From the NCBI RefSeq assembly GCF_030503675.1, contig NZ_CP129964.1:1612001-1676000 (forward strand): a stretch of DNA of 64,000 bases, in the 5' to 3' direction. Each line of letters begins with the position of its first letter. The first letter of the stretch is position 1. The position numbers and the translations under genes were made by a program. A model generated the notes under the pieces. The model did no database searches. It saw nothing but the letters and a program-made list of their open reading frames with translations, and was not told where the DNA came from. This stretch comes from Lutimonas zeaxanthinifaciens (GTDB taxonomy: Bacteria > Bacteroidota > Bacteroidia > Flavobacteriales > Flavobacteriaceae). Positions 1 to 64,000 of the stretch are shown piece after piece.

Positions 1-196
1 CTACCTCCCTAAAAATCATCTTAGCAAATTCCACCCCGGCAATGATCCCATTCTCCTTTACAAGCAGTTTCGCTTTGCCCTTGGCATCTTTTGGAATACA
101 GGCAAGTGAACTATGATCACCTTCACCAATATCTTCACGAATACCATTTTTAATAATTCCCTGAAGCTCAATAGACATCTGTTCTTTACTGATCAT
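1..196 (-). CDS. nadC: Nicotinate-nucleotide pyrophosphorylase (carboxylating), N-terminal part, cut by window edge
   Basis: NadC joins quinolinate and PRPP to give nicotinate mononucleotide in de novo NAD synthesis in the cytoplasm. Only the first 65 codons lie in the window; the gene runs off the left edge. The reverse strand translates to a helical start followed by EDIGEGDHSSLACIP, the D-I-G-x-G-D-x-(S/T) signature of the quinolinate phosphoribosyltransferase N-terminal domain, and then a KLLVKENGIIAGVEFA strand-turn-strand typical of that domain. The catalytic barrel is outside the window, so activity cannot be judged. The start at ATG 196 gives the usual short leader; an ATG six codons further in is also possible. 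It is divergent from rlmH with a gap of 58 bases, so the two probably share a promoter region. Confidence 0.88.
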   Translation of the reverse strand, partial: MISKEQMSIELQGIIKNGIREDIGEGDHSSLACIPKDAKGKAKLLVKENGIIAGVEFAKMIFREV

Positions 197-254
197 ATGT
201 TTCGATTTATCATTACAAAAATAAGTCTTTATATTTACCGAAACAATGGATTGA

Positions 255-728
255 ATGAAAATCAAATTACTGGTCATAGGCAAAACGGATGACAAAAATC
301 TACAGGTTTTAATTCAGAAGTATGAGCAGAGATTAAAGCACTATATCAAATTTGACCTGGAAATTATACCCGATATTAAGAACATCAAAAAGATGTCTGA
401 AAAGGATCAAAAGGATAAAGAAGGTCAGTTGATACTTAAAAAGATAGCTCCGGGAGATCAGTTATGGCTTTTGGATGAAAAAGGGGAGATGTTCAGATCG
501 GTGGAATTTTCACGATTCCTTCAAAAGAAAATGAATACAGGAGTAAAAAGATTTGTTCTTGTCATAGGAGGCCCTTATGGGTTCTCAGAAGCAGTTTACA
601 ATAAATCGACGGGCAAGATATCCTTGTCAAAAATGACCTTTTCGCATCAAATGATCCGCTTATTTGCTGTTGAACAATTGTACAGAGCTTTTAGTATTTT
701 AAAAAATGAGCCGTATCATCATGAATAA
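255..728 (+). CDS. rlmH: 23S rRNA (pseudouridine1915-N3)-methyltransferase RlmH
   Basis: RlmH is a small SPOUT-class methyltransferase that methylates N3 of pseudouridine 1915 in helix 69 of 23S rRNA on the assembled 70S ribosome. The 157-residue length is the family norm. The start MKIKLLVIGKT is the typical first strand, and the SAM-binding trefoil knot shows as FVLVIGGPYGFSEAV near residues 101-115. The C-terminal SHQMIRLFAVEQLYRA helix and the terminal Tyr-His-His stretch, which contribute to cofactor and substrate binding in the family, are present. It is divergent from nadC and precedes the DUF808 gene by 39 bases. Nothing looks damaged. Confidence 0.97.
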   Translation: MKIKLLVIGKTDDKNLQVLIQKYEQRLKHYIKFDLEIIPDIKNIKKMSEKDQKDKEGQLILKKIAPGDQLWLLDEKGEMFRSVEFSRFLQKKMNTGVKRFVLVIGGPYGFSEAVYNKSTGKISLSKMTFSHQMIRLFAVEQLYRAFSILKNEPYHHE

Positions 729-767
729 AACAACAATTGAATTATTTAAAGTTAGTCCCGGAACAGA

Positions 768-1643
768 ATGACAGGTTTTTTTGCAATTTTAGATGATATC
801 GCAGCATTAATGGATGATGTGGCATTAATGGCAAAATTTGCTACAAAAAAAACAGCGGGTGTATTGGGAGATGATCTGGCTGTAGGTGCCGAAAAAGCGT
901 CAAGTTTTCGTGCATCAAGAGAGTTGCCCGTGCTTTGGGCAATTACAAAAGGATCTTTTATCAACAAACTGATCATTCTTCCCTTCGCATTTTTATTAAG
1001 TGCCTATGCACCACAATTTATTGTTCCCCTATTACTTATTGGAGGAATTTATTTAAGTTTTGAAGGGGTGGAAAAAATCATACATACTTTTTTTCATAAA
1101 AAACATGAAAAAAAGGTAAAGGTTCAGTTTCAAAGTGAAGAGGAATTACTGGAAGTTGAAAAAGCAAAGATTAAAAATACCATTCTTACCGACTTTATTT
1201 TGTCTTTGGAAATCATTATGATCGCCTTAGGAACTGTAACTAACGAACCACTTATTGAACAGATTCTTGTTGTTTCCATTGTGGCAATTATAGCGACCCT
1301 TGGTGTTTACGGAATTGTTGCATTAATGGTGAGAATGGATGATGCCGGTATGAGATTGATCCAATTGGCAAGAGGTAAAAGTCAATTCATAAAATCATCT
1401 TTTGTGATTATCGGAAAGGGTTTGGTGTATTCACTTCCTAAATTGATCAAGTTACTTGCGATCATTGGAACCATAGCTATGTTACTAGTGGGAGGTGGCA
1501 TGTTCGTGCACAATATTCAGGAAATTCATGATGTCTTACACGCATTACCTATGATCGTTTCTGAGCTTTTGGTTGGGTTGTTAGTAGGTTTTATGGCCTT
1601 TCTTCTTGTTGAGGGTTTTAAGAAATTGAAAAAAGGGAAGTAA
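768..1643 (+). CDS. DUF808 family inner-membrane protein (YedI-like)
   Basis: The product has 291 residues and matches the DUF808/YedI family of polytopic inner-membrane proteins, whose role is unknown. The opening MTGFFAILDDIAALMDDVA and the stretch TAGVLGDDLAVGAEKASSF are the best conserved parts of the family. About five to six hydrophobic segments follow, near residues 65-100, 140-195, 220-250 and 260-285, with a charged cytoplasmic loop rich in Lys and Glu around 105-130. The gene sits 39 bases after rlmH, so co-transcription is possible but not shown. The assignment to the family is firm; no biochemical function can be offered. Confidence 0.9.
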   Translation: MTGFFAILDDIAALMDDVALMAKFATKKTAGVLGDDLAVGAEKASSFRASRELPVLWAITKGSFINKLIILPFAFLLSAYAPQFIVPLLLIGGIYLSFEGVEKIIHTFFHKKHEKKVKVQFQSEEELLEVEKAKIKNTILTDFILSLEIIMIALGTVTNEPLIEQILVVSIVAIIATLGVYGIVALMVRMDDAGMRLIQLARGKSQFIKSSFVIIGKGLVYSLPKLIKLLAIIGTIAMLLVGGGMFVHNIQEIHDVLHALPMIVSELLVGLLVGFMAFLLVEGFKKLKKGK

Positions 1644-1781
1644 CGGAAACGGATCAGTATTTAATCCGATAGACAATTTAAAGTTTTCAAAATGATCCTA
1701 TTGAATTCAGATTGTTTTGTTGGATTATTCTATTTCTGCAACGGGACAATTATTTTTGTTAAATTTACTGAAAAGGATCAG

Positions 1782-2342
1782 ATGTCGAGTTTTAAATTTA
1801 TTATTGCAAGAAAATATAATACTGCTTTTATGGGCTTACTAAGCCAATTGATACTATTTATTTTGTTAATTTTTTCAAGTTCATGCCGGTTCGATGAAAA
1901 CAAGGATCAAATTGAATCTTTGAACTGGACAGACCGTCAAATCAATTATAAACTACCTGATTCTATGCAGACTGGAACATCTTATCTTTCGGTTTATTCT
2001 CAAATTTACAATCAGACTGAGCATAAAGTTTATGATTTAACTGCTACTGTGAGTATTAGAAATACAGACAGAAATGATACGATATATTTGGACGGAGCGG
2101 AATACTTCGACACGAAAGGACATTCGATTCGTAAATATTTTAATAAAACTGTATATGTTGCCCCAATGGAAACCGTTGAAATTGTTATTGAGGAAAGAGA
2201 TGAAGATGGCGGTACAGGAGCGAATTTTATTTTTGATTGGAGGATCAAACCTGGCTCGAGTGAGCCATTGTTTGAAGGGGTGATGATTACCTCATTTGGG
2301 CAAGGGCTTTCTTTTACAACCCATGGAAAGAAAATCGACTAA
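1782..2342 (+). CDS. DUF3124 family lipoprotein
   Basis: A lipoprotein of the DUF3124 family, function unknown. After a basic start (MSSFKFIIARKY) comes a hydrophobic stretch LLSQLILFILLIFSSSC whose Cys is a plausible lipidation site. The mature part carries the family motifs SYLSVYSQIYN, LTATVSIRNTDRNDTIYL and, near the end, RDEDGGTGANFIFDW, which form an all-beta domain. The open frame extends upstream to 1692 but that extension is not signal-like; the ATG at 1782 gives a normal lipoprotein leader, and ATG 1830 would leave no positive n-region. It lies 138 bases after the DUF808 gene and probably has its own promoter. Confidence 0.78.
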   Translation: MSSFKFIIARKYNTAFMGLLSQLILFILLIFSSSCRFDENKDQIESLNWTDRQINYKLPDSMQTGTSYLSVYSQIYNQTEHKVYDLTATVSIRNTDRNDTIYLDGAEYFDTKGHSIRKYFNKTVYVAPMETVEIVIEERDEDGGTGANFIFDWRIKPGSSEPLFEGVMITSFGQGLSFTTHGKKID

Positions 2343-2458
2343 AATTTCGTCCACGAAATGATCTTCAGTAAAAAACAACCCTAATTTGAAAGTTCAGTAA
2401 AGGTCTTAAATATTAATTGTAATTGTAACTCTAGCTAAAATTCCAACCGATTTACAAT

Positions 2459-2809
2459 ATGACCGAACTGATCTCTACGTTTATTTTCTTTTTTGCTGTG
2501 ATTGATCCCATTGGTTCTGTTCCTGTCTTTATAGCTGTAACAGATGGACTAAGTGAAAAAGAAAAAAGAATTACGGCATTTAAGGCTGTCTTTGTTTCAT
2601 TTCTGGTTTTGCAGTTCTTTATCATAGCGGGTGAAATAATCTTAGATGGAATCCAGGTTCCTTTACCTGCTTTTCAAATAGCAGGAGGAATTGTTCTTTT
2701 TCTTTTTGCCCTAACCATGAAATTCGGCGACAGTAAACCAGATGAAGAAATAAAATTTCAATGCTTTAAGAATCCTCTTTTGGATCCTCTTTTAGCGACG
2801 GATCCATGA
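2459..2809 (+). pseudogene. Truncated MarC-family membrane protein (3' half missing)
   Basis: MarC proteins are inner-membrane proteins of about 200 residues with two similar halves. Here only the first half remains: FFAVIDPIGSVPVFIAVTDG (residues 11-30), a second hydrophobic stretch, and FQIAGGIVLFLFALTMKFG (residues 72-90). At about residue 99 (base 2757) the similarity stops, and the last 17 codons are read antisense through the end of the convergent gene at 2758-3117. The second half, which should begin with a conserved P-L-A-x-P region, is not found in any frame downstream. This looks like a deletion joining the middle of marC to the 3' end of another gene. A short folded product cannot be excluded, but loss of function is likely. 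Confidence 0.75.
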
Positions 2810-3117
2810 ATATTGCCTCCTCCCCAGGTCAGACCACTTTTTTGTTTTCTAAAGGAAGGATAATCTGTACTCTGCTTTTTTTTGTCTTTGGCTTTAACAG
2901 TTTGACTTTCCTTTTTAAAAGTTTTTAAAATGGATTGTTTCTTCTTGAAATATTTTTTTTGTTCCACTATATAGAGGGGTAAAGTCACGAATACTAAAAT
3001 GCCTGATCCAATAATCAGAAAGAGGTCATTATAGGTTAAATCAATAAACAAACCTGCGAAACGTATCGAAAGAAATACGATCCCGAGCGTTGCTGAGAAA
3101 TAGATGGAATTCTTCAT
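2758..3117 (-). CDS. Small two-helix membrane protein of unknown function
   Basis: The product has 119 residues when read from ATG 3117. Two hydrophobic segments (about residues 5-25 and 31-52) are followed by a strongly basic, Lys-rich tail (YFKKKQSILKTFKKES and onward) and a Gly-rich end, GLTWGGGNIHGSVAKRGSKR. The open frame continues upstream to a GTG at 3216 inside the hupE stop region, but that extension looks non-coding and would overlap the neighbour. I do not recognise the family. Its stop codon lies exactly at the point where the convergent marC loses homology, so its own 3' end may have been brought there by a deletion. The conserved-looking C-terminus suggests the gene itself is intact. 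Confidence 0.6.
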   Translation of the reverse strand: MKNSIYFSATLGIVFLSIRFAGLFIDLTYNDLFLIIGSGILVFVTLPLYIVEQKKYFKKKQSILKTFKKESQTVKAKDKKKQSTDYPSFRKQKSGLTWGGGNIHGSVAKRGSKRGFLKH

Positions 3118-3193
3118 AACTGAGGGTGAAGAGAGTTTAACAATACAACTAAAGTTAGTAAACTCTGTTTGATTTAACAAGCAGAAAACATCT

Positions 3194-4186
3194 TTATTCC
3201 CAAAAAGCAACAACACGTTGTATCATCCAGAATGCAGCCAATGAACCTATAGCATAAGCAGGAATTTTTTTGCTGTAAACCGGCCAGTTTTTGTATAGAG
3301 ACAATAGTTTGATCAATCCCAGAACAAACACAACAAAGATAAGCTGGCCCAGTTCAACTCCAACGTTAAAGAAAGCGAGGGCAAGAGGAATTTCCTGTTG
3401 AGGAAGTCCGATATCTGACAATGCGCCGGCAAAGCCAAAGCCATGGAGTAACCCGAAACTAAAGGCAACAATCCAGGGCTTTTTGCTCGTAAGGGTTTGT
3501 TCTCCGTTGATGTTCTTTAAAATTTCCAAAGCTAAAAAAACGATACTCAGCGCGATTACAGCTTCTACAGGGGCCCCTGGGAAATCTACATAACCAAGCG
3601 CAGCAAGGGATAAGGTAATGCTATGTGCAATTGTAAACGCAGTAATTGTCTTGAGAATCTTCCATTTTCCTTTCGTGATCATGATCAAGGCAAGAACAAA
3701 TAATAGGTGATCAATTCCAAGTAATATATGTTCTATCCCCAGAATAGTATAGGTTTTAACAACGCCCATAGCACTGGTTTGACCTGGGATCAGGCTACTG
3801 TCTTTATCTGCCTGAAGCAGTAAGGTGGCCTTTTCACCATTAAGATATGTTACCGTTACCAGTACATCGATCAGGGTCTTGTCAAGCCCCTTGATATACA
3901 ATTCTTTTCCTTGTAAGGATTCCTCAGAACGAATCAAATAATAGTAAATAACCGAACCCGGAATTTGATTGGGAGTTTTTAAGTTCTCAATGGAAAATGA
4001 ACTTGGAAAAACCGGCTGAATCTTGGGTACTGCATCACCCATACTTGGAACTTTCCAGAAAACTTCATAGGAATTTTCAGAAACCTGAATAATTTGCAAG
4101 TAAGCAGGCCTTATCTCATGCCCGTTTGCTGAAGGTATGCTAAATAAAAACCATAGTAGCGTAAATACTAAATAGGACCTTTTCAT
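3194..4186 (-). CDS. HupE/UreJ family membrane protein
   Basis: A 330-residue protein of the HupE/UreJ_2 type. It begins with a Sec signal (MKRSYLVFTLLWFLF, cut near GHEIRP), followed by about 120 extracytoplasmic residues of beta character, then six or seven membrane segments. The membrane part has the family motifs GIEHILLGIDHLLFVLAL, AHSITLSLAALGYV and FGLLHGFGFAGAL, with His residues that could bind metal. HupE and UreJ proteins are implicated in nickel uptake in hydrogenase and urease operons, but no such enzyme is nearby, so the substrate is unknown. It starts 11 bases after the parvulin gene at 4198-5067, so the two form an operon. Confidence 0.88.
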   Translation of the reverse strand: MKRSYLVFTLLWFLFSIPSANGHEIRPAYLQIIQVSENSYEVFWKVPSMGDAVPKIQPVFPSSFSIENLKTPNQIPGSVIYYYLIRSEESLQGKELYIKGLDKTLIDVLVTVTYLNGEKATLLLQADKDSSLIPGQTSAMGVVKTYTILGIEHILLGIDHLLFVLALIMITKGKWKILKTITAFTIAHSITLSLAALGYVDFPGAPVEAVIALSIVFLALEILKNINGEQTLTSKKPWIVAFSFGLLHGFGFAGALSDIGLPQQEIPLALAFFNVGVELGQLIFVVFVLGLIKLLSLYKNWPVYSKKIPAYAIGSLAAFWMIQRVVAFWE

Positions 4187-4197
4187 ATCAGTGAAAT

Positions 4198-5067
4198 TTA
4201 TCTTTCCTTTAAATACGCTACGAATGATTCATCAAATTTTTCGGGATCCAGTTCATATTCAATTTCATATTTTTTCTTTAATTCCGCAAAAATCAGCTGA
4301 TCCAGTTTTTGCTGGTTACTGTACTCCAGATCTCTAAGCAATTCATTTCTAATTGATTCAAATTCTGGTCTTTGGGGTGCAGTTTTGTCAACGATATAAA
4401 CTAAATGATAACCAAATCCAGATTTTATCGGGCCCTGCCACTGTCCAACAACTAAGTTTTCCAGCTCTTCGGAAAATTTATTACCCAGCTGTCGTTGTAA
4501 CTCATTGGCATCGGTATTTTCGAAAAAATAGGGAAACGGCATTGAGTCACCTTGATTTTTAACCTGTTCCGGGTCAGAGGTTTCTACTTTAGTCTTTAGA
4601 TCAAGCGCATCCTTTTTAGGATCATTTCGATGATCTGGGCTGAAGATGATCTGATAAAAGGAAAAGGAGTAAGGACTGAGATAATTGTCAGCATTCTGCT
4701 CGAAGAAATCTATTAAATCCTCTTCGGATGGTTCAGTAATGGTTGCCAGGTCATTCGATAAAAACTGCATTTTTTGAGCTAGTCTGCGTTTTATGATTTC
4801 GTCATTGTGATCCAAATTCATCTTTAGAGCCTCTTGATAAAAAATTTCTTGTTTGATATTCTGTTGAATCAAACTTTTTAATTCTTCATCTGTAGGTAAG
4901 CGCTTCCATTGCATTTCCCAGCTAGCGATGATATTTTTCATATCATAATCGTCAATCACTATGATGTTGGCACCATCGTCTTTTTCGTTTACAAGTCCGT
5001 AAAGGGCGAATAAAGCCAGGCCAAACAACAAAAAATGGACTAAAGGTTCTTGAATTAATTTTTTCAT
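4198..5067 (-). CDS. Membrane-anchored parvulin-type peptidyl-prolyl isomerase
   Basis: A 289-residue protein with one N-terminal membrane anchor (PLVHFLLFGLALFALYGLV), a SurA/PpiC-like helical region around residues 40-120 (LPTDEELKSLIQQNIKQEIF), and a parvulin domain around 125-245 ending in GFGYHLVYIVDKTAP. The parvulin fold is degenerate in the middle, where the usual GDLG is replaced by GDSMPFPYFF, so it may act as a chaperone more than an isomerase. The open frame extends to a TTG at 5118, but ATG 5067 gives the correct start just before the anchor. It is the first gene of a pair with the HupE/UreJ gene. A terminator at 5173-5203 separates it from the DUF3604 genes upstream. Confidence 0.88.
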   Translation of the reverse strand: MKKLIQEPLVHFLLFGLALFALYGLVNEKDDGANIIVIDDYDMKNIIASWEMQWKRLPTDEELKSLIQQNIKQEIFYQEALKMNLDHNDEIIKRRLAQKMQFLSNDLATITEPSEEDLIDFFEQNADNYLSPYSFSFYQIIFSPDHRNDPKKDALDLKTKVETSDPEQVKNQGDSMPFPYFFENTDANELQRQLGNKFSEELENLVVGQWQGPIKSGFGYHLVYIVDKTAPQRPEFESIRNELLRDLEYSNQQKLDQLIFAELKKKYEIEYELDPEKFDESFVAYLKER

Positions 5068-5172
5068 CCTTGCAATTTTTATGTCTTCTAAATTAAGGTA
5101 TTCAAAGCTATTTAACAATCAATTCATCGATCTTTCGAAGCTTAAAAAATCTCTAAGATTATAATTAAATTT

Positions 5173-5203
5173 AAAAAAGATCCTGATTTGATCAGGATCT
5201 TTT
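5173..5203 (-). terminator. Intrinsic terminator after the DUF3604 operon
   Basis: A 9-bp perfect stem (GATCCTGAT at 5179-5187 with ATCAGGATC at 5191-5199) and a 3-base loop, flanked by six A on the left, which is a U-run on the minus strand. It lies 22 bases beyond the stop of the DUF3604 gene at 5226. It should end that transcript before the parvulin/HupE pair. The right flank (TTTT) also makes it weakly bidirectional. Confidence 0.85.
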
Positions 5204-5225
5204 AAAATTATCATCAACCTACCTT

Positions 5226-7139
5226 TTAAGGAGTGTACCAAATGGGAGAGGTATAGGCTCTTTCTGTTGTTGTCATTGGAGATTCTTTTGGCATTTCAAC
5301 ACCGAATCTTTTTGCGTCATAGGCCGTCCAGCGTGGCGTTGGAATTTCAATGACTCTAGCATAATAAAATGCGCTTTGTTTCGGATCAAAATCAGGATCT
5401 TTCCAAACGGATATGAGTTCAGCCCTTCCAATGGTATTTGACCAGGTTGCATTAGCAACATCAACAGTATTACCTACGTCAGGGATCTTTCCGTCCTTAT
5501 CGGCTTTCCTTTGATCCATGTCACTCCAAACTACATCATACACTTTTTCATGTGTTTTACCTGATTTATCCAGCCAGCCTTTAACAATCTGAATTCTGTC
5601 AAGGTTTCCTCCGTAAGGATCTTTCAAAGCACCTACAAGGAATGTTGGTGATTTACCTTTGGGTGCCGAATATAAATCTCCTCCCATTGGGACTCCTTTG
5701 GAATATCCTATTTCTGCAGGGAGTCTGTTCTTTGCATCTCCTGACTCAAAGTCCCATCCCCCGAAAAATCTAACCAGTATTCTTGGCCCTGTGGTTGCAT
5801 AGACTTCCTTACGGGCCATGGCATCAAAAATAGCTTCTCTTGTATTTTCGGTTGCCCAAACTCCGGCATACCCTGAGGCAACCAGCTCCCAGTCGAAAAT
5901 TTTATTTCCTTCGAATTCGCCTACAATTCCTTTAGAGCGATGTGCACTGGGTTCATTGCCTGAATGTTTGCCAAAAAAATTATCTTCTTCAGCGGTGGCT
6001 AAACTTGTGTGGGAATCTGTTGATCCAACAACCCCAAATTTATAGGGATTTGTCCCGAATTTAGCTTCCATTTTCAAGCCATTCTTGAGGGCCTCTCTGG
6101 CATACTCATATTGCAGCATATCATCTGTTTTTGCCGTGCTCAAATTGAGATTTCCTTTTTCCCAGTTCTCGTAATCTGCAAATTCATCATTGGGAGAAAG
6201 TAGGGGGTGAGCCTCGCCATCCCCTTTTATCTGGGTAATTTCATAAAGTGGTTCCCATTTAATACGGTCCTTCATGTAATTTTCATCCAGTGGTTTTCCT
6301 GTTGCCGGATTGACTTCTACAGGAAACATGATTCCATTACTTAGGTTTCCGTTATGGGCCAGGGCAAGAACGTTCCCTTTAGTTTTTGTTTCATATTGTT
6401 CCATCCACTGCCAGAGGTCTTCAGGGTTAAAACTTTCGGTTGTCGTATACGGCAGCATTTGTCTTGCCAGATCTCCATTGTCTCGATACAATACATTTCG
6501 GTGTAAATTGTTACCATCTTCTGTAGAAGTCCATTCATAACCGATGATCGTTGTAAACCTTCCCGGTTCATTGTATTTCTCCGCTGTTTTTATATAGCGG
6601 TCCCATACTGTTTGGGCAAAGTCCTCATCGATAAGAACTTCTGGTATTTTTCCCAGCGCAAAGCTATTGATCACATCCATTGTTGCCATCAGCGCTTCAT
6701 TACCACCTTGATTAATTCGCTGGTGCCAGTCTTTAACAGTGGCATCGGACATTAAGTTCGGATCTCCTTTTATGATTTCATTCATGGCACCCATTCCATC
6801 TGAATGATCAGCCACAACCAACCAGTCAAGCGGCCTTGAAAGTTTCACTTTCTCACCGTGAGTTGCGGTTATCTCTTCTCCTCGAGCCAGGCGATATGCC
6901 TCTTCTGGACCCAACACGGTCCCAAAAGCCCTTGCGTCTAAAGAATTACTGGTGTGAAGATGTGTGTCGCCCCAAAACACCTGTGTTGGGAAATAACGCC
7001 CTGCATAAGGGGAGTAGCCTCTTTTTTTGTGAATCTTTTCGCCTTCTTTCATGTCCATTGTCATTTCTCCCACTTGTTGTCCAATGGTGAGAAAAGGAAC
7101 AATTAAAAGCGATGCGATTAGTATTTGATACTTTTTCAT
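5226..7139 (-). CDS. Secreted DUF3604 domain protein (PHP-like metal hydrolase fold), copy 2
   Basis: A 637-residue exported protein of the DUF3604 family, which resembles the PHP superfamily of metal-dependent phosphoesterases; its substrate is not known. It has a Sec signal (MKKYQILIASLLIVPFLTIG) and then the family metal-site motifs: GDTHLHT at residues 57-63, VVADHSDGMGAM at about 108-119, AHNGNLSNGIMFP near 260 and GSTDSHTSLATAEEDNFFGK near 385. All candidate His and Asp ligands are kept. The C-terminal third holds a repeatedly conserved IQIVKGW and ending TTTERAYTSPIWY. It is a close paralogue of the gene at 7149-9023 and starts 9 bases after it, so the pair is one operon made by tandem duplication. 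Confidence 0.9.
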   Translation of the reverse strand: MKKYQILIASLLIVPFLTIGQQVGEMTMDMKEGEKIHKKRGYSPYAGRYFPTQVFWGDTHLHTSNSLDARAFGTVLGPEEAYRLARGEEITATHGEKVKLSRPLDWLVVADHSDGMGAMNEIIKGDPNLMSDATVKDWHQRINQGGNEALMATMDVINSFALGKIPEVLIDEDFAQTVWDRYIKTAEKYNEPGRFTTIIGYEWTSTEDGNNLHRNVLYRDNGDLARQMLPYTTTESFNPEDLWQWMEQYETKTKGNVLALAHNGNLSNGIMFPVEVNPATGKPLDENYMKDRIKWEPLYEITQIKGDGEAHPLLSPNDEFADYENWEKGNLNLSTAKTDDMLQYEYAREALKNGLKMEAKFGTNPYKFGVVGSTDSHTSLATAEEDNFFGKHSGNEPSAHRSKGIVGEFEGNKIFDWELVASGYAGVWATENTREAIFDAMARKEVYATTGPRILVRFFGGWDFESGDAKNRLPAEIGYSKGVPMGGDLYSAPKGKSPTFLVGALKDPYGGNLDRIQIVKGWLDKSGKTHEKVYDVVWSDMDQRKADKDGKIPDVGNTVDVANATWSNTIGRAELISVWKDPDFDPKQSAFYYARVIEIPTPRWTAYDAKRFGVEMPKESPMTTTERAYTSPIWYTP

Positions 7140-7148
7140 AATATGAAA

Positions 7149-9023
7149 TTAATAGGTTGGAGAATACCAGATAGGCGAGGTATAGGCACGTTCAGTAGTT
7201 GTAAGAGGAACCTCTTCTGACAGCTCTGCACCATATCTGATTTTGTCATAGAGGGTCCATCTTGGAGTTGGAATTTCAATGACCCGAACATAATAAAAGG
7301 CCTCAGCTGCAGGATCAAATTCAGGATCTGTCCATACATTTTTCAGCTCAGTCGCACCAATAGAGTTATCCCAGGTTGCATCATTCGTATTGACTGTGTT
7401 TCCTACTGAAGGCACTTTTCCATCAGCCCCGGGTTTTCTGTCACCACTCCAGGCCACGTCATAAACTTTTTCGTTTAAATTTCCATCTTCACTCACCCAA
7501 CCTTTGACAATTTGGATTCTATCAAGGCTACCGCGGTCGGGATCCATTAAGGCATAAACCAGGAATGTTGGAGACTTACCTTCGCCTTTTGCAAGGTCAC
7601 CACCCATCGGTACACCTTTTTCATATCCCATTTTTACCATCTCGTTGCCAAGATCAGCCTTCGTATACTCCCATCCACCAAAAAAGCGAACTTTCATTCT
7701 TGATCCCGTAGTGGCATAGGTTTCTTTTCTCATCATCGCATCCCATAATGAGGCTCTGGTATTTTCCTGTGCCCAAACAGCAGCATAGCCAGAAGCCACG
7801 GTTTCCCATGTATTTACAGTACCCTTATCAGAAGAGAGAAAAGGATGATTCCATCGATCCTTGCCAGGCTCAACATTGGAAGCCTTTCCGAAGAAGTTAT
7901 CTTCATCACCAGTTGCCAGCGAGGTGTGGGAGTCCGTACTACCAATTAATCCGAACTTATAGGGATTGGTTCCCAGTTCTTTTTTGAATTTCAAGCCTAA
8001 TTTTAATGCAGAGCGTGTATATTCATACTCCAGCATCTCGTTAGTTTTCGCCTCGCTCATATCAAGATTACCCTTATCCCAGTTTTCGTAATCTGCAAAT
8101 TCATCATTAGGTGACAAGAACGGATGAGCTTCTCCGTCACCTTTGATCTGGGTGGCTTCATAAAGAGGTTCCCATCTTGCTCTTCTATCTACATACTTTT
8201 TGTCATAGGCTTTTCCTGAAACTGTGGTCTCGGCAAACATCATTCCATTACTCAGGTTACCATTATGAGGAATAGCAAGTACTTTTCCTCCTGTATTTTT
8301 TTCATAGCTTTCAAGATTGTCCCAAAGCCTTTCCGGATCGGAACTGTCTTCGTTTGTAAATGGTAGTTGCTTAATGGCTACATCTCCATTATCCCTGTAA
8401 ATAACGACCCTGTGTAAGTTGTTTCCTTTGATCAAGGAGGTCCACTCATAACCAATAAAAGCTGTGAATTTACCTGGATCATTATATTTTTCCGCAGCAT
8501 CAACAACATTCTTCCAAACAGGCGTCATCATGCTCACTTCATTTGTTTTAAAAGGAAAATTTCCCTGTGAAAATGTTTTGATTATATCAATAGCAGCTTC
8601 GCCACCCTTCCCTTCATCAATAAGTTTTTTCCATTTAACTGATTCCTCGTATTGCATGACATGCTCTTTACCTGCCATCAGATCAGGAAAAAATCCCATT
8701 CCGTCCGAATGATCGGCAACGACAAGAAAATCCAGAGGCTTGCTTAACTTGGTTTTGATGCCGGTAGAAGAAGTCACTTCGTCTCCACGTGCGAACTGAT
8801 AAGCTTCATCCATACCAATTCTGTTACCGAAGGCTCCGGCATCCATAGACAGATCCGTGTGGAGATGAGTATCTCCAAAATAAACCTCAGTTGGATAGGA
8901 CTCAGAAGTTGTTGAAGTTGTTTCTTCCTGTAAATTTTCATCAGTGGTTATGTCTTGCTTTTTTTCATTTTCGCAGGAAATAAAGAACAGCATCGACAAT
9001 AGAAAGAGGGATAGATAACGCAT
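7149..9023 (-). CDS. DUF3604 domain lipoprotein (PHP-like metal hydrolase fold), copy 1
   Basis: The first gene of the DUF3604 pair, 624 residues. Unlike its paralogue it is a predicted lipoprotein: MRYLSLFLLSMLFFISCENE with a lipobox Cys at residue 17 and a Thr/Ser/Glu-rich linker after it. The metal-site motifs are the same: GDTHLHTDLSMDAGAFG, VVADHSDGMGFFP, PHNGNLSNGMMFAE and GSTDSHTSLATGDEDNFFGK. The frame opens at a TTG (9029), but ATG 9023 is the better start because it begins the signal. The two proteins are alike over their whole length and differ mainly in the export signal, so one is probably free in the periplasm or medium and the other lipid-anchored. Function unknown. Confidence 0.9.
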   Translation of the reverse strand: MRYLSLFLLSMLFFISCENEKKQDITTDENLQEETTSTTSESYPTEVYFGDTHLHTDLSMDAGAFGNRIGMDEAYQFARGDEVTSSTGIKTKLSKPLDFLVVADHSDGMGFFPDLMAGKEHVMQYEESVKWKKLIDEGKGGEAAIDIIKTFSQGNFPFKTNEVSMMTPVWKNVVDAAEKYNDPGKFTAFIGYEWTSLIKGNNLHRVVIYRDNGDVAIKQLPFTNEDSSDPERLWDNLESYEKNTGGKVLAIPHNGNLSNGMMFAETTVSGKAYDKKYVDRRARWEPLYEATQIKGDGEAHPFLSPNDEFADYENWDKGNLDMSEAKTNEMLEYEYTRSALKLGLKFKKELGTNPYKFGLIGSTDSHTSLATGDEDNFFGKASNVEPGKDRWNHPFLSSDKGTVNTWETVASGYAAVWAQENTRASLWDAMMRKETYATTGSRMKVRFFGGWEYTKADLGNEMVKMGYEKGVPMGGDLAKGEGKSPTFLVYALMDPDRGSLDRIQIVKGWVSEDGNLNEKVYDVAWSGDRKPGADGKVPSVGNTVNTNDATWDNSIGATELKNVWTDPEFDPAAEAFYYVRVIEIPTPRWTLYDKIRYGAELSEEVPLTTTERAYTSPIWYSPTY

Positions 9024-9169
9024 AATCAAGCTTTTTGGTTAAGTCCTTTAAATTTAACAAAAAAATCAATACCTATAAAATATTTAAGAATAAGGAATTG
9101 ACATTAATTCGCATCAAATTTTTAGGAATTATGAGTGACAACTGTGGTTCCAATTCAAAGCGTATTGCG

Positions 9170-9177
9170 TACTTTTG
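9170..9177 (+). promoter_or_regulatory. Possible Bacteroidota -7 element for rdgB
   Basis: TACTTTTG matches the TAnnTTTG consensus and ends 19 bases before the rdgB ATG. No good TTG is seen at the -33 spacing, so only the -7 half is supported. It lies in the 172-base divergent gap between rdgB and the DUF3604 pair. Confidence 0.4.
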
Positions 9178-9195
9178 ATCGAAATAATTTAGGTG

Positions 9196-9774
9196 ATGAA
9201 AATAGTTTTTGCTACAAATAACAAACACAAGGTTAAAGAGATCAAAGATTTACTCCCATCAGGTATTCAAGTGATGACCTTGGATGAAATAGGCTGTAAT
9301 GAAGAGATCGAGGAAACTGCGGCGACTTTGGAAGGAAATGCAAAAATAAAGTCAGACCATGTCAAAGAGGAATATGGGTATGATTGTTTTGCGGATGATA
9401 CAGGTCTTGAAGTGGAGGTGCTAGAAGGAGCTCCTGGGGTTTATTCGGCCAGATATGCCGGGGAAAATGCCACGTTTGAAGAGAATGTAAATAAATTATT
9501 GGATGCCTTAGAGGGGCAATCGAACAGAAAAGCCAGATTTAGAACGGTTATATCATTGAATATTAATGGTGAGCAGCAATATTTTGAAGGCGTTTGCAAC
9601 GGTGAAATTGAATTGTCTGCAAAAGGATCTCAAGGTTTTGGTTATGATCCTGTTTTTAAGCCGGATGGATATGATCAGACATTTGCAGAAATGGATTTGT
9701 CTACTAAAGGAAGGATATCGCACAGAGGCAGAGCTGTTCAAAAGCTCGTTGAATTCCTTAAAAAGAAGGCTTAA
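9196..9774 (+). CDS. rdgB: XTP/dITP pyrophosphatase (RdgB/HAM1)
   Basis: RdgB hydrolyses non-canonical purine triphosphates (dITP, XTP) to monophosphates and pyrophosphate, keeping them out of DNA. The protein has 192 residues, the usual size. The substrate and metal motifs are present: FATNNKHKVKEIKDLL at the N-terminus (T-N-x-x-K), FADDTGLEVEVLEGAPGVYSAR (catalytic Asp and Ser-Ala-Arg-Tyr) in the middle, GSQGFGYDPVF, and KGRISHRGRAVQKL at the end. The frame opens at a GTG directly before ATG 9196; the ATG is preferred. It converges with parC and their stop codons overlap in a single TTAA. Confidence 0.97.
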   Translation: MKIVFATNNKHKVKEIKDLLPSGIQVMTLDEIGCNEEIEETAATLEGNAKIKSDHVKEEYGYDCFADDTGLEVEVLEGAPGVYSARYAGENATFEENVNKLLDALEGQSNRKARFRTVISLNINGEQQYFEGVCNGEIELSAKGSQGFGYDPVFKPDGYDQTFAEMDLSTKGRISHRGRAVQKLVEFLKKKA

Positions 9775-12407
9775 AAAAGTGTGATTTGGTTGGAGTCATC
9801 CTCTTCGTTATTCTCATCTTTTTTGGGTTCTTCACCCTTATTCTTTATGTCTTTATCAGTGTCGGTTTTACTTTCGATAATCTGTTCATCAACCACCTCA
9901 ACTTCTTCAAGAACTGGTTCTTCGTAGGGTAGAGGTTCGAGTAGGTTTATATCTTTTATTTTTTCAGTAGTAAGCTGATTTCCAAGTGCCTTAATGCCTT
10001 TTACTGCAATAAAATCTTCAAAGTTTAAGATTTCGTTTTCCAAACTTCTTTTTGAGTATACAATCTCAGCCATTGGTCTAAAGTCCATAGCGACGATCAT
10101 TAATCTGGAGTCCTCGTGGTCTGATATGAATTTTTCATCTTTATCGGGATGTTCAATCATGAATCGCTTGACATAATAGCGACGTCTTTCCCCGTCAAGA
10201 TAAACCACTGATATAGGTTTGTTAGGATTCCATTTTTCAAGAACGATCATGTCGCTCTCAAAATGCGTATTCAAATTCGGGATGATTGTTTTGGCTTCTC
10301 CTTTTTGATTGATGATCAACAATCTGTCATCCGCAGTAAATTCTCCGATAAGATCCCCGCGTTCATCAACATTGAGTCTTTGAACCGTTTCATCAAACCA
10401 GATTTTTCGCGGTTTCAGGGTTGATACACCTTTTTCTTTTAATTCAATTTTTCGAACAGTATATTTGGTCACCAAATTACCTTTACTTCCTCTGCCTTTT
10501 ATGGACAAATCAGCAAGATCCTGATCCCACTTGAGTTTCTTTATCAAACCTACGGCTCTTAAATTGACAGTAACAATTTCTGCCTCCCCATTAGGATTTG
10601 CAGTAAAATATAAAACTTTTGAACCTTTTGCCCCTGTAGTAAGGTCATATTCCTTATCACGGGTAATCGAGGTGACAGCAAATCTCTTCATATACGTATA
10701 TCCTGACTTTCCGTCTTTATAGATCATATTGTAGATCGTTCTCCTGTCATTCTTCTTAAAAACCGCAACGTGAATGATGTCCTTGCCTACAAAAGTCTTA
10801 GTGTCTACCTTGGTAATCATCATTTTCCCATCCTTTCGGAAAACAATAATATCATCGATATCCGCACAATCGGCAACAAACTCATCTCTTCTGAGCGAGG
10901 TGCCTATAAATCCTTCAGAACGATTAACATAGAGTTTGGAATTTCTCAAAACAACCTTGGTGGCTACAATATTTTCAAAAATTCGAATATCTGTTTTTCG
11001 CTCTCTGCCTTTTCCAAATTTATCCTTTAGATTTTTAAAATAGGCAATGGCATAATCAATAATGTTATCGAGGTCATTTTTAACAGCCGCAATCTTTTCT
11101 TCAAGGCTTTCAATAAACTGTTTTGCCTTGTCGATATCAAACTTTGATATCTTTTTAATACGTATTTCGGTCAGCCTGACGATATCCTCTTGGGTCACGG
11201 CCCTCTTTAAATGTTTGATATGCGGTTTCAAGCCTTTGTCAATTGCACTGATAACCCCTTCCCAGGTCTCTTCTTCTTCAATGTCACGATAGATCCTGTT
11301 TTCTATGAAAATTCTTTCAAGCGAGGAAAAGTGCCACTGCTCTTCCAATTCTGCCAGCAGGATCTCAAGTTCCTGAGTCAACAGGTCAACCGTGTGATCG
11401 GTCGATCTTTTCAGCACCTCTTTGACACTCACAAAGATCGGTTTGTTATCGTCAATGATACAGCAAAGTGGTGAAATGGAAACTTCACAGTTCGTAAAAG
11501 CGTACAAGGCATCTATGGTCTTGTCCGGAGAAACGCCTCCTGGGAGATAAATCAATATTTCAACGTCTTTGGCCGTATTGTCCTCGATTCTTTTGATCTT
11601 GATTTTACCTTTGTCATTAGCCTTTAAAATTGAATCGATCAGCGAAGATGTAGTCGTTCCATAAGGAATTTCCGTGATCACCAGAGAATTTTTATCTTTC
11701 TGAGAAATTTTAGCTCTGACCCTTACTTTTCCTCCTCTTTTACCTTCATTATAATTGGTAACATCGGCCACGCCCCCCGTTAAAAAGTCAGGGTAGATCG
11801 AAAAACTTTGTCCTTTGAGAATTTTAATCGAAGCCTGTATCAGTTCGTTAAAATTATGAGGAAGAATTTTCGTGGATAATCCAACGGCTATTCCCTCTGC
11901 TCCCTGTGCGAGTAAAAGAGGAAACTTAACAGGTAAATCAATGGGCTCCTTTCTACGACCATCATACGAAGCCTGCCATTTTGTAGTTTTTGGATTGAAG
12001 ACTACTGCAAGTGCAAATTTTGAAAGCCTTGCTTCAATATACCTTGATGCAGCTGCCCGGTCACCAGTGAGAATATTTCCCCAGTTTCCCTGCATGTCGA
12101 TCAAGAGCTCTTTTTGACCCAGTTGCACCATGGCATCTGCAATACTGGCGTCTCCATGCGGATGGTATTGCATGGTGTGTCCCACAAGGTTTGCAACTTT
12201 ATTGTAACGTCCGTCATCGAGGTCTTTCATCGACTGCATGATCCTTCTTTGTACGGGCTTAAATCCATCGTTGATACCGGGAACAGCTCTTTCGAGAATC
12301 ACATAGGAGGCATAATCCAGAAACCAATCTTCATACATTCCACCAATTTTGGTGATCGTATCCTGATTCTGGTCATTATTTTCTTCAAATTCTTCTTCGA
12401 TATCCAT
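9771..12407 (-). CDS. parC: DNA topoisomerase IV subunit A
   Basis: The breakage-reunion subunit of the type IIA topoisomerase that decatenates chromosomes. The 878 residues begin with the GyrA/ParC core; the catalytic Tyr is Y123 in TGDRAAASRYIEARL, preceded by the DNA-gate motif HPHGDASIADAM. The chromosome-level assignment to ParC, not GyrA, rests on pairing with the adjacent parE, a short divergent N-terminus and a weak C-terminal beta-pinwheel lacking the GyrA box. The C-terminus is a long acidic tail (KNKGEEPKKDENNEEDD). At the position of the quinolone-contacting Ser of E. coli GyrA (Ser83) there is Ala, probably lineage-typical. It lies 20 bases after parE in one operon. Confidence 0.94.
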   Translation of the reverse strand: MDIEEEFEENNDQNQDTITKIGGMYEDWFLDYASYVILERAVPGINDGFKPVQRRIMQSMKDLDDGRYNKVANLVGHTMQYHPHGDASIADAMVQLGQKELLIDMQGNWGNILTGDRAAASRYIEARLSKFALAVVFNPKTTKWQASYDGRRKEPIDLPVKFPLLLAQGAEGIAVGLSTKILPHNFNELIQASIKILKGQSFSIYPDFLTGGVADVTNYNEGKRGGKVRVRAKISQKDKNSLVITEIPYGTTTSSLIDSILKANDKGKIKIKRIEDNTAKDVEILIYLPGGVSPDKTIDALYAFTNCEVSISPLCCIIDDNKPIFVSVKEVLKRSTDHTVDLLTQELEILLAELEEQWHFSSLERIFIENRIYRDIEEEETWEGVISAIDKGLKPHIKHLKRAVTQEDIVRLTEIRIKKISKFDIDKAKQFIESLEEKIAAVKNDLDNIIDYAIAYFKNLKDKFGKGRERKTDIRIFENIVATKVVLRNSKLYVNRSEGFIGTSLRRDEFVADCADIDDIIVFRKDGKMMITKVDTKTFVGKDIIHVAVFKKNDRRTIYNMIYKDGKSGYTYMKRFAVTSITRDKEYDLTTGAKGSKVLYFTANPNGEAEIVTVNLRAVGLIKKLKWDQDLADLSIKGRGSKGNLVTKYTVRKIELKEKGVSTLKPRKIWFDETVQRLNVDERGDLIGEFTADDRLLIINQKGEAKTIIPNLNTHFESDMIVLEKWNPNKPISVVYLDGERRRYYVKRFMIEHPDKDEKFISDHEDSRLMIVAMDFRPMAEIVYSKRSLENEILNFEDFIAVKGIKALGNQLTTEKIKDINLLEPLPYEEPVLEEVEVVDEQIIESKTDTDKDIKNKGEEPKKDENNEEDDSNQITLF

Positions 12408-12427
12408 TTAATCTTTCTGTACTTTCT

Positions 12428-14287
12428 TTAGTTGACTTCTTCGATCAGGTCCAATTCAACTTTGAGGTTATTGATGATGAATTTTTGACGTTCAGGGGTG
12501 TTTTTGCCCATATAAAATTCAAGTAGTTTTTCAACCGAGGTTTCCTTATTGAGCATAACCGGATCCAGCCTGATATCCTTGCCAATGAAATGAACAAATT
12601 CATTGGGAGAAATTTCTCCAAGCCCCTTGAATCGTGTGACCTCCGGTTTTCCTCGAAGTTTCTTTGCAGCATTCTGCTTTTCTTTTTCTGAATAGCAATA
12701 AAAGGTTTCCTTTTTGTCTCTTACCCTGAACAAAGGCGTTTCCAATATATACAAATGTCCTTCTTTGATCACTTCCGGGAAAAACTGAAGAAAAAATGTA
12801 ATCAATAATAAGCGAATATGCATGCCGTCAACGTCAGCATCCGTGGCAATTACAATATTGTTGTATCTAAGGTTTTCAATGCCATCTTCAATGTTTAATG
12901 CAGCCTGCAAAAGATTAAATTCTTCATTCTCATAAACGATTTTTTTGCTAAGCCCATAAGAGTTAAGCGGTTTCCCTTTTAAACTGAATACAGCCTGGGT
13001 ATTTACATCTCGTGATTTTGTTATGGACCCACTAGCCGAATCACCCTCTGTAATGAATAAGGTACTGTCGAGGCGGTCATTCTTTTTCATATCGCTCAGG
13101 TGAATCCTGCAATCACGTAATTTTTTGTTGTGGAGACTGGCCTTTTTGGCTCTTTCTCGGGCAATTTTTCGAATACCCGATAGTTCTTTTCTTTCTTTTT
13201 CGGCCTGGATAATTTTTTTATGAATCTTTTCGGCTGTCTCCGGATTTCTGTGAAGGTAATTATCGAGCCTTCTTTTGACAAAATCGTTTATAAAAGTTCT
13301 GACCGTCGGAAGGTCAGCACCCATTTCCGTTGAACCCAGTTTGGTTTTGGTCTGGCTTTCAAATATAGGCTCCATGACCTTTATGCTAATAGCACAAACA
13401 ACTGATTTTCTGATATCTGAAGCATCAAAGTTCTTTCCGAAAAACTCGCGGATCGTTTTAACAATCGCTTCTCTAAAGGCATTTTGATGTGTACCTCCTT
13501 GTGTTGTGTGCTGGCCATTCACAAAAGAATGGTATTCTTCACTGTATTGTGATTTACTATAAGTAAGTGCCACTTCAATATCATCTTCCATCAGATGAAT
13601 GATAGGGAAAAGCTTCGACTCTTCTGCAATATTTTCATTCAATAGGTCCTTTAGCCCGTTTTCAGAACGGTATTTCTCCCCATTAAAAAGTATGGTAAGT
13701 CCGGTATTGAGGTAAACATAATTTTTGATCATCTTTACCACATACTCATTCCTAAACTTGTAATGCGGGAATATTTTTTTATCGGGCACAAAAGAAACTT
13801 TTGTTCCTTTTCTCAATGAAGAAGCCTCTTCAGGCAAGTCGCTTATGAGAATTCCTTTTTCAAATTCAGCTATTTTGGTTTGGTTGTCACGCACGGATTG
13901 CACACGAAAATGCGAAGAAAGTGCATTGACAGCTTTGGTACCGACACCATTAAGCCCTACGGATTTTTTAAACGCTTTGGAATCATACTTTCCTCCTGTA
14001 TTCATTTTAGAAACTACATCCACTACTTTTCCCAGTGGAATTCCTCTTCCGTAATCTCTGATCGTGACCTGGTTGTTTTTTACCGAGATCTCTATGGTTT
14101 TTCCTGCCCCCATCACATATTCATCGATGGAATTGTCCAAAACCTCCTTGATCAATATGTAAATTCCGTCATCAGGTGCAGAGCCATCTCCCAATTTTCC
14201 AATATACATGCCTGGACGCATCCTGATATGCTCCTTCCAGTCTAACGAGCGAATATTCTCTTCTGTATATGAAGTATGGTTTGACAT
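12428..14287 (-). CDS. parE: DNA topoisomerase IV subunit B
   Basis: The ATPase subunit of topoisomerase IV, 619 residues. The GHKL ATP site shows in order: the N-box Asn in [46 protein letters not shown] and [12 protein letters not shown]. The TOPRIM domain carries [10 protein letters not shown] and the metal-binding [14 protein letters not shown]. The C-terminal [13 protein letters not shown] matches the conserved KGLGEM-type segment. It is immediately upstream of parC, with 20 bases between them, and heads the pair. The upstream 146-base gap is shared with the divergent pssA. Confidence 0.96.
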
Positions 14288-14433
14288 TAAGATTTTGGAT
14301 TATGTAGCATTGCTAATGTAGTAATTACACTCATAAAATGAAATAGTAGCTCAAATATTTATTAACACAGTAATTAAAAGTCAGATTGTCCTTTTAATTG
14401 TTATTTTTACTCAGTAAATCGGAATAAGCGAAA

Positions 14434-15204
14434 ATGAAAAAGCATATACCAAACCTTTTCACTTTATTGAATTTATTGTCTGGAATGATCGCTGTTCTTA
14501 TGGCTGCTACAGACGAGCTGGTTTATGCTGCATATTTTGTGTTTCTGGGGATATTCTTTGATTTTTTTGATGGTTTTTTTGCACGGAAATTTAAGGTTGA
14601 GGGAGAATTGGGAAAACAATTGGATTCCTTGGCCGATGTGGTTACTTCTGGTGTAGTTCCCGGAATTGTGATGTTTCAGATGATGCTTTACGCATCAAAG
14701 GAGCGCTGGTTTATGGAATTGAGTTGTGAGGTAGGTAACTGGACAGCATATCAGCATACGTATTATTATTTTCTTCCCTTTACAGGTTTGTTTATAACCC
14801 TTGCGGCAGCGTACCGACTGGCAAATTTTAATATTGATGAAAGACAGACTTCATCGTTTATAGGTCTTCCAACCCCGGCATTTTCAATATTCGTAATGTC
14901 ACTACCTTTGATTTTATTTTATGGGGAGAGTCCTTTTTTTATAGATGCAGTTCAAAATATTTATGTACTTCTCGTTGTGACTATTGCCGGTTGTTATTTA
15001 ATGAATGCCGAAATCCCTCTGTTTTCACTAAAATTTAAAACCTACAGTTGGGCCGGAAATGAAATAAAATACTTCTTCCTTGTTGCCACAATTGTTTTAC
15101 TTTTTACTTTGAAAATGGTGGCTATTCCATTAGTGATCATCTTTTATATTGTGATGTCGATCATCGATAACAGCATAAAAAAACAAGGAGCTAAAAAAAT
15201 ATAA
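14434..15204 (+). CDS. pssA: CDP-diacylglycerol--serine O-phosphatidyltransferase
   Basis: PssA transfers a phosphatidyl group from CDP-diacylglycerol to serine, the first step to phosphatidylethanolamine, at the inner membrane. The 256 residues contain the full CDP-alcohol phosphotransferase signature D-G-x2-A-R-x8-G-x3-D-x3-D, seen as DGFFARKFKVEGEL followed by GKQLDSLAD at about residues 50-72. Eight or so hydrophobic segments fill the rest. The start MKKHIPNLFTLLNLLSGM is typical of the bacterial type II enzymes. It is divergent from parE and convergent with the SYLF gene. The serine specificity is by family resemblance; the phosphatidylglycerophosphate synthases share the motif but differ in the N-terminus. 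Confidence 0.93.
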   Translation: MKKHIPNLFTLLNLLSGMIAVLMAATDELVYAAYFVFLGIFFDFFDGFFARKFKVEGELGKQLDSLADVVTSGVVPGIVMFQMMLYASKERWFMELSCEVGNWTAYQHTYYYFLPFTGLFITLAAAYRLANFNIDERQTSSFIGLPTPAFSIFVMSLPLILFYGESPFFIDAVQNIYVLLVVTIAGCYLMNAEIPLFSLKFKTYSWAGNEIKYFFLVATIVLLFTLKMVAIPLVIIFYIVMSIIDNSIKKQGAKKI

Positions 15205-15237
15205 CTCCTTATATTTAAAACTGTTAAGTGTATTTAA

Positions 15238-15789
15238 CTATTCTTTTGGTTTAAATGAAAAATGTTGCCCCCCAATAGATGCCTCGAACATTAATCCACC
15301 ACTGGTTTGTGTAAAAATAGCCATTCCATCTTTCCAGTTTACATCTACAGAAGCGCCTTCTGTAATCGCTACTGCTGACGCCTGTCCGTCAAATTTTACT
15401 TTTTCATTCGTAAACCTGTCATAGGCTGCTTTATTTTCAAAGAAAATAACTTCCTTGTATTGCTGTCCGCCTAATTGAAACCCGATGGTAGCCTGACTAA
15501 GAGAGGATTGTCCCATCGGAGTGCTTCCTTTAAAAACAACGCCTTTCCCTCCGGCACCTCCAATCCCAATCGCACCTTTGGTAACTTTTGGAAAAACTGC
15601 ATAGCCATAAGCTTTATCCTTGTAAGACTGTAGTTTGGGTTGTTTTTCGATCATTTCTTCTAATGCTTTGTTTGCATCTTCTACCAGATCTGGTTTCCAG
15701 CCCCCAACTTGGGAAACGGCTGTAAAAGAGGTGAAAATAACAGAAAATAAGAGTAGCAATGGAAGTTTTTTTAATGTGGTTGTTTTCAT
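15238..15789 (-). CDS. Exported SYLF-domain (lipid-binding) protein
   Basis: A 183-residue exported protein of the SYLF/Ysc84 family, beta-rich domains that bind phospholipid in the eukaryotic members; the bacterial role is unknown. From ATG 15789 there is a Sec signal (MKTTTLKKLPLLLLFSVIF, cut near AVSQ). The mature part shows the family features YGYAVFPKVTKGAIGIGGAG, GFQLGGQQYKEVIFF and a Gly-rich C-terminus (SGGLMFEASIGGQ). An upstream TTG at 15819 would only add residues before the signal. It converges on pssA with 33 bases between the stops. The single-domain architecture, with no partner, is common in Bacteroidota. Confidence 0.87.
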   Translation of the reverse strand: MKTTTLKKLPLLLLFSVIFTSFTAVSQVGGWKPDLVEDANKALEEMIEKQPKLQSYKDKAYGYAVFPKVTKGAIGIGGAGGKGVVFKGSTPMGQSSLSQATIGFQLGGQQYKEVIFFENKAAYDRFTNEKVKFDGQASAVAITEGASVDVNWKDGMAIFTQTSGGLMFEASIGGQHFSFKPKE

Positions 15790-15998
15790 AAAACGACTTA
15801 ATTTAAATATTATACTCAAAAATAATCAATTAGTCAATACGGCCTTCCATAAGTGAAAAAAGAAATAGAAAAATTTAATCTTCATACAATTTATTGCTGT
15901 TTTTTCAGTTATTCTCATAGTTATTACATAATGATTTAATCTTCTCCCTGTTTTGTCATTATTTATTAGGACGTTATCGTTTAAATTAAATAAATGCT

Positions 15999-18900
15999 AT
16001 GCAAACAGAATATCAAACCAAATTTTTAAAGCTTTTATTTTTTGCTATTATCCTTACAGGTTTTTTTGTTCAGGCCCAGACTACGGTTCCATTTACAAAA
16101 AGATATGAGACCACCGGTATTAATGGAGACTTGACTATTATCGGGAACATGATTCTTGGAGAGTCTGTTGATACTCCTTATAATGGTGTTGGTCAAAACA
16201 ATACAATTGATATGGTATTCATCGATATTGATAATGATGATAGTACCTTTAATTCAAGTAGTGCAAATTTTTCCACAAGCAGCTGTAACAGAATAGTTTA
16301 TGCTGGTCTTTATTGGGGAGCAGTATTGTCACCGGAGGATTTAGAACCGACAAAAGTCAAATTTAAAATTCCTGGAAATTCCTATTTGGAAATTGAAGCT
16401 GATGAACAACTCGATTGGATTTATTATAAAGATGTTACTGATATTGTCACCTCTGGTGGCAACGTTTCAGGTGATTATTATGTTGCCAATGTGAGTACTT
16501 CCCAAGGATTCAATTCTTCCGCAGGATGGTCAATGGTCATTGTGTATGAAGATCCTAATGAGTCTAGAAAGTATATTTCAACATTTGACGGGTTTTCAGC
16601 AGTTTCTCAGTCTCCAAATGACGTAGTAGATTTTAACTATTCTGGTTTTACCACACCTCCATCAGGACCAGTGGAAGGACGCGTAGGAATTGTTGCTTTG
16701 GAAGGGGACCAAACTAGATTAGGAGATCAATTGCTTTTCAAGGCAGATGGTAACAATAATTTTACCGCTCTTTATGATGATGAAAATGAAGTTAATAATT
16801 TTTTTAATGGTAAAATTACAAAAGATGGTGCACAAGTTCTTGATAGAAATTTGAATAGTACCAATACACTTGGTTGGGATCAAAAGCTATTAAATTTATC
16901 TGATATAAATCAAAATAACAGTTTGATAGGAAACAATGAGACTGGAGCAACCGTAAGAGTTAGCAGTAATGACGGAACGGATTGGATTTATTCATTTCTC
17001 AACACCTTTGCCATCAACATTATTGAGCCAAATTTACGGGTTTTAACCAGTGTTGAGGATACTTCCAACAACCAAATTACGCATCAGTCTCCGGTACCTC
17101 TTGGATCAACGGTATGGTACAATATTGATTTTAGAAATATTGGAACTGATAATGCTCAAAATACATATATCCTGAACTCATTGCCTATCAATGTGACTCT
17201 GGATGAGAACTCAATGGATTTGCCGGCAGGTGTTAGTTACACGTTTAACGAGGCTACACGAGAATTAAGGTTCGAAATCGACGATTCTTTGGTCGAAAGA
17301 AAATCGCTATCCACAAATCACAGTATACGTTATCAGGTTACTGCATCCAACGAATGTTTTGACTATTCAGATGCCTGTACAAACCTTTTGGAAAACAGTA
17401 TTATTTCATATTATGACGGAGAAACCTCTGGCCAGAATATTTCCGGACAACCTGGTTTGAACGGTATCAATGGTTGTGGACTCGGTAGTGTAGGTTCAAT
17501 GGACCTTTTTGTAGATACCAGTTCATGTTCTTTTGACAGTGAATTGTTCTTCTGTAACAATAGCCTGACTTTTTCAGGTGATGACGGATATGATACCTAC
17601 ATCTGGACTGACGAAAATGGAAATACCATTGGTAACACAAAGGAAATTACCGTAACGGGAGCAGGAGTTTACACAGCTACTCAAAGAAGAACAGGATGTA
17701 CGGAAACAATACGGGTGGTTACCGTTTTGGGATTAGATGTAGAGTTAACACCTTCTGATGCCTTATGTAAGGACAGTGGTAATGGTACTGTAGAAATAAA
17801 GATCAATGATGTTTCCGATTCTTACACCTTTGAATTGCTTCAGAACGGATCTGTCATTAATTCAATTGTGAAAACCAATGATAGCCACATTTTTAATAAT
17901 CTGGATATAGGAAATTATCAGGTTAGATCAACCAATGCCGATGGTTGCTTTGACGTAAGTGAGTTTTCGATTAGTGAGCCTACCTTGCTGACATCCGCAT
18001 CGACCAAATTATACAATATAGCCATTTGCAATGGCGAAATAATGAATGGAAGTCTGGAGACTTCAGCTTCGGGTGGTACACCTCCTTATCAGTACAGTAT
18101 TGATGGTGGGGCAAACTACCAGGATGAGACTCAATTTTTCGTAAGTACCGAGCAGGTATATCAAATAACCACGAGAGATGCAAACGGATGTACATCAATT
18201 AGTTCGGTAGAAGTTGGATTTGATCAGGAGATCGAGTATACGATTTCTCAGGAAGATGTAATCTGTGTTGGTGAAAAGGATGGTAGGATCAGTATTAATC
18301 TCGGCAATGACCAAGGTTATGAAGTTAGCTACAGTATGGATGGAACCAACTTTAGAACAAACCCTGATTTTACCGGGCTTGAAAAAGGAATTTACGATAT
18401 CTGGATCAAAAAAGAGAACGAGTTTATTTCATGTGTTTCGCAGAAATCAATTGAATTAGAGCAGCTGATATATCTTGAATTGAAGGCTGAAACAGATTTC
18501 TCATGCCAGGGTGCGAGTAATATCATCATTGCCTCTGTAGATCCAATTTACGAAGATGAAGTCAGTTATACGCTTGACGGTTCCCTTACCCAGGATTCAG
18601 GAATATTTGAAAACGTTTCAAAAGGGAAGCATACGGTAACCGTTTCCCATAAAGAGTATGGATGTACAGACGCTCCAATCGAAGTGGTAATTGAGGAGTA
18701 TACACCAATTACGTTTAATGTGGTTCCCATCGATATCAACGTCTATGAGGTAGTAGCAAATGGAGGAATTCCGGACTATGAATACAGTATAGACGCTGAC
18801 GATGATTTCAGTTCCACCAACACGCTGAATTTAAATGAAATAAGAGAGTCACGTGATTATAAGTTCTATGTGAAAGATCAAAGAGGATGTATCATTGAAA

Positions 18901-19193
18901 AAACAGTGTATCTGGAGTTCCTGGATATAGAAATTCCTGACTTTTTTACGCCTCAGGGAGATGGTATCAATGATACCTGGTATCCTATAAACATCGAAAT
19001 ATATCCTAAAATCACGGTCAAGATCTTTGACAGATATCAACGACTTATAGCAAGCTATGAAGGGAATACCAGCAGCTGGGATGGAAACTATAAGAGCAAG
19101 CCGCTTCCAAGTGGTGACTACTGGTACGTGGTTCGTCTGAACGAATCTTCAGATAATAGAGAATTTAAAGGGAATTTCAGCTTAGTTAGATAA
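15999..19193 (+). CDS. Large secreted T9SS type B adhesin-like protein (gliding-motility C-terminal domain)
   Basis: A 1064-residue surface protein. Residues 1-26 are a Sec signal (KLLFFAIILTGFFVQAQ). Residues 30-340 form a beta-rich domain with IVYAGLYWGAVL and FNSSAGWSMVIVYEDPN, seen in other flavobacterial surface proteins. A DUF11-like repeat follows (about 345-450), then a PKD/Ig-like module with paired Cys (about 510-575) and several SprB-like repeats (580-960; GGTPPYQYSIDGGANY, DANGCTS). Residues 979-1064 are the gliding-motility-associated C-terminal (CHU_C) domain, starting IPDFFTPQGDGINDTWYP and ending GNFSLVR, which is the type B sorting signal for the type IX system. The next gene, 6 bases on, encodes PorP/SprF, the usual partner of such proteins. 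Confidence 0.9.
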   Translation: MQTEYQTKFLKLLFFAIILTGFFVQAQTTVPFTKRYETTGINGDLTIIGNMILGESVDTPYNGVGQNNTIDMVFIDIDNDDSTFNSSSANFSTSSCNRIVYAGLYWGAVLSPEDLEPTKVKFKIPGNSYLEIEADEQLDWIYYKDVTDIVTSGGNVSGDYYVANVSTSQGFNSSAGWSMVIVYEDPNESRKYISTFDGFSAVSQSPNDVVDFNYSGFTTPPSGPVEGRVGIVALEGDQTRLGDQLLFKADGNNNFTALYDDENEVNNFFNGKITKDGAQVLDRNLNSTNTLGWDQKLLNLSDINQNNSLIGNNETGATVRVSSNDGTDWIYSFLNTFAINIIEPNLRVLTSVEDTSNNQITHQSPVPLGSTVWYNIDFRNIGTDNAQNTYILNSLPINVTLDENSMDLPAGVSYTFNEATRELRFEIDDSLVERKSLSTNHSIRYQVTASNECFDYSDACTNLLENSIISYYDGETSGQNISGQPGLNGINGCGLGSVGSMDLFVDTSSCSFDSELFFCNNSLTFSGDDGYDTYIWTDENGNTIGNTKEITVTGAGVYTATQRRTGCTETIRVVTVLGLDVELTPSDALCKDSGNGTVEIKINDVSDSYTFELLQNGSVINSIVKTNDSHIFNNLDIGNYQVRSTNADGCFDVSEFSISEPTLLTSASTKLYNIAICNGEIMNGSLETSASGGTPPYQYSIDGGANYQDETQFFVSTEQVYQITTRDANGCTSISSVEVGFDQEIEYTISQEDVICVGEKDGRISINLGNDQGYEVSYSMDGTNFRTNPDFTGLEKGIYDIWIKKENEFISCVSQKSIELEQLIYLELKAETDFSCQGASNIIIASVDPIYEDEVSYTLDGSLTQDSGIFENVSKGKHTVTVSHKEYGCTDAPIEVVIEEYTPITFNVVPIDINVYEVVANGGIPDYEYSIDADDDFSSTNTLNLNEIRESRDYKFYVKDQRGCIIEKTVYLEFLDIEIPDFFTPQGDGINDTWYPINIEIYPKITVKIFDRYQRLIASYEGNTSSWDGNYKSKPLPSGDYWYVVRLNESSDNREFKGNFSLVR

Positions 19194-19199
19194 TATATC

Positions 19200-20138
19200 A
19201 TGAAAAAAACAATAATAATCATACTATTTTTCGTAACGGCATTTTCAAATGCACAGGAGTTTAAATTGACTCCATTTACGCAATACTTGGTTGAAAATCC
19301 TTTCCTGATCAATCCTGCTTATGCAGGTGATAGTGAAATGAATCGATTAAGATTAACCAGTGCTTTCCAATGGGTTGGACTTAGCGATGCACCAAATACA
19401 CAGACTTTATCCTATGATGCGCATCTTTGGGAGCGTTCAGGAGTAGGAGGCGTGATATATCTTGATAAGAACGGAAATACCTCACAGATTGGTGGTCAAT
19501 TGTCATTTGCCCACCATTTGACCATAAATTCTTCAAATGAACAGTACATTTCATTTGGGCTTTCATATAAATTTACCCAGTTTAAAATTGATGTTTCAGA
19601 TTTTGACAATCCAAATGATGATCCAAATATCGGGGCTGATATTTCATCTCATAATTCAAATTTTGACGCAGGCTTTTTATATAAGATCAAGCGATTCTTT
19701 TTTAGTTTTAATGCGGCCAATATACTGAACAAAAATGTAAAGGTATTTGATGAATCGGAACCTAAAAAACTGAGAAATTACTATATCTATACAGGGTATA
19801 CATTTGAATTTGATGAAGGAATCTGGGAACTTGAGCCTTCATTGTACTTCAAACATTTTGAAAGTGATGCCAGATCGATCACTGATATCAATATAAAAGG
19901 GAAAAGAATTACAGACGACGGATACTATTGGGCCGGTTTAAGTACCAGGTTTATCAATGATCAAAGCTTTGAGCCTCTGGCAATTGTACCGCTTTTAGGG
20001 TTAAAAAAGAAAGATTTTTACGTAGGATATGCATTTCAATACAATATTAATGAAGCAAATGAGTTAAATCATGGAGGGACTCATATGTTGACACTGGGAT
20101 ATGATTTTGAATCGAGAAGAGGGAGTCCACGCTGGTAA
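19200..20138 (+). CDS. PorP/SprF family type IX secretion outer-membrane protein
   Basis: A 312-residue outer-membrane beta-barrel of the PorP/SprF family. It has a Sec signal (MKKTIIIILFFVTAFSNAQ) and the conserved FTQYLVENPFLINPAYAG start of the mature protein. The rest is a run of amphipathic strands ending with an aromatic C-terminus (GSPRW). SprF is needed for surface localisation of SprB in gliding flavobacteria, and type B C-terminal-domain proteins are commonly encoded next to a SprF homologue. Here it follows the 1064-residue adhesin by 6 bases, so it is very probably its dedicated secretion or anchoring partner. Confidence 0.93.
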   Translation: MKKTIIIILFFVTAFSNAQEFKLTPFTQYLVENPFLINPAYAGDSEMNRLRLTSAFQWVGLSDAPNTQTLSYDAHLWERSGVGGVIYLDKNGNTSQIGGQLSFAHHLTINSSNEQYISFGLSYKFTQFKIDVSDFDNPNDDPNIGADISSHNSNFDAGFLYKIKRFFFSFNAANILNKNVKVFDESEPKKLRNYYIYTGYTFEFDEGIWELEPSLYFKHFESDARSITDINIKGKRITDDGYYWAGLSTRFINDQSFEPLAIVPLLGLKKKDFYVGYAFQYNINEANELNHGGTHMLTLGYDFESRRGSPRW

Positions 20139-20181
20139 TGCTAGAAGAAAGAAATAAAATAGGAATATAAATTGCTGAGTT

Positions 20182-20250
20182 ATGAAAAAGGTACAACTAA
20201 TCCTGTTATTGATGTTGTTCGTAATTTTAAGTTTTTCAACTTTTGGTTGA
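20182..20250 (+). other. 22-codon ORF resembling an isolated signal peptide
   Basis: ATG 20182 begins MKKVQLILLLMLFVILSFST and stops after two more residues (Phe-Gly), so the reading frame is nothing but a Sec-type signal or a single membrane helix. It lies between the PorP/SprF gene and the small secreted protein at 20321. It could be the remnant of a lost secreted-protein gene, a translated leader, or a genuine one-helix micropeptide. No RBS or promoter decides this; nothing recognisable follows in any frame up to 20320. Confidence 0.35.
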
Positions 20251-20320
20251 TCAACTTTTTTAAACAAATCATAAACTCCCCATTGTAACTAAAGTTTAAC
20301 AATTAAAGAAAAAACATCTT

Positions 20321-20626
20321 ATGAAAGGTTTTAAAGTTATCATTATGCTTTTTGTTTTTGCACTTTTCAGTGCACAGGGAAGTTATGCGCAGGAACAAAA
20401 GGAGTCAAAAAAAGAAGTTTATAAAACCACTAAGGAAAAAACACCGGTAAAAGTTAAGGAATCTTTAAAGGATTATTCGAACTACAAGATCGCAAATGAA
20501 GTGACCTATGTCAACAATAAAGATCTTAAGGTGTACAAATTTAAAGTAGAAAAAGGATCCTGGTCTCATTATCTATTGATCAATGAGAAAGGAAAAATCA
20601 TAGGAATAGAAACAGGTGAACATTAA
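20321..20626 (+). CDS. Small secreted basic protein of unknown function
   Basis: A 101-residue exported protein. The signal peptide is MKGFKVIIMLFVFALFSAQG, cleaved near SYAQ. The mature part is Lys- and Glu-rich at first (EQKESKKEVYKTTKEKTPVK) and then forms a compact segment, VTYVNNKDLKVYKFKVEKGS followed by WSHYLLINEKGKIIGIE, that looks like a few beta strands. I do not recognise the family. The gene has its own strong terminator 59 bases downstream and a 182-base gap upstream, so it is probably transcribed alone or with the micro-ORF at 20182. Confidence 0.7.
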   Translation: MKGFKVIIMLFVFALFSAQGSYAQEQKESKKEVYKTTKEKTPVKVKESLKDYSNYKIANEVTYVNNKDLKVYKFKVEKGSWSHYLLINEKGKIIGIETGEH

Positions 20627-20684
20627 AGCTTAAAGTCATCTGGAAAAATTTTTTATAAATTTTTCAGATTTGTTTGTATGTATG

Positions 20685-20714
20685 CCCTGCTACTTCACGT
20701 AGCAGGGTTTTTTT
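20685..20714 (+). terminator. Strong intrinsic terminator
   Basis: A perfect 9-bp stem, CCCTGCTAC (20685-20693) with GTAGCAGGG (20699-20707), loop TTCAC, then seven T. It ends the transcript of the small secreted protein at 20321-20626. The convergent lptB stops 19 bases further on. Confidence 0.93.
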
Positions 20715-20732
20715 ATACAAACACTAGAAGTT

Positions 20733-21482
20733 TTATTTTAATTTGAGCTTTTTCTTTCTTTCCTTCAATTCAAAAGTTTCTCCCAGATAAACTTTCCTTA
20801 CCAACTCATCATCGGCAAGTTCTTTAGGCGTGCCTTCCTTTAGGATTCCTCCTTCGAACATCAGATAGGTTTTATCGGTAATGGCAAGCGTGGCCTGCAC
20901 ATCATGATCCGTGATCAAAATACCAATATTTCTGTCCTTTAAATGAGCCACAATACTTTGAATATCTTCAACTGCAATCGGATCTACTCCAGCAAAAGGT
21001 TCATCCAGCAGAATGAATTTGGGATCTGAAGCGAGTGCTCTGGCAATTTCTGTTCTTCTTCTTTCTCCTCCCGAAAGCAAATCACCTCTGTTCTTGCGAA
21101 CATGCCCCAGACTAAATTCGTCTATAAGAAGTTCAAGCTTTTTTTTCTGTTCGGACTTGCTAAGATCTGTGAATTGAAGTACGGACATGATATTATCTTC
21201 CACAGAAAGTTTCCTAAACACGGAAGCCTCCTGAGCGAGATATCCGATACCTTTCTGAGCTCTTTTATACATGGAATCATGAGTGATCTCAATATCATCC
21301 AGGAATATCCGGCCTTCATTGGGTTTTATCATGCCAACGATCATGTAAAAAGAAGTGGTTTTACCCGCTCCGTTTGGCCCCAGTAAACCAATGATCTCAC
21401 CCTGTTCCACCTGTAGGGAAATATTTTTAACAACCTTTCGGTTGCCATACATTTTCATAATATTATCTGCTCTAAGGATCAT
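20733..21482 (-). CDS. lptB: Lipopolysaccharide export ABC transporter ATP-binding protein
   Basis: LptB powers the extraction of LPS from the inner membrane by the LptBFG complex. It has 249 residues, the family size. Walker A is GLLGPNGAGKTTSFYMIVG near residues 33-51, the Q-loop lies in YLAQEASVF, the signature is LLSGGERRRTEIARAL, Walker B is FILLDEPFAGVDP and the switch His is in GILITDHDVQ. These sequences are characteristic of LptB and not of amino-acid or branched-chain importers. It is the last gene of a minus-strand run tatC - DUF1801/YdeI - lptB, 12 bases after its neighbour. Confidence 0.95.
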   Translation of the reverse strand: MILRADNIMKMYGNRKVVKNISLQVEQGEIIGLLGPNGAGKTTSFYMIVGMIKPNEGRIFLDDIEITHDSMYKRAQKGIGYLAQEASVFRKLSVEDNIMSVLQFTDLSKSEQKKKLELLIDEFSLGHVRKNRGDLLSGGERRRTEIARALASDPKFILLDEPFAGVDPIAVEDIQSIVAHLKDRNIGILITDHDVQATLAITDKTYLMFEGGILKEGTPKELADDELVRKVYLGETFELKERKKKLKLK

Positions 21483-21494
21483 AGTGATTCATTT

Positions 21495-22088
21495 CTATTT
21501 ATACTTGTCATAAAGCCCTTTGCCTTCTTTAATCAAAGGGGTAATTTTAAGAAGTCTGTCAGTCTTGGTTTTCTCTCTTTTTGCTTCCGAAATATAATTG
21601 GCATAATCTTTTTGACGGCCTGGAGTAAGTAGTTGAAAAGAATCATTTAATGCGCTGTCACTTTTCAGATACTCCTTTAACTCATTGGGAAGTTTTACTT
21701 CTTTGACAGCCTTGCTGCTTTTTACAAAACGCCCTGCCACCTGGTTATCAATGGTTTCTTTCAGATAATGGTCAAGAATATTTTCATCTATTTCTTCAAT
21801 GGACCTGAAATGAATCTGTCTCATGGCTTTTGTTTTACCTTCCTGTGCATTATGCAATATCTTATATTCATCCTTTAGCAAAGCCCCTTGAAAAAACCAT
21901 AGGCCAACATGATTTTTGAATCCTCCAATTCCTACAAGATTCCTTTTTTGGTAAACATAAGTTGGAATTCCCCATTTTAATGTTTCCTCAAACGGGTGAT
22001 TACATATAATACGCCTTAATTCGTTCAATAGGTCTTCGAATTTTTCATGTTCGGAAATATACTTTTGTATTTTGTCCTCAAGGCTCAT
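21495..22088 (-). CDS. DUF1801/YdeI-type protein
   Basis: A 197-residue cytoplasmic protein with a DUF1801 domain at the N-terminus (LRRIICNHPFEETLKWGIPTY, then GLWFFQGALL) and a YdeI/OmpD-associated C-terminal segment (LTPGRQKDYANYISEAKREK). Members are found widely; some Bacillus DUF1801 proteins act in iron handling, but no function is settled for this arrangement. It follows tatC directly (one base between them) and precedes lptB. The position in an envelope operon is common in flavobacteria and probably reflects shared transcription only. Confidence 0.85.
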   Translation of the reverse strand: MSLEDKIQKYISEHEKFEDLLNELRRIICNHPFEETLKWGIPTYVYQKRNLVGIGGFKNHVGLWFFQGALLKDEYKILHNAQEGKTKAMRQIHFRSIEEIDENILDHYLKETIDNQVAGRFVKSSKAVKEVKLPNELKEYLKSDSALNDSFQLLTPGRQKDYANYISEAKREKTKTDRLLKITPLIKEGKGLYDKYK

Positions 22089-22089
22089 T

Positions 22090-22917
22090 TTATTTTTTTA
22101 CTAAATTTTTCTCAGCTTCCTTCTCTTGTTTCTTAATGATAAATTTAGAGATTTTTATACTCACTTCATAGAGTATGATCATAGGTATGGCAACAATAAC
22201 CTGACTAATGATATCCGGAGGTGTGATCACAGCTGCAAGAATCAATACCAGAACCAATGCATATTTTCTGTAGGTTCTAAGAAATTCAGGGGTGACAAGA
22301 CCCATTTTTGTCAAAAAGTATATAATGACGGGCAGTTCAAAGATAAATCCTGCTGACAGGCATGAAGCCTTCAGCAAGCCCGTATACGAACTTAAATCAA
22401 AATTGTTCTTTACTTCATCAGCCACTCTGTAACTCCCCAGAAAGTTGATGGATAAAGGCGTAATTACATAATAACCAAATAATATCCCCAGAAAGAAAAG
22501 AAACGAAGTAATGATGATAAAGCTTTTCGCATTCTTTTTTTCGTTTTCATACAAGGCCGGTTTGATGAATTTCCAAACCTCCCAAATGATATACGGAAAG
22601 GCCATAACAAATCCAAACGCAATAGAGGTCCAGATATGTGCCGAAAATTGCCCGGCCATGGTCCTGGACTGAACAATAAAAGGGATTTCATCAATACAGA
22701 GTCCTTCCGTACCGAAACTTTTTGATACGGAGCACAGAAATCTGTAGGTGAAAAAATCAGGATCCTTGGGATAAAGTAAAATTGAATTAAAAATAAAATC
22801 CTTCATCATAAAGGCAACCATTCCAAAAACCAGAATGGCTAAAGAAGATCTTACAAGTGTCCATCTCAGTACTTCCAGATGGCCCAGAAAAGACATTTCT
22901 TCAGTTTGTTCGCTCAT
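22090..22917 (-). CDS. tatC: Sec-independent protein translocase TatC
   Basis: TatC is the six-helix receptor of the twin-arginine pathway that exports folded proteins. The 275 residues from ATG 22917 begin MSEQTEEMSFLGHLEVLRW, with the conserved L-x-H-L-x-E-L-R-type motif, and include FVMAFPYIIWEVWKFIKPAL (second helix and the Glu contact site) and the FELPVIIYFLTKMGLVTP loop. The frame opens at a GTG (22935); the ATG is chosen. No tatA or tatB is next to it. The long first periplasmic loop has two Cys, as in other Bacteroidota. Confidence 0.95.
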   Translation of the reverse strand: MSEQTEEMSFLGHLEVLRWTLVRSSLAILVFGMVAFMMKDFIFNSILLYPKDPDFFTYRFLCSVSKSFGTEGLCIDEIPFIVQSRTMAGQFSAHIWTSIAFGFVMAFPYIIWEVWKFIKPALYENEKKNAKSFIIITSFLFFLGILFGYYVITPLSINFLGSYRVADEVKNNFDLSSYTGLLKASCLSAGFIFELPVIIYFLTKMGLVTPEFLRTYRKYALVLVLILAAVITPPDIISQVIVAIPMIILYEVSIKISKFIIKKQEKEAEKNLVKK

Positions 22918-22961
22918 AGTATTAACATTCTGCACCTGCGGCCTGTGCCGCGATATTGATA

Positions 22962-23927
22962 TTAGATAATTCCTTCTTTCAGCAAATCATGAAAATGCAC
23001 GACTCCGGCATATTTTCCATCCCTGGTTACCAGAACCTGGGTTATATTCTTTTTCTGCATGATATCAAGTGCATTTACAGCCATCGTATCCGCACTTACG
23101 CTGACCGGATCTTTACTCATGATATCGGATGCCTTTAGCGTGCTGATATCCGTTGAGTTTTCAAGCATTCTCCTGATGTCACCATCAGTTATAATTCCGG
23201 CAATTTGGTCATTTTCAGTCACTGCTGTTGTTCCCAGTCGCTTTTTTGAAATTTCAACGATCACATCTTTGATGGGCGTGTCTTTCTCAACTTTAGGGGC
23301 TTCATTTTTTTCTGCAATTTCACTGACCCTGAGGTAAAGCTTCTTTCCTAGCGTACCTCCCGGGTGATACCTGGCAAAATCTTTACTCGAAAAATCTTTA
23401 AGATTGAGAAGGCAAATGGCCAGTGCATCCCCGATTACCAGTTGGGCCGTGGTACTGGTTGTTGGAGCAAGATTATTTGGACATGCTTCTTTTTCAACAT
23501 AAGAGCTCAAGGTAAAATCGGCATGTTCACCTAAGAAGGAGGTTTCATTTCCGGTGATTGCTATGATTTTATTGCCATAATTTTTTATCAATGGCAATAG
23601 TACCTTAATCTCTGGGGTATTTCCACTTTTGGAGATACAAATAACCACATCATTTTTTTGAATGTTTCCCAGGTCTCCGTGAATTGCGTCAGCCGCGTGC
23701 ATGAAAACAGCCGGAGTTCCCGTGGAATTCATCGTGGCCACAATTTTTGAGGCAATGTTGGCACTTTTGCCAATACCGGTTACTATGACCCTTCCTTTTG
23801 ACTGATAAATGCACATCACAGCTTTTTCAAAATCCTCTGAAACAAGATCTGCAAGCTGTTTAATCGCATCAGCCTCAATAAGAATTGTCTCCTTGGCGGT
23901 CTTTAAAATGTTTTTATTCTTAATCAA
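22962..23927 (-). CDS. kdsD: Arabinose-5-phosphate isomerase (KpsF/GutQ family)
   Basis: Interconverts ribulose-5-phosphate and arabinose-5-phosphate, the first step to Kdo for lipopolysaccharide. The 321 residues hold an SIS domain at about 40-170 (GKSANIASKIVATMNSTG, DLGNIQKNDVVICISKSGNT, NNLAPTTSTTAQLVIGDALA) and two CBS motifs at about 200-320 (IAGIITDGDIRRML, ITQVLVTRDGKYAGVVHF). The only possible start near the conserved N-terminus is a TTG at 23927; no in-frame ATG or GTG is close, so I take the TTG. It is divergent from recQ and precedes tatC by 44 bases. Confidence 0.93.
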   Translation of the reverse strand: MIKNKNILKTAKETILIEADAIKQLADLVSEDFEKAVMCIYQSKGRVIVTGIGKSANIASKIVATMNSTGTPAVFMHAADAIHGDLGNIQKNDVVICISKSGNTPEIKVLLPLIKNYGNKIIAITGNETSFLGEHADFTLSSYVEKEACPNNLAPTTSTTAQLVIGDALAICLLNLKDFSSKDFARYHPGGTLGKKLYLRVSEIAEKNEAPKVEKDTPIKDVIVEISKKRLGTTAVTENDQIAGIITDGDIRRMLENSTDISTLKASDIMSKDPVSVSADTMAVNALDIMQKKNITQVLVTRDGKYAGVVHFHDLLKEGII

Positions 23928-24076
23928 TATTTTGTATTTATTTTTTAAAAATAATATGTTATATTTATAGTATGGTGAATTTAATCGATCGAATCGAGAT
24001 TTAAATTTAAACCATTCCCCCTCGTAATTATTGGCACTAAAGTTGCAAAAATATTCAAAAATAGATTAATAAGAGG

Positions 24077-26275
24077 ATGAAAGTGACAAAAATTAACTTA
24101 CAGGAATATTTGAAAAAATATTTTGGATTCAGTAAGTTTAAAGGTTTACAGGAAGATGCGATAGAATGTTTGATTGACGGTCACAATACGTTTGTGGTTA
24201 TGCCTACCGGAGGTGGAAAATCTCTGATTTATCAGTTACCAGCACTTATTTTAGAAGGAACGGCCATTGTTGTTTCACCCCTGATTGCCCTGATGAAAAA
24301 TCAGGTGGATGCCATAAGAGGAATTTCTGCAGAACCGGGTATAGCCCATGTTCTGAATTCTTCTTTGAATAAGGGCGAAGTGGCACGGGTAAAAAGTGAT
24401 ATAGAAAGCGGGATAACCAAACTTTTATATGTTGCCCCGGAATCACTTACGAAAGAGGAAAACATAGAATTTCTTAAAAAGCAGAAAATCACTTTTTTTG
24501 CCATTGATGAGGCACATTGTATCTCAGAATGGGGCCATGATTTCAGGCCGGAATACAGAAACCTTAAAAACATTATTTATAAAATTGGGAACTTTCCAAT
24601 TGTTGGATTAACAGCCACTGCCACACAAAAGGTACAGGATGATATTTTGAAAAACCTGGGTATCCCTGATGCCAAAACTTTTAAAGCATCCTTTAACCGA
24701 GCAAATCTGTTTTATGATGTGAGGCCCAAAACAGCTGAGGTCGAAAAGGATATCATTCGATTTATTCGCAATTACAGTGGTAAGTCAGGAATTATTTATT
24801 GCCTGAGCAGAAAAAAAGTGGAGGAGATCGCTCAGGTACTTCAGGTAAATGGAGTTAAAGCGGTTCCTTACCATGCCGGACTGGATGCAAAGACCAGAGC
24901 CAGGCATCAGGATATGTTCCTCATGGAAGAGGTCGATGTGGTTGTAGCCACGATTGCCTTTGGTATGGGTATTGACAAGCCGGATGTAAGGTTCGTTATA
25001 CATCATGATATTCCCAAGAGTCTCGAGAGTTACTATCAGGAAACCGGGCGAGCCGGAAGAGATGGAGGAGAGGGTTACTGTCTGGCATATTATTCCTATA
25101 AGGATATTGAAAAGCTGGAAAAATTTTTATCAGGCAAACCCGTTGCAGAACAGGAAATTGGAAATGCCTTACTTCAGGAAGTTGTAGCCTATTGCGAAAC
25201 CTCTATGTCGCGAAGAAAATTCTTACTGCATTATTTTGGTGAGGAATTCGATGAAGTGAATGGTGAAGGTGCCGATATGGATGACAATGTGAGAAACCCG
25301 AAAAAGAGGGTTGAAGCCAAGGATGAAGTAAAAATACTTCTTGAGGTTGTTAAAGAAACAAAGGAAGAATATCGTTCTAAAGAAATCATTAACACCCTGA
25401 TCGGCAAGGAGAATGCGCTGCTGATCTCACACAAGACCCATCAGCAATCAATTTTTGGAATCGGAAAGGATCAAAGTGATAAACACTGGATGGCTCTTAT
25501 TCGACAGTCTATAGTTGAGGGCTTGTTAAAGAAAGAGATCGAACAATACGGAGTTTTGAAACTGACGGATAAAGGAAAAGCGTTTGTTAAGAACCCAATT
25601 TCCTTTATGATGACAGAAGATCATGTATATGACATGGAGAGTGATGCAGGGATCATAACAAATTCAAAAGGTTCAGGAGCTGTAGTTGACGATCAATTGA
25701 TGGGCATGTTAAAAGATCTGAGAAAGAGGGTCGCAAAGAAATTGGGTGTGCCACCGTTTGTGGTGTTCCAGGATCCGTCTTTAGAAGATATGACCTTAAA
25801 ATACCCTACAAGCCTTAAAGAACTTGAGAATGTGCATGGAGTTGGAGAAGGCAAGGCAAGAAAATTTGGTAAAAGCTTTGTTGAATTGATAGGTAAATAT
25901 GTTGAGGAAAATGATATTGTTCGTCCTGATGATCTTATTGTCAAAGGAACAGGAGTCAATTCAGGATTGAAACTTTATATTATTCAGAATACAGACAAGA
26001 AAATACCCTTAATAGATATCGCTAAATCCAAAGGCCTTGAAATGCCGGAGTTAGTCAAAGTAATGGAACAGATTATTTATTCCGGCACGAAAATTAATAT
26101 TGATTATTGTCTTGATGATCTGCTTGATGAAGATCAGCAGGAAGAGATTATGGATTATTTCATGGAGGCGGAAAGCGATAAGATTCAACTTGCTTTGGAT
26201 GAATTTGACGGTGATTATGATGATGAAGAATTAAGATTAATGCGAATCAAATTTATTAGTGAAGTAGCTAATTAA
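24077..26275 (+). CDS. recQ: ATP-dependent DNA helicase RecQ (long form, without zinc cysteines)
   Basis: A 3'-5' DNA helicase of the RecF repair route, 732 residues. Walker A is VMPTGGGKSLIYQLPAL, the DEAH box FAIDEAHCISEWGHDFRP, motif IV-VI region VVATIAFGMGIDKPDVRFV and QETGRAGRDG. After the helicase core, the RecQ zinc segment is altered: it has YCETSMSRRKFLLHYFGEEF but lacks the usual C-x-x-C-x-x-C that follows, replaced by an acidic NGEGADMDDN run. A winged-helix region and an HRDC domain (GMLKDLRKRVAKKLGVPPFV, about 545-625) follow, with a further C-terminal helical domain. A second, zinc-bearing recQ lies at 34914-36815. Confidence 0.95.
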   Translation: MKVTKINLQEYLKKYFGFSKFKGLQEDAIECLIDGHNTFVVMPTGGGKSLIYQLPALILEGTAIVVSPLIALMKNQVDAIRGISAEPGIAHVLNSSLNKGEVARVKSDIESGITKLLYVAPESLTKEENIEFLKKQKITFFAIDEAHCISEWGHDFRPEYRNLKNIIYKIGNFPIVGLTATATQKVQDDILKNLGIPDAKTFKASFNRANLFYDVRPKTAEVEKDIIRFIRNYSGKSGIIYCLSRKKVEEIAQVLQVNGVKAVPYHAGLDAKTRARHQDMFLMEEVDVVVATIAFGMGIDKPDVRFVIHHDIPKSLESYYQETGRAGRDGGEGYCLAYYSYKDIEKLEKFLSGKPVAEQEIGNALLQEVVAYCETSMSRRKFLLHYFGEEFDEVNGEGADMDDNVRNPKKRVEAKDEVKILLEVVKETKEEYRSKEIINTLIGKENALLISHKTHQQSIFGIGKDQSDKHWMALIRQSIVEGLLKKEIEQYGVLKLTDKGKAFVKNPISFMMTEDHVYDMESDAGIITNSKGSGAVVDDQLMGMLKDLRKRVAKKLGVPPFVVFQDPSLEDMTLKYPTSLKELENVHGVGEGKARKFGKSFVELIGKYVEENDIVRPDDLIVKGTGVNSGLKLYIIQNTDKKIPLIDIAKSKGLEMPELVKVMEQIIYSGTKINIDYCLDDLLDEDQQEEIMDYFMEAESDKIQLALDEFDGDYDDEELRLMRIKFISEVAN

Positions 26276-26302
26276 AAATAAAAACTGCCTAAGAAAAAGT
26301 TT

Positions 26303-27124
26303 ATGCCCCATACCCCAGAAAACTCAGGAAACGAGAATAAAAAAAAGAAAAAGATTAGTGTTAAGTTTTATGAAGAAGAGCTTCAACGGCTTCAGATTGA
26401 ATTGGTAAAACTCCAGGATTGGATTCAGCATAAAGGTTTGAAAGTCGTGGTTATTTTTGAGGGTAGAGATGCCGCCGGAAAAGGTGGTGTGATAAAAAGA
26501 ATATCACAGAGCCTCAACCCAAGGGTGTGTAAGATTGTAGCCCTGGGAACTCCTTCCAGCCGTGAAAAAAGTCAGTGGTATTTTCAGCGGTATGTTCCGC
26601 ATTTACCCAGTGCCGGTGAGATGATATTATTTGATCGGAGCTGGTATAACAGAGCAGGTGTAGAACACGTTATGGGCTTTTGTACTCCTCAGGAATATGA
26701 TGAGTTTATGAGAACCTGTCCGGAATTTGAAAGAATGCTAATACGATCGGGGATCATATTACTTAAATATTGGTTCTCTGTTTCGGATGACGAGCAGGAG
26801 AGAAGATTCAAATCACGCATCAATGATCCTATGAAAGGTTGGAAATTGAGCCCAATGGATCTAAAATCCAGGGAACACTGGATCGAATACAGCATGGCAA
26901 AAGATGCCATGTTCAAATTTACAGACACTAAACAATCTCCTTGGTATGTTGTTCCTGCAGATAATAAGAAAAGTGCCCGTTTGAATTGCATAAGCCATAT
27001 CCTTAGTAGCATTGAATATGAAAAAGTTGAACGTGAAAAAATTGTCCTTCCTCCCAGAAAAGACGATAAAGGTTATATCAGGTCTCCTTTTTCAAATCAG
27101 ACCATAGTGCCTCAAATTTATTAA
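26303..27124 (+). CDS. ppk2: Polyphosphate kinase 2
   Basis: PPK2 enzymes use polyphosphate to phosphorylate nucleoside mono- or diphosphates, or run in reverse. The 273-residue single-domain form has Walker A as VVIFEGRDAAGKGGVIKRI (residues 50-68), the lid and Walker B region as MILFDRSWYNRAGVEHVMGF, and the C-terminal DPMKGWKLSPMDLKSREHW. These match class I PPK2, which mostly acts on diphosphates, though the class is inferred. It follows recQ by 27 bases and meets the ZIP transporter tail to tail with no gap. No ppk1 is in the window. Confidence 0.94.
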   Translation: MPHTPENSGNENKKKKKISVKFYEEELQRLQIELVKLQDWIQHKGLKVVVIFEGRDAAGKGGVIKRISQSLNPRVCKIVALGTPSSREKSQWYFQRYVPHLPSAGEMILFDRSWYNRAGVEHVMGFCTPQEYDEFMRTCPEFERMLIRSGIILLKYWFSVSDDEQERRFKSRINDPMKGWKLSPMDLKSREHWIEYSMAKDAMFKFTDTKQSPWYVVPADNKKSARLNCISHILSSIEYEKVEREKIVLPPRKDDKGYIRSPFSNQTIVPQIY

Positions 27125-27799
27125 TCAGACCCCCAGAAAAGCAATGGTAAAACCGATCAGGATCACTATAAATTTTTGTAAATTGAATTTATGGTTTTCA
27201 GAACTTTCAAATAGAATTGCCGTGGAAATATGCAGAAATACACCAATGATAATGGCGTTTATCTGATCGGCAAACTGATGGACATAAGGGAAGGAGTTGG
27301 ATATCCAACTTCCTAATGGACTCATGACAGCAAAGAGAAACAAAACAAGGAAGACCTGCATTCCTGAAAGAGCAGACTTTTTTAAGAAAAAGGCCAGGAT
27401 GATCGCCACAGGTAATTTATGAATCATGATTGCGTACAACAGATTCAGGTTTTCATCTATGCCAAGTGGCATTCCTTCTAAAAAGGCATGAAGGCTCAAA
27501 CTGATGACCAATAACCAGGGAATTGTTGATTCAAAATCATTTCCATGCACGTGACCATGTTCTGCTCCTTTGGACAGATATTCGAGGCCGGTCTGTATAA
27601 CAATACCCAATAAGATAAATAAGCCCATGAATTTTTCACCTTTTGAAAAGACTTCGGGCAAGAGATGCAAAACAGTTACTGACAGCAGGTAGGCTCCACT
27701 GAATGATAATAACAATTGAAGGTGCTTTGAGTTCGGTTTGATGAATTGAATAAGCAAAAAACCAATAAGTACGGGCAAGATGAGCGCGATATATATCAT
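27125..27799 (-). CDS. ZIP-family metal transporter
   Basis: A 224-residue inner-membrane transporter of the ZIP family, which brings divalent metals (mostly zinc or iron) into the cytoplasm. Seven or eight hydrophobic segments are seen. The key metal-site helices are LSLHAFLEGMPLGID (H-x-x-x-E) and MIHKLPVAIILAFFL (H-K-x-P-x-x). A His-rich loop, KGAEHGHVHGND, follows the third segment. The first helix begins right at the start codon. It overlaps the preceding methyltransferase gene by four bases, ATGA-style, so the two are translationally coupled. Metal specificity is not shown. Confidence 0.92.
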   Translation of the reverse strand: MIYIALILPVLIGFLLIQFIKPNSKHLQLLLSFSGAYLLSVTVLHLLPEVFSKGEKFMGLFILLGIVIQTGLEYLSKGAEHGHVHGNDFESTIPWLLVISLSLHAFLEGMPLGIDENLNLLYAIMIHKLPVAIILAFFLKKSALSGMQVFLVLFLFAVMSPLGSWISNSFPYVHQFADQINAIIIGVFLHISTAILFESSENHKFNLQKFIVILIGFTIAFLGV

Positions 27800-28524
27800 T
27801 TCATCACAAGTATTAGTCTGTCTGAGTGTTTTTTATCAAATGGATTCAACTCATAATCTCCAAAAACTTTTTCAATTTGAAGTCCGGCAGTTTTTGCGAA
27901 TATTTTCATTTTCTCCAGGTCCAGGGCCTGTACTTTTTCCATAAAATAATGGGTCATCCCTTCAAAGTTAACTTCAATTTTCTTGATTATGAAATTCTCT
28001 GATATGTTTTTGCTGATATTGAATTCGATGCCTTCCTTTAAAATCTGTTGCTCAGGGATCAACTCATTTTTAACCTTTGTAAGATTTAGAAAATCCACTA
28101 TGATATGCCCATCTGGTCTTAAGGCGTTTTTAAAGTTTTTCAACACCTTTATATTAGTAGTTTCATTATTAAAATATCCAAAGCTTGTAAACAGATTAAA
28201 TATAGCATGATATTTTCCAGAAAGAGGATTTCTCATATCATGGATCTTAAATCTTAAGTTGGGTTTTTCAAATTGTCTTGCATGTGCGATACTGTTTTCT
28301 GAGATGTCCGCACCCGTGGTATCAAATCCTTTTTTGTTCAGATACAACGAATGTCTTCCTTTCCCACAAGGCAGGTCAAGTATGGTGTCACCACTTTTTA
28401 ATTTGAGATAATCGGTCAGATTATTCATAAATACCCTTGCCTCATCATCGTTACGATAATCGTACAAAATATGATAGAAGGAAGTATCGAACCAATTTTC
28501 AAACCATTCTTTTTCTTTACTCAT
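27796..28524 (-). CDS. Class I SAM-dependent methyltransferase
   Basis: A 242-residue cytoplasmic methyltransferase, substrate unknown. The Rossmann motif I is ILDLPCGKGRHSLYLNKKGF, with the D-x-P-C-G-x-G-R-H variant common in Bacteroidota; the next motif is TTGADISENSIAHARQF, and IFNLFTSFGYF is the typical motif after the fourth strand. The start is ATG 28524 (MSKEKEWFENWFDTSFYHIL); an upstream ATG at 28572 would add 16 hydrophobic residues that do not fit. It is the first gene of a coupled pair with the ZIP transporter. A role in metabolism of small molecules is likely, but nothing specific is indicated. Confidence 0.86.
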   Translation of the reverse strand: MSKEKEWFENWFDTSFYHILYDYRNDDEARVFMNNLTDYLKLKSGDTILDLPCGKGRHSLYLNKKGFDTTGADISENSIAHARQFEKPNLRFKIHDMRNPLSGKYHAIFNLFTSFGYFNNETTNIKVLKNFKNALRPDGHIIVDFLNLTKVKNELIPEQQILKEGIEFNISKNISENFIIKKIEVNFEGMTHYFMEKVQALDLEKMKIFAKTAGLQIEKVFGDYELNPFDKKHSDRLILVMK

Positions 28525-28630
28525 AATTCTAAAATCAGACAAAAATAGGAAATATTCGGTTTTTGAATACATACATTGAGTTTTTGTAAGAATTGTTTAA
28601 GGACTCCTATCTTTAATGTATTTTTGTCTT

Positions 28631-29809
28631 ATGAATGAAAACTATGACATGCTGGCCAAGTGTCTTTATGGATTTGAGCCCGTACTTGCCAGAGAATTGC
28701 GACACCTCGGCGCACAAAATGTGAAAGAAGGAGTCAGAAATGTAAAGTTCAAAGGGGACAAAGGTTTTATGTACAAGGCTAATCTCGCCCTTAGGACCGC
28801 TATTAGAATTCTTGTTCCTATCGAAACCTTTATCTTGAGAAATGAAGATGATCTCTATAATTATTTGTCAAAAGTTTCATGGGAGAAGTATTTGAATGAA
28901 ACGGGCACGCTGGCAATACATTCATCGGTAAACTCACAGATATTTTCAAATTCACATTATGTTTCGTTGAGGAGCAAGGATGCCATTGTTGATTATTTTA
29001 GAAGAAAGTATCATAAGCGGCCAAGTATAGACATCAGGCATCCTGATGTTCAATTTGATATTCATATTCAAAACAATACCTGTACAGTTTCTCTGGATAG
29101 CTCCGGAGAGTCATTGCATAAAAGAGGTTATCGAAGCGATACCAATATAGCTCCTATTAATGAGGTTCTTGCAGCGGGTTTGATCTTGATGACGGGTTAT
29201 GATGGAAGCCAGCACTTTATTGACCCTATGTGTGGCAGTGGAACCCTGCTTATTGAAGCGGCGATGATTGCCAATAACATTCCCGCAAATATAAACAGAC
29301 AGGAATTTGCTTTTGAGAAATGGCAGGACTATGATGAAGACCTGTTTTCACTGATCCATGATTCTTTATTAAAGCGTATCAGAAATAATGAAAAAAAGAT
29401 CATGGGATTTGATAAGGCACCCTCTGCTGTACGCAAGGCCCAGAACAATGTAAGCAATGCCTCTCTTGAAGATTTTATTTCCGTTGACAGGAAGAATTTT
29501 TTTGTTGAGGATTGTCCAGTTGAAGGAAATGTTATTGTATTATTCAATCCGCCATATGGAGAAAGACTCACGGTTAATGTTCCGGTTTTTTATAGAGAAA
29601 TAGGGGATACCTTAAAGCAACATTACCCGGATACGAATGTTTGGCTGATAACTTCAGATTTTAATACTGGCCTGAAAAATGTAGGTTTGAGGACTTCTCG
29701 AAAGATAAAAGTATTTAATGGTAAACTTGAGTGCAGGTTCGTGAAATATGAAATGTATGCGGGGAGCAGAAAAGCAAAAAAGCAGGATGATCAAAATAAA
29801 GCCAATTGA
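28631..29809 (+). CDS. rlmL: THUMP-domain class I RNA methyltransferase (RlmL N-terminal-half type)
   Basis: An RNA guanine-N2 methyltransferase resembling the first half of E. coli RlmL, which modifies G2445 of 23S rRNA. The 392 residues contain a ferredoxin-like start (MLAKCLYGFEPVLARELRHL), a THUMP domain (about 50-155; IDIRHPDVQFDIHIQNN) and the methyltransferase domain with FIDPMCGSGTLLIEAAMIA and the catalytic FNPPYGERL. The RlmK half found fused in gammaproteobacteria is absent, as is usual outside them. A frame start at 28616 overlaps a promoter-like TATTTTTG, so ATG 28631 is preferred. The rRNA target is inferred by family only. Confidence 0.9.
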   Translation: MNENYDMLAKCLYGFEPVLARELRHLGAQNVKEGVRNVKFKGDKGFMYKANLALRTAIRILVPIETFILRNEDDLYNYLSKVSWEKYLNETGTLAIHSSVNSQIFSNSHYVSLRSKDAIVDYFRRKYHKRPSIDIRHPDVQFDIHIQNNTCTVSLDSSGESLHKRGYRSDTNIAPINEVLAAGLILMTGYDGSQHFIDPMCGSGTLLIEAAMIANNIPANINRQEFAFEKWQDYDEDLFSLIHDSLLKRIRNNEKKIMGFDKAPSAVRKAQNNVSNASLEDFISVDRKNFFVEDCPVEGNVIVLFNPPYGERLTVNVPVFYREIGDTLKQHYPDTNVWLITSDFNTGLKNVGLRTSRKIKVFNGKLECRFVKYEMYAGSRKAKKQDDQNKAN

Positions 29810-30221
29810 GGTCGAGAAAACCTTTCCTCTCAGAAAGGAGATCCTTAGAAAAGGAATGACTCTCAGTCATAAAATGCCAGGTGATGAAGATAAAGAATCT
29901 TTGCATCTGGGTTTATTTTCAGATGGAGAGCTGGCCTGTATAGGTAGTTTCATGAAGAATGATAAGGAAATTTTTTCTGGGGTTCAGTATCAGTTACGCG
30001 GTATGGCCACTTCTGAAAAGGCACAAGGCAAAGGACTGGGTAGACTCTTAATGAATAAAGCAGAGCAAATTCTAAAGAAAGAAGGAGTTGATTTGATCTG
30101 GTGCAATGCCAGAACGAGTGCTTCAGGTTTCTATGAAAAGTTAGGTTATAAAATAGTTGGAGAAGCGTTTGAAGTCCCCCAGGTAGGCCCTCATTTTGTT
30201 ATGTTTAAAAGAATAGGTTAA
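29787..30221 (+). CDS. GNAT-family N-acetyltransferase
   Basis: A 144-residue GNAT acetyltransferase of unknown substrate. The acetyl-CoA motif A is LRGMATSEKAQGKGLGRLLM (Q-x-x-G-x-G), followed by the helix NKAEQILKKEGVDLIWCNAR and the late strand GFYEKLGYKIVGEAF. From ATG 29787 the protein begins MIKIKPIEVEKTFPLRKEIL, a normal first strand; an upstream ATG (29748) would extend far back into the methyltransferase gene. It overlaps the 3' end of that gene by 23 bases, so the two are probably in one transcript. No neighbour points to a substrate. Confidence 0.87.
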   Translation: MIKIKPIEVEKTFPLRKEILRKGMTLSHKMPGDEDKESLHLGLFSDGELACIGSFMKNDKEIFSGVQYQLRGMATSEKAQGKGLGRLLMNKAEQILKKEGVDLIWCNARTSASGFYEKLGYKIVGEAFEVPQVGPHFVMFKRIG

Positions 30222-30241
30222 TTAAAGAAGTTATTGATATT

Positions 30242-31231
30242 GTGAAACTAAGATTGATCCAGTTGGTATTTGGTGTTTTGTTGGCACTTAACGGGCATGC
30301 ATCAAATCTTAGTGAAAATGACACCCTGCCAAGTCCTGGACAGGTTTTAGACTCCATAGTATTGAGTGACAAACTTAATTGGTCGGTGAGAGCCGTGACA
30401 AATTTTAAACAGCAGCAGTTTCGGTTGGGAAATGGAGATCATAAATTAATATACCGGCCTAATAATCCATTTGGTGTTGGATTTGGTGTGGCCAATGAAA
30501 AGATTGTTATTGATGTTCTTTTCAATATAAAAGGGGGCGAGGAAAATCAGACGAAAAAATTTGCGGCTGAAGGATCTGTATTACTGAGTAAAAATCTATT
30601 TAGTTTTATGCTTGAAAATGTTCATGGGTATCAAATCGAGAGTCTTCAGAATGATCAGGATAATTTTAGGGATGATATTTCAGCCTATTCTCTTGGATTA
30701 GAATATTTACGCATTTTAAGTAAAGAAGACTTTACAGTACGAGATATGAAGTCAGGCTCAACTACAGATAAGAAATCATTTCTTTCCTATGGTATTGGTG
30801 GCTTTTTGATCATGCGGGGCCTGGATGCGGATGGTTCAATAATTCCCGAGGCTGATCGCATGTATTTTAACGAACAAGCTCAAATTTATGAGTTGTCTAC
30901 TTTTGGAGGTGGAATATTGGCTGGAATATCCTCATATTTTAAATTACCTGCAAATTTATTCTTAACATTATATTTTGCTCCCGGTATTGGTTTAGAGTAT
31001 AAATATGTTAAAACAGAAACCGTCAACTATGTGCCTTCAAATCCGGTTGTATACAAAGCATTGGTATTTGGGGCACTTGGATACAATTTAAAGAAATTCT
31101 ACATACATGCCACATTTGGTTCAAATTGGTATATCACCGATCTCGATTATAATAATGATTTGTTTTTAAGTGTAACCAAAGCGAAGTTTATTGTGGGATA
31201 TAAACTGGGTAATTTGCGTAAAAAGAAATAG
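30242..31231 (+). CDS. DUF4421 family exported protein
   Basis: A 329-residue exported protein of the DUF4421 family, which is Bacteroidota-specific and likely an outer-membrane beta-barrel. The start is a GTG at 30242, the only start that places a normal signal (KLRLIQLVFGVLLALNGHAS). The family motif FGVGFGVANEKIVIDVLF appears near residue 80, and alternating amphipathic strands continue to the end, with several aromatic-rich turns. It follows the GNAT gene by 20 bases. The transcript ends at the hairpin at 31298-31329. No function is established for the family. Confidence 0.82.
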   Translation: MKLRLIQLVFGVLLALNGHASNLSENDTLPSPGQVLDSIVLSDKLNWSVRAVTNFKQQQFRLGNGDHKLIYRPNNPFGVGFGVANEKIVIDVLFNIKGGEENQTKKFAAEGSVLLSKNLFSFMLENVHGYQIESLQNDQDNFRDDISAYSLGLEYLRILSKEDFTVRDMKSGSTTDKKSFLSYGIGGFLIMRGLDADGSIIPEADRMYFNEQAQIYELSTFGGGILAGISSYFKLPANLFLTLYFAPGIGLEYKYVKTETVNYVPSNPVVYKALVFGALGYNLKKFYIHATFGSNWYITDLDYNNDLFLSVTKAKFIVGYKLGNLRKKK

Positions 31232-31297
31232 CACAAACCAGCAAGGAACAAACTTATTGATACTCTTGATCTGATTTTAAAATTTATTTTACAGAAT

Positions 31298-31329
31298 AAA
31301 AAAAAAAGACTGTGAATCACAGTCTTTTT
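31298..31329. terminator. Bidirectional terminator between DUF4421 gene and tRNA-Met
   Basis: Ten A (31298-31307), then stem GACTGTG (31308-31314), loop AAT, stem CACAGTC (31318-31324) and five T. It serves both strands: the plus-strand transcript of the DUF4421 gene and, on the minus strand, the tRNA that ends four bases away. Confidence 0.9.
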
Positions 31330-31332
31330 AAG

Positions 31333-31406
31333 TAGCGAGGAGCAGAATCGAACTGCCGACCTCCGGGTTATGAATCCGACGCTCTAACCATCTGAGCTAC
31401 CTCGCC
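31333..31406 (-). tRNA. tRNA-Met (anticodon CAT)
   Basis: Read on the minus strand, a 74-base cloverleaf. The acceptor stem pairs GGCGAGG with CCTCGCT (one G-U), the discriminator is A, the D-arm has GCTC-AGATGGTTA-GAGC, the anticodon loop TTCATAA carries CAT at 31372-31370, and the T-arm has the universal TTCGATT loop. CCA is not encoded. The CAT anticodon means elongator or initiator Met, or Ile read with lysidine; a G-U first pair argues against an initiator, so elongator Met is the default call. It stands alone with its own terminator. Confidence 0.95.
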
Positions 31407-31565
31407 ATTATCATCATTTTAGGCCCTTAAAGGCATTCTAAAATTCGAGTTTGCAAATATAGAAACAAATTTATTTACGGCAAGTAAACCATCTAAAAAT
31501 ATTTAAATAAAATATTTTTTTTAGAAATAGATAATCTATATATTGCCTTCAAAAATAAATTAGGA

Positions 31566-31949
31566 ATGTCAAATAAAGTAAGAATAGACTTGGAATTTCC
31601 TATACATGCATCGCCAAGTTTTTTGTTCCAGTACATCTCTACTCCTGACAGTATGGGAGAGTGGTTTGCAGACAATGTGAATTCGCGTGGAAAGAAGTAT
31701 ATTTTTATGTGGAATGATGTTGAGGAGGTAGCCGAAAGAATAGGTCAGAAAACGGACACTTTTATAAGATTTAAATGGGAGGAAGATGAGGATGAAGATA
31801 CTTTTTTTGAATTTCGCATCGAAGTGGATGATCTCACAAAAGATGTATCGTTGCTGGTAGTTGATTTTGCTGAGGAAGATGAAGTTGAAGAATCCAAAAT
31901 GTTTTGGGAGAACCAGATTTCAGAATTGAAGCATGTTATTGGAGGCTAA
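31566..31949 (+). CDS. START-like domain protein
   Basis: A 127-residue protein of the START-like/AHSA1-type family conserved in Bacteroidota; function unknown. It starts MSNKVRIDLEFPIHASPSFL, with the typical first strand and helix (YISTPDSMGEWFADNV), and has a strongly acidic second half (WEEDEDEDTFFEFRIEVDD, FAEEDEVEESKMFWENQ). START-like folds bind hydrophobic ligands in a groove, but ligand identity cannot be told. It has its own terminator 18 bases after the stop. Upstream, 160 bases separate it from the tRNA on the other strand. Confidence 0.85.
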   Translation: MSNKVRIDLEFPIHASPSFLFQYISTPDSMGEWFADNVNSRGKKYIFMWNDVEEVAERIGQKTDTFIRFKWEEDEDEDTFFEFRIEVDDLTKDVSLLVVDFAEEDEVEESKMFWENQISELKHVIGG

Positions 31950-31966
31950 CTCCAATTATAAAATTT

Positions 31967-31997
31967 AAAAAAGCCTTGACTGATCAAGGCTTTTTTT
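31967..31997 (+). terminator. Intrinsic terminator after the START-like gene
   Basis: GCCTTGA (31973-31979) pairs with TCAAGGC (31984-31990) around a CTGA loop, with six A before and seven T after. The aminotransferase gene begins 22 bases later and so needs its own promoter or read-through. Confidence 0.92.
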
Positions 31998-32019
31998 ATT
32001 TTAGCCAAAAAAAAAGGAT

Positions 32020-32856
32020 ATGATAAACTGGGTCAATAATAATGGGGAAATCGTTGCTGTGGATTCACTCTCAATTGGATCTGAGAACCGAGCTTTTAAA
32101 TATGGGGACGGGGTTTTTGATACGATAAAATTAAAAGAAGCAACACTCTTGTTTTTAGAGGATCATTACTTTCGGCTGATGTCTTCCATGCGTATGATGA
32201 GGATGCGAATTCCAATGAATTTCACCCTTGAATTTTATGAAGATCAAATTCGTAAAACTTTAGAAGCAAATGATTTAAACAACGATGCAAGAATACGCGT
32301 TAATGTTTTTCGAAAGGACGGTGGTCTTTATACTCCTGAAACAAATGAGGTAGATTTTTTAATTGAGGTAAAAGAACTGAAAAACAAAAGCTTAGGGTTA
32401 GTCGAGGTGGAGTTGTATAAAGATTTCCCAATTAGCTCAGGGCTCTTTTCAACCATTAAGACCAATAACCGAATGCTTAATGTTCTGGCAAGTATTTTTT
32501 CCAAGGAGAACGGTTTTCAAAATTGTCTTCTTATTAACGAAAAAAAAGAACTTGTTGAAGGTATTAACGCGAATGTTTTTTTAATTAAGGGTCAGGAAGT
32601 TTTTACACCGGCACTGGAGTCAGGATGTATTAACGGCATTGTCAGAAAAAAATTAATAACCTTACTGGAAAAAAGTGAGAATTTTCAAATCAATCAAGCA
32701 AGCATTTCTCCATTCGAATTGCTCAAGGCAGATGAAGTATTTCTGACCAATTCCATTCAAGACATTATTTCAGTAGATAAATACAGGAAAAAAACCTACA
32801 AAAAACAAAAAACCCTTGAAATTCAAGAGTTGTTTCATAACTTAAGTGCAAAATAA
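32020..32856 (+). CDS. Class IV aminotransferase (aminodeoxychorismate lyase/branched-chain type)
   Basis: A 278-residue fold-type IV PLP enzyme. The N-terminal SLSIGSENRAFKYGDGVFDT is the family entry motif, and the PLP Lys is in STIKTNNRMLNVLASIF (aligned to Lys140 of PabC and Lys145 of D-amino-acid aminotransferase). The phosphate-binding GINANVFLIKG and the C-terminal VFLTNSIQDIISV are also in place. The family covers 4-amino-4-deoxychorismate lyase (PabC), branched-chain and D-amino-acid aminotransferases; the size and motif spacing lean to a PabC-like role in folate synthesis, but no pab gene is in the window. It converges on yqgE with 2 bases between them. Confidence 0.87.
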   Translation: MINWVNNNGEIVAVDSLSIGSENRAFKYGDGVFDTIKLKEATLLFLEDHYFRLMSSMRMMRMRIPMNFTLEFYEDQIRKTLEANDLNNDARIRVNVFRKDGGLYTPETNEVDFLIEVKELKNKSLGLVEVELYKDFPISSGLFSTIKTNNRMLNVLASIFSKENGFQNCLLINEKKELVEGINANVFLIKGQEVFTPALESGCINGIVRKKLITLLEKSENFQINQASISPFELLKADEVFLTNSIQDIISVDKYRKKTYKKQKTLEIQELFHNLSAK

Positions 32857-32858
32857 AA

Positions 32859-33416
32859 CTAGTTCATTCCCGGGTCCTTGGGGGCATTTGCCCAAAGCCT
32901 GTAGACACCACCATATTTTAGCAATTCATTTTTCCAGAAATTATTCGGATTTATTGTGAACAGGTTATTGAACTTGTTTTCCACAATTAACCAAGAGGTT
33001 GTTTCCAGTTCTTCTTCCAGTTGCAGATGGCTCCAGCCAGAGTATCCCAAAAAGAATCGAATATCGTGTTTTGACAGTATATCATCTTTAAGTAAAGACT
33101 GAATTGCTTCAAAATCTCCTCCCCAAAATATGCCATCTGCAATTTCGATACTGTCGGGAATCAGTTCCGGTACCTTATGAACAAAATAAAGATTATCTTC
33201 AGAAACAGGCCCGCCAAAATATACTTTCAAAGACGAATCAATTTCAGGGATAAGGTCCCCAATTTTATAAGGAGAAGGCTTGTTGAAAATAAAACCAACA
33301 GATCCGCTTTCGTTGTGTTCTGTCAGTAAGACGACAGAACGGTTAAAGGAACTGTCGCTGAGAATGGAGGGTTCTGCCACGAGCAATTTCCCTTTTGTTG
33401 GTTTTAACGTTGTCAT
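32859..33416 (-). CDS. yqgE: YqgE/AlgH family protein
   Basis: A 185-residue protein of the YqgE/AlgH (UPF0301) family. It begins with the characteristic GKLLVAEPSILSDSSFNRSV, then GSVGFIFNKPSP, VYFGGPVSEDNLYFVH and the signature FLGYSGWSHLQLEEELETTS. The family was linked to alginate regulation in Pseudomonas but no enzymatic activity is known. It converges on the aminotransferase and follows hup at a distance of 92 bases on the minus strand, with the hup terminator between. The chromosomal link of yqgE with hup and fmt is typical for flavobacteria. Confidence 0.94.
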   Translation of the reverse strand: MTTLKPTKGKLLVAEPSILSDSSFNRSVVLLTEHNESGSVGFIFNKPSPYKIGDLIPEIDSSLKVYFGGPVSEDNLYFVHKVPELIPDSIEIADGIFWGGDFEAIQSLLKDDILSKHDIRFFLGYSGWSHLQLEEELETTSWLIVENKFNNLFTINPNNFWKNELLKYGGVYRLWANAPKDPGMN

Positions 33417-33457
33417 AATAAAATAGTTGTGATTACAATGTACGAAAAATAAACAAA

Positions 33458-33486
33458 TAAAAAAACCCTCTAAAAAAGAGGGTTTT
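33458..33486 (-). terminator. Intrinsic terminator of hup
   Basis: On the minus strand AAAACCCTC-loop-GAGGGTTTTT: stem AACCCTC (33464-33470) with GAGGGTT (33478-33484) around TAAAAAA, followed on the minus strand by a run of T (33465-33459). It lies just after the hup stop and separates it from yqgE. Confidence 0.88.
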
Positions 33487-33508
33487 CTATATTGTAGTCT
33501 GAACCTGA

Positions 33509-33781
33509 TTAGTTCACTGAATCCTTTAATTCAGAACCTGCTTTAAATTTTACAACTTTTCTTGCAGGAATTTTGATTGTTGCTCCAGTTTGTGGGTTTC
33601 TTCCATCTCTAGCAGCTCTTGTAGAAACTGAAAATGATCCGAATCCAACTAATGACACTCTACCTCCAGTCATCAATTCACCCGTGATGCTTTTCATCAT
33701 ACCATCTAATGCTTTTCCTGCTGCAGCTTTTGAAATCCCAGCATTCGTAGCCATTGATTCGATTAAATCTGATTTGTTCAT
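33509..33781 (-). CDS. hup: HU-family DNA-binding protein
   Basis: HU is a small dimeric histone-like protein that bends and compacts DNA. The 90 residues from ATG 33781 begin [20 protein letters not shown], with the helical dimer part followed by [20 protein letters not shown] and the DNA-arm segment [21 protein letters not shown], the family signature. The upstream frame (to TTG 33910) is untranslated leader. A near-perfect promoter lies 56-85 bases upstream and a terminator 22 bases downstream, so it is a single, probably abundantly expressed transcript. Confidence 0.96.
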
Positions 33782-33836
33782 AATTAAAAATTTAAAATTG
33801 GTTAAATATTCATTTTTTTGCCTTTCAATAGCACAA

Positions 33837-33866
33837 CAAATATAGATTTTATAAGGGTTTACACAA
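33837..33866 (-). promoter_or_regulatory. Bacteroidota-type promoter of hup
   Basis: Minus strand: -33 TTG at 33866-33864, 19 bases, then -7 TATATTTG at 33844-33837. This is an exact match to the TTG-N19/20-TAnnTTTG consensus. The leader to the hup ATG would be about 50 bases. Confidence 0.8.
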
Positions 33867-33972
33867 GTTTTGACTCCTGAAAACCCTATTTTGTTAATAA
33901 TTAGACTCAATTTGTTAATAAACCGGGTCAGATCAGTGGGAAAAAGCCTCTAATTCCCTATAATCATTGTGT

Positions 33973-34917
33973 TTAGATCATTTTACTACCCTCTGAAAAA
34001 ACGTATCCGTTTAACAAACTTTGGGCATCCATTCTTTTTTTGCCTGCCAGCTTCAAATCAAGAACCTCAATGAAGCCTTTTTCAACGGCAACCTTTAATT
34101 TTTTTTTAGAGGCTACAATCGTCCCCAGATCCAGATTGTGATCCTCATCGATTATTCGGGTTTTATAGACTTTTAATTCTATTCGCTTCTGATCATTATC
34201 AAGTACGCTCCAAGCACCCGGATAGGGACTTAAACCTCTTATATGATTGTAGATTTCAATTTTAGATTTACCCCAGTTGATGCGACAATTGTCTTTGTTT
34301 AGTTTAGGAGCAGATTTATATTCTCCTTCTTTTTGAGGAACTGATTTTAGGGAGCCTTTATTAATATGTTCCACAGTTTCAATAACCGCGGTACTTCCAA
34401 GATCCATCAGGATATCATGTAATTCTCCGGCAGACATATCTCTTGAAATTTCGGTTTCTTTTTGAAGGATAACCGATCCGGTATCAATTTCTTCATTGAT
34501 GAAAAATGTGGTCACCCCGGTTTTAAGCTCCCCATTTATGATGGCCCAGTTGATAGGAGCTGCTCCTCTGTAATCGGGGAGAAGGGAAGCATGGAGATTA
34601 AAGGTTCCATACTTTGGCATGGCCCATACCTGCTTAGGAAGCATCCGAAAAGCCACTACAATCTGTAAATTGGGTTCGAGGTCCTTTAATTCTCTCAAAA
34701 ATCCAGGATCTTTAAGATTAGTTGGCTGCAGAATATTGAGGCCTTTACTGTTGGCATATTTTTTCACAGCAGATTCATTGAGCTTTCTTCCTCTTCCGGC
34801 TGGCCTGTCCGGTGCGGTTATCACACCAACAACCTTATAATTTGATTCTACCAATGCCTTCAGGGAATTCACGGCAAAATCAGGAGTTCCCATGAACACG
34901 ATGCGTAATTCTTTCAT
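33973..34917 (-). CDS. fmt: Methionyl-tRNA formyltransferase
   Basis: Fmt formylates initiator Met-tRNA with 10-formyl-tetrahydrofolate. The 314 residues are full-length. The N-terminal domain starts LRIVFMGTPDFAVNSLKALV, with the tRNA-recognition loop APDRPAGRGRKLNESAVK and the catalytic N-x-H-x-S-x-L-P-x-x-R-G-x-A-P motif seen as FNLHASLLPDYRGAAPIN. The C-terminal OB-fold domain follows from about residue 205 (GLSPYPGAWSVL). The start overlaps the last four bases of the upstream recQ, so the two are translationally coupled. No def gene is in the window. Confidence 0.97.
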   Translation of the reverse strand: MKELRIVFMGTPDFAVNSLKALVESNYKVVGVITAPDRPAGRGRKLNESAVKKYANSKGLNILQPTNLKDPGFLRELKDLEPNLQIVVAFRMLPKQVWAMPKYGTFNLHASLLPDYRGAAPINWAIINGELKTGVTTFFINEEIDTGSVILQKETEISRDMSAGELHDILMDLGSTAVIETVEHINKGSLKSVPQKEGEYKSAPKLNKDNCRINWGKSKIEIYNHIRGLSPYPGAWSVLDNDQKRIELKVYKTRIIDEDHNLDLGTIVASKKKLKVAVEKGFIEVLDLKLAGKKRMDAQSLLNGYVFSEGSKMI

Positions 34918-36815
34918 TTTTTTATGTAAAATTTATTCTGCAAATTTAAGGCGATGACTCCTTTTTCTCTCAAAATATGAAGTGTTTTTGCAAGAGTTTC
35001 TTTATCTAATTTCAATTCTTCATCGATCTCGTTAAGGCTCAATGATACATTTGAATTTAACAGCGCTATGATATCATTCGAAATTTCGAGATAATTTGTT
35101 GGTCCTATTTTTTTCTTATTCAAACAAACATCACATTTTCCACAAGGTTTTTGGAGCTCTTCATCAAAATATCTGAGCAATTGCATTTGCCTGCAGACAA
35201 AATCATTGTTTATGAAACGCATCATTGCCTTAATTTTATTGGCCTTGACCTTATTTCTTGATTTTATGTGATGGCGAATGGATTGAAAGACAAAATTATC
35301 TTCTCTGGGGCATAAAAATCTTAGTTTAAAATTGTTTTTAGATTCTTCATAGATAAGGACCTTGTCATGGTCAAGCTGTCTAAAAGCCTTGATGACTGCA
35401 GATTTATTTAGGTTCAATCTTCTCGCCAGAAAACGCTCATTTATGTTTATGAACTGATCATGAATACCTCCGTAACTGCGCAGAAGTAATTCCAGCAAAT
35501 CAGATTTCGGATGATTTTCTTTTTGTATTTCGAGCAGTTTCTTGGACGATTCAATGACTTTTACCCTTGAAAACCGTTGTCCCTGCTGGTCGTAAAAAAT
35601 AACATCTTCCTGCTCCAAATGCATCAGAGCATAGTAAACTTTTAAAAAGGGAAGTTGATAGGTCTGAGCAAAATCCTGAACATCAAAATCAAAGATATCA
35701 TCGGGTTGTTCACCAGTAGCAATCTGAAAATAATCGTTCAGTTTTACATAAATGGTTTTGGTTAGCTCCGGGGTAACCGTTGAGGCTTCATTCATTTCCT
35801 TACTCCTTAGAATGCTATTTTCATTATAAAGTAAAACGGTGTCAGAGGGTAGGTTGTCTCTTCCTGCTCTCCCGATTTCCTGAATAAAATTTTCCAGACT
35901 ATTCGGGAGGTACAAATGAATTACCAGCCTGACATTGGCTTTGTCGATACCCATTCCAAAAGCATTGGTGGCCACCATGATTTTAACCCGATCCTCCTTC
36001 CAGGCGGCAAAAGAATTCTTCTTCTCTTCAACGTTCATGCCTCCGTGGTAGGAACAGGAATTCAGATGATTTGCATTCAAATGCCTCGCTATTTCTATAG
36101 TTTCTTTACGTGTTCCGACATAAACTATGGCAGGATCATTATTTTTCTTTAAAAGCCGTAGCAAATTGTTTCTGATATCCTCTGTTTTTTGAACCTTGAT
36201 ATACAGATTATCCCTGAAATAAGAGCCTTTAAATGATTTGCATTGCCCTAATTTCAAATTGTCAAGAATGTCTTTTTGAACTGACCTTGTTGCCGTCGCC
36301 GTCAAGGCAATCTTAGTTGCATGAGGAAAAAGATCATTAAGGACCGGAATTTTCAAATAAGCCGGTCTGAAATCATGGCCCCATTGAGAAATACAATGAG
36401 CCTCATCGATAGCGATCAGGTTTACGTTTAATTGAGCTATTTTTTCCTGAATCAGTTCAGCTTGAAGCTTTTCAGGTGACAGATACAGGAACTTATAGTT
36501 CCCATGCATCAGGTTGTCAAAAGCTATAACGGTATCATGTCTGTTTAACTTTGAGGTCAGTGCAATGGCCTTAATTCCCTTCTCTTGCAATGAGGAAACC
36601 TGATCCTGCATGAGTGCAATTAAAGGTGAAATAACAACGCAAACACCTTCATTCATTAGGGCGGGAAGTTGATAACAGATTGATTTACCGCCACCGGTAG
36701 GGAGAAGAACAAAACAGTTCAATCCATCAGCTACCGCATTTACAATAGCTTCCTGTTGACCTCTAAAGGTATGAAAACCCCATGTTTCTTTGAGAAGATC
36801 AAGTGCTTTGCTCAT
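34914..36815 (-). CDS. recQ: ATP-dependent DNA helicase RecQ (second, zinc-bearing copy)
   Basis: A second RecQ-type helicase, 633 residues. Walker A is LLPTGGGKSICYQLPAL, the DEAH box AIDEAHCISQWGHDFRPAY, and motifs V-VI are VATNAFGMGIDKANVRLVIH and QEIGRAGRDN. Unlike the copy at 24077 it keeps the zinc module: a Cys in FVCRQMQLLRYFDEEL and then CGKCDVC. It has a winged-helix region but ends without a clear HRDC domain (last 60 residues are a helix-turn-helix-like LSLNEIDEELKLDKETLAKT). It lies 8 bases after the AAA ATPase gene and is coupled to fmt by a 4-base overlap. Confidence 0.95.
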   Translation of the reverse strand: MSKALDLLKETWGFHTFRGQQEAIVNAVADGLNCFVLLPTGGGKSICYQLPALMNEGVCVVISPLIALMQDQVSSLQEKGIKAIALTSKLNRHDTVIAFDNLMHGNYKFLYLSPEKLQAELIQEKIAQLNVNLIAIDEAHCISQWGHDFRPAYLKIPVLNDLFPHATKIALTATATRSVQKDILDNLKLGQCKSFKGSYFRDNLYIKVQKTEDIRNNLLRLLKKNNDPAIVYVGTRKETIEIARHLNANHLNSCSYHGGMNVEEKKNSFAAWKEDRVKIMVATNAFGMGIDKANVRLVIHLYLPNSLENFIQEIGRAGRDNLPSDTVLLYNENSILRSKEMNEASTVTPELTKTIYVKLNDYFQIATGEQPDDIFDFDVQDFAQTYQLPFLKVYYALMHLEQEDVIFYDQQGQRFSRVKVIESSKKLLEIQKENHPKSDLLELLLRSYGGIHDQFININERFLARRLNLNKSAVIKAFRQLDHDKVLIYEESKNNFKLRFLCPREDNFVFQSIRHHIKSRNKVKANKIKAMMRFINNDFVCRQMQLLRYFDEELQKPCGKCDVCLNKKKIGPTNYLEISNDIIALLNSNVSLSLNEIDEELKLDKETLAKTLHILREKGVIALNLQNKFYIKK

Positions 36816-36822
36816 TTAATGT

Positions 36823-37356
36823 TCAAAGTGTGTTTAATATGAATTCCACTCTGTGATCAATATTTCCTTCAGGAACAACAATAACCTTGTAGTCCATTTC
36901 CATATAACATTTTTTTAAATATTCATAGATCAATAATGACTGCTCAAAGGATTCGTATCTTTCATTATCTGTCTTGTAAATTTCTCTCCAGGGAGGCATC
37001 ATAAAAATAAAATTATATCTGAATTCCTTGCTTTTAGACTTAAAAATATCAGGATAATCGGTTCCTGAATAATCCATATAGCCATGGATGTCGGGAATAC
37101 CTCTGTCGAAAAATACTTTTTCACTACCTGAGCGTTCAGCCTCATTATATTGATGGATTCTTCCTTCGAGAAGTTTTTCACTAAAAAGAAGGGGTTCATT
37201 CAGAAATAACTGCTCAATGCCTTCTTTTTGTGCCGCTCTGGTAACTGTTCGTGATATTTCGGGCATACAGGTAAACTTCAGGTTTGTAAGCCGATCTATG
37301 ACCGTTGATTTTCCCGTACCGGGCCCACCTGTTATTACAATTTTCTGCTGTTTCAA
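36823..37356 (-). CDS. AAA-type P-loop NTPase
   Basis: A 177-residue P-loop ATPase of the AAA_28 type, related to NadR-kinase-like and Ttd14-like proteins. Walker A is ITGGPGTGKSTVIDRL at the very start; FMPEISRTVTRAA-like text (CMPEISRTVTRAAQKEG) and KVFFDRGIPDIHGYMDYSG carry the acceptor and Walker B regions. The start is a TTG at 37356, forced because an in-frame stop lies just upstream and no ATG or GTG precedes the P-loop. A kinase role is possible; no substrate can be named. It heads the minus-strand group recQ-fmt and is divergent from the DUF493 gene. Confidence 0.83.
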   Translation of the reverse strand: MKQQKIVITGGPGTGKSTVIDRLTNLKFTCMPEISRTVTRAAQKEGIEQLFLNEPLLFSEKLLEGRIHQYNEAERSGSEKVFFDRGIPDIHGYMDYSGTDYPDIFKSKSKEFRYNFIFMMPPWREIYKTDNERYESFEQSLLIYEYLKKCYMEMDYKVIVVPEGNIDHRVEFILNTL

Positions 37357-37443
37357 AAAATGAGCATTATTCTTTTAGTGAATTCCAAAATTAAGAAAAT
37401 AATAGTTGTAAATTTGGACACTTTAAATTCAATATTGTCAAAG

Positions 37444-37725
37444 ATGAGCAAAGAGTCTGATTTTTATGAGAAGCTGAGAAAAAGCCTGACGGAGACAACA
37501 GAGTTCCCCACCAAATACATGTATAAATTTATTATTCCCAGTGAAGATAATAAGTTTAAACAAATTGAAGGGATTTTTGATAATATGGGTGCGGTTATCA
37601 ATTCAAAGCCCTCAAAGACCGGGAAGTATACCAGTCTGACCATATTAGTAAAAATGGAAACTCCGGAAGATGTGATATTGAAATATCAGGAAGTTTCTAA
37701 GGTTGAAGGTGTCATATCTTTGTGA
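37444..37725 (+). CDS. DUF493 family protein (YbeD-like)
   Basis: A 93-residue protein of the DUF493/YbeD family, an ACT-like fold without known function. From ATG 37444 it reads MSKESDFYEKLRKSLTETTE, then FPTKYMYKFIIPSEDNKF, typical family text, and ends with a VEGVISL strand. The frame is open back to 37360 but the extra 28 codons are unlike the family. The gene is divergent from the AAA ATPase and is followed by an 82-base gap before the chaperone operon. Confidence 0.86.
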   Translation: MSKESDFYEKLRKSLTETTEFPTKYMYKFIIPSEDNKFKQIEGIFDNMGAVINSKPSKTGKYTSLTILVKMETPEDVILKYQEVSKVEGVISL

Positions 37726-37807
37726 TATTTTTAACAAACCAATTAAAAAATATAAAATATTTTTGACCGTTTTATTCTACTCAAAAAGTAAGAAGTATCA
37801 ATTTAAA

Positions 37808-39700
37808 ATGAGATTGAACAAGTTTGTCATCATCATTCTTTTATTTGTGTTCAACCCTGTACAGGCCCAGGATGAGGAAAAAATACTTTTTTCCATTGAT
37901 GGAGAAGATGTTTATAATGCCGAGTTCGTAAGAGTCTACGAGAAAAATAAAGATATTGTTGTTGAGGATGAACAGAAGGAATTCGAGGATTATTTCAATC
38001 TATTTGTTGATTTTAAACTTAAATTAAAACAGGCAAGAGAACTTTCTCTGGACACAATCTCTGCGTATATAGACGAGTTAGCCAAATACAGAGAACAGCT
38101 TATCCAGCCTTATTTACAAAACCCTGAAGCCACCGAATCACTTGTTAAAGAGGCCTATGAAAGGACACTTCAGGAAGTTAATGCAAGCCATATATTGGTC
38201 CGTGTAGAGCCCGATGCGATTCCGGCGGATACTTTAAAAGCCTATTTAAAAATCGATGAAGCAAGAGGTAAAATCATCAAAGGAGCTTCCTTTGACAGTA
38301 TTGCCCGAATGTATTCAGAAGATCCATCGGTCAAAACAAATAATGGAAATCTTGGATATTTTTCAGCGTTTTCCATGGTATATTCCTTTGAAAATGCAGC
38401 TTATGAAACCGAAAAAGGTGCTATATCCAAGCCTTTTAGAACAAGATTTGGGTATCATATTTTAAAGATTAATGATAAAAGAGAATCACCGGGCGAAGTT
38501 CAGGTAGCTCATATCATGATCAAAAAGGACAGTACGGTTTTAAAAGACACGAAAGATCAGATTGATCAGATCTATTTAAAACTGCAGCAGGGCGGGGATT
38601 TTGCCGCGATCGCCAAAGAGCAATCCGATGATTATGGATCTGCTCAAAAAGGAGGGCTTTTACCAAAATTTGGAACGGGAAGAATGATAAAGTCTTTTGA
38701 AGATGTTGCTTTCAGTTTAAATGAGGAAGGCGATTTTTCAGAGCCTTTTGAAACACAATATGGATGGCATATTCTAAAACTGTTAAAAAAGTACCCAATT
38801 CCCGAATACGAAGAGCTGTATCCAAAACTGGAGTCCAAAGTAAAGAATGGAAGCAGGTCTTCATATGTGGAACGATCACTTGCGGACCGAATTGTCAGGG
38901 ATTATAAGTACGTTACTTACAAGAATAAATTGCAAAAATATCCTTCTATAAAGGGATTTGAACAAAGTGACGATACTTTACTTCGGATTGAAGAAAAGGT
39001 TTATGTTGGCAGAGATTTTTATCTTTACGCCAAAGATTTAAATCAAAAGACACTGGAAGAAATGTATAGTGATTTTTGTAATAAAATGGTGATTGGTTAT
39101 TACAAGGAAAATCTGGATAAGACAAACAAAGAATTTGCCCTGACCTATCAGGAATATAAGGATGGATTGTTGCTTTTTGAACTATTGCAAAGAGAAGTTT
39201 GGCAGAAATCGGAAACGGATTCAATTGGCCTGCAGACTTTTTTTGAGTCAAACAGAACAAAATATACCTGGAAGAAAAGAGGGAGCCTGGTGATGGCCAG
39301 TTGCACCCGTTTGGAGAAAGCAGAACTTGTCAGGAATCTTTTGAGCCAGGGCGAATCGACGGCTTCAATCAAGGATAAAGTAAATGAGGGAGCAACTATT
39401 CATGTTCTATTCAGTAAAGGTAAGTTGGAGGAAGGAAGTTCAAAATTACCCAAGGGATATACTCTTGAAGAAGGAGTATCAAAGATATATGAAGAGAATG
39501 AGGATGATTTTACAATTATCAGAGTAGATCATCTATTTGGCCCTCAGTGGAAGACATTGAATGAAACCAGGGGAGAAGTAATGAATGATTATCAAAAATA
39601 TCTTGAAGATCAATGGGTTAAGAACTTGCATAAAAAATATCAAGTAAAGATTAACCATAAGAACTATAAGGAACTGAAAAAAAGGTTTAGCGGGATATGA
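37808..39700 (+). CDS. Periplasmic peptidyl-prolyl isomerase with two parvulin domains
   Basis: A 630-residue periplasmic folding factor. The signal peptide is MRLNKFVIIILLFVFNPVQA, a SurA-like helical region runs to about residue 120, and two parvulin domains follow: the first starts NASHILVRVEPDA and ends FGYHILKINDKRE (about 125-235), the second starts VQVAHIMIKKDS and ends YGWHILKLLKKYP (about 240-335). The last 290 residues are helical with no recognised domain. ATG 37808 is chosen because it begins the signal; the frame opens at 37703. It is the first gene of a four-gene operon and its stop overlaps the next start (ATGA). Confidence 0.92.
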   Translation: MRLNKFVIIILLFVFNPVQAQDEEKILFSIDGEDVYNAEFVRVYEKNKDIVVEDEQKEFEDYFNLFVDFKLKLKQARELSLDTISAYIDELAKYREQLIQPYLQNPEATESLVKEAYERTLQEVNASHILVRVEPDAIPADTLKAYLKIDEARGKIIKGASFDSIARMYSEDPSVKTNNGNLGYFSAFSMVYSFENAAYETEKGAISKPFRTRFGYHILKINDKRESPGEVQVAHIMIKKDSTVLKDTKDQIDQIYLKLQQGGDFAAIAKEQSDDYGSAQKGGLLPKFGTGRMIKSFEDVAFSLNEEGDFSEPFETQYGWHILKLLKKYPIPEYEELYPKLESKVKNGSRSSYVERSLADRIVRDYKYVTYKNKLQKYPSIKGFEQSDDTLLRIEEKVYVGRDFYLYAKDLNQKTLEEMYSDFCNKMVIGYYKENLDKTNKEFALTYQEYKDGLLLFELLQREVWQKSETDSIGLQTFFESNRTKYTWKKRGSLVMASCTRLEKAELVRNLLSQGESTASIKDKVNEGATIHVLFSKGKLEEGSSKLPKGYTLEEGVSKIYEENEDDFTIIRVDHLFGPQWKTLNETRGEVMNDYQKYLEDQWVKNLHKKYQVKINHKNYKELKKRFSGI

Positions 39701-40530
39701 GTACAGGCAAATTTCTATTTCTGATCTTACTTATTTTGCTTTCAGGATGCGGAAAGGCGGATCCTGAGGTGGATGCGGTTGCTCGTGTGGGAGAGATTTT
39801 CCTGACAAAACAGGAATTGGACGATGCCATGCCTCAGGGGCTCTCAGAGGAGGATAGTTTACTCTTTAGAAATAATTATATTAAAATGTGGGCCACCAAA
39901 GAATTACTCTTGGATAAGGCGCGGATCAATGTTGAGGATGATGGCGGGGAGATAGAAAATCTGGTAAGAAATTATGAAAAAGAACTTCTTATAGATAAAT
40001 ACAAAAGAGCACTTTTACAACAGGAACTTGACACGCTGATCACGGAGGAAGATATGGATGAATATTATGAGTCCAATAAAAATGTTTATCGTTTAAATGA
40101 GGACCTTATTCAATTAAAATATATTCATTTTAGTAATGATCTTAATGACAAGAAGGAAGTGATACGTCTCTTTAAGTCAAAAGATGAAGAAGATTTGCAA
40201 ACCCTGATCGACAGAGAGTTGGAATTCAATTCATTTTCATTTAATGACAGTATCTGGGTAAGTTTAAAAGATGTCGAAAATAGATTAAGTTTTCTTAGAG
40301 ACGAAAAAAAAATAAAAAAGGATCAATTTATTCAAAAAGAAGATTCATTAGGAGTATATTTGCTGGCTGTTAGGGACATACGTGAGCGAAACAATATCGC
40401 TCCTAAGAATTATGTTCTTCCAACGATCAGGCAAATGATACTGCATAAAAGGAAGTTGGAACTTATGAATGAAATTGAAAAAACATTAATGGTTGATGCG
40501 ATCAACAAAAAACAATTTGAAGCGTATTAA
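39697..40530 (+). CDS. SurA-like periplasmic lipoprotein without a clear parvulin domain
   Basis: A 277-residue lipoprotein. The signal FLFLILLILLSGC ends in a good lipobox with Cys 18. The mature part resembles the N-terminal, substrate-binding helices of SurA/PpiC proteins (VARVGEIFLTKQELDDAMPQ, ITEEDMDEYYESNKNVYRLN) but no parvulin catalytic motif is visible where it should be. It lies between two parvulin proteins in one operon, overlapping the first by four bases, so a chaperone or adaptor role with them is likely. It could be a degenerate isomerase that has kept only client binding. Confidence 0.84.
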   Translation: MSTGKFLFLILLILLSGCGKADPEVDAVARVGEIFLTKQELDDAMPQGLSEEDSLLFRNNYIKMWATKELLLDKARINVEDDGGEIENLVRNYEKELLIDKYKRALLQQELDTLITEEDMDEYYESNKNVYRLNEDLIQLKYIHFSNDLNDKKEVIRLFKSKDEEDLQTLIDRELEFNSFSFNDSIWVSLKDVENRLSFLRDEKKIKKDQFIQKEDSLGVYLLAVRDIRERNNIAPKNYVLPTIRQMILHKRKLELMNEIEKTLMVDAINKKQFEAY

Positions 40531-40531
40531 G

Positions 40532-41878
40532 ATGAAGAGATTTATAGTGATAGCCTTAATGATTTCCTGTATTCAGGTCTTGGCTCAGGAAAAAGTAAAG
40601 ATTGACGGGGTGGCAACGGTTGTTGGAGATAATATTGTTCTGGATTCAGAGATCGATGCTTTTAAGCAGGAATTGATTCAACAAAGCGGGGGGCAGATCG
40701 AGATATCGGATTGTGAAATGCTGGAGCAGATCATGAACAGAAAATTACTTGCTCATCATGCAGTTATCGACAGTATCGTTGTTAATGAAGGGGAAATCCA
40801 GCAACAGGTTCAGCGTAAAACAGATTATTTTAGCCAGCAGCTGGGGTCTCAGGAAAAAATGCTCGAATTATATGGTTTCGATAATCTTAAGGATTTAAAA
40901 GATGAACTTTACAGGGTAGAAAAGGAAGGCCTGTTAATTCAGAAAATGCAACAGCAATTAACTGCTGACATCGATATCACTCCGGAGGAAGTTAAAAGAT
41001 ATTATATTAGTTTGGAGGAAGAAGGTAACCTACCTGAAATTGGGGCAGAAATAGAACTCTCTCAGATTGTATTGAACGTTGAACCTTCTGAGGAAGCAGT
41101 AGAGAAAACCATTGCGAGACTGAAGGAAATCAAGAAGGAAGTTGAAGACGGAGGCAATTTCAAAATGAAGGCGATCTTGTATTCAGATGACCCGGGAGTA
41201 ACGCAGAACAGTGGTTTTTATTCAATTGAAAGAAACAGCCCCTTTGTAAAGGAATTTAAAGAAACTGCTTTTAGCCTGGAGGAGGGAGAGATTTCACAAC
41301 CTTTTAAATCTGATTTTGGGTATCATATCATGTTATGTGAAAAAATTAAAGGAAAGCAAAGAGATGTATATCACATTTTAATGCAGCCAAAACCAGATGA
41401 GGATGAAGGAGAAAAGGTAAGAGATTCTTTGATCAAGTACAGGCAGCAGATTTTAAAAATGGAAGTTCCTTTTGAAGAAGCGGTTTTAAGATATTCTCAG
41501 GATAAGGATACCCGGTTAAGTGGAGGCGTTCTTATGAATCCTGAATCAGGGGATACACATTTTGACCTGACAAGAATGGATCCTGATCTTTATGCCAAAG
41601 TAAGCAGTTTAAAAGAAGGAGAAATCAGTGATGTTTTTCTGGATGAAACCCCTCAGGGATTAAAAATGTATAAAATACTTTTGTTGAAGAGCAGAACAGA
41701 AAGCCATACAGCAGATCTTGTTCAGGATTATGTAAAGATCATGGATCTGGCACTTCAAAAAAAGAAAACAGAATCTATTGAGAAGTGGTCCGAAGAGAAA
41801 ATTCAGGATACCTACGTGAATATTAATGATTTTTATTCAAAATGTGAATTCAAAAGTAACTGGAGTAAAAGCCAATAA
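40532..41878 (+). CDS. surA: SurA-type periplasmic chaperone/peptidyl-prolyl isomerase
   Basis: A 448-residue SurA homologue that escorts outer-membrane proteins. The signal is MKRFIVIALMISCIQVLAQ; the SurA N-terminal chaperone module follows (DGVATVVGDNIVLDSEIDAF, residues 25-150). Parvulin domain 1 runs from IELSQIVLNVEPSEE to FGYHIMLCEKIKG (about 170-275), and domain 2 from YHILMQPKPDE to about 390. The start is ATG 40532, just after the previous stop; the frame opens at 40493 inside the neighbour. It is the third gene of the operon and leads into moxR with 2 bases between them. Confidence 0.93.
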   Translation: MKRFIVIALMISCIQVLAQEKVKIDGVATVVGDNIVLDSEIDAFKQELIQQSGGQIEISDCEMLEQIMNRKLLAHHAVIDSIVVNEGEIQQQVQRKTDYFSQQLGSQEKMLELYGFDNLKDLKDELYRVEKEGLLIQKMQQQLTADIDITPEEVKRYYISLEEEGNLPEIGAEIELSQIVLNVEPSEEAVEKTIARLKEIKKEVEDGGNFKMKAILYSDDPGVTQNSGFYSIERNSPFVKEFKETAFSLEEGEISQPFKSDFGYHIMLCEKIKGKQRDVYHILMQPKPDEDEGEKVRDSLIKYRQQILKMEVPFEEAVLRYSQDKDTRLSGGVLMNPESGDTHFDLTRMDPDLYAKVSSLKEGEISDVFLDETPQGLKMYKILLLKSRTESHTADLVQDYVKIMDLALQKKKTESIEKWSEEKIQDTYVNINDFYSKCEFKSNWSKSQ

Positions 41879-41880
41879 AT

Positions 41881-42834
41881 ATGTCTGACGTTGCTAAAAT
41901 TGATAACCTTGTAAAGAGCTATTCCCTTTTAAAGGATGAAATAGGAAAGGTGATCATTGGGCAACATGATGCCGTTAACCATGTTTTACTATCGGTTTTA
42001 TGTGGTGGCCACTCTTTGTTAATTGGGGTTCCGGGATTAGCAAAAACGTTATTGGTCAACACGGTGGCCCAGGCACTGGGGCTAAATTTTAAAAGAATAC
42101 AGTTTACACCGGACCTCATGCCTTCGGATATATTAGGAAGTGAAATATTGGATGAGAGCAGGCATTTCAAATTTGTAAAAGGGCCTGTATTTGCCAATAT
42201 AATACTGGCAGATGAAATTAACAGGACACCTCCCAAAACCCAGGCAGCGCTTTTGGAAGCCATGCAGGAAAAATCAGTAACCGTTGCAGGTCAGAGTTTT
42301 GACCTTGATCTTCCGTTTTTTGTATTGGCCACCCAAAACCCTATCGAACAGGAAGGTACCTATCCGCTCCCGGAAGCTCAACTCGACAGATTTATGTTCT
42401 CCATATATCTCGATTACCCATCTTTTGAAGAAGAGGTATTTGTGGCGAAGAACACTACTAACGACGAAAATTCAATAATCAAACCGGTATTCTCCAAGAG
42501 AGATATTATTGATTATCAGCATTTGATCAGAAGAATTCCGATAGCTGATAATGTGGTAGAATACGCGGTAAGGGTTGCATCCCGAACTAGACCAAATAAG
42601 GAAGGGGCTCCGGATATTGTGAAATCATATATTGACTGGGGAGCAGGCCCCAGAGCTTCACAAAACCTGGTGCTTGGAGCAAAGGCCTATGCCGCTATCC
42701 ATGGAAAATACTCTCCTGATATTGCGGATGTGCAAGCTGTGGCACACGGAATTCTGCATCACAGGATCGTGAAAAATTACAAGGCTGAGGCTGAAGGCAT
42801 TTCAGAAACTCAGATTATCAATGCTATTCTTTAG
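41881..42834 (+). CDS. MoxR-family AAA+ ATPase
   Basis: A 317-residue MoxR-type AAA+ ATPase, thought to act as a chaperone that matures or assembles partner complexes, often with VWA or DUF58 proteins. Walker A is GVPGLAKTLLVNTVAQ (near residue 45), Walker B ILADEINRTPPKTQAALLEA, sensor 1 ATQNPIEQEGTYPLPEAQLD with the arginine-finger region following. It ends the surA operon. The DUF58 and VWA partners often encoded next to moxR are not here; the next gene, 218 bases on, is rpsA with its own promoter. Confidence 0.94.
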   Translation: MSDVAKIDNLVKSYSLLKDEIGKVIIGQHDAVNHVLLSVLCGGHSLLIGVPGLAKTLLVNTVAQALGLNFKRIQFTPDLMPSDILGSEILDESRHFKFVKGPVFANIILADEINRTPPKTQAALLEAMQEKSVTVAGQSFDLDLPFFVLATQNPIEQEGTYPLPEAQLDRFMFSIYLDYPSFEEEVFVAKNTTNDENSIIKPVFSKRDIIDYQHLIRRIPIADNVVEYAVRVASRTRPNKEGAPDIVKSYIDWGAGPRASQNLVLGAKAYAAIHGKYSPDIADVQAVAHGILHHRIVKNYKAEAEGISETQIINAIL

Positions 42835-42901
42835 CTTAAGGACTGATAAACAGCAGTTTAAATTTCACATTTCTTATTCATCAAATAATATCTTATTGCA
42901 C

Positions 42902-42933
42902 TTTGTATAAACAATAATTTGTTTGTATATTTG
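42902..42933 (+). promoter_or_regulatory. Bacteroidota-type promoter of rpsA
   Basis: TTTG at 42902-42905, 20 bases, then TATATTTG at 42926-42933: an exact fit to TTTG-N19/20-TAnnTTTG. It predicts a transcript start near 42940 and a leader of about 110 bases ahead of rpsA. Confidence 0.8.
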
Positions 42934-42937
42934 CACG

Positions 42938-42968
42938 CCTTTTGAACGAAAATCAGATTATCAAAAGG
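42938..42968 (+). promoter_or_regulatory. Inverted repeat at the 5' end of the rpsA leader
   Basis: CCTTTTGA (42938-42945) pairs perfectly with TCAAAAGG (42961-42968) around a 15-base loop. With the start site predicted near 42940, this hairpin would be at the extreme 5' end of the rpsA mRNA. It has no T-run and is not a terminator. A regulatory or stabilising role is only inferred. Confidence 0.45.
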
Positions 42969-43052
42969 TGAAGCGAAATAAGTATTCATTTCTCTTTGCG
43001 TTCTAATCGTTTAAAAATCTGAAGAACAAAAAGATACAAGGTATAAGACATT

Positions 43053-45278
43053 ATGTCGAAACTACAGGAAAAAATTGAACTATACACTGGCGCTGCCGAA
43101 AAGCTGGGTATAAAATTAGATGCGGATCTCTTTAAATTAGTAACTAAAGGACTTGGTCCTTCAATCTACAAAGAAGACGCAGAATTGGTTTCATCATCAA
43201 ACAAAGATGAACTTGAAACTATCAAAAAGAACTTCCTTATTAAAAAACTGGGACTTGAAGCAAACGACGAAGTGCTTGATGCTGCGATCGCTAAAGCGAT
43301 TGAAACATTAGGATCGAGCAATAAGAAAAAATATCGTGCGCTTTTTTACTATTTATTAGTGAAAGAAACAGGTTCAGAATCTTTTTACGAAGCTGATAAA
43401 GAGGCTCCGGCAAAGGAAGAGAAGGAAGTAAAATCGGAAAAAGTTAAAGAAGAAGTTGCAAAACCAAAAAAAGAAGAAGAGTTGGAAGAAAAAGTAGCAG
43501 AAAAAGCTGTAGTAGTTGCTGAGCAGGCTGAACCAAAAGTAGATGCAGGAAAGTTCCTTGAAGAATTTGACTGGCAGAAATACGAAGAAGGAATTGAAGC
43601 CATTGATCAGAAAAAATTAGATGAATTTGACAGTGCCCTTGAAAATACAGTAGGGTTTGTTGAAGAGCGTCAGGTTATTGATGGTGTCGTTGTAAGACTT
43701 ACAGACCGTGAGGCCATCATCGATATCAATTCAAAGTCTGAAGGTGTTATTTCATTAAACGAATTCAGATATAACCCTAACCTAAAGGTTGGTGATACCG
43801 TAGAGGTAAAGGTTGACAAGTTAGAAGATAACACGGGTCAATTGGTCTTATCTCACAGAAAGGCAAGAGTAATCAAGGCCTGGGAGAGAGTAAACAGAGC
43901 TCATGAAACTCAGGAAATCGTTACAGGTTACGTAAAATGTAGAACAAAAGGAGGTATGATTGTTGACGTATTCGGTATCGAAGCCTTCTTGCCAGGTTCT
44001 CAAATTGACGTTAAGCCAATTAGAGATTACGATCAGTTTGTAGACAAAAATATGGAGTTCAAGGTTGTTAAGATCAACCATGAGTTCAAAAACATTGTTG
44101 TTTCTCACAAAGCGCTTATTGAAGCGGATCTTGCAGAGCAGAAGAAAGAAATCATTGGACAATTAGAAAAAGGACAGGTACTTGAAGGTGTTGTGAAGAA
44201 CATTACTTCTTATGGTGTATTTGTTGACCTTGGAGGTGTTGACGGATTGGTGCACATTACAGATCTTTCTTGGAGCAGAATTAATCACCCGAGTGAAATT
44301 GTAGAATTGGATCAAAAACTGAATGTTGTAATCCTTGACTTTGACGATGAGAAGACAAGAATTCAACTTGGATTGAAACAATTGAGCAAACATCCATGGG
44401 AAGCATTGGATGAAAACCTTAAAGTTGGTGATAAGGTAAAAGGTAAAGTTGCGATCATAGCTGATTATGGTGCATTTATCGAGGTAAGTGAAGGTGTTGA
44501 AGGATTGATTCACGTTTCTGAAATGTCTTGGTCAACTCACTTGAGATCGGCTCAGGATTTTGTAAAGGTAGGAGACGTTGTTGAGGCTGTTATTCTTACA
44601 CTTGACAGAGACGAAAGAAAGATGTCTTTAGGGATCAAGCAATTGCAACCGGACCCATGGACAGATATTACAACAAAATACCCAGTTGGTTCAAAGCACA
44701 CTGGAACCGTAAGAAATTATACTAATTTTGGAGTATTTGTTGAATTGGAAGAAGGAATTGACGGATTGGTTTACATTTCTGATCTATCATGGACTAAGAA
44801 GATCAAGCACCCATCTGACTTTGTAAAAGTTGGTGACAAGCTGGATGTAGAAGTTCTTGAATTGGATGTTGAAGGACGTAAATTAAACCTTGGTCATAAA
44901 CAAACTACTGAGAATCCTTGGGATAAGCACGAAGAAACTTACACTATTGATTCTGTTCATTCAGGAACAATCAAAGAGGTAAATGACAAGGGTGCTATTG
45001 TTACTTTTGAAGATGGAGTTGAGGCTTTTGTACCTGGACGTCATATGGAGAAAGAAGACAGATCTAAATTGGTAAAAGGAGATGCTGCTGAATTCAAAGT
45101 ATTGGAATTCAACAAAGAGTACAGAAGATTAGTAGTTTCTCACTCAGCCATATTCAGAGCACAGGAAGAAAGAAATATCAAGGCCGCGAACAAGCAGTCT
45201 GAACAAGCTGAAAAAACTACTTTAGGAGATATTTCAGGTCTCGCTGATCTTAAGAAAAAAATGGAATCTGGTAAGTAA
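43053..45278 (+). CDS. rpsA: Ribosomal protein bS1 with an N-terminal DUF2853 domain
   Basis: bS1 binds mRNA to the 30S subunit. The 741-residue product is about 150 longer than usual flavobacterial S1 (about 590). Residues 1-113 match the small stand-alone DUF2853 family: VTKGLGPSIYKEDAELVSSS, ELETIKKNFLIKKLGL, GSSNKKKYRALFYYLLVKE. Residues 114-165 are a Lys/Glu-rich linker. Standard S1 starts at about 167 (FLEEFDWQKYEEGIEAIDQK) and has six S1 (OB) domains near 207-270, 289-353, 374-442, 460-528, 547-615 and 634-699. The frame is unbroken and codon use does not change at the join. Own promoter upstream; strong terminator downstream. Confidence 0.95.
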   Translation: MSKLQEKIELYTGAAEKLGIKLDADLFKLVTKGLGPSIYKEDAELVSSSNKDELETIKKNFLIKKLGLEANDEVLDAAIAKAIETLGSSNKKKYRALFYYLLVKETGSESFYEADKEAPAKEEKEVKSEKVKEEVAKPKKEEELEEKVAEKAVVVAEQAEPKVDAGKFLEEFDWQKYEEGIEAIDQKKLDEFDSALENTVGFVEERQVIDGVVVRLTDREAIIDINSKSEGVISLNEFRYNPNLKVGDTVEVKVDKLEDNTGQLVLSHRKARVIKAWERVNRAHETQEIVTGYVKCRTKGGMIVDVFGIEAFLPGSQIDVKPIRDYDQFVDKNMEFKVVKINHEFKNIVVSHKALIEADLAEQKKEIIGQLEKGQVLEGVVKNITSYGVFVDLGGVDGLVHITDLSWSRINHPSEIVELDQKLNVVILDFDDEKTRIQLGLKQLSKHPWEALDENLKVGDKVKGKVAIIADYGAFIEVSEGVEGLIHVSEMSWSTHLRSAQDFVKVGDVVEAVILTLDRDERKMSLGIKQLQPDPWTDITTKYPVGSKHTGTVRNYTNFGVFVELEEGIDGLVYISDLSWTKKIKHPSDFVKVGDKLDVEVLELDVEGRKLNLGHKQTTENPWDKHEETYTIDSVHSGTIKEVNDKGAIVTFEDGVEAFVPGRHMEKEDRSKLVKGDAAEFKVLEFNKEYRRLVVSHSAIFRAQEERNIKAANKQSEQAEKTTLGDISGLADLKKKMESGK

Positions 45279-45300
45279 TCAGAACTTCATTTAAAATTGT

Positions 45301-45343
45301 AAACCGTTCTTGTTTTGCCCGGCAAAATTTGAACGGTTTTTTT
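45301..45343 (+). terminator. Strong intrinsic terminator of rpsA
   Basis: A long two-part hairpin: AAACCGTTC (45301-45309) with GAACGGTTT at the outer part and TTTTGCC with GGCAAAA inside, closed by a single C, followed by a T-run. It ends the rpsA transcript before the glmM promoter. Confidence 0.93.
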
Positions 45344-45344
45344 A

Positions 45345-45374
45345 TTGTCGGATTTTAGGTAAAAAGTATATTTG
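45345..45374 (+). promoter_or_regulatory. Bacteroidota-type promoter of glmM
   Basis: TTG at 45345-45347, 19 bases, then TATATTTG at 45367-45374. It starts right at the end of the rpsA terminator and gives a leader of about 13-15 bases before the glmM ATG. Confidence 0.75.
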
Positions 45375-45394
45375 TAACATTCAAAAAATACCAA

Positions 45395-46786
45395 ATGACT
45401 TTAATAAAATCTATTTCCGGAATTCGCGGAACGATCGGCGGAAATGTCGATGATAATTTAACTCCATTGGATGCCGTAAAATTTGCATCTGCTTATGGAA
45501 CATGGCTCCTAAAAAGAAATCCTTCAGATAAAAAATGTAAGGTAGTGATCGGTCGGGATGCCAGGATTTCGGGCAAAATGATCAGCAGCCTGGTTGCAAA
45601 TACTTTGGTCGGCCTTGGCATTGATGTGGTTGACCTGGGTTTATCCACAACGCCAACCGTAGAGGTAGCTGTCCCGCTTGAAAATGCAGATGGAGGAATC
45701 ATAGTAACCGCCTCTCACAATCCGAAACAATGGAACGCCTTAAAACTGTTAAATGAAAAAGGCGAATTTCTGGATGCTGAAGAAGGAGGAGTTATTTTGG
45801 ATCTTGCCCTTTCACAGGATTTTGACTATGCGGAAGTTGATAAACTGGGAAGATATTCCAAATTAAAAAATTACTTTAAAAAGCATATTGATGAAGTACT
45901 GAATTTACCTCTGGTTGATGCAGAAGGGATCAGGAAGGCAAATTTTAAAGTTGTTGTCGATGCCGTAAATTCAACAGGTGGGTTAGCGATTCCACAATTA
46001 CTGGAAGCCTTAGGTGTTGAGTGCATTAAACTTTATTGTGACCCAACGGGCCATTTTCCTCATAATCCGGAGCCGTTACCGGAGCACCTTAAAGAAATTT
46101 CAAAACTGGTAGTTGAAGAAAATGCAAATCTGGGAATTGTAGTTGACCCTGACGTAGATCGACTGGCTATTGTCAATGAAGACGGAAGTATGTTTGGTGA
46201 AGAATATACCTTGGTTGCCTGTGCCGACTACGTATTGTCTAAAAAATCAGGAAATACCGTATCGAATCTTTCTTCTTCGCGTGCGCTTAGAGACGTTACA
46301 GAAAAACATGGTGGAACTTACGAAGCTTCTGCGGTAGGAGAGGTGAACGTGGTGAAACTGATGAAAAAAAATAAAGTGGTCATTGGTGGGGAAGGAAATG
46401 GAGGAATTATCTACCCTGAATCACATTATGGCCGAGATTCTCTTGTGGGAGTGGCTTTGTTTTTGAGCCACCTGGCACAGCTGAAGGTTTCCTGTAAAGA
46501 ATTACGCGATTCATATCCTCAGTATTTTATGAGCAAGAACAAGATCGAATTAACGCCGCAGATTGATGTAGACGCTATCCTTTCAGCGATGAGCAAAAAA
46601 TATTCGGAGGAAGACATCAGCACCATTGATGGTGTAAAGATCGATTTTGAAAAAGAATGGGTACATTTGAGGAAGTCGAATACCGAACCTATTATTCGAA
46701 TTTATACAGAAAGCGGTTCGCAAGAGGCCGCTGATGAGCTGGCATTACGCTTTATTGAGGAAATCAAAGTGATTGCAGGGCTTTAA
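45395..46786 (+). CDS. glmM: Phosphoglucosamine mutase
   Basis: GlmM converts glucosamine-6-phosphate to glucosamine-1-phosphate on the way to UDP-GlcNAc for peptidoglycan and LPS. The 463 residues have the four phosphohexomutase domains: the phospho-Ser loop IIVTASHNPKQWNALKLLN (Ser at about 105), the metal loop VVDPDVDRLAIV (D-x-D-x-D-R), the sugar-binding GGEGNGGIIYPESHYGRD and the phosphate-binding RKSNTEPIIRIYTES. The N-terminal IKSISGIRGTIGG is typical of the Bacteroidota enzyme. Phosphomannomutase is the alternative in the same family; the sugar-loop sequence favours GlmM. It follows rpsA with its own promoter. Confidence 0.9.
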   Translation: MTLIKSISGIRGTIGGNVDDNLTPLDAVKFASAYGTWLLKRNPSDKKCKVVIGRDARISGKMISSLVANTLVGLGIDVVDLGLSTTPTVEVAVPLENADGGIIVTASHNPKQWNALKLLNEKGEFLDAEEGGVILDLALSQDFDYAEVDKLGRYSKLKNYFKKHIDEVLNLPLVDAEGIRKANFKVVVDAVNSTGGLAIPQLLEALGVECIKLYCDPTGHFPHNPEPLPEHLKEISKLVVEENANLGIVVDPDVDRLAIVNEDGSMFGEEYTLVACADYVLSKKSGNTVSNLSSSRALRDVTEKHGGTYEASAVGEVNVVKLMKKNKVVIGGEGNGGIIYPESHYGRDSLVGVALFLSHLAQLKVSCKELRDSYPQYFMSKNKIELTPQIDVDAILSAMSKKYSEEDISTIDGVKIDFEKEWVHLRKSNTEPIIRIYTESGSQEAADELALRFIEEIKVIAGL

Positions 46787-46799
46787 CTTTTAATTTAAT

Positions 46800-48275
46800 A
46801 TGGTGATGAGTTTAGAGAAGTATTTTGATAAGTTTCGCCAACAGATTATTGGATTAAATGAAACTTTCGTAACTCCATATGGAGAACAGAAGATGATTTA
46901 TGCAGACTGGACGGCCAGCGGAAGACTGTACCGACCCATAGAGGAGAAAATGCTCAACGAATTTGGTCCTTTTGTGGCGAATACGCATACAGAAACTACT
47001 TTTTCAGGTTCAGCAATGACCTTGGCTTATCATGAGGCAAGGCAGATCATCAAAAGGCATGTAAACGCCGGGGAAGATTGTGCTCTAATCGCAGAAGGTA
47101 CAGGAATGACCGGAGTGATCAATAAATTTCAGCGTATCCTGGGCTTAAAGGTTTCTGAAAATTTACGGGAACTTTCTGATGCGATTCCTGAGGAGAAAAA
47201 ACCTGTAGTATTTATTACACACATGGAGCATCATTCCAACCAGACATCATGGCTGGAAACCATCGCTGATGTGGAGATCATTAATTGTGATAAAGAGGGC
47301 CTTGTAGATTATGAGGATTTGTATCGACTTCTAGACCGGTATAAAAACAAGGAAATGAAAATCGCTTCCGTAACAGCTTGTTCCAATGTAACAGGAATTC
47401 AACCGGATTACCACAGGATTGCCAAGATCATGCATCAGCATGATGGCGTTTGTTTCGTGGATTTTGCCTGCTCCGCGCCCTATGTGCATATCGATATGCA
47501 TCCTGAAGACAAAGAAGCTTCATTAGATGCCATATTTTTCTCACCGCATAAATTTTTGGGAGGGCCAGGGACCTCAGGGGTGTTGATTTTTAATAAATCC
47601 CTTTATAAGAATATGATACCCGATAATCCCGGAGGAGGAACGGTGAACTGGACAAATCCATGGGGCGAACACAAGTACCTTGATGATATAGAAACGAGAG
47701 AAGACGGGGGTACTCCGGGTTTTTTACAAACCATAAAGATCGCTCTTGCAGTGCAGCTCAAAGAGGAGATGGGTACGCAGCAAATTCATGACAGAGAAAA
47801 TGAGATTATCGATATCGTTTTTGAAAAGCTGTTGCCTATTGAGAATCTGACCCTTTTGGCAGGACAGCACAGAGACAGACTTGGTGTTTTTTCATTCTTT
47901 ATTGATGACCTGCATTACAATTTGGGGGTTAAACTCCTCAACGATCGCTTTGGGGTTCAAACCAGAGGAGGATGTTCTTGTGCGGGAACTTATGGACATT
48001 TTTTGCTTCATGTGGATCAGAACCAATCCCATGAGCTGATGGAAAAAATGGAGCAGGGATGCCTCATTGAAAGGCCAGGGTGGATTAGAATGTCGATACA
48101 TCCAACCACAACAGACAAGGAGGTGCGCTTCATTTGCGAGGCCATCAGGCAGGTTGCCGAGAACTTTAAGGAATGGTCAAAAGACTACAGCTACGAAGCA
48201 CAGAATAACGAATTTGTCCACAAATCTTTTACGCCAAGCGAAAAAGAGTTGGTAAAACAGTGGTTTGATCTTTAG
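46800..48275 (+). CDS. Class V aminotransferase (cysteine desulfurase-like)
   Basis: A 491-residue fold-type I PLP enzyme of the class V (NifS/SufS-like) group. The PLP Lys is in FFSPHKFLGGPGTSGVLIF at about residue 250, the PLP-binding His in FITHMEHHSNQTSWLE, and the substrate loop near the C-terminus has GGCSCAGTYG, whose Cys could be the persulfide nucleophile. It is longer than SufS (about 406) and has an extra C-terminal part. It is not next to any Suf gene, so a role other than general iron-sulfur assembly is possible. Start at ATG 46800; ATG 46806 is equally possible. It lies 14 bases after glmM. Confidence 0.87.
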   Translation: MVMSLEKYFDKFRQQIIGLNETFVTPYGEQKMIYADWTASGRLYRPIEEKMLNEFGPFVANTHTETTFSGSAMTLAYHEARQIIKRHVNAGEDCALIAEGTGMTGVINKFQRILGLKVSENLRELSDAIPEEKKPVVFITHMEHHSNQTSWLETIADVEIINCDKEGLVDYEDLYRLLDRYKNKEMKIASVTACSNVTGIQPDYHRIAKIMHQHDGVCFVDFACSAPYVHIDMHPEDKEASLDAIFFSPHKFLGGPGTSGVLIFNKSLYKNMIPDNPGGGTVNWTNPWGEHKYLDDIETREDGGTPGFLQTIKIALAVQLKEEMGTQQIHDRENEIIDIVFEKLLPIENLTLLAGQHRDRLGVFSFFIDDLHYNLGVKLLNDRFGVQTRGGCSCAGTYGHFLLHVDQNQSHELMEKMEQGCLIERPGWIRMSIHPTTTDKEVRFICEAIRQVAENFKEWSKDYSYEAQNNEFVHKSFTPSEKELVKQWFDL

Positions 48276-48284
48276 AAAATCGTC

Positions 48285-48848
48285 ATGAATATTTACATCG
48301 CATTGCTCAGGGGAATTAATGTTTCAGGCAAGAATGTGATGAAAATGGCCGATTTGAAGAATGCACTTTCAGGACTTAATCTGGAGTATCTTCAAACCTA
48401 TGTGCAAAGCGGTAATCTTGTGTTTATGTCCGAAGAGGATGATTCTGAAACCCTTTCCAAGTCTATTTCAGGCTTGATCTTTCAAAAATTTAATTATCAG
48501 GTAGAGGTTAAGGTGTTAAAACAGAAAGAGTTCCATCAAAACCTTGCGGAAAACCCATATTTGGATAGGCCGCTCATTGATGTTAAAAAACTATATTACA
48601 TAAATCTATTTGGAATTTTGAGTTCGGAAGATTTTGATAAACTTATTGAACGGGATAAGTTTAGCGAAGAAATGGTTCTGGGGAAAACAGGTCAAATTAT
48701 TTATGTACTTTACAACAACGGCTTCGGCAGATCAAAACTTACGCATCGCTATTTTGAAAATAAACTCAAGGTTTTTGTGACGGCAAGGAATCATAACACG
48801 ATGACAAAACTTGATATTCTGTCTGATAACCTAAAGAACATCAAATGA
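48285..48848 (+). CDS. DUF1697 family protein
   Basis: A 187-residue cytoplasmic protein of the DUF1697 family, function unknown. It has the standard opening MNIYIALLRGINVSGKNVMK and the conserved LKNALSGLNLEYLQTYVQSG followed by NLVF, then a two-domain alpha/beta body ending in TARNHNTMTKLDILSD, the family's typical C-terminal motif (R-N-x-x-T). It follows the aminotransferase by 9 bases and converges with the acyltransferase with 4 bases between stops. Confidence 0.93.
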   Translation: MNIYIALLRGINVSGKNVMKMADLKNALSGLNLEYLQTYVQSGNLVFMSEEDDSETLSKSISGLIFQKFNYQVEVKVLKQKEFHQNLAENPYLDRPLIDVKKLYYINLFGILSSEDFDKLIERDKFSEEMVLGKTGQIIYVLYNNGFGRSKLTHRYFENKLKVFVTARNHNTMTKLDILSDNLKNIK

Positions 48849-48852
48849 CATT

Positions 48853-49746
48853 TTAATTTTCTTGCTCCTTATTAAGCCTCATATGCTTAAATCTTTTATG
48901 ACTCCAGAAGTAATATGCAGGTTCTCTGGTTATATGAGCCTCCAGTTTTTTCATAAAAAGGTCTGTGATGCCAAAGTCAGGGACTTCTCTTGGATTTTCA
49001 CTTAAAATCTCCATTTTGGTCTCATAAAAGCCTCTTCTGATTTTAGCAGTCTCGATATACATTACGGCATAGTCATATTTTTTGGCAAGCATTTCAGTTC
49101 CCGTAATGACCGGGACCTCGACTCCGAAAAAATTGGACCAGTGATAGGTCTTGTGTAATTTTGGTGATTGATCTACCAGCATTCCGTAGACATATCTGTC
49201 GCCTGTGGCATCATTTTTAGCCAGCTGTTCGATCAATTGCTTTGTTGGGACCAGCGTGGTATTAAATTTACTTCTTGACCGAACAATATAGTCATTAAAA
49301 TATTTGTTCTTGACCTTTTTATAGGCTGCAAAACCATGGTGCTCCACACGCAGGTTTAAACTAAACAACCACTCAAAGTTGCCATAATGCGAGCTCATAA
49401 GTAAAATATTCTCATGCTTGTCCATAAACGCTTTTAACTCCTCCGGATTGGTAAGTTTGAATCTCCTTAGGATTTCTTCATTGGATATACTAAAAGTCTT
49501 GATCATTTCCATAAAGATATCCAGGAAATGGTGGAAAAATTCTTTTCTGATCTTCTTTAGCTCAGCTTCAGGTTTGTCCGGAAAAGCAATTTTTAAATTA
49601 TTCATTACCACCTTTTTTCTATACCCAAGAACATGATAGAGTATAAAAAAGAGCCCATCAGATAAAAGGTATAATATCCTGAAAGGAAGTATCGAGATCA
49701 AAACGATAAACGGATAGACAAAAATATAAGTGATGAGTTGCAGCAT
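48853..49746 (-). CDS. Lipid A biosynthesis-type acyltransferase (LpxL/HtrB family), copy 2
   Basis: A 297-residue membrane-associated acyltransferase of the LpxL/HtrB family, which adds secondary acyl chains to lipid A. It has an N-terminal membrane helix, then YRKKVVMNNLKIAFPDKPE, the catalytic H-x4-(D/E) region as LLMSSHYGNFEWLFSLNLRV and the late VYGMLVDQSPK and FWSHKRFKHMR. ATG 49746 is chosen because the paralogue at 49857 starts at the same place relative to the helix; ATG 49788 is possible. A GATATTTG promoter-like element at 49754-49761 (minus) lies just upstream of that ATG and would give a very short leader. Confidence 0.9.
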   Translation of the reverse strand: MLQLITYIFVYPFIVLISILPFRILYLLSDGLFFILYHVLGYRKKVVMNNLKIAFPDKPEAELKKIRKEFFHHFLDIFMEMIKTFSISNEEILRRFKLTNPEELKAFMDKHENILLMSSHYGNFEWLFSLNLRVEHHGFAAYKKVKNKYFNDYIVRSRSKFNTTLVPTKQLIEQLAKNDATGDRYVYGMLVDQSPKLHKTYHWSNFFGVEVPVITGTEMLAKKYDYAVMYIETAKIRRGFYETKMEILSENPREVPDFGITDLFMKKLEAHITREPAYYFWSHKRFKHMRLNKEQEN

Positions 49747-49856
49747 AGCGCCGCAAATATCAAGTAAAAAACTGATACTGGCATTCATTTTCTCAAAAAC
49801 TATTTGAAAAAATGGGATGTTATCTGCCGGAAATAAATATGTGAACGATGCTGGCC

Positions 49857-50741
49857 TTATTTCGGTTTTTTCCCCATGTGCTTGAATCTCTTATGGGTCC
49901 AGAAATAAAATTCCGGAGCTTTCCGAATCTGTTTTTCCATTTCCGCCACATATTTATCGGTTAGTTGATAGAGTGGGGCCGATTTCGGATTGTTTTCAAG
50001 CAGTATAAAAGTAGACTGATATACACCCCGTTTGACTCTTTCAGTCTGAAAATAGAAAACCGGGAGATCGAGTTTTCGAGCTATCGTTTCGGGCCCTATG
50101 ACAATCGGAACCTCAATATCCATAAAAGTGCCCCAGTATTTGATCTTCTCCCATTTTGGGGTTTGATCAGCAAGAAATCCATAGGCCTGAATTTTTCCAT
50201 TCTTAAGATTGGTCAGGATTTCAGGGTAGAATTCCTTGGTCGGGACAAAATTTACACCAAATTTGTTTCGCGTACGTTTAATGAGTCGGTCAAAATACTT
50301 GTTTTTTAGTTTTTTATAAACTACACTCATATGGTAGTTGAGACTTTTTTCAACAATAAAAGAGACCCACTCCCAATTGGCGTAATGTCCTGAAAGGAAA
50401 ATGACACTTTTGCCTTGCTGGTAATATTCATCCAGAAGTTCAGGATTTGTAATAGAAAGTCTTTTTGAAATCTCTTTTTCTGAGATCGTAAAAGATTTAA
50501 TGAGTTCCATAAAAACATCAACAAAATGTTTGAAGGATTCTTTTTCCAGAACAAGACGTTCTTCAGCAGATTTTTCTGGAAAACAAAGCTCTAAATTATG
50601 CCGAACTACTTTTTTTCTGTAGCCCACCAGGTAATAAAGAACCAGATACAGGAAGTCAGAGATCCCAAACAATACGCGCATGGGAAGCATTGAAATCAGC
50701 CATAATGGTGGATAGAGCAGGATATACGCCAGTAATTGCAT
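49857..50741 (-). CDS. Lipid A biosynthesis-type acyltransferase (LpxL/HtrB family), copy 1
   Basis: A 294-residue paralogue of the preceding acyltransferase, same domain order: membrane helix MQLLAYILLYPPLWLISMLP, GYRKKVVRHNLELCFPEKSA, catalytic FLSGHYANWEWVSFIVEK, AYGFLADQTPKWEKIKYWGT and FWTHKRFKHM near the end. The two lie head-to-tail with a gap of 110 bases and share most motifs, so they come from a tandem duplication. They may add different chains or act at different positions of lipid A, or one may act on another lipid such as an ornithine lipid. The substrate is not determined by sequence. Confidence 0.9.
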   Translation of the reverse strand: MQLLAYILLYPPLWLISMLPMRVLFGISDFLYLVLYYLVGYRKKVVRHNLELCFPEKSAEERLVLEKESFKHFVDVFMELIKSFTISEKEISKRLSITNPELLDEYYQQGKSVIFLSGHYANWEWVSFIVEKSLNYHMSVVYKKLKNKYFDRLIKRTRNKFGVNFVPTKEFYPEILTNLKNGKIQAYGFLADQTPKWEKIKYWGTFMDIEVPIVIGPETIARKLDLPVFYFQTERVKRGVYQSTFILLENNPKSAPLYQLTDKYVAEMEKQIRKAPEFYFWTHKRFKHMGKKPK

Positions 50742-50889
50742 CGTTTCAATTTGAGTTCAAATATCGTTATATTTTTTTATTTCTTTTCCATAAAAAATAC
50801 ATCTCGCTCCTGCTATTTACTTTTTAATTGATAAATTCGTACTCGTAAATTTTTCTAAATTTTAAGTTTAGAATTCGAAATTATTATCC

Positions 50890-51534
50890 ATGAATACTGC
50901 CGTCATTGTAATCATTGTTGCTAATGTTGTCGTTTCTCTGAAAGGATTTAGTGACAGATTGTTTTTTGAGCGCTATAAGTTTCAGATTGGACCGATCATA
51001 AAAGGTGAAAAAATCAGGCTTCTCGCCTCTGGTTTTTTGCATGTGGATCAGTCCCACCTGTTCTTTAACATGCTGACCCTATATTTCTTTGCGGACCCTG
51101 TAATCAAATACATTGGGGTTCCTAAGTTTTTAGCCGTATATTTTGGATCCTTGCTTGCCGGTAGCCTCTTTGCACTTAGTTTTCATAAAAAGGAACCTTA
51201 TTACAGTGCAGTGGGTGCGTCGGGAGCTGTGATGGGTATTGTCTATGCATCGATCATGCTTAACCCGGGAATGAATCTGTATTTGTTCTTTATTCCTATT
51301 CCAATTCCAGCTTATGTCTTTGGGGTAGGGTACCTATTGTATTCGATTTTTGGAATGAAGAAACAATGGGGAAACATAGGCCATAGTGCACATATCGGAG
51401 GCGCCATAGGAGGTTATATTCTAGCCATTATTTTCTATCCAAGTATACTTTCTAATAATCTGTTGATTGTGATTCTGTTGGCTATTCCAATTATTTTAAT
51501 GTTTGTTTTCAAGGATAAACTTGAAAGCCGTTAG
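50890..51534 (+). CDS. Rhomboid-family intramembrane serine protease
   Basis: A 214-residue polytopic membrane protein with six hydrophobic segments. The catalytic pair is visible: Ser in YYSAVGASGAVMGIVYAS (G-A-S-G-A) and His in GNIGHSAHIGGAIGGYIL. The HxxxN region in the second helix is LHVDQSHLFFNMLTLYFF, which provides the oxyanion-hole contacts. Substrates of bacterial rhomboids are mostly unknown. It is separated by 148 bases from the divergent acyltransferases and followed by yidC after 145 bases. Confidence 0.93.
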   Translation: MNTAVIVIIVANVVVSLKGFSDRLFFERYKFQIGPIIKGEKIRLLASGFLHVDQSHLFFNMLTLYFFADPVIKYIGVPKFLAVYFGSLLAGSLFALSFHKKEPYYSAVGASGAVMGIVYASIMLNPGMNLYLFFIPIPIPAYVFGVGYLLYSIFGMKKQWGNIGHSAHIGGAIGGYILAIIFYPSILSNNLLIVILLAIPIILMFVFKDKLESR

Positions 51535-51584
51535 AAGGTTTATAATTTCTCTGCGTTTATAAATTTTAATTTCCTTGTTTTTAC

Positions 51585-51592
51585 TACATTTG
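51585..51592 (+). promoter_or_regulatory. Possible -7 element of yidC
   Basis: TACATTTG matches TAnnTTTG and lies 87 bases before the yidC ATG (51680). No matching TTG is seen 19-20 bases upstream, so it is a half-match only. Confidence 0.4.
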
Positions 51593-51679
51593 CCGAACAT
51601 TTCTAAAAATAGAAGTGAAGGGATCACTTTAATGAATTCATGTGATGGATTAGGTCCCGAATCGCAGAAAAATACAACA

Positions 51680-53602
51680 ATGGAAGAAAAAAAATTCGAT
51701 CTTAATTCTTTGATAGGTTTCGTGCTTTTGGGCGCGATCATGATATATTATTTTTATACCAATCAGCCCACACCTGAACAAATAGAACAGCGAAGAGCAG
51801 AACAGGTCCAGGACTCAATAAATCAATTGAGTAATGAATCGGAATCCAGTAAGGCAATAGAACCTGCTGAATTTACGCAAGCCCCGGTTAACCCATCTGA
51901 CACCCTTGCTTTTGAACAGGCAAAGAATAGGCTGGGGATCTTTGCCTACAGTGCAGGTTTGCCATCAGCAACAGATTCGGAAACCATTATCGAAAACGAG
52001 CTCGTACAGATTAAAGTAGCTAATAAAGGAGGGCAGATCACAGAGGTGTTATTGAAAAATTATAAAACCTTCAACAAACTTCCGCTATTCATTATAAAAG
52101 ATCAGAATGCTTCTTTTAATATGTCATTTGCCACTCAGGACAATAGAAACCTTCAAACCAAGGATCTTTATTTTGAGCCGACCCTGACATCAAATGGTGA
52201 GAATCAGGTGTTATCGATGAAGTTGAAAGTTTCCTCTAACCAGTATCTTGAATATCGTTATGAGTTAAAACCTGACGATTATATGCTTGATTTTGCCGTG
52301 CGCACCCAGGGTATGGAATCGGCCATTAATACGAGCCAGGCGATCAATCTGGATTGGCAACTAAAAAGTTTTAGAACAGAGAAAAGTGTTAAATACGAAA
52401 ATCAATATACCGATCTGCGTTATCTTGAGAATGGCACTTTTGAGTATATGAATGCCATGAGTGACGAAGATGAAGAAGATGTTAATGACGTCAACTGGAT
52501 CGCATTTAAGCAGCAGTTTTTTACTTCTGTTTTATTGGCAGAGGATAAGTTCGAATCGGCAAAACTGATTTCCAAGAACCTTGTTAAAAACGAGGATACG
52601 GATACGGTTTATACCAAGCAATATCAAGCACTTATTCCTTTGCAAGCGAAAAACGGAGAGCTTGCCTACAATATGAACATGTATTACGGGCCTGTTGATT
52701 ACGCCGTGCTTAGCCAGTACAAAGGAAAACAGATGGACAGGATTGTAAGTTTGGGTTGGGGTATCTTCCGATGGATCAATAAGTATGTGTTTATTCCAGT
52801 TTTCAGTGTTTTAAGTTCGTTTATAGGGAGCTTTGGTATTGTAATCATATTGATGACCATCGTAGTTCGAATCATCATGTCACCTGTGGTATACAAGTCT
52901 TATCTTTCAAGTGCTAAAATGAAGGTCCTAAGACCTGAGATGCAGGAGATCAATGATAAATGGAAAGGTAAGGAGAATGCCATGAAACGTCAGCAGGAAA
53001 CCATGGCGCTTCAGCGAAAGGCTGGTGTGAATCCTTTGAGCGGCTGTATACCGGCGCTTATTCAGATGCCTGTCTTCTTTGCCCTTTTCAGATTTTTCCC
53101 TGCCAATATCGATATCAGGCAACATGGATTTTTATGGGCAGATGACCTTTCAGCCTATGATGAAGTATTGAAACTTCCTTTTAAGATCCCATTTTACGGG
53201 GACCACGTAAGTTTATTTCCAATTTTGGCTTCCGTTGCAATATTCTTCTATATGCAGATGACCCAGAGTCAGCAGATGAACATGCAGCAGCCACAGCAGG
53301 AAGGAATGCCGGATATGCAGAAAATGATGAAGATGATGATGTGGTTCTCACCCATCATGATGATGTTCTTTTTCAACAGCTATGCAAGTAGTTTGAGTTT
53401 GTATTACTTTGTTTCCAACTTGTTAACAATTGCCATTATGCTTGTGATTAAGCACTTTATTCTTGATGAAGACAAGATCCATGCTCAAATACAAGAAAAC
53501 AAGAAACGTCCTGAAAAGAAGAAGAGCGCATTCCGTCAACGTCTTGATGAAGCCATGAAGCAGGCTCAGGAACAACAGGAAAGGCAAAAGCGAGGAAGAT
53601 AA
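51680..53602 (+). CDS. yidC: Membrane protein insertase YidC
   Basis: YidC inserts and folds inner-membrane proteins, alone or with SecYEG. The 640 residues have an N-terminal anchor (LNSLIGFVLLGAIMIYYFY), a large periplasmic beta domain (about 80-350), and the conserved five-helix core with IRLIMSPVVYKS-type text (VVRIIMSPVVYKSYLSSAKM), RQQETMALQRKAGVNPLSGC, QMPVFFALFRFFP and SPIMMMFFFNSYASSLSLYY. A Lys- and Arg-rich cytoplasmic tail ends the protein. The Met-rich loop QMTQSQQMNMQQPQQEGMPD before the last helices is unusual in density. ATG 51680 is used; the frame opens at 51575 but that extension is not conserved. Confidence 0.96.
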   Translation: MEEKKFDLNSLIGFVLLGAIMIYYFYTNQPTPEQIEQRRAEQVQDSINQLSNESESSKAIEPAEFTQAPVNPSDTLAFEQAKNRLGIFAYSAGLPSATDSETIIENELVQIKVANKGGQITEVLLKNYKTFNKLPLFIIKDQNASFNMSFATQDNRNLQTKDLYFEPTLTSNGENQVLSMKLKVSSNQYLEYRYELKPDDYMLDFAVRTQGMESAINTSQAINLDWQLKSFRTEKSVKYENQYTDLRYLENGTFEYMNAMSDEDEEDVNDVNWIAFKQQFFTSVLLAEDKFESAKLISKNLVKNEDTDTVYTKQYQALIPLQAKNGELAYNMNMYYGPVDYAVLSQYKGKQMDRIVSLGWGIFRWINKYVFIPVFSVLSSFIGSFGIVIILMTIVVRIIMSPVVYKSYLSSAKMKVLRPEMQEINDKWKGKENAMKRQQETMALQRKAGVNPLSGCIPALIQMPVFFALFRFFPANIDIRQHGFLWADDLSAYDEVLKLPFKIPFYGDHVSLFPILASVAIFFYMQMTQSQQMNMQQPQQEGMPDMQKMMKMMMWFSPIMMMFFFNSYASSLSLYYFVSNLLTIAIMLVIKHFILDEDKIHAQIQENKKRPEKKKSAFRQRLDEAMKQAQEQQERQKRGR

Positions 53603-53645
53603 TCCTCATTGTTTGTGGCGTAGCGAAAGAGAGTGAGGTTACAAG

Positions 53646-55052
53646 TTAGATTTCTTCACGAGACATCTTCTTGATAAAATTCTCAAATACATCCGCACCA
53701 TCGTAAAGGGAATGAATATGCAGATGCTCATCCTTTCCGTGAACACTTCGTACTTCTTCCGTGTCAAAAATGATGGGTAAGGTGCCATAAGAAGGAATTT
53801 TCTTGGCTCTGAAGGAACCCAGGTCGTTCACGTTAGGCATCATCATACTCATGGTCTTAGCCTGGGGATATTTTCGTTGAATGGCTCCTGACAGATTTTT
53901 ATAAAATACCGTATTAGTGCTGCTAATTTCATTTGAAGGCATTTTTTTAATCACACGAATCTTGATGTTATCATTCTTGAGTCGTTTTCTGATCATGCCA
54001 ATAAATTCATATTCGTTGGTCTCCGGTAGCAGCCTGCAGTCCAGTTGGGCCCCGGCCATCGAGGCAATTTTATTAACCGATTTACTGTTGCTGTAAATAT
54101 TGGTTAAGGTAATTGTATTGGTGAATAGTGAAAATAATTCCGGATGTTTTCTCAACTGGGGCGTAAGCGCGGGCCTAAAGAGTTTTGGGTGTCTTAAAAC
54201 AACTTTTTTAACACCTTTATTGTGTTCTGCCATATCCTTTAGGAACTTTATATTCACATCGTTATACACGGCTTTTGGCTTTTTACGGGTCAATCGCTGC
54301 AGCGCTTCTACAAGTTCTTTATTGGCATAAGTAAGTGGGGTGATAGATCCGTGGCCATTGGTTCCATGTTCCAGGATCAACTCAAGCCAAAGCGGCTTTT
54401 TATGCACCACTGAAATTCCAAAAACCTGTTGTTTAAAATCTCCTTCCATCAAACTTGTCAGTTCAGAGGGGCCTTCACCTAATACGGCTACAGGATTCAA
54501 TTCAGAAAAATAATTCTTATGGACCCAGGCCACGCCACCATCACATTGAGTTTCTTCACAGGACACAGCTAAAAAGGTGAAATTATAATCACTGTTGTAA
54601 ACGTTCTCATCCTTCATGGCCTCCAGTATACCATATAGCTGCATCATGGCAGCTCCTTTGTTATCTATGGTTCCTCTCCCATAAATGACACCATCTTCAA
54701 TGTTTCCGCTAAAAGGTTCTCTTAATTCGCTTTTACTTTCAGGAACCACATCAATATGATTTAAAAATATAATATTGGGTTTTTGGGAGCTGAGAGGAAA
54801 AACAGATGCGGCAAAATTATACTGACCGTCTTCTGACCCAAAATCAGTGATATGCAACTCATTGTTTCGACAGATCTGTTTTAAAAATTCGCCAGCTTTT
54901 TTTTCATTGCCACTAACAGAGGGGATCCTTATGTAATCCTGTAAAATATATTCAATGGCAACGTATGATCCGTCTAAGTTTTTAATGCCATTTTCCTGAG
55001 AAAACAGGCAGCAATGAATCATAAAACATATGGCAATAAAAAGGGGCTTCAT
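53646..55052 (-). CDS. Exported M20-family metallopeptidase
   Basis: A 468-residue M20/M25/M40 zinc peptidase with a Sec signal (MKPLFIAICFMIHCCLFSQ). Zinc-site motifs: NHIDVVPES (His, Asp), GRGTIDNKGAAMMQ (Asp), SCEETQCDGG (Glu-Glu catalytic base), GEGPSELTS and, at the C-terminus, the last His in VHGKDEHLHIHSLYDGADV. The dimerisation (lid) domain fills about residues 215-375. Such exported enzymes cleave peptides or dipeptides from peptides taken from the environment; the substrate is not indicated. It is convergent with yidC and divergent from hisS. Confidence 0.9.
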   Translation of the reverse strand: MKPLFIAICFMIHCCLFSQENGIKNLDGSYVAIEYILQDYIRIPSVSGNEKKAGEFLKQICRNNELHITDFGSEDGQYNFAASVFPLSSQKPNIIFLNHIDVVPESKSELREPFSGNIEDGVIYGRGTIDNKGAAMMQLYGILEAMKDENVYNSDYNFTFLAVSCEETQCDGGVAWVHKNYFSELNPVAVLGEGPSELTSLMEGDFKQQVFGISVVHKKPLWLELILEHGTNGHGSITPLTYANKELVEALQRLTRKKPKAVYNDVNIKFLKDMAEHNKGVKKVVLRHPKLFRPALTPQLRKHPELFSLFTNTITLTNIYSNSKSVNKIASMAGAQLDCRLLPETNEYEFIGMIRKRLKNDNIKIRVIKKMPSNEISSTNTVFYKNLSGAIQRKYPQAKTMSMMMPNVNDLGSFRAKKIPSYGTLPIIFDTEEVRSVHGKDEHLHIHSLYDGADVFENFIKKMSREEI

Positions 55053-55125
55053 AGATTATGCAAGATAAAAAAACTTCTTTTGAATACTGCGAATTCAAAA
55101 ATGATATTTAAAAGAAATAATTTCG

Positions 55126-55133
55126 GATATTTG
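55126..55133 (+). promoter_or_regulatory. Possible -7 element of hisS
   Basis: GATATTTG, one mismatch to TAnnTTTG, followed by CACC as in other local starts (rpsA has TTTGCACG, folE TTTGCACT). It lies 54 bases before the hisS ATG. No -33 TTG is apparent. Confidence 0.3.
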
Positions 55134-55187
55134 CACCCGTTCAGGGTTAAAAACACTGAGCAAAGCAAGAATTAAATTCAAGACAAA

Positions 55188-56552
55188 ATGAAACCCAGTA
55201 TTCCAAAAGGAACAAGAGATTTTTCTTCTGCTGAATTGGCAAAACGCAATTATATTTTTGATACGATCAAGAGATCATTTCAATTGTATGGTTTTGAACC
55301 GATAGAGACCCCGTCATTTGAAAATTCAAGCACCCTGATGGGGAAATACGGGGAAGAAGGGGATCGATTGATATTCAAGATCTTGAACTCTGGAGATTTT
55401 TTAAGAAAGATTGATGATACCCTTTATCAAAAAAAGGATGCGACAAAACTGACTTCCAGAATCTCTGAAAAAGCTTTACGTTATGATTTAACGGTACCAT
55501 TTGCCCGATATGTGGTACAGCGTCAGAATGAAATAAGTTTTCCTTTTAAACGCTATCAAATTCAGCCGGTATGGAGAGCAGACAGGCCACAGAAAGGGCG
55601 ATTCAGAGAATTTTATCAGTGTGATGCCGATGTTGTGGGAAGCGATAGTTTATGGCAGGAAGTAGAATTTGTGCAATTATATGATGCTGTGTTCAATAAC
55701 CTTGGCCTAAAAGATACGGTTATCAAACTCAACAACAGGAAGATCCTTTCAGGTATCGCTGAGATCATAGGAGCCAAGGACAAGCTGATCGATTTCACGG
55801 TTGCACTAGATAAACTGGATAAAATTGGTGTTGAAGGGGTGCTTAAAGAAATGCGATCCAAGGAAATTTCAGAAGAGGCTCTGAACCGATTAATGCCGTT
55901 GTTTGATCTAAAAGGCAGCAATGGGGAGCAATTGGATTCATTAAAAGATCTTCTTGCTGAAAGTGAAGAAGGATTAAAGGGTGTTGAAGAGCTTTCTTTC
56001 GTCATTGACCAAGTAGAGCAATTGGGCCTTGAAAGTTCAGTATTGGAATTAGATCTTACACTGGCGAGGGGCTTGAATTATTATACCGGTGCCATTTTTG
56101 AAGTTAAAGCTTCAGGGGTTGAAATGGGATCCATAGGCGGAGGAGGCCGTTATGATGACCTTACAGGTATTTTTGGCCTAAAAGGAATAAGTGGGGTTGG
56201 AATTTCATTTGGCCTTGACAGAATTTATCTGGTTATGGAAGAACTTGGCTTGTTTTCAAACACACCTAAATCAGGTCCACAGGTTCTTTTTATAAACTTT
56301 GGAACTGAAGAAGCGGCCTATGCCATGCAAGCTTTGAAAGCCTTGCGAAATAAGGGAATTCGAGCTGAAATGTATCCGTCTTCAGCAAAGTTAAAGAAGC
56401 AGATGAATTATGCGAATAATAAGTCGATACCTTTTGTGATCCTTGCCGGTCAGGAGGAGATGGCAGAGAAAGTCTATAAGCTAAAAAATATGACCACAGG
56501 AGATCAAAGCAGTTGTAATCTCAATGATTTAATACGACTAATCAGCTCTTAA
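55188..56552 (+). CDS. hisS: Histidyl-tRNA synthetase
   Basis: A class II aminoacyl-tRNA synthetase of 454 residues. Motif 1 is [18 protein letters not shown], motif 2 is [20 protein letters not shown] (R-x-x-x-F binding ATP), motif 3 is [15 protein letters not shown]. The histidine-specific HisA motif [17 protein letters not shown] and HisB region [16 protein letters not shown] are complete. The C-terminal anticodon-binding domain (about 355-454) is present. It begins 136 bases after the divergent peptidase and is 54 bases before folE. Confidence 0.97.
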
Positions 56553-56577
56553 ACTGATATAATTCACCGCAATATTG

Positions 56578-56585
56578 TATTTTTG
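56578..56585 (+). promoter_or_regulatory. Possible -7 element of folE
   Basis: TATTTTTG fits TAnnTTTG exactly and is followed by CACTT, 21 bases before the folE ATG. The -33 position has no clear TTG. It lies in the hisS-folE gap, so folE may have its own start in addition to read-through. Confidence 0.4.
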
Positions 56586-56606
56586 CACTTCTAAAAGAAA
56601 AAGAAC

Positions 56607-57296
56607 ATGTTTGAAGGAAAAATTGATAAAATGAACGAAATCATTGACGAGATGGGAAATGATCATATTTCTAGTTCCGCAAATAATCCAATTCGAGAGG
56701 ATGCTTTTGAGTTGAGTGAAAAAGAAAAAATAGACCTTATTGAAAAGGATTTTTCAAACATTCTTCATACGCTTGGTATGGACTTGAATGATGATAGTTT
56801 GAAGGGAACTCCGCTCCGTGTGGCAAAAATGTTTGTCAAGGAGATTTTCGGTGGGCTAAGTCCGGAACGAAAACCAAAATTATCAACCTTTGACAATAAT
56901 TATAAATACGGAGAGATGCTTGTTGAAAAGAACATCACTTTGTATTCTACCTGCGAACACCACCTCCTACCGATCGTTGGAAAGGCACATGTGGCTTATA
57001 TTTCTAAAGGAAAAGTTATCGGTTTATCCAAGATGAATCGAATCGTTGAATATTATGCTAAAAGGCCGCAGGTTCAGGAAAGGCTGAATATGCAGATTGT
57101 TCAGGCCTTGCAGGAAGCACTCGGTACCGAAGATGTAGCCTGTATAATTGATGCTAAACATCTTTGTGTTAATTCAAGAGGTGTCAGTGACACCGCGAGC
57201 AGTACCGTTACTTCTGAGTTTGGCGGAAAATTCAAGGAAGAATCTGTAAAAAGGGAATTGCTTGATTATATTCAACTCGACACCAAATTTGAATAA
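56607..57296 (+). CDS. folE: GTP cyclohydrolase I
   Basis: FolE converts GTP to 7,8-dihydroneopterin triphosphate, the first step to folate. The 229 residues show the zinc and substrate motifs: YSTCEHHLLPIVGKAHVAYI (Cys and two His), KVIGLSKMNRIVEYYAKRPQ, QALQEALGTEDVACIIDAKH and the second zinc Cys in LCVNSRGV, ending SEFGGKFKEE. The start MFEGKIDKMNEIIDE is used; ATG 56631 would shorten it by eight residues. It is convergent with the acyl-CoA reductase (9 bases between stops). Confidence 0.96.
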   Translation: MFEGKIDKMNEIIDEMGNDHISSSANNPIREDAFELSEKEKIDLIEKDFSNILHTLGMDLNDDSLKGTPLRVAKMFVKEIFGGLSPERKPKLSTFDNNYKYGEMLVEKNITLYSTCEHHLLPIVGKAHVAYISKGKVIGLSKMNRIVEYYAKRPQVQERLNMQIVQALQEALGTEDVACIIDAKHLCVNSRGVSDTASSTVTSEFGGKFKEESVKRELLDYIQLDTKFE

Positions 57297-57305
57297 TAAG
57301 AGGAA

Positions 57306-58364
57306 CTAGAGCCCTTCCAGGAAGGAAAGCGTGTCAACACCATCAGCATAATCTGAAAGTTCAGGCTTTTGAGTCTGTCCAAAAGCAACCATACCTGATT
57401 TTTCAGAGTTACCTACAAGACACTGAATCATTTCTTTATCATCGCTAAGTTTTTGTTCCAGCTCGGAGTCATTACTGTAGTATTCGTAAAATACGGTGGC
57501 AATAGGAGAGGAGTAGCTCTTATCCTCTTTCAGCATTAAAAAACCATTTTCAAGTAATTTGAAATTGCTCATCAGGTAAACTGCCTTGTTATAGTCGTAA
57601 TTATTGACGTATTTGTCATAATTGAGTACATCTTTATACCGGTACAAGGCACTGAACAAGGGGTCAAAATCATAACCTTCAGGAACAAATAACTTGGATA
57701 CGCTTCTGCAGCCTAGTCCAAAATATCTGAAAATATCTTCACCAAGGCTGATGAGTTCGTCCTCGGATTCCTTTCCGGTAAGTATGGCGGCAGAATTTCT
57801 GTTGCGTCGAATAATATTGGGAAATTTTCCAAAATAATAGTCAAAATACCTTGCCGTATTGTTACTTCCTGTGGCGATAACAGCATCAATATTTTCAAGT
57901 TTTTCATCAGTAAAGTGGATTTTACCTTTAAAATCGGGAGCCACATATTCAAGATATTTTGCAATCAATGGCAGGAACTTATTATCGGCACTGGATTGTT
58001 TAACTTTTATCTTGTGACCCGAAATCAGGACGCTTAGAAAGTCATGAAATCCCACCAAAGGTATATTTCCAGCCATAACGACGCCAATCATTTTAGGCTC
58101 AATATGGTCTAAACTATAAGAAGAAGTCCAGTTGGTTAGATTGCTTTTATTCAGTATTTTACCCCACCTTGAAAAAGCTGTTAATACATTGTCCTTTGTA
58201 AACCAACCATTATACTCGGCAGCACGTCTGATCTGTAAATTGAATGGTTCAAAAAATGTATCGTTCAGTGCTACCTGCTGATTGTTTACAATTCCATCAG
58301 GTTGAAACTGAGATAAAAATTCTCCCAGTTTTGCAAAAGCTTCAATTCTTTCTTCAACAGTCAT
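57306..58364 (-). CDS. Acyl-CoA reductase (LuxC family)
   Basis: A 352-residue LuxC-type acyl-CoA reductase of the aldehyde dehydrogenase superfamily. The nucleophile Cys is in [20 protein letters not shown] (about residue 225), the cofactor region shows [20 protein letters not shown] and [13 protein letters not shown], and [20 protein letters not shown] is the early strand. There are no lux genes; in Bacteroidota such genes are commonly encoded divergently from a ferredoxin, as here, so reduction of an acyl-CoA or acyl-ACP using reduced ferredoxin-linked chemistry is a reasonable but unproven idea. Confidence 0.88.
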
Positions 58365-58392
58365 TCGGATAGGATAATACTAGTGGATACAT

Positions 58393-58400
58393 TATATTTG
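58393..58400 (+). promoter_or_regulatory. -7 promoter element of the ferredoxin gene
   Basis: TATATTTG matches TAnnTTTG exactly and lies 25 bases before ATG 58425, in the 60-base gap between the divergent acyl-CoA reductase and ferredoxin. The -33 TTG is not evident. Confidence 0.5.
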
Positions 58401-58424
58401 TGCGCAAATTTAGTTAAAAAAACA

Positions 58425-58778
58425 ATGGCAATTATTATAACAGATGAATGTATAAATTGCGGGGCATGTGAACCGGAATGCCCCAATACGGCAATTTATG
58501 AGGCAGCAGAAGAATGGAAATATTCGGATGGAACTGAAATAACCGGAGATGTTATTTTACCTAATGGAAAGGAAGTGAACGCTGATGAGGATCAGGAACC
58601 CGTAAGTGATGAAGTTTATTATATAATTCCTGATAAATGTACAGAATGTAAGGGATTTCATGACGAACCCCAGTGTGCTGCGGTTTGCCCCGTTGACTGT
58701 TGTGTACCGGATGATGATCATGTTGAATCGGAGGAAGAATTGTTGGCAAAAAAACGCTTTTTACATCAGGAGGATTAA
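58425..58778 (+). CDS. 2[4Fe-4S] ferredoxin
   Basis: A 117-residue low-potential ferredoxin. The first cluster motif is [13 protein letters not shown] (C-x2-C-x2-C-x3-C-P), and the second [18 protein letters not shown] (C-x2-C-x8-C-x3-C-P), as in the YfhL/FdxA-type with a longer insert. The middle is acidic ([18 protein letters not shown]). From ATG 58425 the start is [14 protein letters not shown], which is the family norm; the frame opens at 58383. The last 20 residues form a C-terminal helix. It is divergent from the LuxC-type reductase and probably serves as its electron partner. Confidence 0.94.
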
Positions 58779-58798
58779 GTCAAAACCTTGCTTTATAC

Positions 58799-59326
58799 AT
58801 GAAGAAAATCGCATTCATACTACTTTTTTTGAGTATACAGGCTTTTTCCCAATTCCAGAAAATGGACTCCTTGGGAAGCTTTTATGTTATTGATTATCAG
58901 CTGGTTTGGCAAAAATGGTATCCTTTGGAAGACAAGGTATCGCTTGACCGGATGTTAAAAAGCAATGATTTCACCTCGGATCTTGATATCTTGAAATTTA
59001 CCAAATCCACAAAAACCAAACCCTACCGACTGGTTGGTGAAAATCTTCCGGAATACGCTCAGCACGATTATGAGGCCTTTCTTTATCTGGATATGATTGG
59101 CGGCAGATACCGAATTACCATCAAACAAATTGTATTTCCTGATTTTATTGAAAAAGAATATTATAACGGAAGACGTATGCATAATCCCCGAGGTACCCTG
59201 GAGCAGTATATTTTAAGACAGGATGGTCTCATAAAAAGGAACAACGGAACGATCAATGTGCTGAACACATTTGACACCGCATTTTCTCAGATTTTCGACC
59301 CTATGGGAGGAGAAAGCTATGAATGA
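58799..59326 (+). CDS. Secreted protein of unknown function
   Basis: A 175-residue exported protein with the signal MKKIAFILLFLSIQAFSQ. The mature part has a mixed alpha/beta look: FYVIDYQLVWQKWYPLE, then a helical stretch and FLYLDMIGGRYRITIKQIVF, the most strand-like region, ending in a Gly-rich GGESYE tail. I do not recognise the family; it resembles exported hypothetical proteins with DUF4468-like folds only loosely. It follows the ferredoxin by 20 bases and meets the panE-like gene tail to tail, so it is probably in the ferredoxin transcript. Confidence 0.7.
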   Translation: MKKIAFILLFLSIQAFSQFQKMDSLGSFYVIDYQLVWQKWYPLEDKVSLDRMLKSNDFTSDLDILKFTKSTKTKPYRLVGENLPEYAQHDYEAFLYLDMIGGRYRITIKQIVFPDFIEKEYYNGRRMHNPRGTLEQYILRQDGLIKRNNGTINVLNTFDTAFSQIFDPMGGESYE

Positions 59327-59327
59327 T

Positions 59328-60260
59328 CTACCGCTTTGTTTTTTCTCTCGCCTTTAATTCCATGGGTCTCAACGAATAATAAATAAAATCATTTACAGGG
59401 GTTTCAATACCTAGTTCATCACCCTTTTTTACAATAAATCCGTTAAAGTTTTCCAATTCACTCGGTCTTCCCTCCATCATATCGCGCTGGAGCGACATGG
59501 TGGTGCAATAATCAATTTTATCGATTATCTTAAAACATTGCTCCAGGTCCTCTTTATGAAGTTCAACTCCGAGTCTTTGTCCTATGCTAATTATCTCTTC
59601 AGCCGTTTTGATAAGAATTCCCCTTAGATACGGATCTTCTCGCATTATGCCAAGAACACTGCGGGTAAGAGCTCCGGCAGCACTAATAGAAGCTATAAAT
59701 AAAAATTTGATCCAAATATCACGTTGAATATTCTCTGAAATTCTGTTTTTGAAACCGGCTTTGTCAAATGCAGTTTTGATTTTTTTAACCCGTTCACTTA
59801 ACTCATGATCTATTTCACCAAATACAATTTCCGGTTCGTAGCTAAAATGATCAATGACCCCAGGGCTCTCAATTTTACTTACGATCCTGCAAAGTCCCGC
59901 AATCAGATTGCGTTTGTTTAAAATCCTTAGAAGCCTCTCTGCATTGTCAGCTCCATTTTGCAGCGGTAGGACCGTAGCATGTACTGGTAGCAAGGGTTTG
60001 ATCTGCCTGGCGATAGATTCAATTTGCCAGGATTTGACACACAGCAACACAAGCTCGCAATTTCTGATACTGTCAAAATTGTCCTCCACCTTTGGGTTGA
60101 TATGAAAGTCCCCTTTGATACTTTTGACTTCTAGCCCCTTTTGTTTAAGAGCCTGAAAAGTAGCTCCTCTTGCTATAAATGTTGTTGAATGACCGGCCAG
60201 GGCTAGTTTGCCTCCAAAATACCCTCCAACGCCACCCACACCGATAATAACGATATTCAT
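59328..60260 (-). CDS. Ketopantoate reductase family oxidoreductase (PanE/ApbA)
   Basis: A 310-residue NADPH-dependent reductase of the PanE/ApbA family. The Rossmann motif is IVIIGVGGVGGYFGGKLALA (G-x-G-x-x-G), with RGATFQALKQKGLEVKS supplying the NADP contact, KIK-type catalytic Lys in IWIKFLFIASISAAGALT, and the C-terminal helical domain with PSELENFNGFIVKKG, where the Glu and Asn catalytic contacts lie. Members include 2-dehydropantoate 2-reductase for coenzyme A synthesis; related enzymes reduce other 2-keto acids, so the substrate is not certain. No pan gene is next to it. Confidence 0.88.
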   Translation of the reverse strand: MNIVIIGVGGVGGYFGGKLALAGHSTTFIARGATFQALKQKGLEVKSIKGDFHINPKVEDNFDSIRNCELVLLCVKSWQIESIARQIKPLLPVHATVLPLQNGADNAERLLRILNKRNLIAGLCRIVSKIESPGVIDHFSYEPEIVFGEIDHELSERVKKIKTAFDKAGFKNRISENIQRDIWIKFLFIASISAAGALTRSVLGIMREDPYLRGILIKTAEEIISIGQRLGVELHKEDLEQCFKIIDKIDYCTTMSLQRDMMEGRPSELENFNGFIVKKGDELGIETPVNDFIYYSLRPMELKAREKTKR

Positions 60261-60398
60261 GTTTTCTTTTTCTTTAAAATTAACGATTCTTAATCTAACC
60301 GTGATCTAAACTTAATAGGAAAGTCACTTTTAATTAACACTAAAAAATGACATTTGAACATCTTTCAAATATTTTGAAATAGTATAAGTTTTGTTTCC

Positions 60399-60432
60399 GG
60401 AAGTCGATGTGTTCGCATCGGCTTCTTTTTTT
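60399..60432 (+). terminator. Plus-strand terminator with no gene in front of it
   Basis: A 10-bp stem (GAAGTCGATG, 60400-60409, with CATCGGCTTC, 60416-60425, one T-G pair) and six-base loop, then seven T on the plus strand. Both flanking genes (59328-60260 and 60440-61318) are on the minus strand, and on that strand the hairpin has no T-run. It therefore implies a plus-strand transcript starting within 60261-60398 or antisense read-through; a short inverted repeat, TTTCAAA/TTTGAAA, lies at 60363-60379. Confidence 0.7.
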
Positions 60433-60439
60433 AAAACCA

Positions 60440-61318
60440 TTATGATTTGAATTGGGCGAAGTAATTGTCAAAGTTACCCGTGTAGAATCTGGGATGATAT
60501 TCAAGCCCCAGCCCGTCTTTTTGAACAGGATCTTCCCAGACCAATTGGAGCCCTAATTGTCTGTTGATTTCATACGAGTCATACCGCATTGTAAAAGAAC
60601 AGAATTCATAATCTGTTTCCAGCGTCTTAAAGAAATCAAGATAACTATGTGCCAGATAATAAATATTATCGTTGCAGTCTGCTGTAATATCGTAGTTAAA
60701 AAAAACGGGGTGATCCATGGTTTTATAATTGGCAAGGTCTGAGATTTGGATGTCTGCCTCAACCATTTCTCTCTCTCTCAATTTTCTGTACGCTTCCTTA
60801 TTTAGTGGCAGAACGATGCAATGTCCGGAATAATTATTATGGTCATCCATAATAATGAGATTGATCGTCGGAAGTAATTCCACAGCCCTAGCTAATACTG
60901 CCCTTGAGATCGGTTCTCTGTTATTTTTTTGAAGCATCAGGTCTTTCCTCAGAATATCCATATCAGTGCTTACATCTATGGTCCTGATTCTTTTTGCCAT
61001 TTCCTTTACCCTGTCTTTTAACCATTTTGCGTCTGGCAACTCATTGTTCAGCACTGTGAGCGAGTATTTTCTGATTCTGAAATCATAGAAGGTCGGAATC
61101 GGAACAGAGGCATTCAAATTACGTATGAGCTGATAGGGAAGAAGGGTAGCTTCCGCCAATTCCTTTTCCTTGTCCGGTTTGATCAAAGTGATATCCTTTT
61201 CCCAACGTTGAATGGTTCGAACATCTACATTGATCAAGGAGGATAAATCCAGTTGAGATATTTCTCTGTCATGTCTATAATCGATGAGTAATTCACCTAT
61301 AGAAAAATACTGTTTCAT
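60440..61318 (-). CDS. HTH (XRE) protein with uncharacterised C-terminal domain
   Basis: A 292-residue protein. Residues 8-60 are an XRE-type helix-turn-helix (IGELLIDYRHDREISQLDLS, LINVDVRTIQRWEKD). The C-terminal half (about 140-290) is a mixed domain with GHCIVLPLNKEAYRKLRERE, then VFFNYDITADCNDNIYYLAH and YEINRQLGLQLVWED, a pattern like GNAT-type acyltransferase folds found fused to regulators, but the acetyl-CoA loop (Q/R-x-x-G-x-G) is missing, so it may bind a small ligand instead. It may regulate itself or its neighbours; the surrounding gaps are unusually long for this window. Confidence 0.72.
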   Translation of the reverse strand: MKQYFSIGELLIDYRHDREISQLDLSSLINVDVRTIQRWEKDITLIKPDKEKELAEATLLPYQLIRNLNASVPIPTFYDFRIRKYSLTVLNNELPDAKWLKDRVKEMAKRIRTIDVSTDMDILRKDLMLQKNNREPISRAVLARAVELLPTINLIIMDDHNNYSGHCIVLPLNKEAYRKLREREMVEADIQISDLANYKTMDHPVFFNYDITADCNDNIYYLAHSYLDFFKTLETDYEFCSFTMRYDSYEINRQLGLQLVWEDPVQKDGLGLEYHPRFYTGNFDNYFAQFKS

Positions 61319-61682
61319 GATTCAGGTTAAGTCATAAAAATAATGAAAAATCCTTTAGCTACGATTTGTTTAACTCTAAGTCGTATTTGATATGGACAAA
61401 AAATATGAATGAGATAAGAAGGTGGTCATGGAAATTCAAAAAATGTTTACAGGATTTGAATTATATGTTTTTAGATAACGCTTCTTCAAAAGAGCTTCTC
61501 AGTTCAAACTTTAACAAATGTTACAGTCATATATTCACAATTTTGATCTGTATGAGCCTTACATTGATGAAAGAATAAAATGTAATATTCTGGTAATTAG
61601 TATTTAACGTATAAATTTACTTTTTGTTAACAATTTGGTAATATTTTTAATGTGTAAGTATTACAAAATAGAAATTTATTAT
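61319..61682. other. AT-rich gene-free stretch upstream of the HTH gene
   Basis: No convincing gene is seen between the HTH gene and the candidate RNA at 61691. One 70-codon open frame (61366-61578, plus) has a low-complexity, unfamilial translation and is rejected. The stretch holds AT runs such as TTGTTAACAATTTGG near 61624, and would be expected to contain the promoters of the HTH gene (minus) and of the RNA (plus). Confidence 0.5.
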
Positions 61683-61690
61683 TATTTTTG

Positions 61691-61766
61691 ATATGCGTTT
61701 CAAAATACTCGGGGGAAAAGTTTTGAAACTAATCGAACCTGACGGATGTTTCTGTCAGGTTTTTTT
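61691..61766 (+). ncRNA. Candidate small RNA: two hairpins and an intrinsic terminator
   Basis: A -7-like TATTTTTG (61683-61690) is followed at once by a compact element. Hairpin 1 pairs GTTTCAAAA (61697-61705) with TTTTGAAAC (61721-61729), nine perfect pairs around a 15-base G-rich loop (TACTCGGGGGAAAAG). After a 7-base linker, hairpin 2 is a 10-bp terminator stem (ACCTGACGGA with TCTGTCAGGT, loop TGTT) and a run of seven T (61760-61766). No coding gene precedes it on this strand, and the next gene is on the other strand, so it is not the tail of an mRNA. A good -33 box is not seen, and expression is not shown. Confidence 0.6.
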
Positions 61767-61822
61767 GTTCTATAATTACGACTTCAGAATATAACAAAAA
61801 GAGATTTCTTACAGTTTAAGGC

Positions 61823-61865
61823 AAAAAAAAAGTTGGATATCAATCTTGACGTCCAACTTTTTCTT
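61823..61865. terminator. Terminator of the glucan phosphorylase gene (bidirectional)
   Basis: AGTTGGA (61831-61837) pairs with TCCAACT (61852-61858), extended by A/T pairs outside. On the minus strand the nine A at 61823-61831 make a T-run, so it ends the phosphorylase transcript, whose stop is at 61881. It would also stop plus-strand read-through from the candidate RNA. Confidence 0.85.
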
Positions 61866-61880
61866 TTCTAAAAGTGCCTA

Positions 61881-63536
61881 TTACTTAAACAGTTTCTTGT
61901 AATATTGATCAGCCATTCGATGGCTCGTAAATTCTGGAATAACTCCGTCAATTCCTTTAAATACAATTTCCTGCCATTTTTCAGGATTATCGTAATAGGT
62001 AGGAATTACTTTATTCTCCAAAATGTCATATAGATTGTCCGCATCCATTTTATCCTGGTCCCAGTGAGGTAAATTGTGATCTAATTCAGGAAGTACAAAA
62101 CAATTTTTACCATTTTTCTGGAATTCAGGAATCCATCCGTCATTGATAGAAACATTTACTGAACCATTCATAGCCGCTGTCATTCCACTCGTTCCTGAAG
62201 CTTCTCTTGTAATTCTTGGTGTATTCAACCAAATATCCGAACCAAATTTCAATTTTCTTGAAAGTTCAATTTCATAACCTACAAGTACGGCGAGATTGGT
62301 TTTTTGCTTGGAATAGTTTACCAAATGATTGAAGATGTCAATAGCATAAAAATCATAAGGATAAGGTTTTCCCGCCCAAATGATCTGAACCGGATATTTT
62401 TCATTTGAAATCAAACGCTCAAATCTTTCAAGATCATGAAGTAGCAAGTCAGCTCTTTTGTAACCTGCAAATCTTCTCGCCCAAACAAAAGTAAGCACAT
62501 TCGGATCAAACATTTTATTCGTTTGATGTGCAACCTCAGTAAAAAGTTCCTGTTTTAATTCAGTTTTTCTTTTTTGATAGGCTTTGACCTGTTTTCTTTC
62601 CCAGGTTCGTTTTATCGTTTTATCCTGCCAGAAAGTCTGACTTTGAGCATTGGTAATTGGAATGATATTGCAGGTATTGTCAAAATCTTTCCACATATCC
62701 TTGGCTACCTTGGCGTGCAACTTAGAAACCGCATTGGCTTTTTTAGCCATTCTTAAGGCGGATACCGTATAATTGATCATACCACCGTTTACCGTTTCTT
62801 TTTGCAATTCTTCTTCAGAAAGATTTCTTCCAAAGAATCCGCAACGATTTAAATGACGGGCATCTCTTTCTTCGTTTCCTGCTTTTTCAGGTGTATGTGT
62901 TGTAAACACAAATTGATTCTTTTTGACTCCCTGATCTTTTAAATAATAGAAAGCAGGCAAGGCATGGCCTTCATTCAAATGATAAATGTCTGAACCACCA
63001 AGTGCTTCAACTACTTTTGCTCCTCCGATGCCAAGTACAATACTCTGTGATACACGAGTTACTTCATTGGCATCATACAAATGGTTGGTAATCGTTCTGG
63101 ATAAATGGTCATTACCGTCAACATCCGTACTCAATAAATAAATTGGAACCGTACCAAATATTTCAGGTTTTAATACGTAGGCCCTTACCTTAACGCGTGG
63201 ATTATCATGCAAATGCACCTCTACTTCAATTCCTGTGTCTTCGAGGAAGTCAAATGTTTTTTCAATAAAATCAGTTCGTAAGGTCTGGTCCTCATTTCTT
63301 CCCTGGTCATAATATCCATATTTCCAAAGCATACCAATACCGATCATATTCTGCTTCAATTCAAATCCTGACTTCATATGAGATCCGGCTAAGAATCCCA
63401 ATCCACCTGAATATATATTTAGCGCCTGATCAATACCAAATTCCATACTGAAATAGGCGGCTTTCTTCTGATACTCCTTTGCCGGTTTATACGGATGGTA
63501 CCAGGTACTGTATTTACTTTTTGTTAGTGTCTCCAT
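61881..63536 (-). CDS. glgP: Alpha-glucan phosphorylase family protein lacking the PLP lysine
   Basis: A 551-residue protein of the GT35 alpha-glucan phosphorylase family (the short TIGR02094-like group). Conserved text: AYFSMEFGIDQALNIYSGGL, VYHLNEGHALPAFYYLKD-like DIYHLNEGHALPAFYYL, VWARRFAGYKRADLLL and LNTPRITREASGTSGM. Glycogen phosphorylases have Lys at the next position (Lys680 in rabbit muscle enzyme, E-A-S-G-T-x-x-M-K), which holds PLP; here it is Thr453 (codon 62180-62178). PLP catalysis is therefore doubtful, though related Bacteroidota proteins may share this. Start: ATG 63536; the frame opens at a TTG (63557) that overlaps a TACATTTG promoter element and is not used. Confidence 0.88.
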   Translation of the reverse strand: METLTKSKYSTWYHPYKPAKEYQKKAAYFSMEFGIDQALNIYSGGLGFLAGSHMKSGFELKQNMIGIGMLWKYGYYDQGRNEDQTLRTDFIEKTFDFLEDTGIEVEVHLHDNPRVKVRAYVLKPEIFGTVPIYLLSTDVDGNDHLSRTITNHLYDANEVTRVSQSIVLGIGGAKVVEALGGSDIYHLNEGHALPAFYYLKDQGVKKNQFVFTTHTPEKAGNEERDARHLNRCGFFGRNLSEEELQKETVNGGMINYTVSALRMAKKANAVSKLHAKVAKDMWKDFDNTCNIIPITNAQSQTFWQDKTIKRTWERKQVKAYQKRKTELKQELFTEVAHQTNKMFDPNVLTFVWARRFAGYKRADLLLHDLERFERLISNEKYPVQIIWAGKPYPYDFYAIDIFNHLVNYSKQKTNLAVLVGYEIELSRKLKFGSDIWLNTPRITREASGTSGMTAAMNGSVNVSINDGWIPEFQKNGKNCFVLPELDHNLPHWDQDKMDADNLYDILENKVIPTYYDNPEKWQEIVFKGIDGVIPEFTSHRMADQYYKKLFK

Positions 63537-63554
63537 GTCTTCAAAATTAAGCAG

Positions 63555-63562
63555 CAAATGTA
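63555..63562 (-). promoter_or_regulatory. -7 promoter element of the phosphorylase gene
   Basis: On the minus strand TACATTTG matches TAnnTTTG and lies 18 bases before ATG 63536. A 12-bp perfect palindrome, ATATCATGATAT, sits further upstream at 63600-63611 and could be an operator. No -33 TTG at the right spacing. Confidence 0.45.
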
Positions 63563-63657
63563 ATAAAATAAGATGTAATTAAATACGACAAATATTGTCA
63601 TATCATGATATAATATTAAACTTTACAAAGGCCTCGACCGAGTCATATAAATATTTT

Positions 63658-64000
63658 TTATTTCTCAATGACCTGCTTTACCAAACCACAGGCAAGCATT
63701 GCATTTCCAAAGTAGGGGTTGAGCACATTTTCACTGTCACTTAACCAATAAGCTCCCTTATCATTGTCAGCCATCGGGCAATATTGATGATAAACTTCCT
63801 GACCCACACCAAAGATCTGAACTGCATTGGTAGTGTAATTGGACAGGTCTTTAAAATGACTTCTTTGTTGTTCCAAGCTGTTGGTAGCACTTATTTTCCC
63901 GGCTTCAATTTCCATATTGTTCTTTATTTTCTCCCATGATTCAATGGAGATACTATCCTCTAAGTCATCTGAACTAACTTTGGAAAGTTCAGTCAACATT
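63658..64000 (-). CDS. DUF3347 domain protein, C-terminal part, cut by window edge
   Basis: The last 113 or more residues of a DUF3347-type protein; the gene runs off the right edge. The diagnostic C-terminal motif is complete: YHQYCPMADNDKGAYWLSD, then NPYFGNAMLACGLVKQVI. In characterised and annotated members this domain, with the C-P-M motif, occurs in periplasmic proteins linked to copper or heavy-metal efflux (CusB-like adaptors), so metal binding by the Cys, Met and second Cys is plausible. An in-frame ATG at 63999 is probably internal. Whether it is a stand-alone protein or the end of an adaptor cannot be told here. Confidence 0.82.
   Translation of the reverse strand, partial: MLTELSKVSSDDLEDSISIESWEKIKNNMEIEAGKISATNSLEQQRSHFKDLSNYTTNAVQIFGVGQEVYHQYCPMADNDKGAYWLSDSENVLNPYFGNAMLACGLVKQVIEK

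Follow-up and report, generated by a model that had tools for sequence, protein, structure and literature searches.

The bS1 protein of Lutimonas zeaxanthinifaciens carries a DUF2853 domain at its N-terminus. This variant of bS1 is genuine, confined to certain lineages and under constraint. The gene (rpsA) is located at 43053–45278 (+) in the window, the 64,000-nucleotide stretch of DNA analysed here. Its architecture, a whole DUF2853 protein and a flexible tether placed N-terminal of an otherwise ordinary bS1, is practically certain. A constrained natural fusion to a single-copy ribosomal protein provides a concrete place to seek the function of DUF2853, a family with a solved crystal structure and almost no literature. 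The initial annotation had described the family as lacking a known function; our literature search yielded one table entry, in which a DUF2853 gene of Bartonella quintana is placed among temperature-responsive unannotated genes (PMC3595295). An action of DUF2853 at the ribosome is so far a hypothesis, albeit a good one that can be tested.

Architecture of the fusion gene

The frame starts with ATG and continues across 741 codons without an internal stop. A Pfam search with residues 1–120 gave a significant match to DUF2853 (PF11015; E = 7.9e-33), covering residues 15–109 of the fusion and positions 7–100 of the 101-position profile with 113.5 bits against a cut-off of 25. The domain itself comprises residues 1–112 (43053–43388, +) and is followed by a Lys/Glu-rich disordered linker, residues 113–164 (43389–43544, +), in which residues 115–161 had pLDDT values < 50. 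The bS1 body, residues 165–739 (43545–45269, +), consists of N-terminal helices and then six S1 (OB) domains; the NCBIfam model NF004953 (30S ribosomal protein S1) spans exactly these residues with 915.5 bits (cut-off 720), and six PF00575 stretches were found with Pfam (E = 7.2e-75). The initial annotation had read residues 1–113 as DUF2853, followed by a Lys/Glu-rich linker and a normal six-domain S1 from about residue 167 in an unbroken frame, and its borders were correct to within a few residues.

Among PDB sequences, the sole relative of the N-terminal domain was 2pyq (DUF2853; residues 14–112, E = 1.3e-24), and the closest chain to the S1 body was 9zcd_A (S1; residues 165–739, E = 3.2e-292), a structure for which the literature search found no publication. 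The fusion includes the full length of a stand-alone DUF2853 protein, as stand-alone copies have approximately 111–117 residues and end about where the linker begins. The F-[DN]-W..Y..G stretch ahead of S1 domain 1 is kept in fused genes, except for one MAG contig (L133) with another type of S1. The window genome had a single S1 match and a single DUF2853 match, the latter being the fusion itself; the fusion body is the S1 of this genome, not a paralogue. Its nearest relative in the S1 tree was the S1 core of L. saemankumensis, with 99% identity.

The proposed own promoter is matched by a conserved motif. A −7 box, TATATTTG (TAnnTTTG), is located at 42926–42933 (+), 127 nt before the ATG. Of 58 genes that are fused or cut in the linker, 57 (including the window gene) have such a box between −123 and −131; we take TAnnTTTG to be the Bacteroidota-type −7 promoter box. 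As for the proposed own terminator, a terminator-like stem-loop followed by a T run is present at 45301–45339 (+; MFE −18.2 kcal/mol, z = −3.98); it was absent from the output of a simple promoter/terminator scan, which was uninformative.

Fold, constraint and charge of the DUF2853 domain

Structure prediction, which the initial annotation had proposed as a check, yielded a DUF2853 fold with high confidence (AlphaFold2, pLDDT 95.3) and a disordered linker. The predicted domain matched 2pyq with Z = 18.9 and an rmsd of 1.7 over 112 aligned residues (48% identity). By profile score and fold, the fused domain belongs to DUF2853, though it is part of a 741-aa fusion. Beyond DUF2853, the fold search returned mostly weak EF-hand, S100 and calmodulin entries (Z ≤ 4.9), the best EF-hand/S100 match having Z = 4.9 over 79 residues, a range classed by the tool as possibly only a common arrangement; on inspection, the loops of DUF2853 lacked the acidic EF-hand pattern. 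In the full-length AlphaFold2 model, residues 115–161 were disordered and the pTM was 0.37; the model thus predicts no fixed position of DUF2853 docked on S1. Across 49 fused genes, the linker was 42–134 residues long (median 73), with a median of 94% of residues from K, E, A, V, P, T, D and Q.

The DUF2853 domain is under constraint, less so than S1, and evolves faster than S1 domains 2–6. In eight pairwise comparisons that share sequences, dN/dS was 0.035–0.20 for the DUF2853 part, 0.07–0.52 for the linker and 0.009–0.055 for S1 domains 2–6; these are overlapping pairs without a formal test, several had dS values above 1, and for the stretch 166–280 only five of eight values were computable. 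Four residues (E53, K93, R95 and Y99) were invariant in all 59 aligned fused and stand-alone sequences. The fused domains had a median pI of 6.3 (range 4.8–9.2, n = 53) versus 8.57 for stand-alone copies of the main family (n = 30) and 7.7–9.5 in Lutibacter (n = 7); stand-alone copies of Campylobacterota (6.6–9.3, n = 7) overlap the fused range. This shift would speak against RNA binding by the fused domain, although the pI ranges overlap. Because fused copies are near neutral and stand-alone copies mostly basic, the fused domain may have changed its role.

Occurrence of the fusion

An S1 gene was detected in 19 of 22 same-genus genomes; 16 of these carried the fusion, and in three the contig ended within the linker. 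DUF2853 and S1 were located on one ORF in the loci of 14 of these 19 genomes and, judged by coordinates, in one open frame in two others (G200 and G212); in the remaining three (G207, G213 and G214), the DUF2853 frame was open into the linker at the contig end and the S1 body was on another contig. No intact unfused S1 was seen in the 22 genomes, and the three without S1 had a completeness of 70, 70 and 83%. In one MAG copy among the 14 (G201), the frame was broken within the S1 body.

At the family level, DUF2853 matched in 131 of 199 genomes, mostly as a gene of its own, and was fused in only eight, with frames of > 700 codons in seven (G000, G025, G058, G113, G116, G119 and G186) and a frame cut at 379 in G146. 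S1 matched in 193 of the 199 genomes, once each, and also once in 19 of the 20 genomes behind the scanned loci. Because the fusion occurs in so few family genomes (8 of 199) and core Lutibacter lacks it, it is not essential to S1. The search for bS1 proteins of the same architecture was extended to species-representative genomes with the fused domain as query. Among the best 80 of 211 relatives, 55 were fused, four were cut in the linker, one was cut too early to tell and 20 were stand-alone. These 80 loci and the genomes above overlap in species (for example, G857 equals G119 and G848 equals G047, judged by identical places), and the counts are not additive. Named carriers included Lutimonas saemankumensis, L. 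halocynthiae, three Aureibaculum species and Urechidicola MAGs. Two further genomes with long frames (G086 and G654) were rejected as fusions, as only the upstream frame was open. A viral carrier was likewise rejected, with no relative among 506 pattern stretches in the viral_contigs collection.

The fused copy was the only DUF2853 found in five of six good genus genomes, and a second, stand-alone copy was present in six of eight fused genomes examined for it. Some second copies in the fused group (L038, L061, L063, L066 and L067) were strongly diverged, with 36–47% identity to the window domain.

Evolutionary history

The trees of DUF2853 and of the S1 body were compatible with more than one history. 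In DUF2853 trees, the fused domains required two or three state changes; one clade of all fused domains was recovered in none of 200 bootstrap trees, yet it was not rejected (p-AU 0.446) in a poorly resolved tree of 113 columns and 102 of 127 rows (five dropped by name and 20 by thinning). In the S1-body tree, most fused rows were in one clade (100/100) that also held non-fused lineages, including Lutibacter. Two fused rows (L117 and L122) fell outside this clade; the bootstrap of this S1-body tree as a whole was not yet stable. In a smaller rooted S1 tree, L117 was basal (97/83) and L122 was sister to the main non-fused clade (99/99), placements no longer resolved with more rows. A clade of all fused S1 cores and Lutibacter, with every other non-fused core outside, was rejected (p-AU 0.005), whereas the same clade enlarged by the nested non-fused lineages, with L117 and L122 included, was not (p-AU 0.165). 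The S1-body tree and its clade tests did not include L251 and L252. A first S1 tree left out L133 and L194, in which the motif is absent, as well as L191, L193, L195 and L196, and held 28 of the 30 family loci L148–L177. Because the enlarged clade was not rejected, one gain followed by several losses would fit the Flavobacteriaceae data, with recombination as an alternative.

Core Lutibacter might represent such a loss. Its seven genomes (five isolates and two MAGs) have one stand-alone DUF2853 each, and the S1 N-terminus, visible in six, was unfused in all of them; in L. litoralis, the S1 match begins too far in to judge the N-terminus. The Lutibacter S1 cores adjoin a fused MAG labelled Lutibacter, L088 (support 99 in the first S1 tree, 100/100 in the smaller rooted tree), and five of six Lutibacter S1 proteins have 68–141 residues before the FDW motif versus 14–48 in 28 other non-fused S1 proteins. 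Given this position beside L088 and these long linkers, core Lutibacter probably lost the domain and left the tether behind. However, L088 could instead be the recipient of a DUF2853 gain, and S1 proteins of other families can likewise have a long N-terminal linker but no DUF2853 (e.g., L230, L232 and L241).

The L133 contig is a mosaic in which DUF2853 is carried on another S1 type, to be viewed with caution as a MAG contig. Its DUF2853 groups with fused flavobacterial copies (support 96) and its S1 body with those of Saprospiraceae and Chitinophagales. Its leader is alignable with the leaders of fused flavobacterial genes, and its match to the leader model is no test, as it is a row of that model. 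None of its neighbours matched those of the window gene.

A structured leader RNA upstream of rpsA

The 5′ UTR of the fusion gene (42935–43052, +) is predicted to form a structured leader RNA. The covariance model R1, which ends on the ATG (42935–43055, +), matched with 100.4 bits, the window being one of its own rows. Two hairpins are predicted: P1 (42938–42968, +; arms 42938–42945 and 42961–42968) with eight pairs, both-side changes in six and 80.6% of cells paired, and P2 (42993–43034, +; arms 42993–43003 and 43024–43034) with 11 pairs, both-side changes in nine and 85.6% of cells paired. Their loops would pair between 42954–42959 (CAGATT) and 43016–43021 (AATCTG) (within 42954–43021, +; six pairs, five with both-side changes, 98.3% paired) and again between 42946–42950 and 43007–43011 (within 42946–43011, +; four pairs counted, all four with both-side changes, 78.1% paired). 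In an alignment of 40 leaders (38 from fused genes and two from linker-cut genes), 85.8% of cells were paired and both-side changes occurred in 24 of 29 pairs versus a shuffled mean of 13.1. None of 500 shuffles reached the observed values, and slid structures were only 43–51% paired, a control that is flattering since the structure was derived from the same sequences.

The leader belongs to rpsA generally, not to the fusion. A model without the loop pairings found all 30 non-fused family loci and all six Lutibacter loci (E up to 0.011), with no match in L191, L193, L194 and L196. Within the 30 non-fused leaders, the mean loop complementarity score was 15.8 (10.95 for the second pairing), versus 13.9 and 9.8 for the highest of 200 cross-paired shuffles. 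With stricter filters, the leader model matched 102 of 199 family genomes, once each, leaving 97 without a match at E 0.01. All 95 matches with a known S1 coordinate shared the strand of the S1 match and preceded it by 12–547 nt; four further matches lay just before fused DUF2853 starts (G058, G113, G146 and G186), and three were unplaced. A further set of 29 loci, which extended to other families of the order, gave 16 matches at E up to 0.01; in this set L243 repeats L189, and the count is of matches irrespective of their position relative to S1.

No credible match to the leader was found in Rfam 15, where the window as a whole gave one tRNA at the gathering threshold. S1 autoregulation has been described in gamma-proteobacteria (PMC10931766), and a table of 20 r-leader candidates has no S1 entry (PMC7247131, Table 1); our literature search retrieved no S1 leader for this phylum. 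Judged from the alignments, the predicted element has one hallmark of an r-leader, a conserved structure with covariation immediately ahead of an r-protein gene, and is a candidate for S1 autoregulation. Were it the S1 operator, it would constitute a new class of r-leader and offer a route to S1 homeostasis in bacteria other than gamma-proteobacteria.

Possible role of the fused domain

Translation initiation in Bacteroidota proceeds without reliance on Shine–Dalgarno pairing. In this phylum, some Flavobacteriaceae ribosomes should differ from others by a whole extra domain on S1. Domains 1–2 of bS1 attach it to the 30S subunit, with uS2 as the main contact, and mRNA is captured by the C-terminal domains (PMC10931766, PMC11800381). 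Purified ribosomes of Flavobacterium johnsoniae contained bS1 in sub-stoichiometric amounts, and supplementation with bS1 raised the initiation amplitude twofold on one mRNA lacking a Shine–Dalgarno sequence (PMC9976891). In E. coli, the N-terminal part of S1 is known to anchor the protein to uS2, on the rear side of the 30S subunit; on this basis, we infer that DUF2853 would remain mobile but close to uS2 and the mRNA-exit platform, in the stoichiometry of S1, where the tethered domain might do a translation- or S1-linked job. Its likeliest contact would be a protein partner rather than RNA, because fused copies no longer have the net positive charge that characterises stand-alone relatives; the weak EF-hand-like hint also points to a protein. 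In Lutimonas, the fused copy would also supply the only DUF2853 function of the cell and would have to cover any general need for it, because it was the only DUF2853 found in most good genus genomes. We assign this whole chain, from an intact fusion tethered at the 30S subunit via S1 to a translation-linked role with a protein partner, a probability of roughly 40%.

A role at the ribosome or S1 is suggested by the persistence of the fusion in many species, its low dN/dS, its presence on more than one S1 core and its status as sole DUF2853 in those genus genomes; it is weakened by a second, unrelated kind of DUF2853 fusion, the lack of a recurrent neighbour across groups, patchiness, second copies, the faster evolution of DUF2853 compared with S1 domains 2–6 and the wide pI range of fused domains. 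DUF2853 also occurs at the C-terminus of a PF04185 phosphoesterase (L051: 5630–7552, −; G396) in another family of Flavobacteriales. Around stand-alone DUF2853 genes (19 of 20 loci), the neighbours included DnaK and serine dehydratase in Lutibacter and, in Campylobacterota MAGs, HerA in two, S24 repressors in two and a DEAD helicase in one; some recurred within a group, and none of the 19 neighbours scanned in Pfam in this sample recurred across groups, the twentieth scanned protein being the L051 phosphoesterase fusion itself. The initial annotation had taken the fusion as a "Rosetta stone" hint for the whole family. The architecture, integrity and conservation of the fusion stood, whereas a family-wide role on ribosome or mRNA is only suggested, and the reasoning is plausible yet weaker than had been claimed because DUF2853 is also fused to a phosphoesterase and stand-alone copies showed no constant neighbour in this sample. 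We consider it rather unlikely that DUF2853 is a ribosome- or mRNA-associated family that in this clade has become a permanent, mobile component of the 30S particle, controlled via an undescribed S1 leader RNA; if this were true, these ribosomes would have gained a module for docking or regulation next to the platform at which Bacteroidota initiate independently of Shine–Dalgarno pairing.

The phosphoesterase fusion and the diverse neighbours, together with the long flexible tether and the separate genes of core Lutibacter, would be expected if DUF2853 had a function unrelated to translation and S1 merely lent it abundance, solubility and S1-linked control. This explanation has a substantial chance of being correct, even if the odds are against it, as the presence of DUF2853 on more than one S1 core, including the other S1 type in L133, and the charge shift of fused copies suggest adaptation to the S1 setting. 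One gene might also yield two proteins, by cleavage of the protease-prone disordered linker or by an internal start at TTG144, which is in frame within the linker, leaving S1 mixed or mostly unfused. The in-frame starts after the first ATG are TTG45, GTG74, GTG103, TTG144 and TTG264, and ATG itself reappears only at codon 302. Of 50 fused genes, nine have an in-frame ATG in the interval from residue 101 to the FDW motif, but the other 41 have none there, the window gene has none between codons 2 and 301, and the conserved promoter box and leader are both upstream of codon 1, which makes this route improbable.

Even less probable is an accidental fusion maintained by drift. The patchy distribution, the apparent loss and the faster evolution of DUF2853 relative to S1 domains 2–6 would agree with a neutral passenger, but dN/dS was < 0.2 in all eight overlapping pairs (no formal test), the invariant residues were maintained and the fused form accounted for 55 of the best 80 of 211 relatives. 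Nothing was found in favour of a sequencing, assembly or gene-calling artefact, the one broken frame being that of the MAG copy mentioned above; the architecture is identical in isolates and MAGs, and synonymous changes have accumulated to either side of the joint without disrupting the frame. As the same joint recurs in many records, an artefact is refuted in practice and has a negligible chance. The tethered, translation-linked domain remains our preferred reading.

Comparison with known systems

The literature search returned nothing on a DUF2853–S1 fusion, and automatic annotation of the architecture may already exist. Judging by its model name only, the HMBPP reductase–S1 fusion (NCBIfam NF000907) likewise combines S1 repeats with an unrelated N-terminal protein, but the partner differs and is unrelated to DUF2853. 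The PF04185 phosphoesterase–DUF2853 protein is also a natural DUF2853 fusion, differing in the partner, the end of the protein and the family of the order. Other Flavobacteriaceae bS1 proteins (NF004953; 9zcd_A) share the six S1 domains, the F-[DN]-W..Y..G helices, the single copy and the leader RNA, but lack DUF2853; in the 28 measured, only 14–48 residues precede the FDW motif. Stand-alone DUF2853 proteins (PF11015; 2pyq, Jann_4075) share the sequence over nearly the whole length, the fold and the invariant residues with the fused domain; unlike it, they are encoded by their own gene of approximately 111–117 aa and are usually basic.

Architectures of DUF2853 and S1 beyond the intact fusion

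Variation in the fused architecture was found at several loci. In one MAG (genome G201), the fused rpsA (locus L069, G201:C1:2298966-2300689) is split by a frame break in the S1 body, where the S1 match reads across two TGA codons; the break is possibly an assembly error. A mosaic rpsA on another MAG contig (L133:4578-6848, + strand) combines a leader and DUF2853 domain of flavobacterial type with an S1 body belonging to another Bacteroidota type. Furthermore, five Lutibacter S1 proteins (L182, L184, L185, L189 and L192) carry unusually long Lys/Glu-rich N-terminal linkers without DUF2853, and their sequences read as if the domain had been lost and its tether left behind.

Besides S1, DUF2853 has a second fusion partner, a PF04185 phosphoesterase bearing the domain at its C-terminus (L051:5630-7552, − strand), in a genome (G396) from a Flavobacteriales family other than Flavobacteriaceae. 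Among stand-alone copies, four from genomes of the genus and family (L038, L063, L066 and L067) formed one group of diverged paralogues (tree support, 100), which have lost the GPSIY motif and retain the four invariant residues (E53, K93, R95 and Y99).

Upstream genes and the leader RNA

Directly adjoining rpsA on its upstream side are two genes for PpiC-type isomerases that flank a gene with no Pfam match, together with a gene for a MoxR-type AAA protein (window 37703-42834). Each of the four has homologues in 18–21 of the 55 fused loci (80 loci kept, the best of 211 relatives), counts that reflect presence rather than order; many of the 55 are short contigs, and gene order was compared in L122 only.

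Between these genes and rpsA lies a conserved leader RNA (window 42935-43052) in which two loop-loop pairings connect a pair of hairpins; covariance model R1 detected it in 102 of the 199 family genomes. A search of Rfam gave no match for this leader, which is a candidate autoregulatory r-leader of S1.
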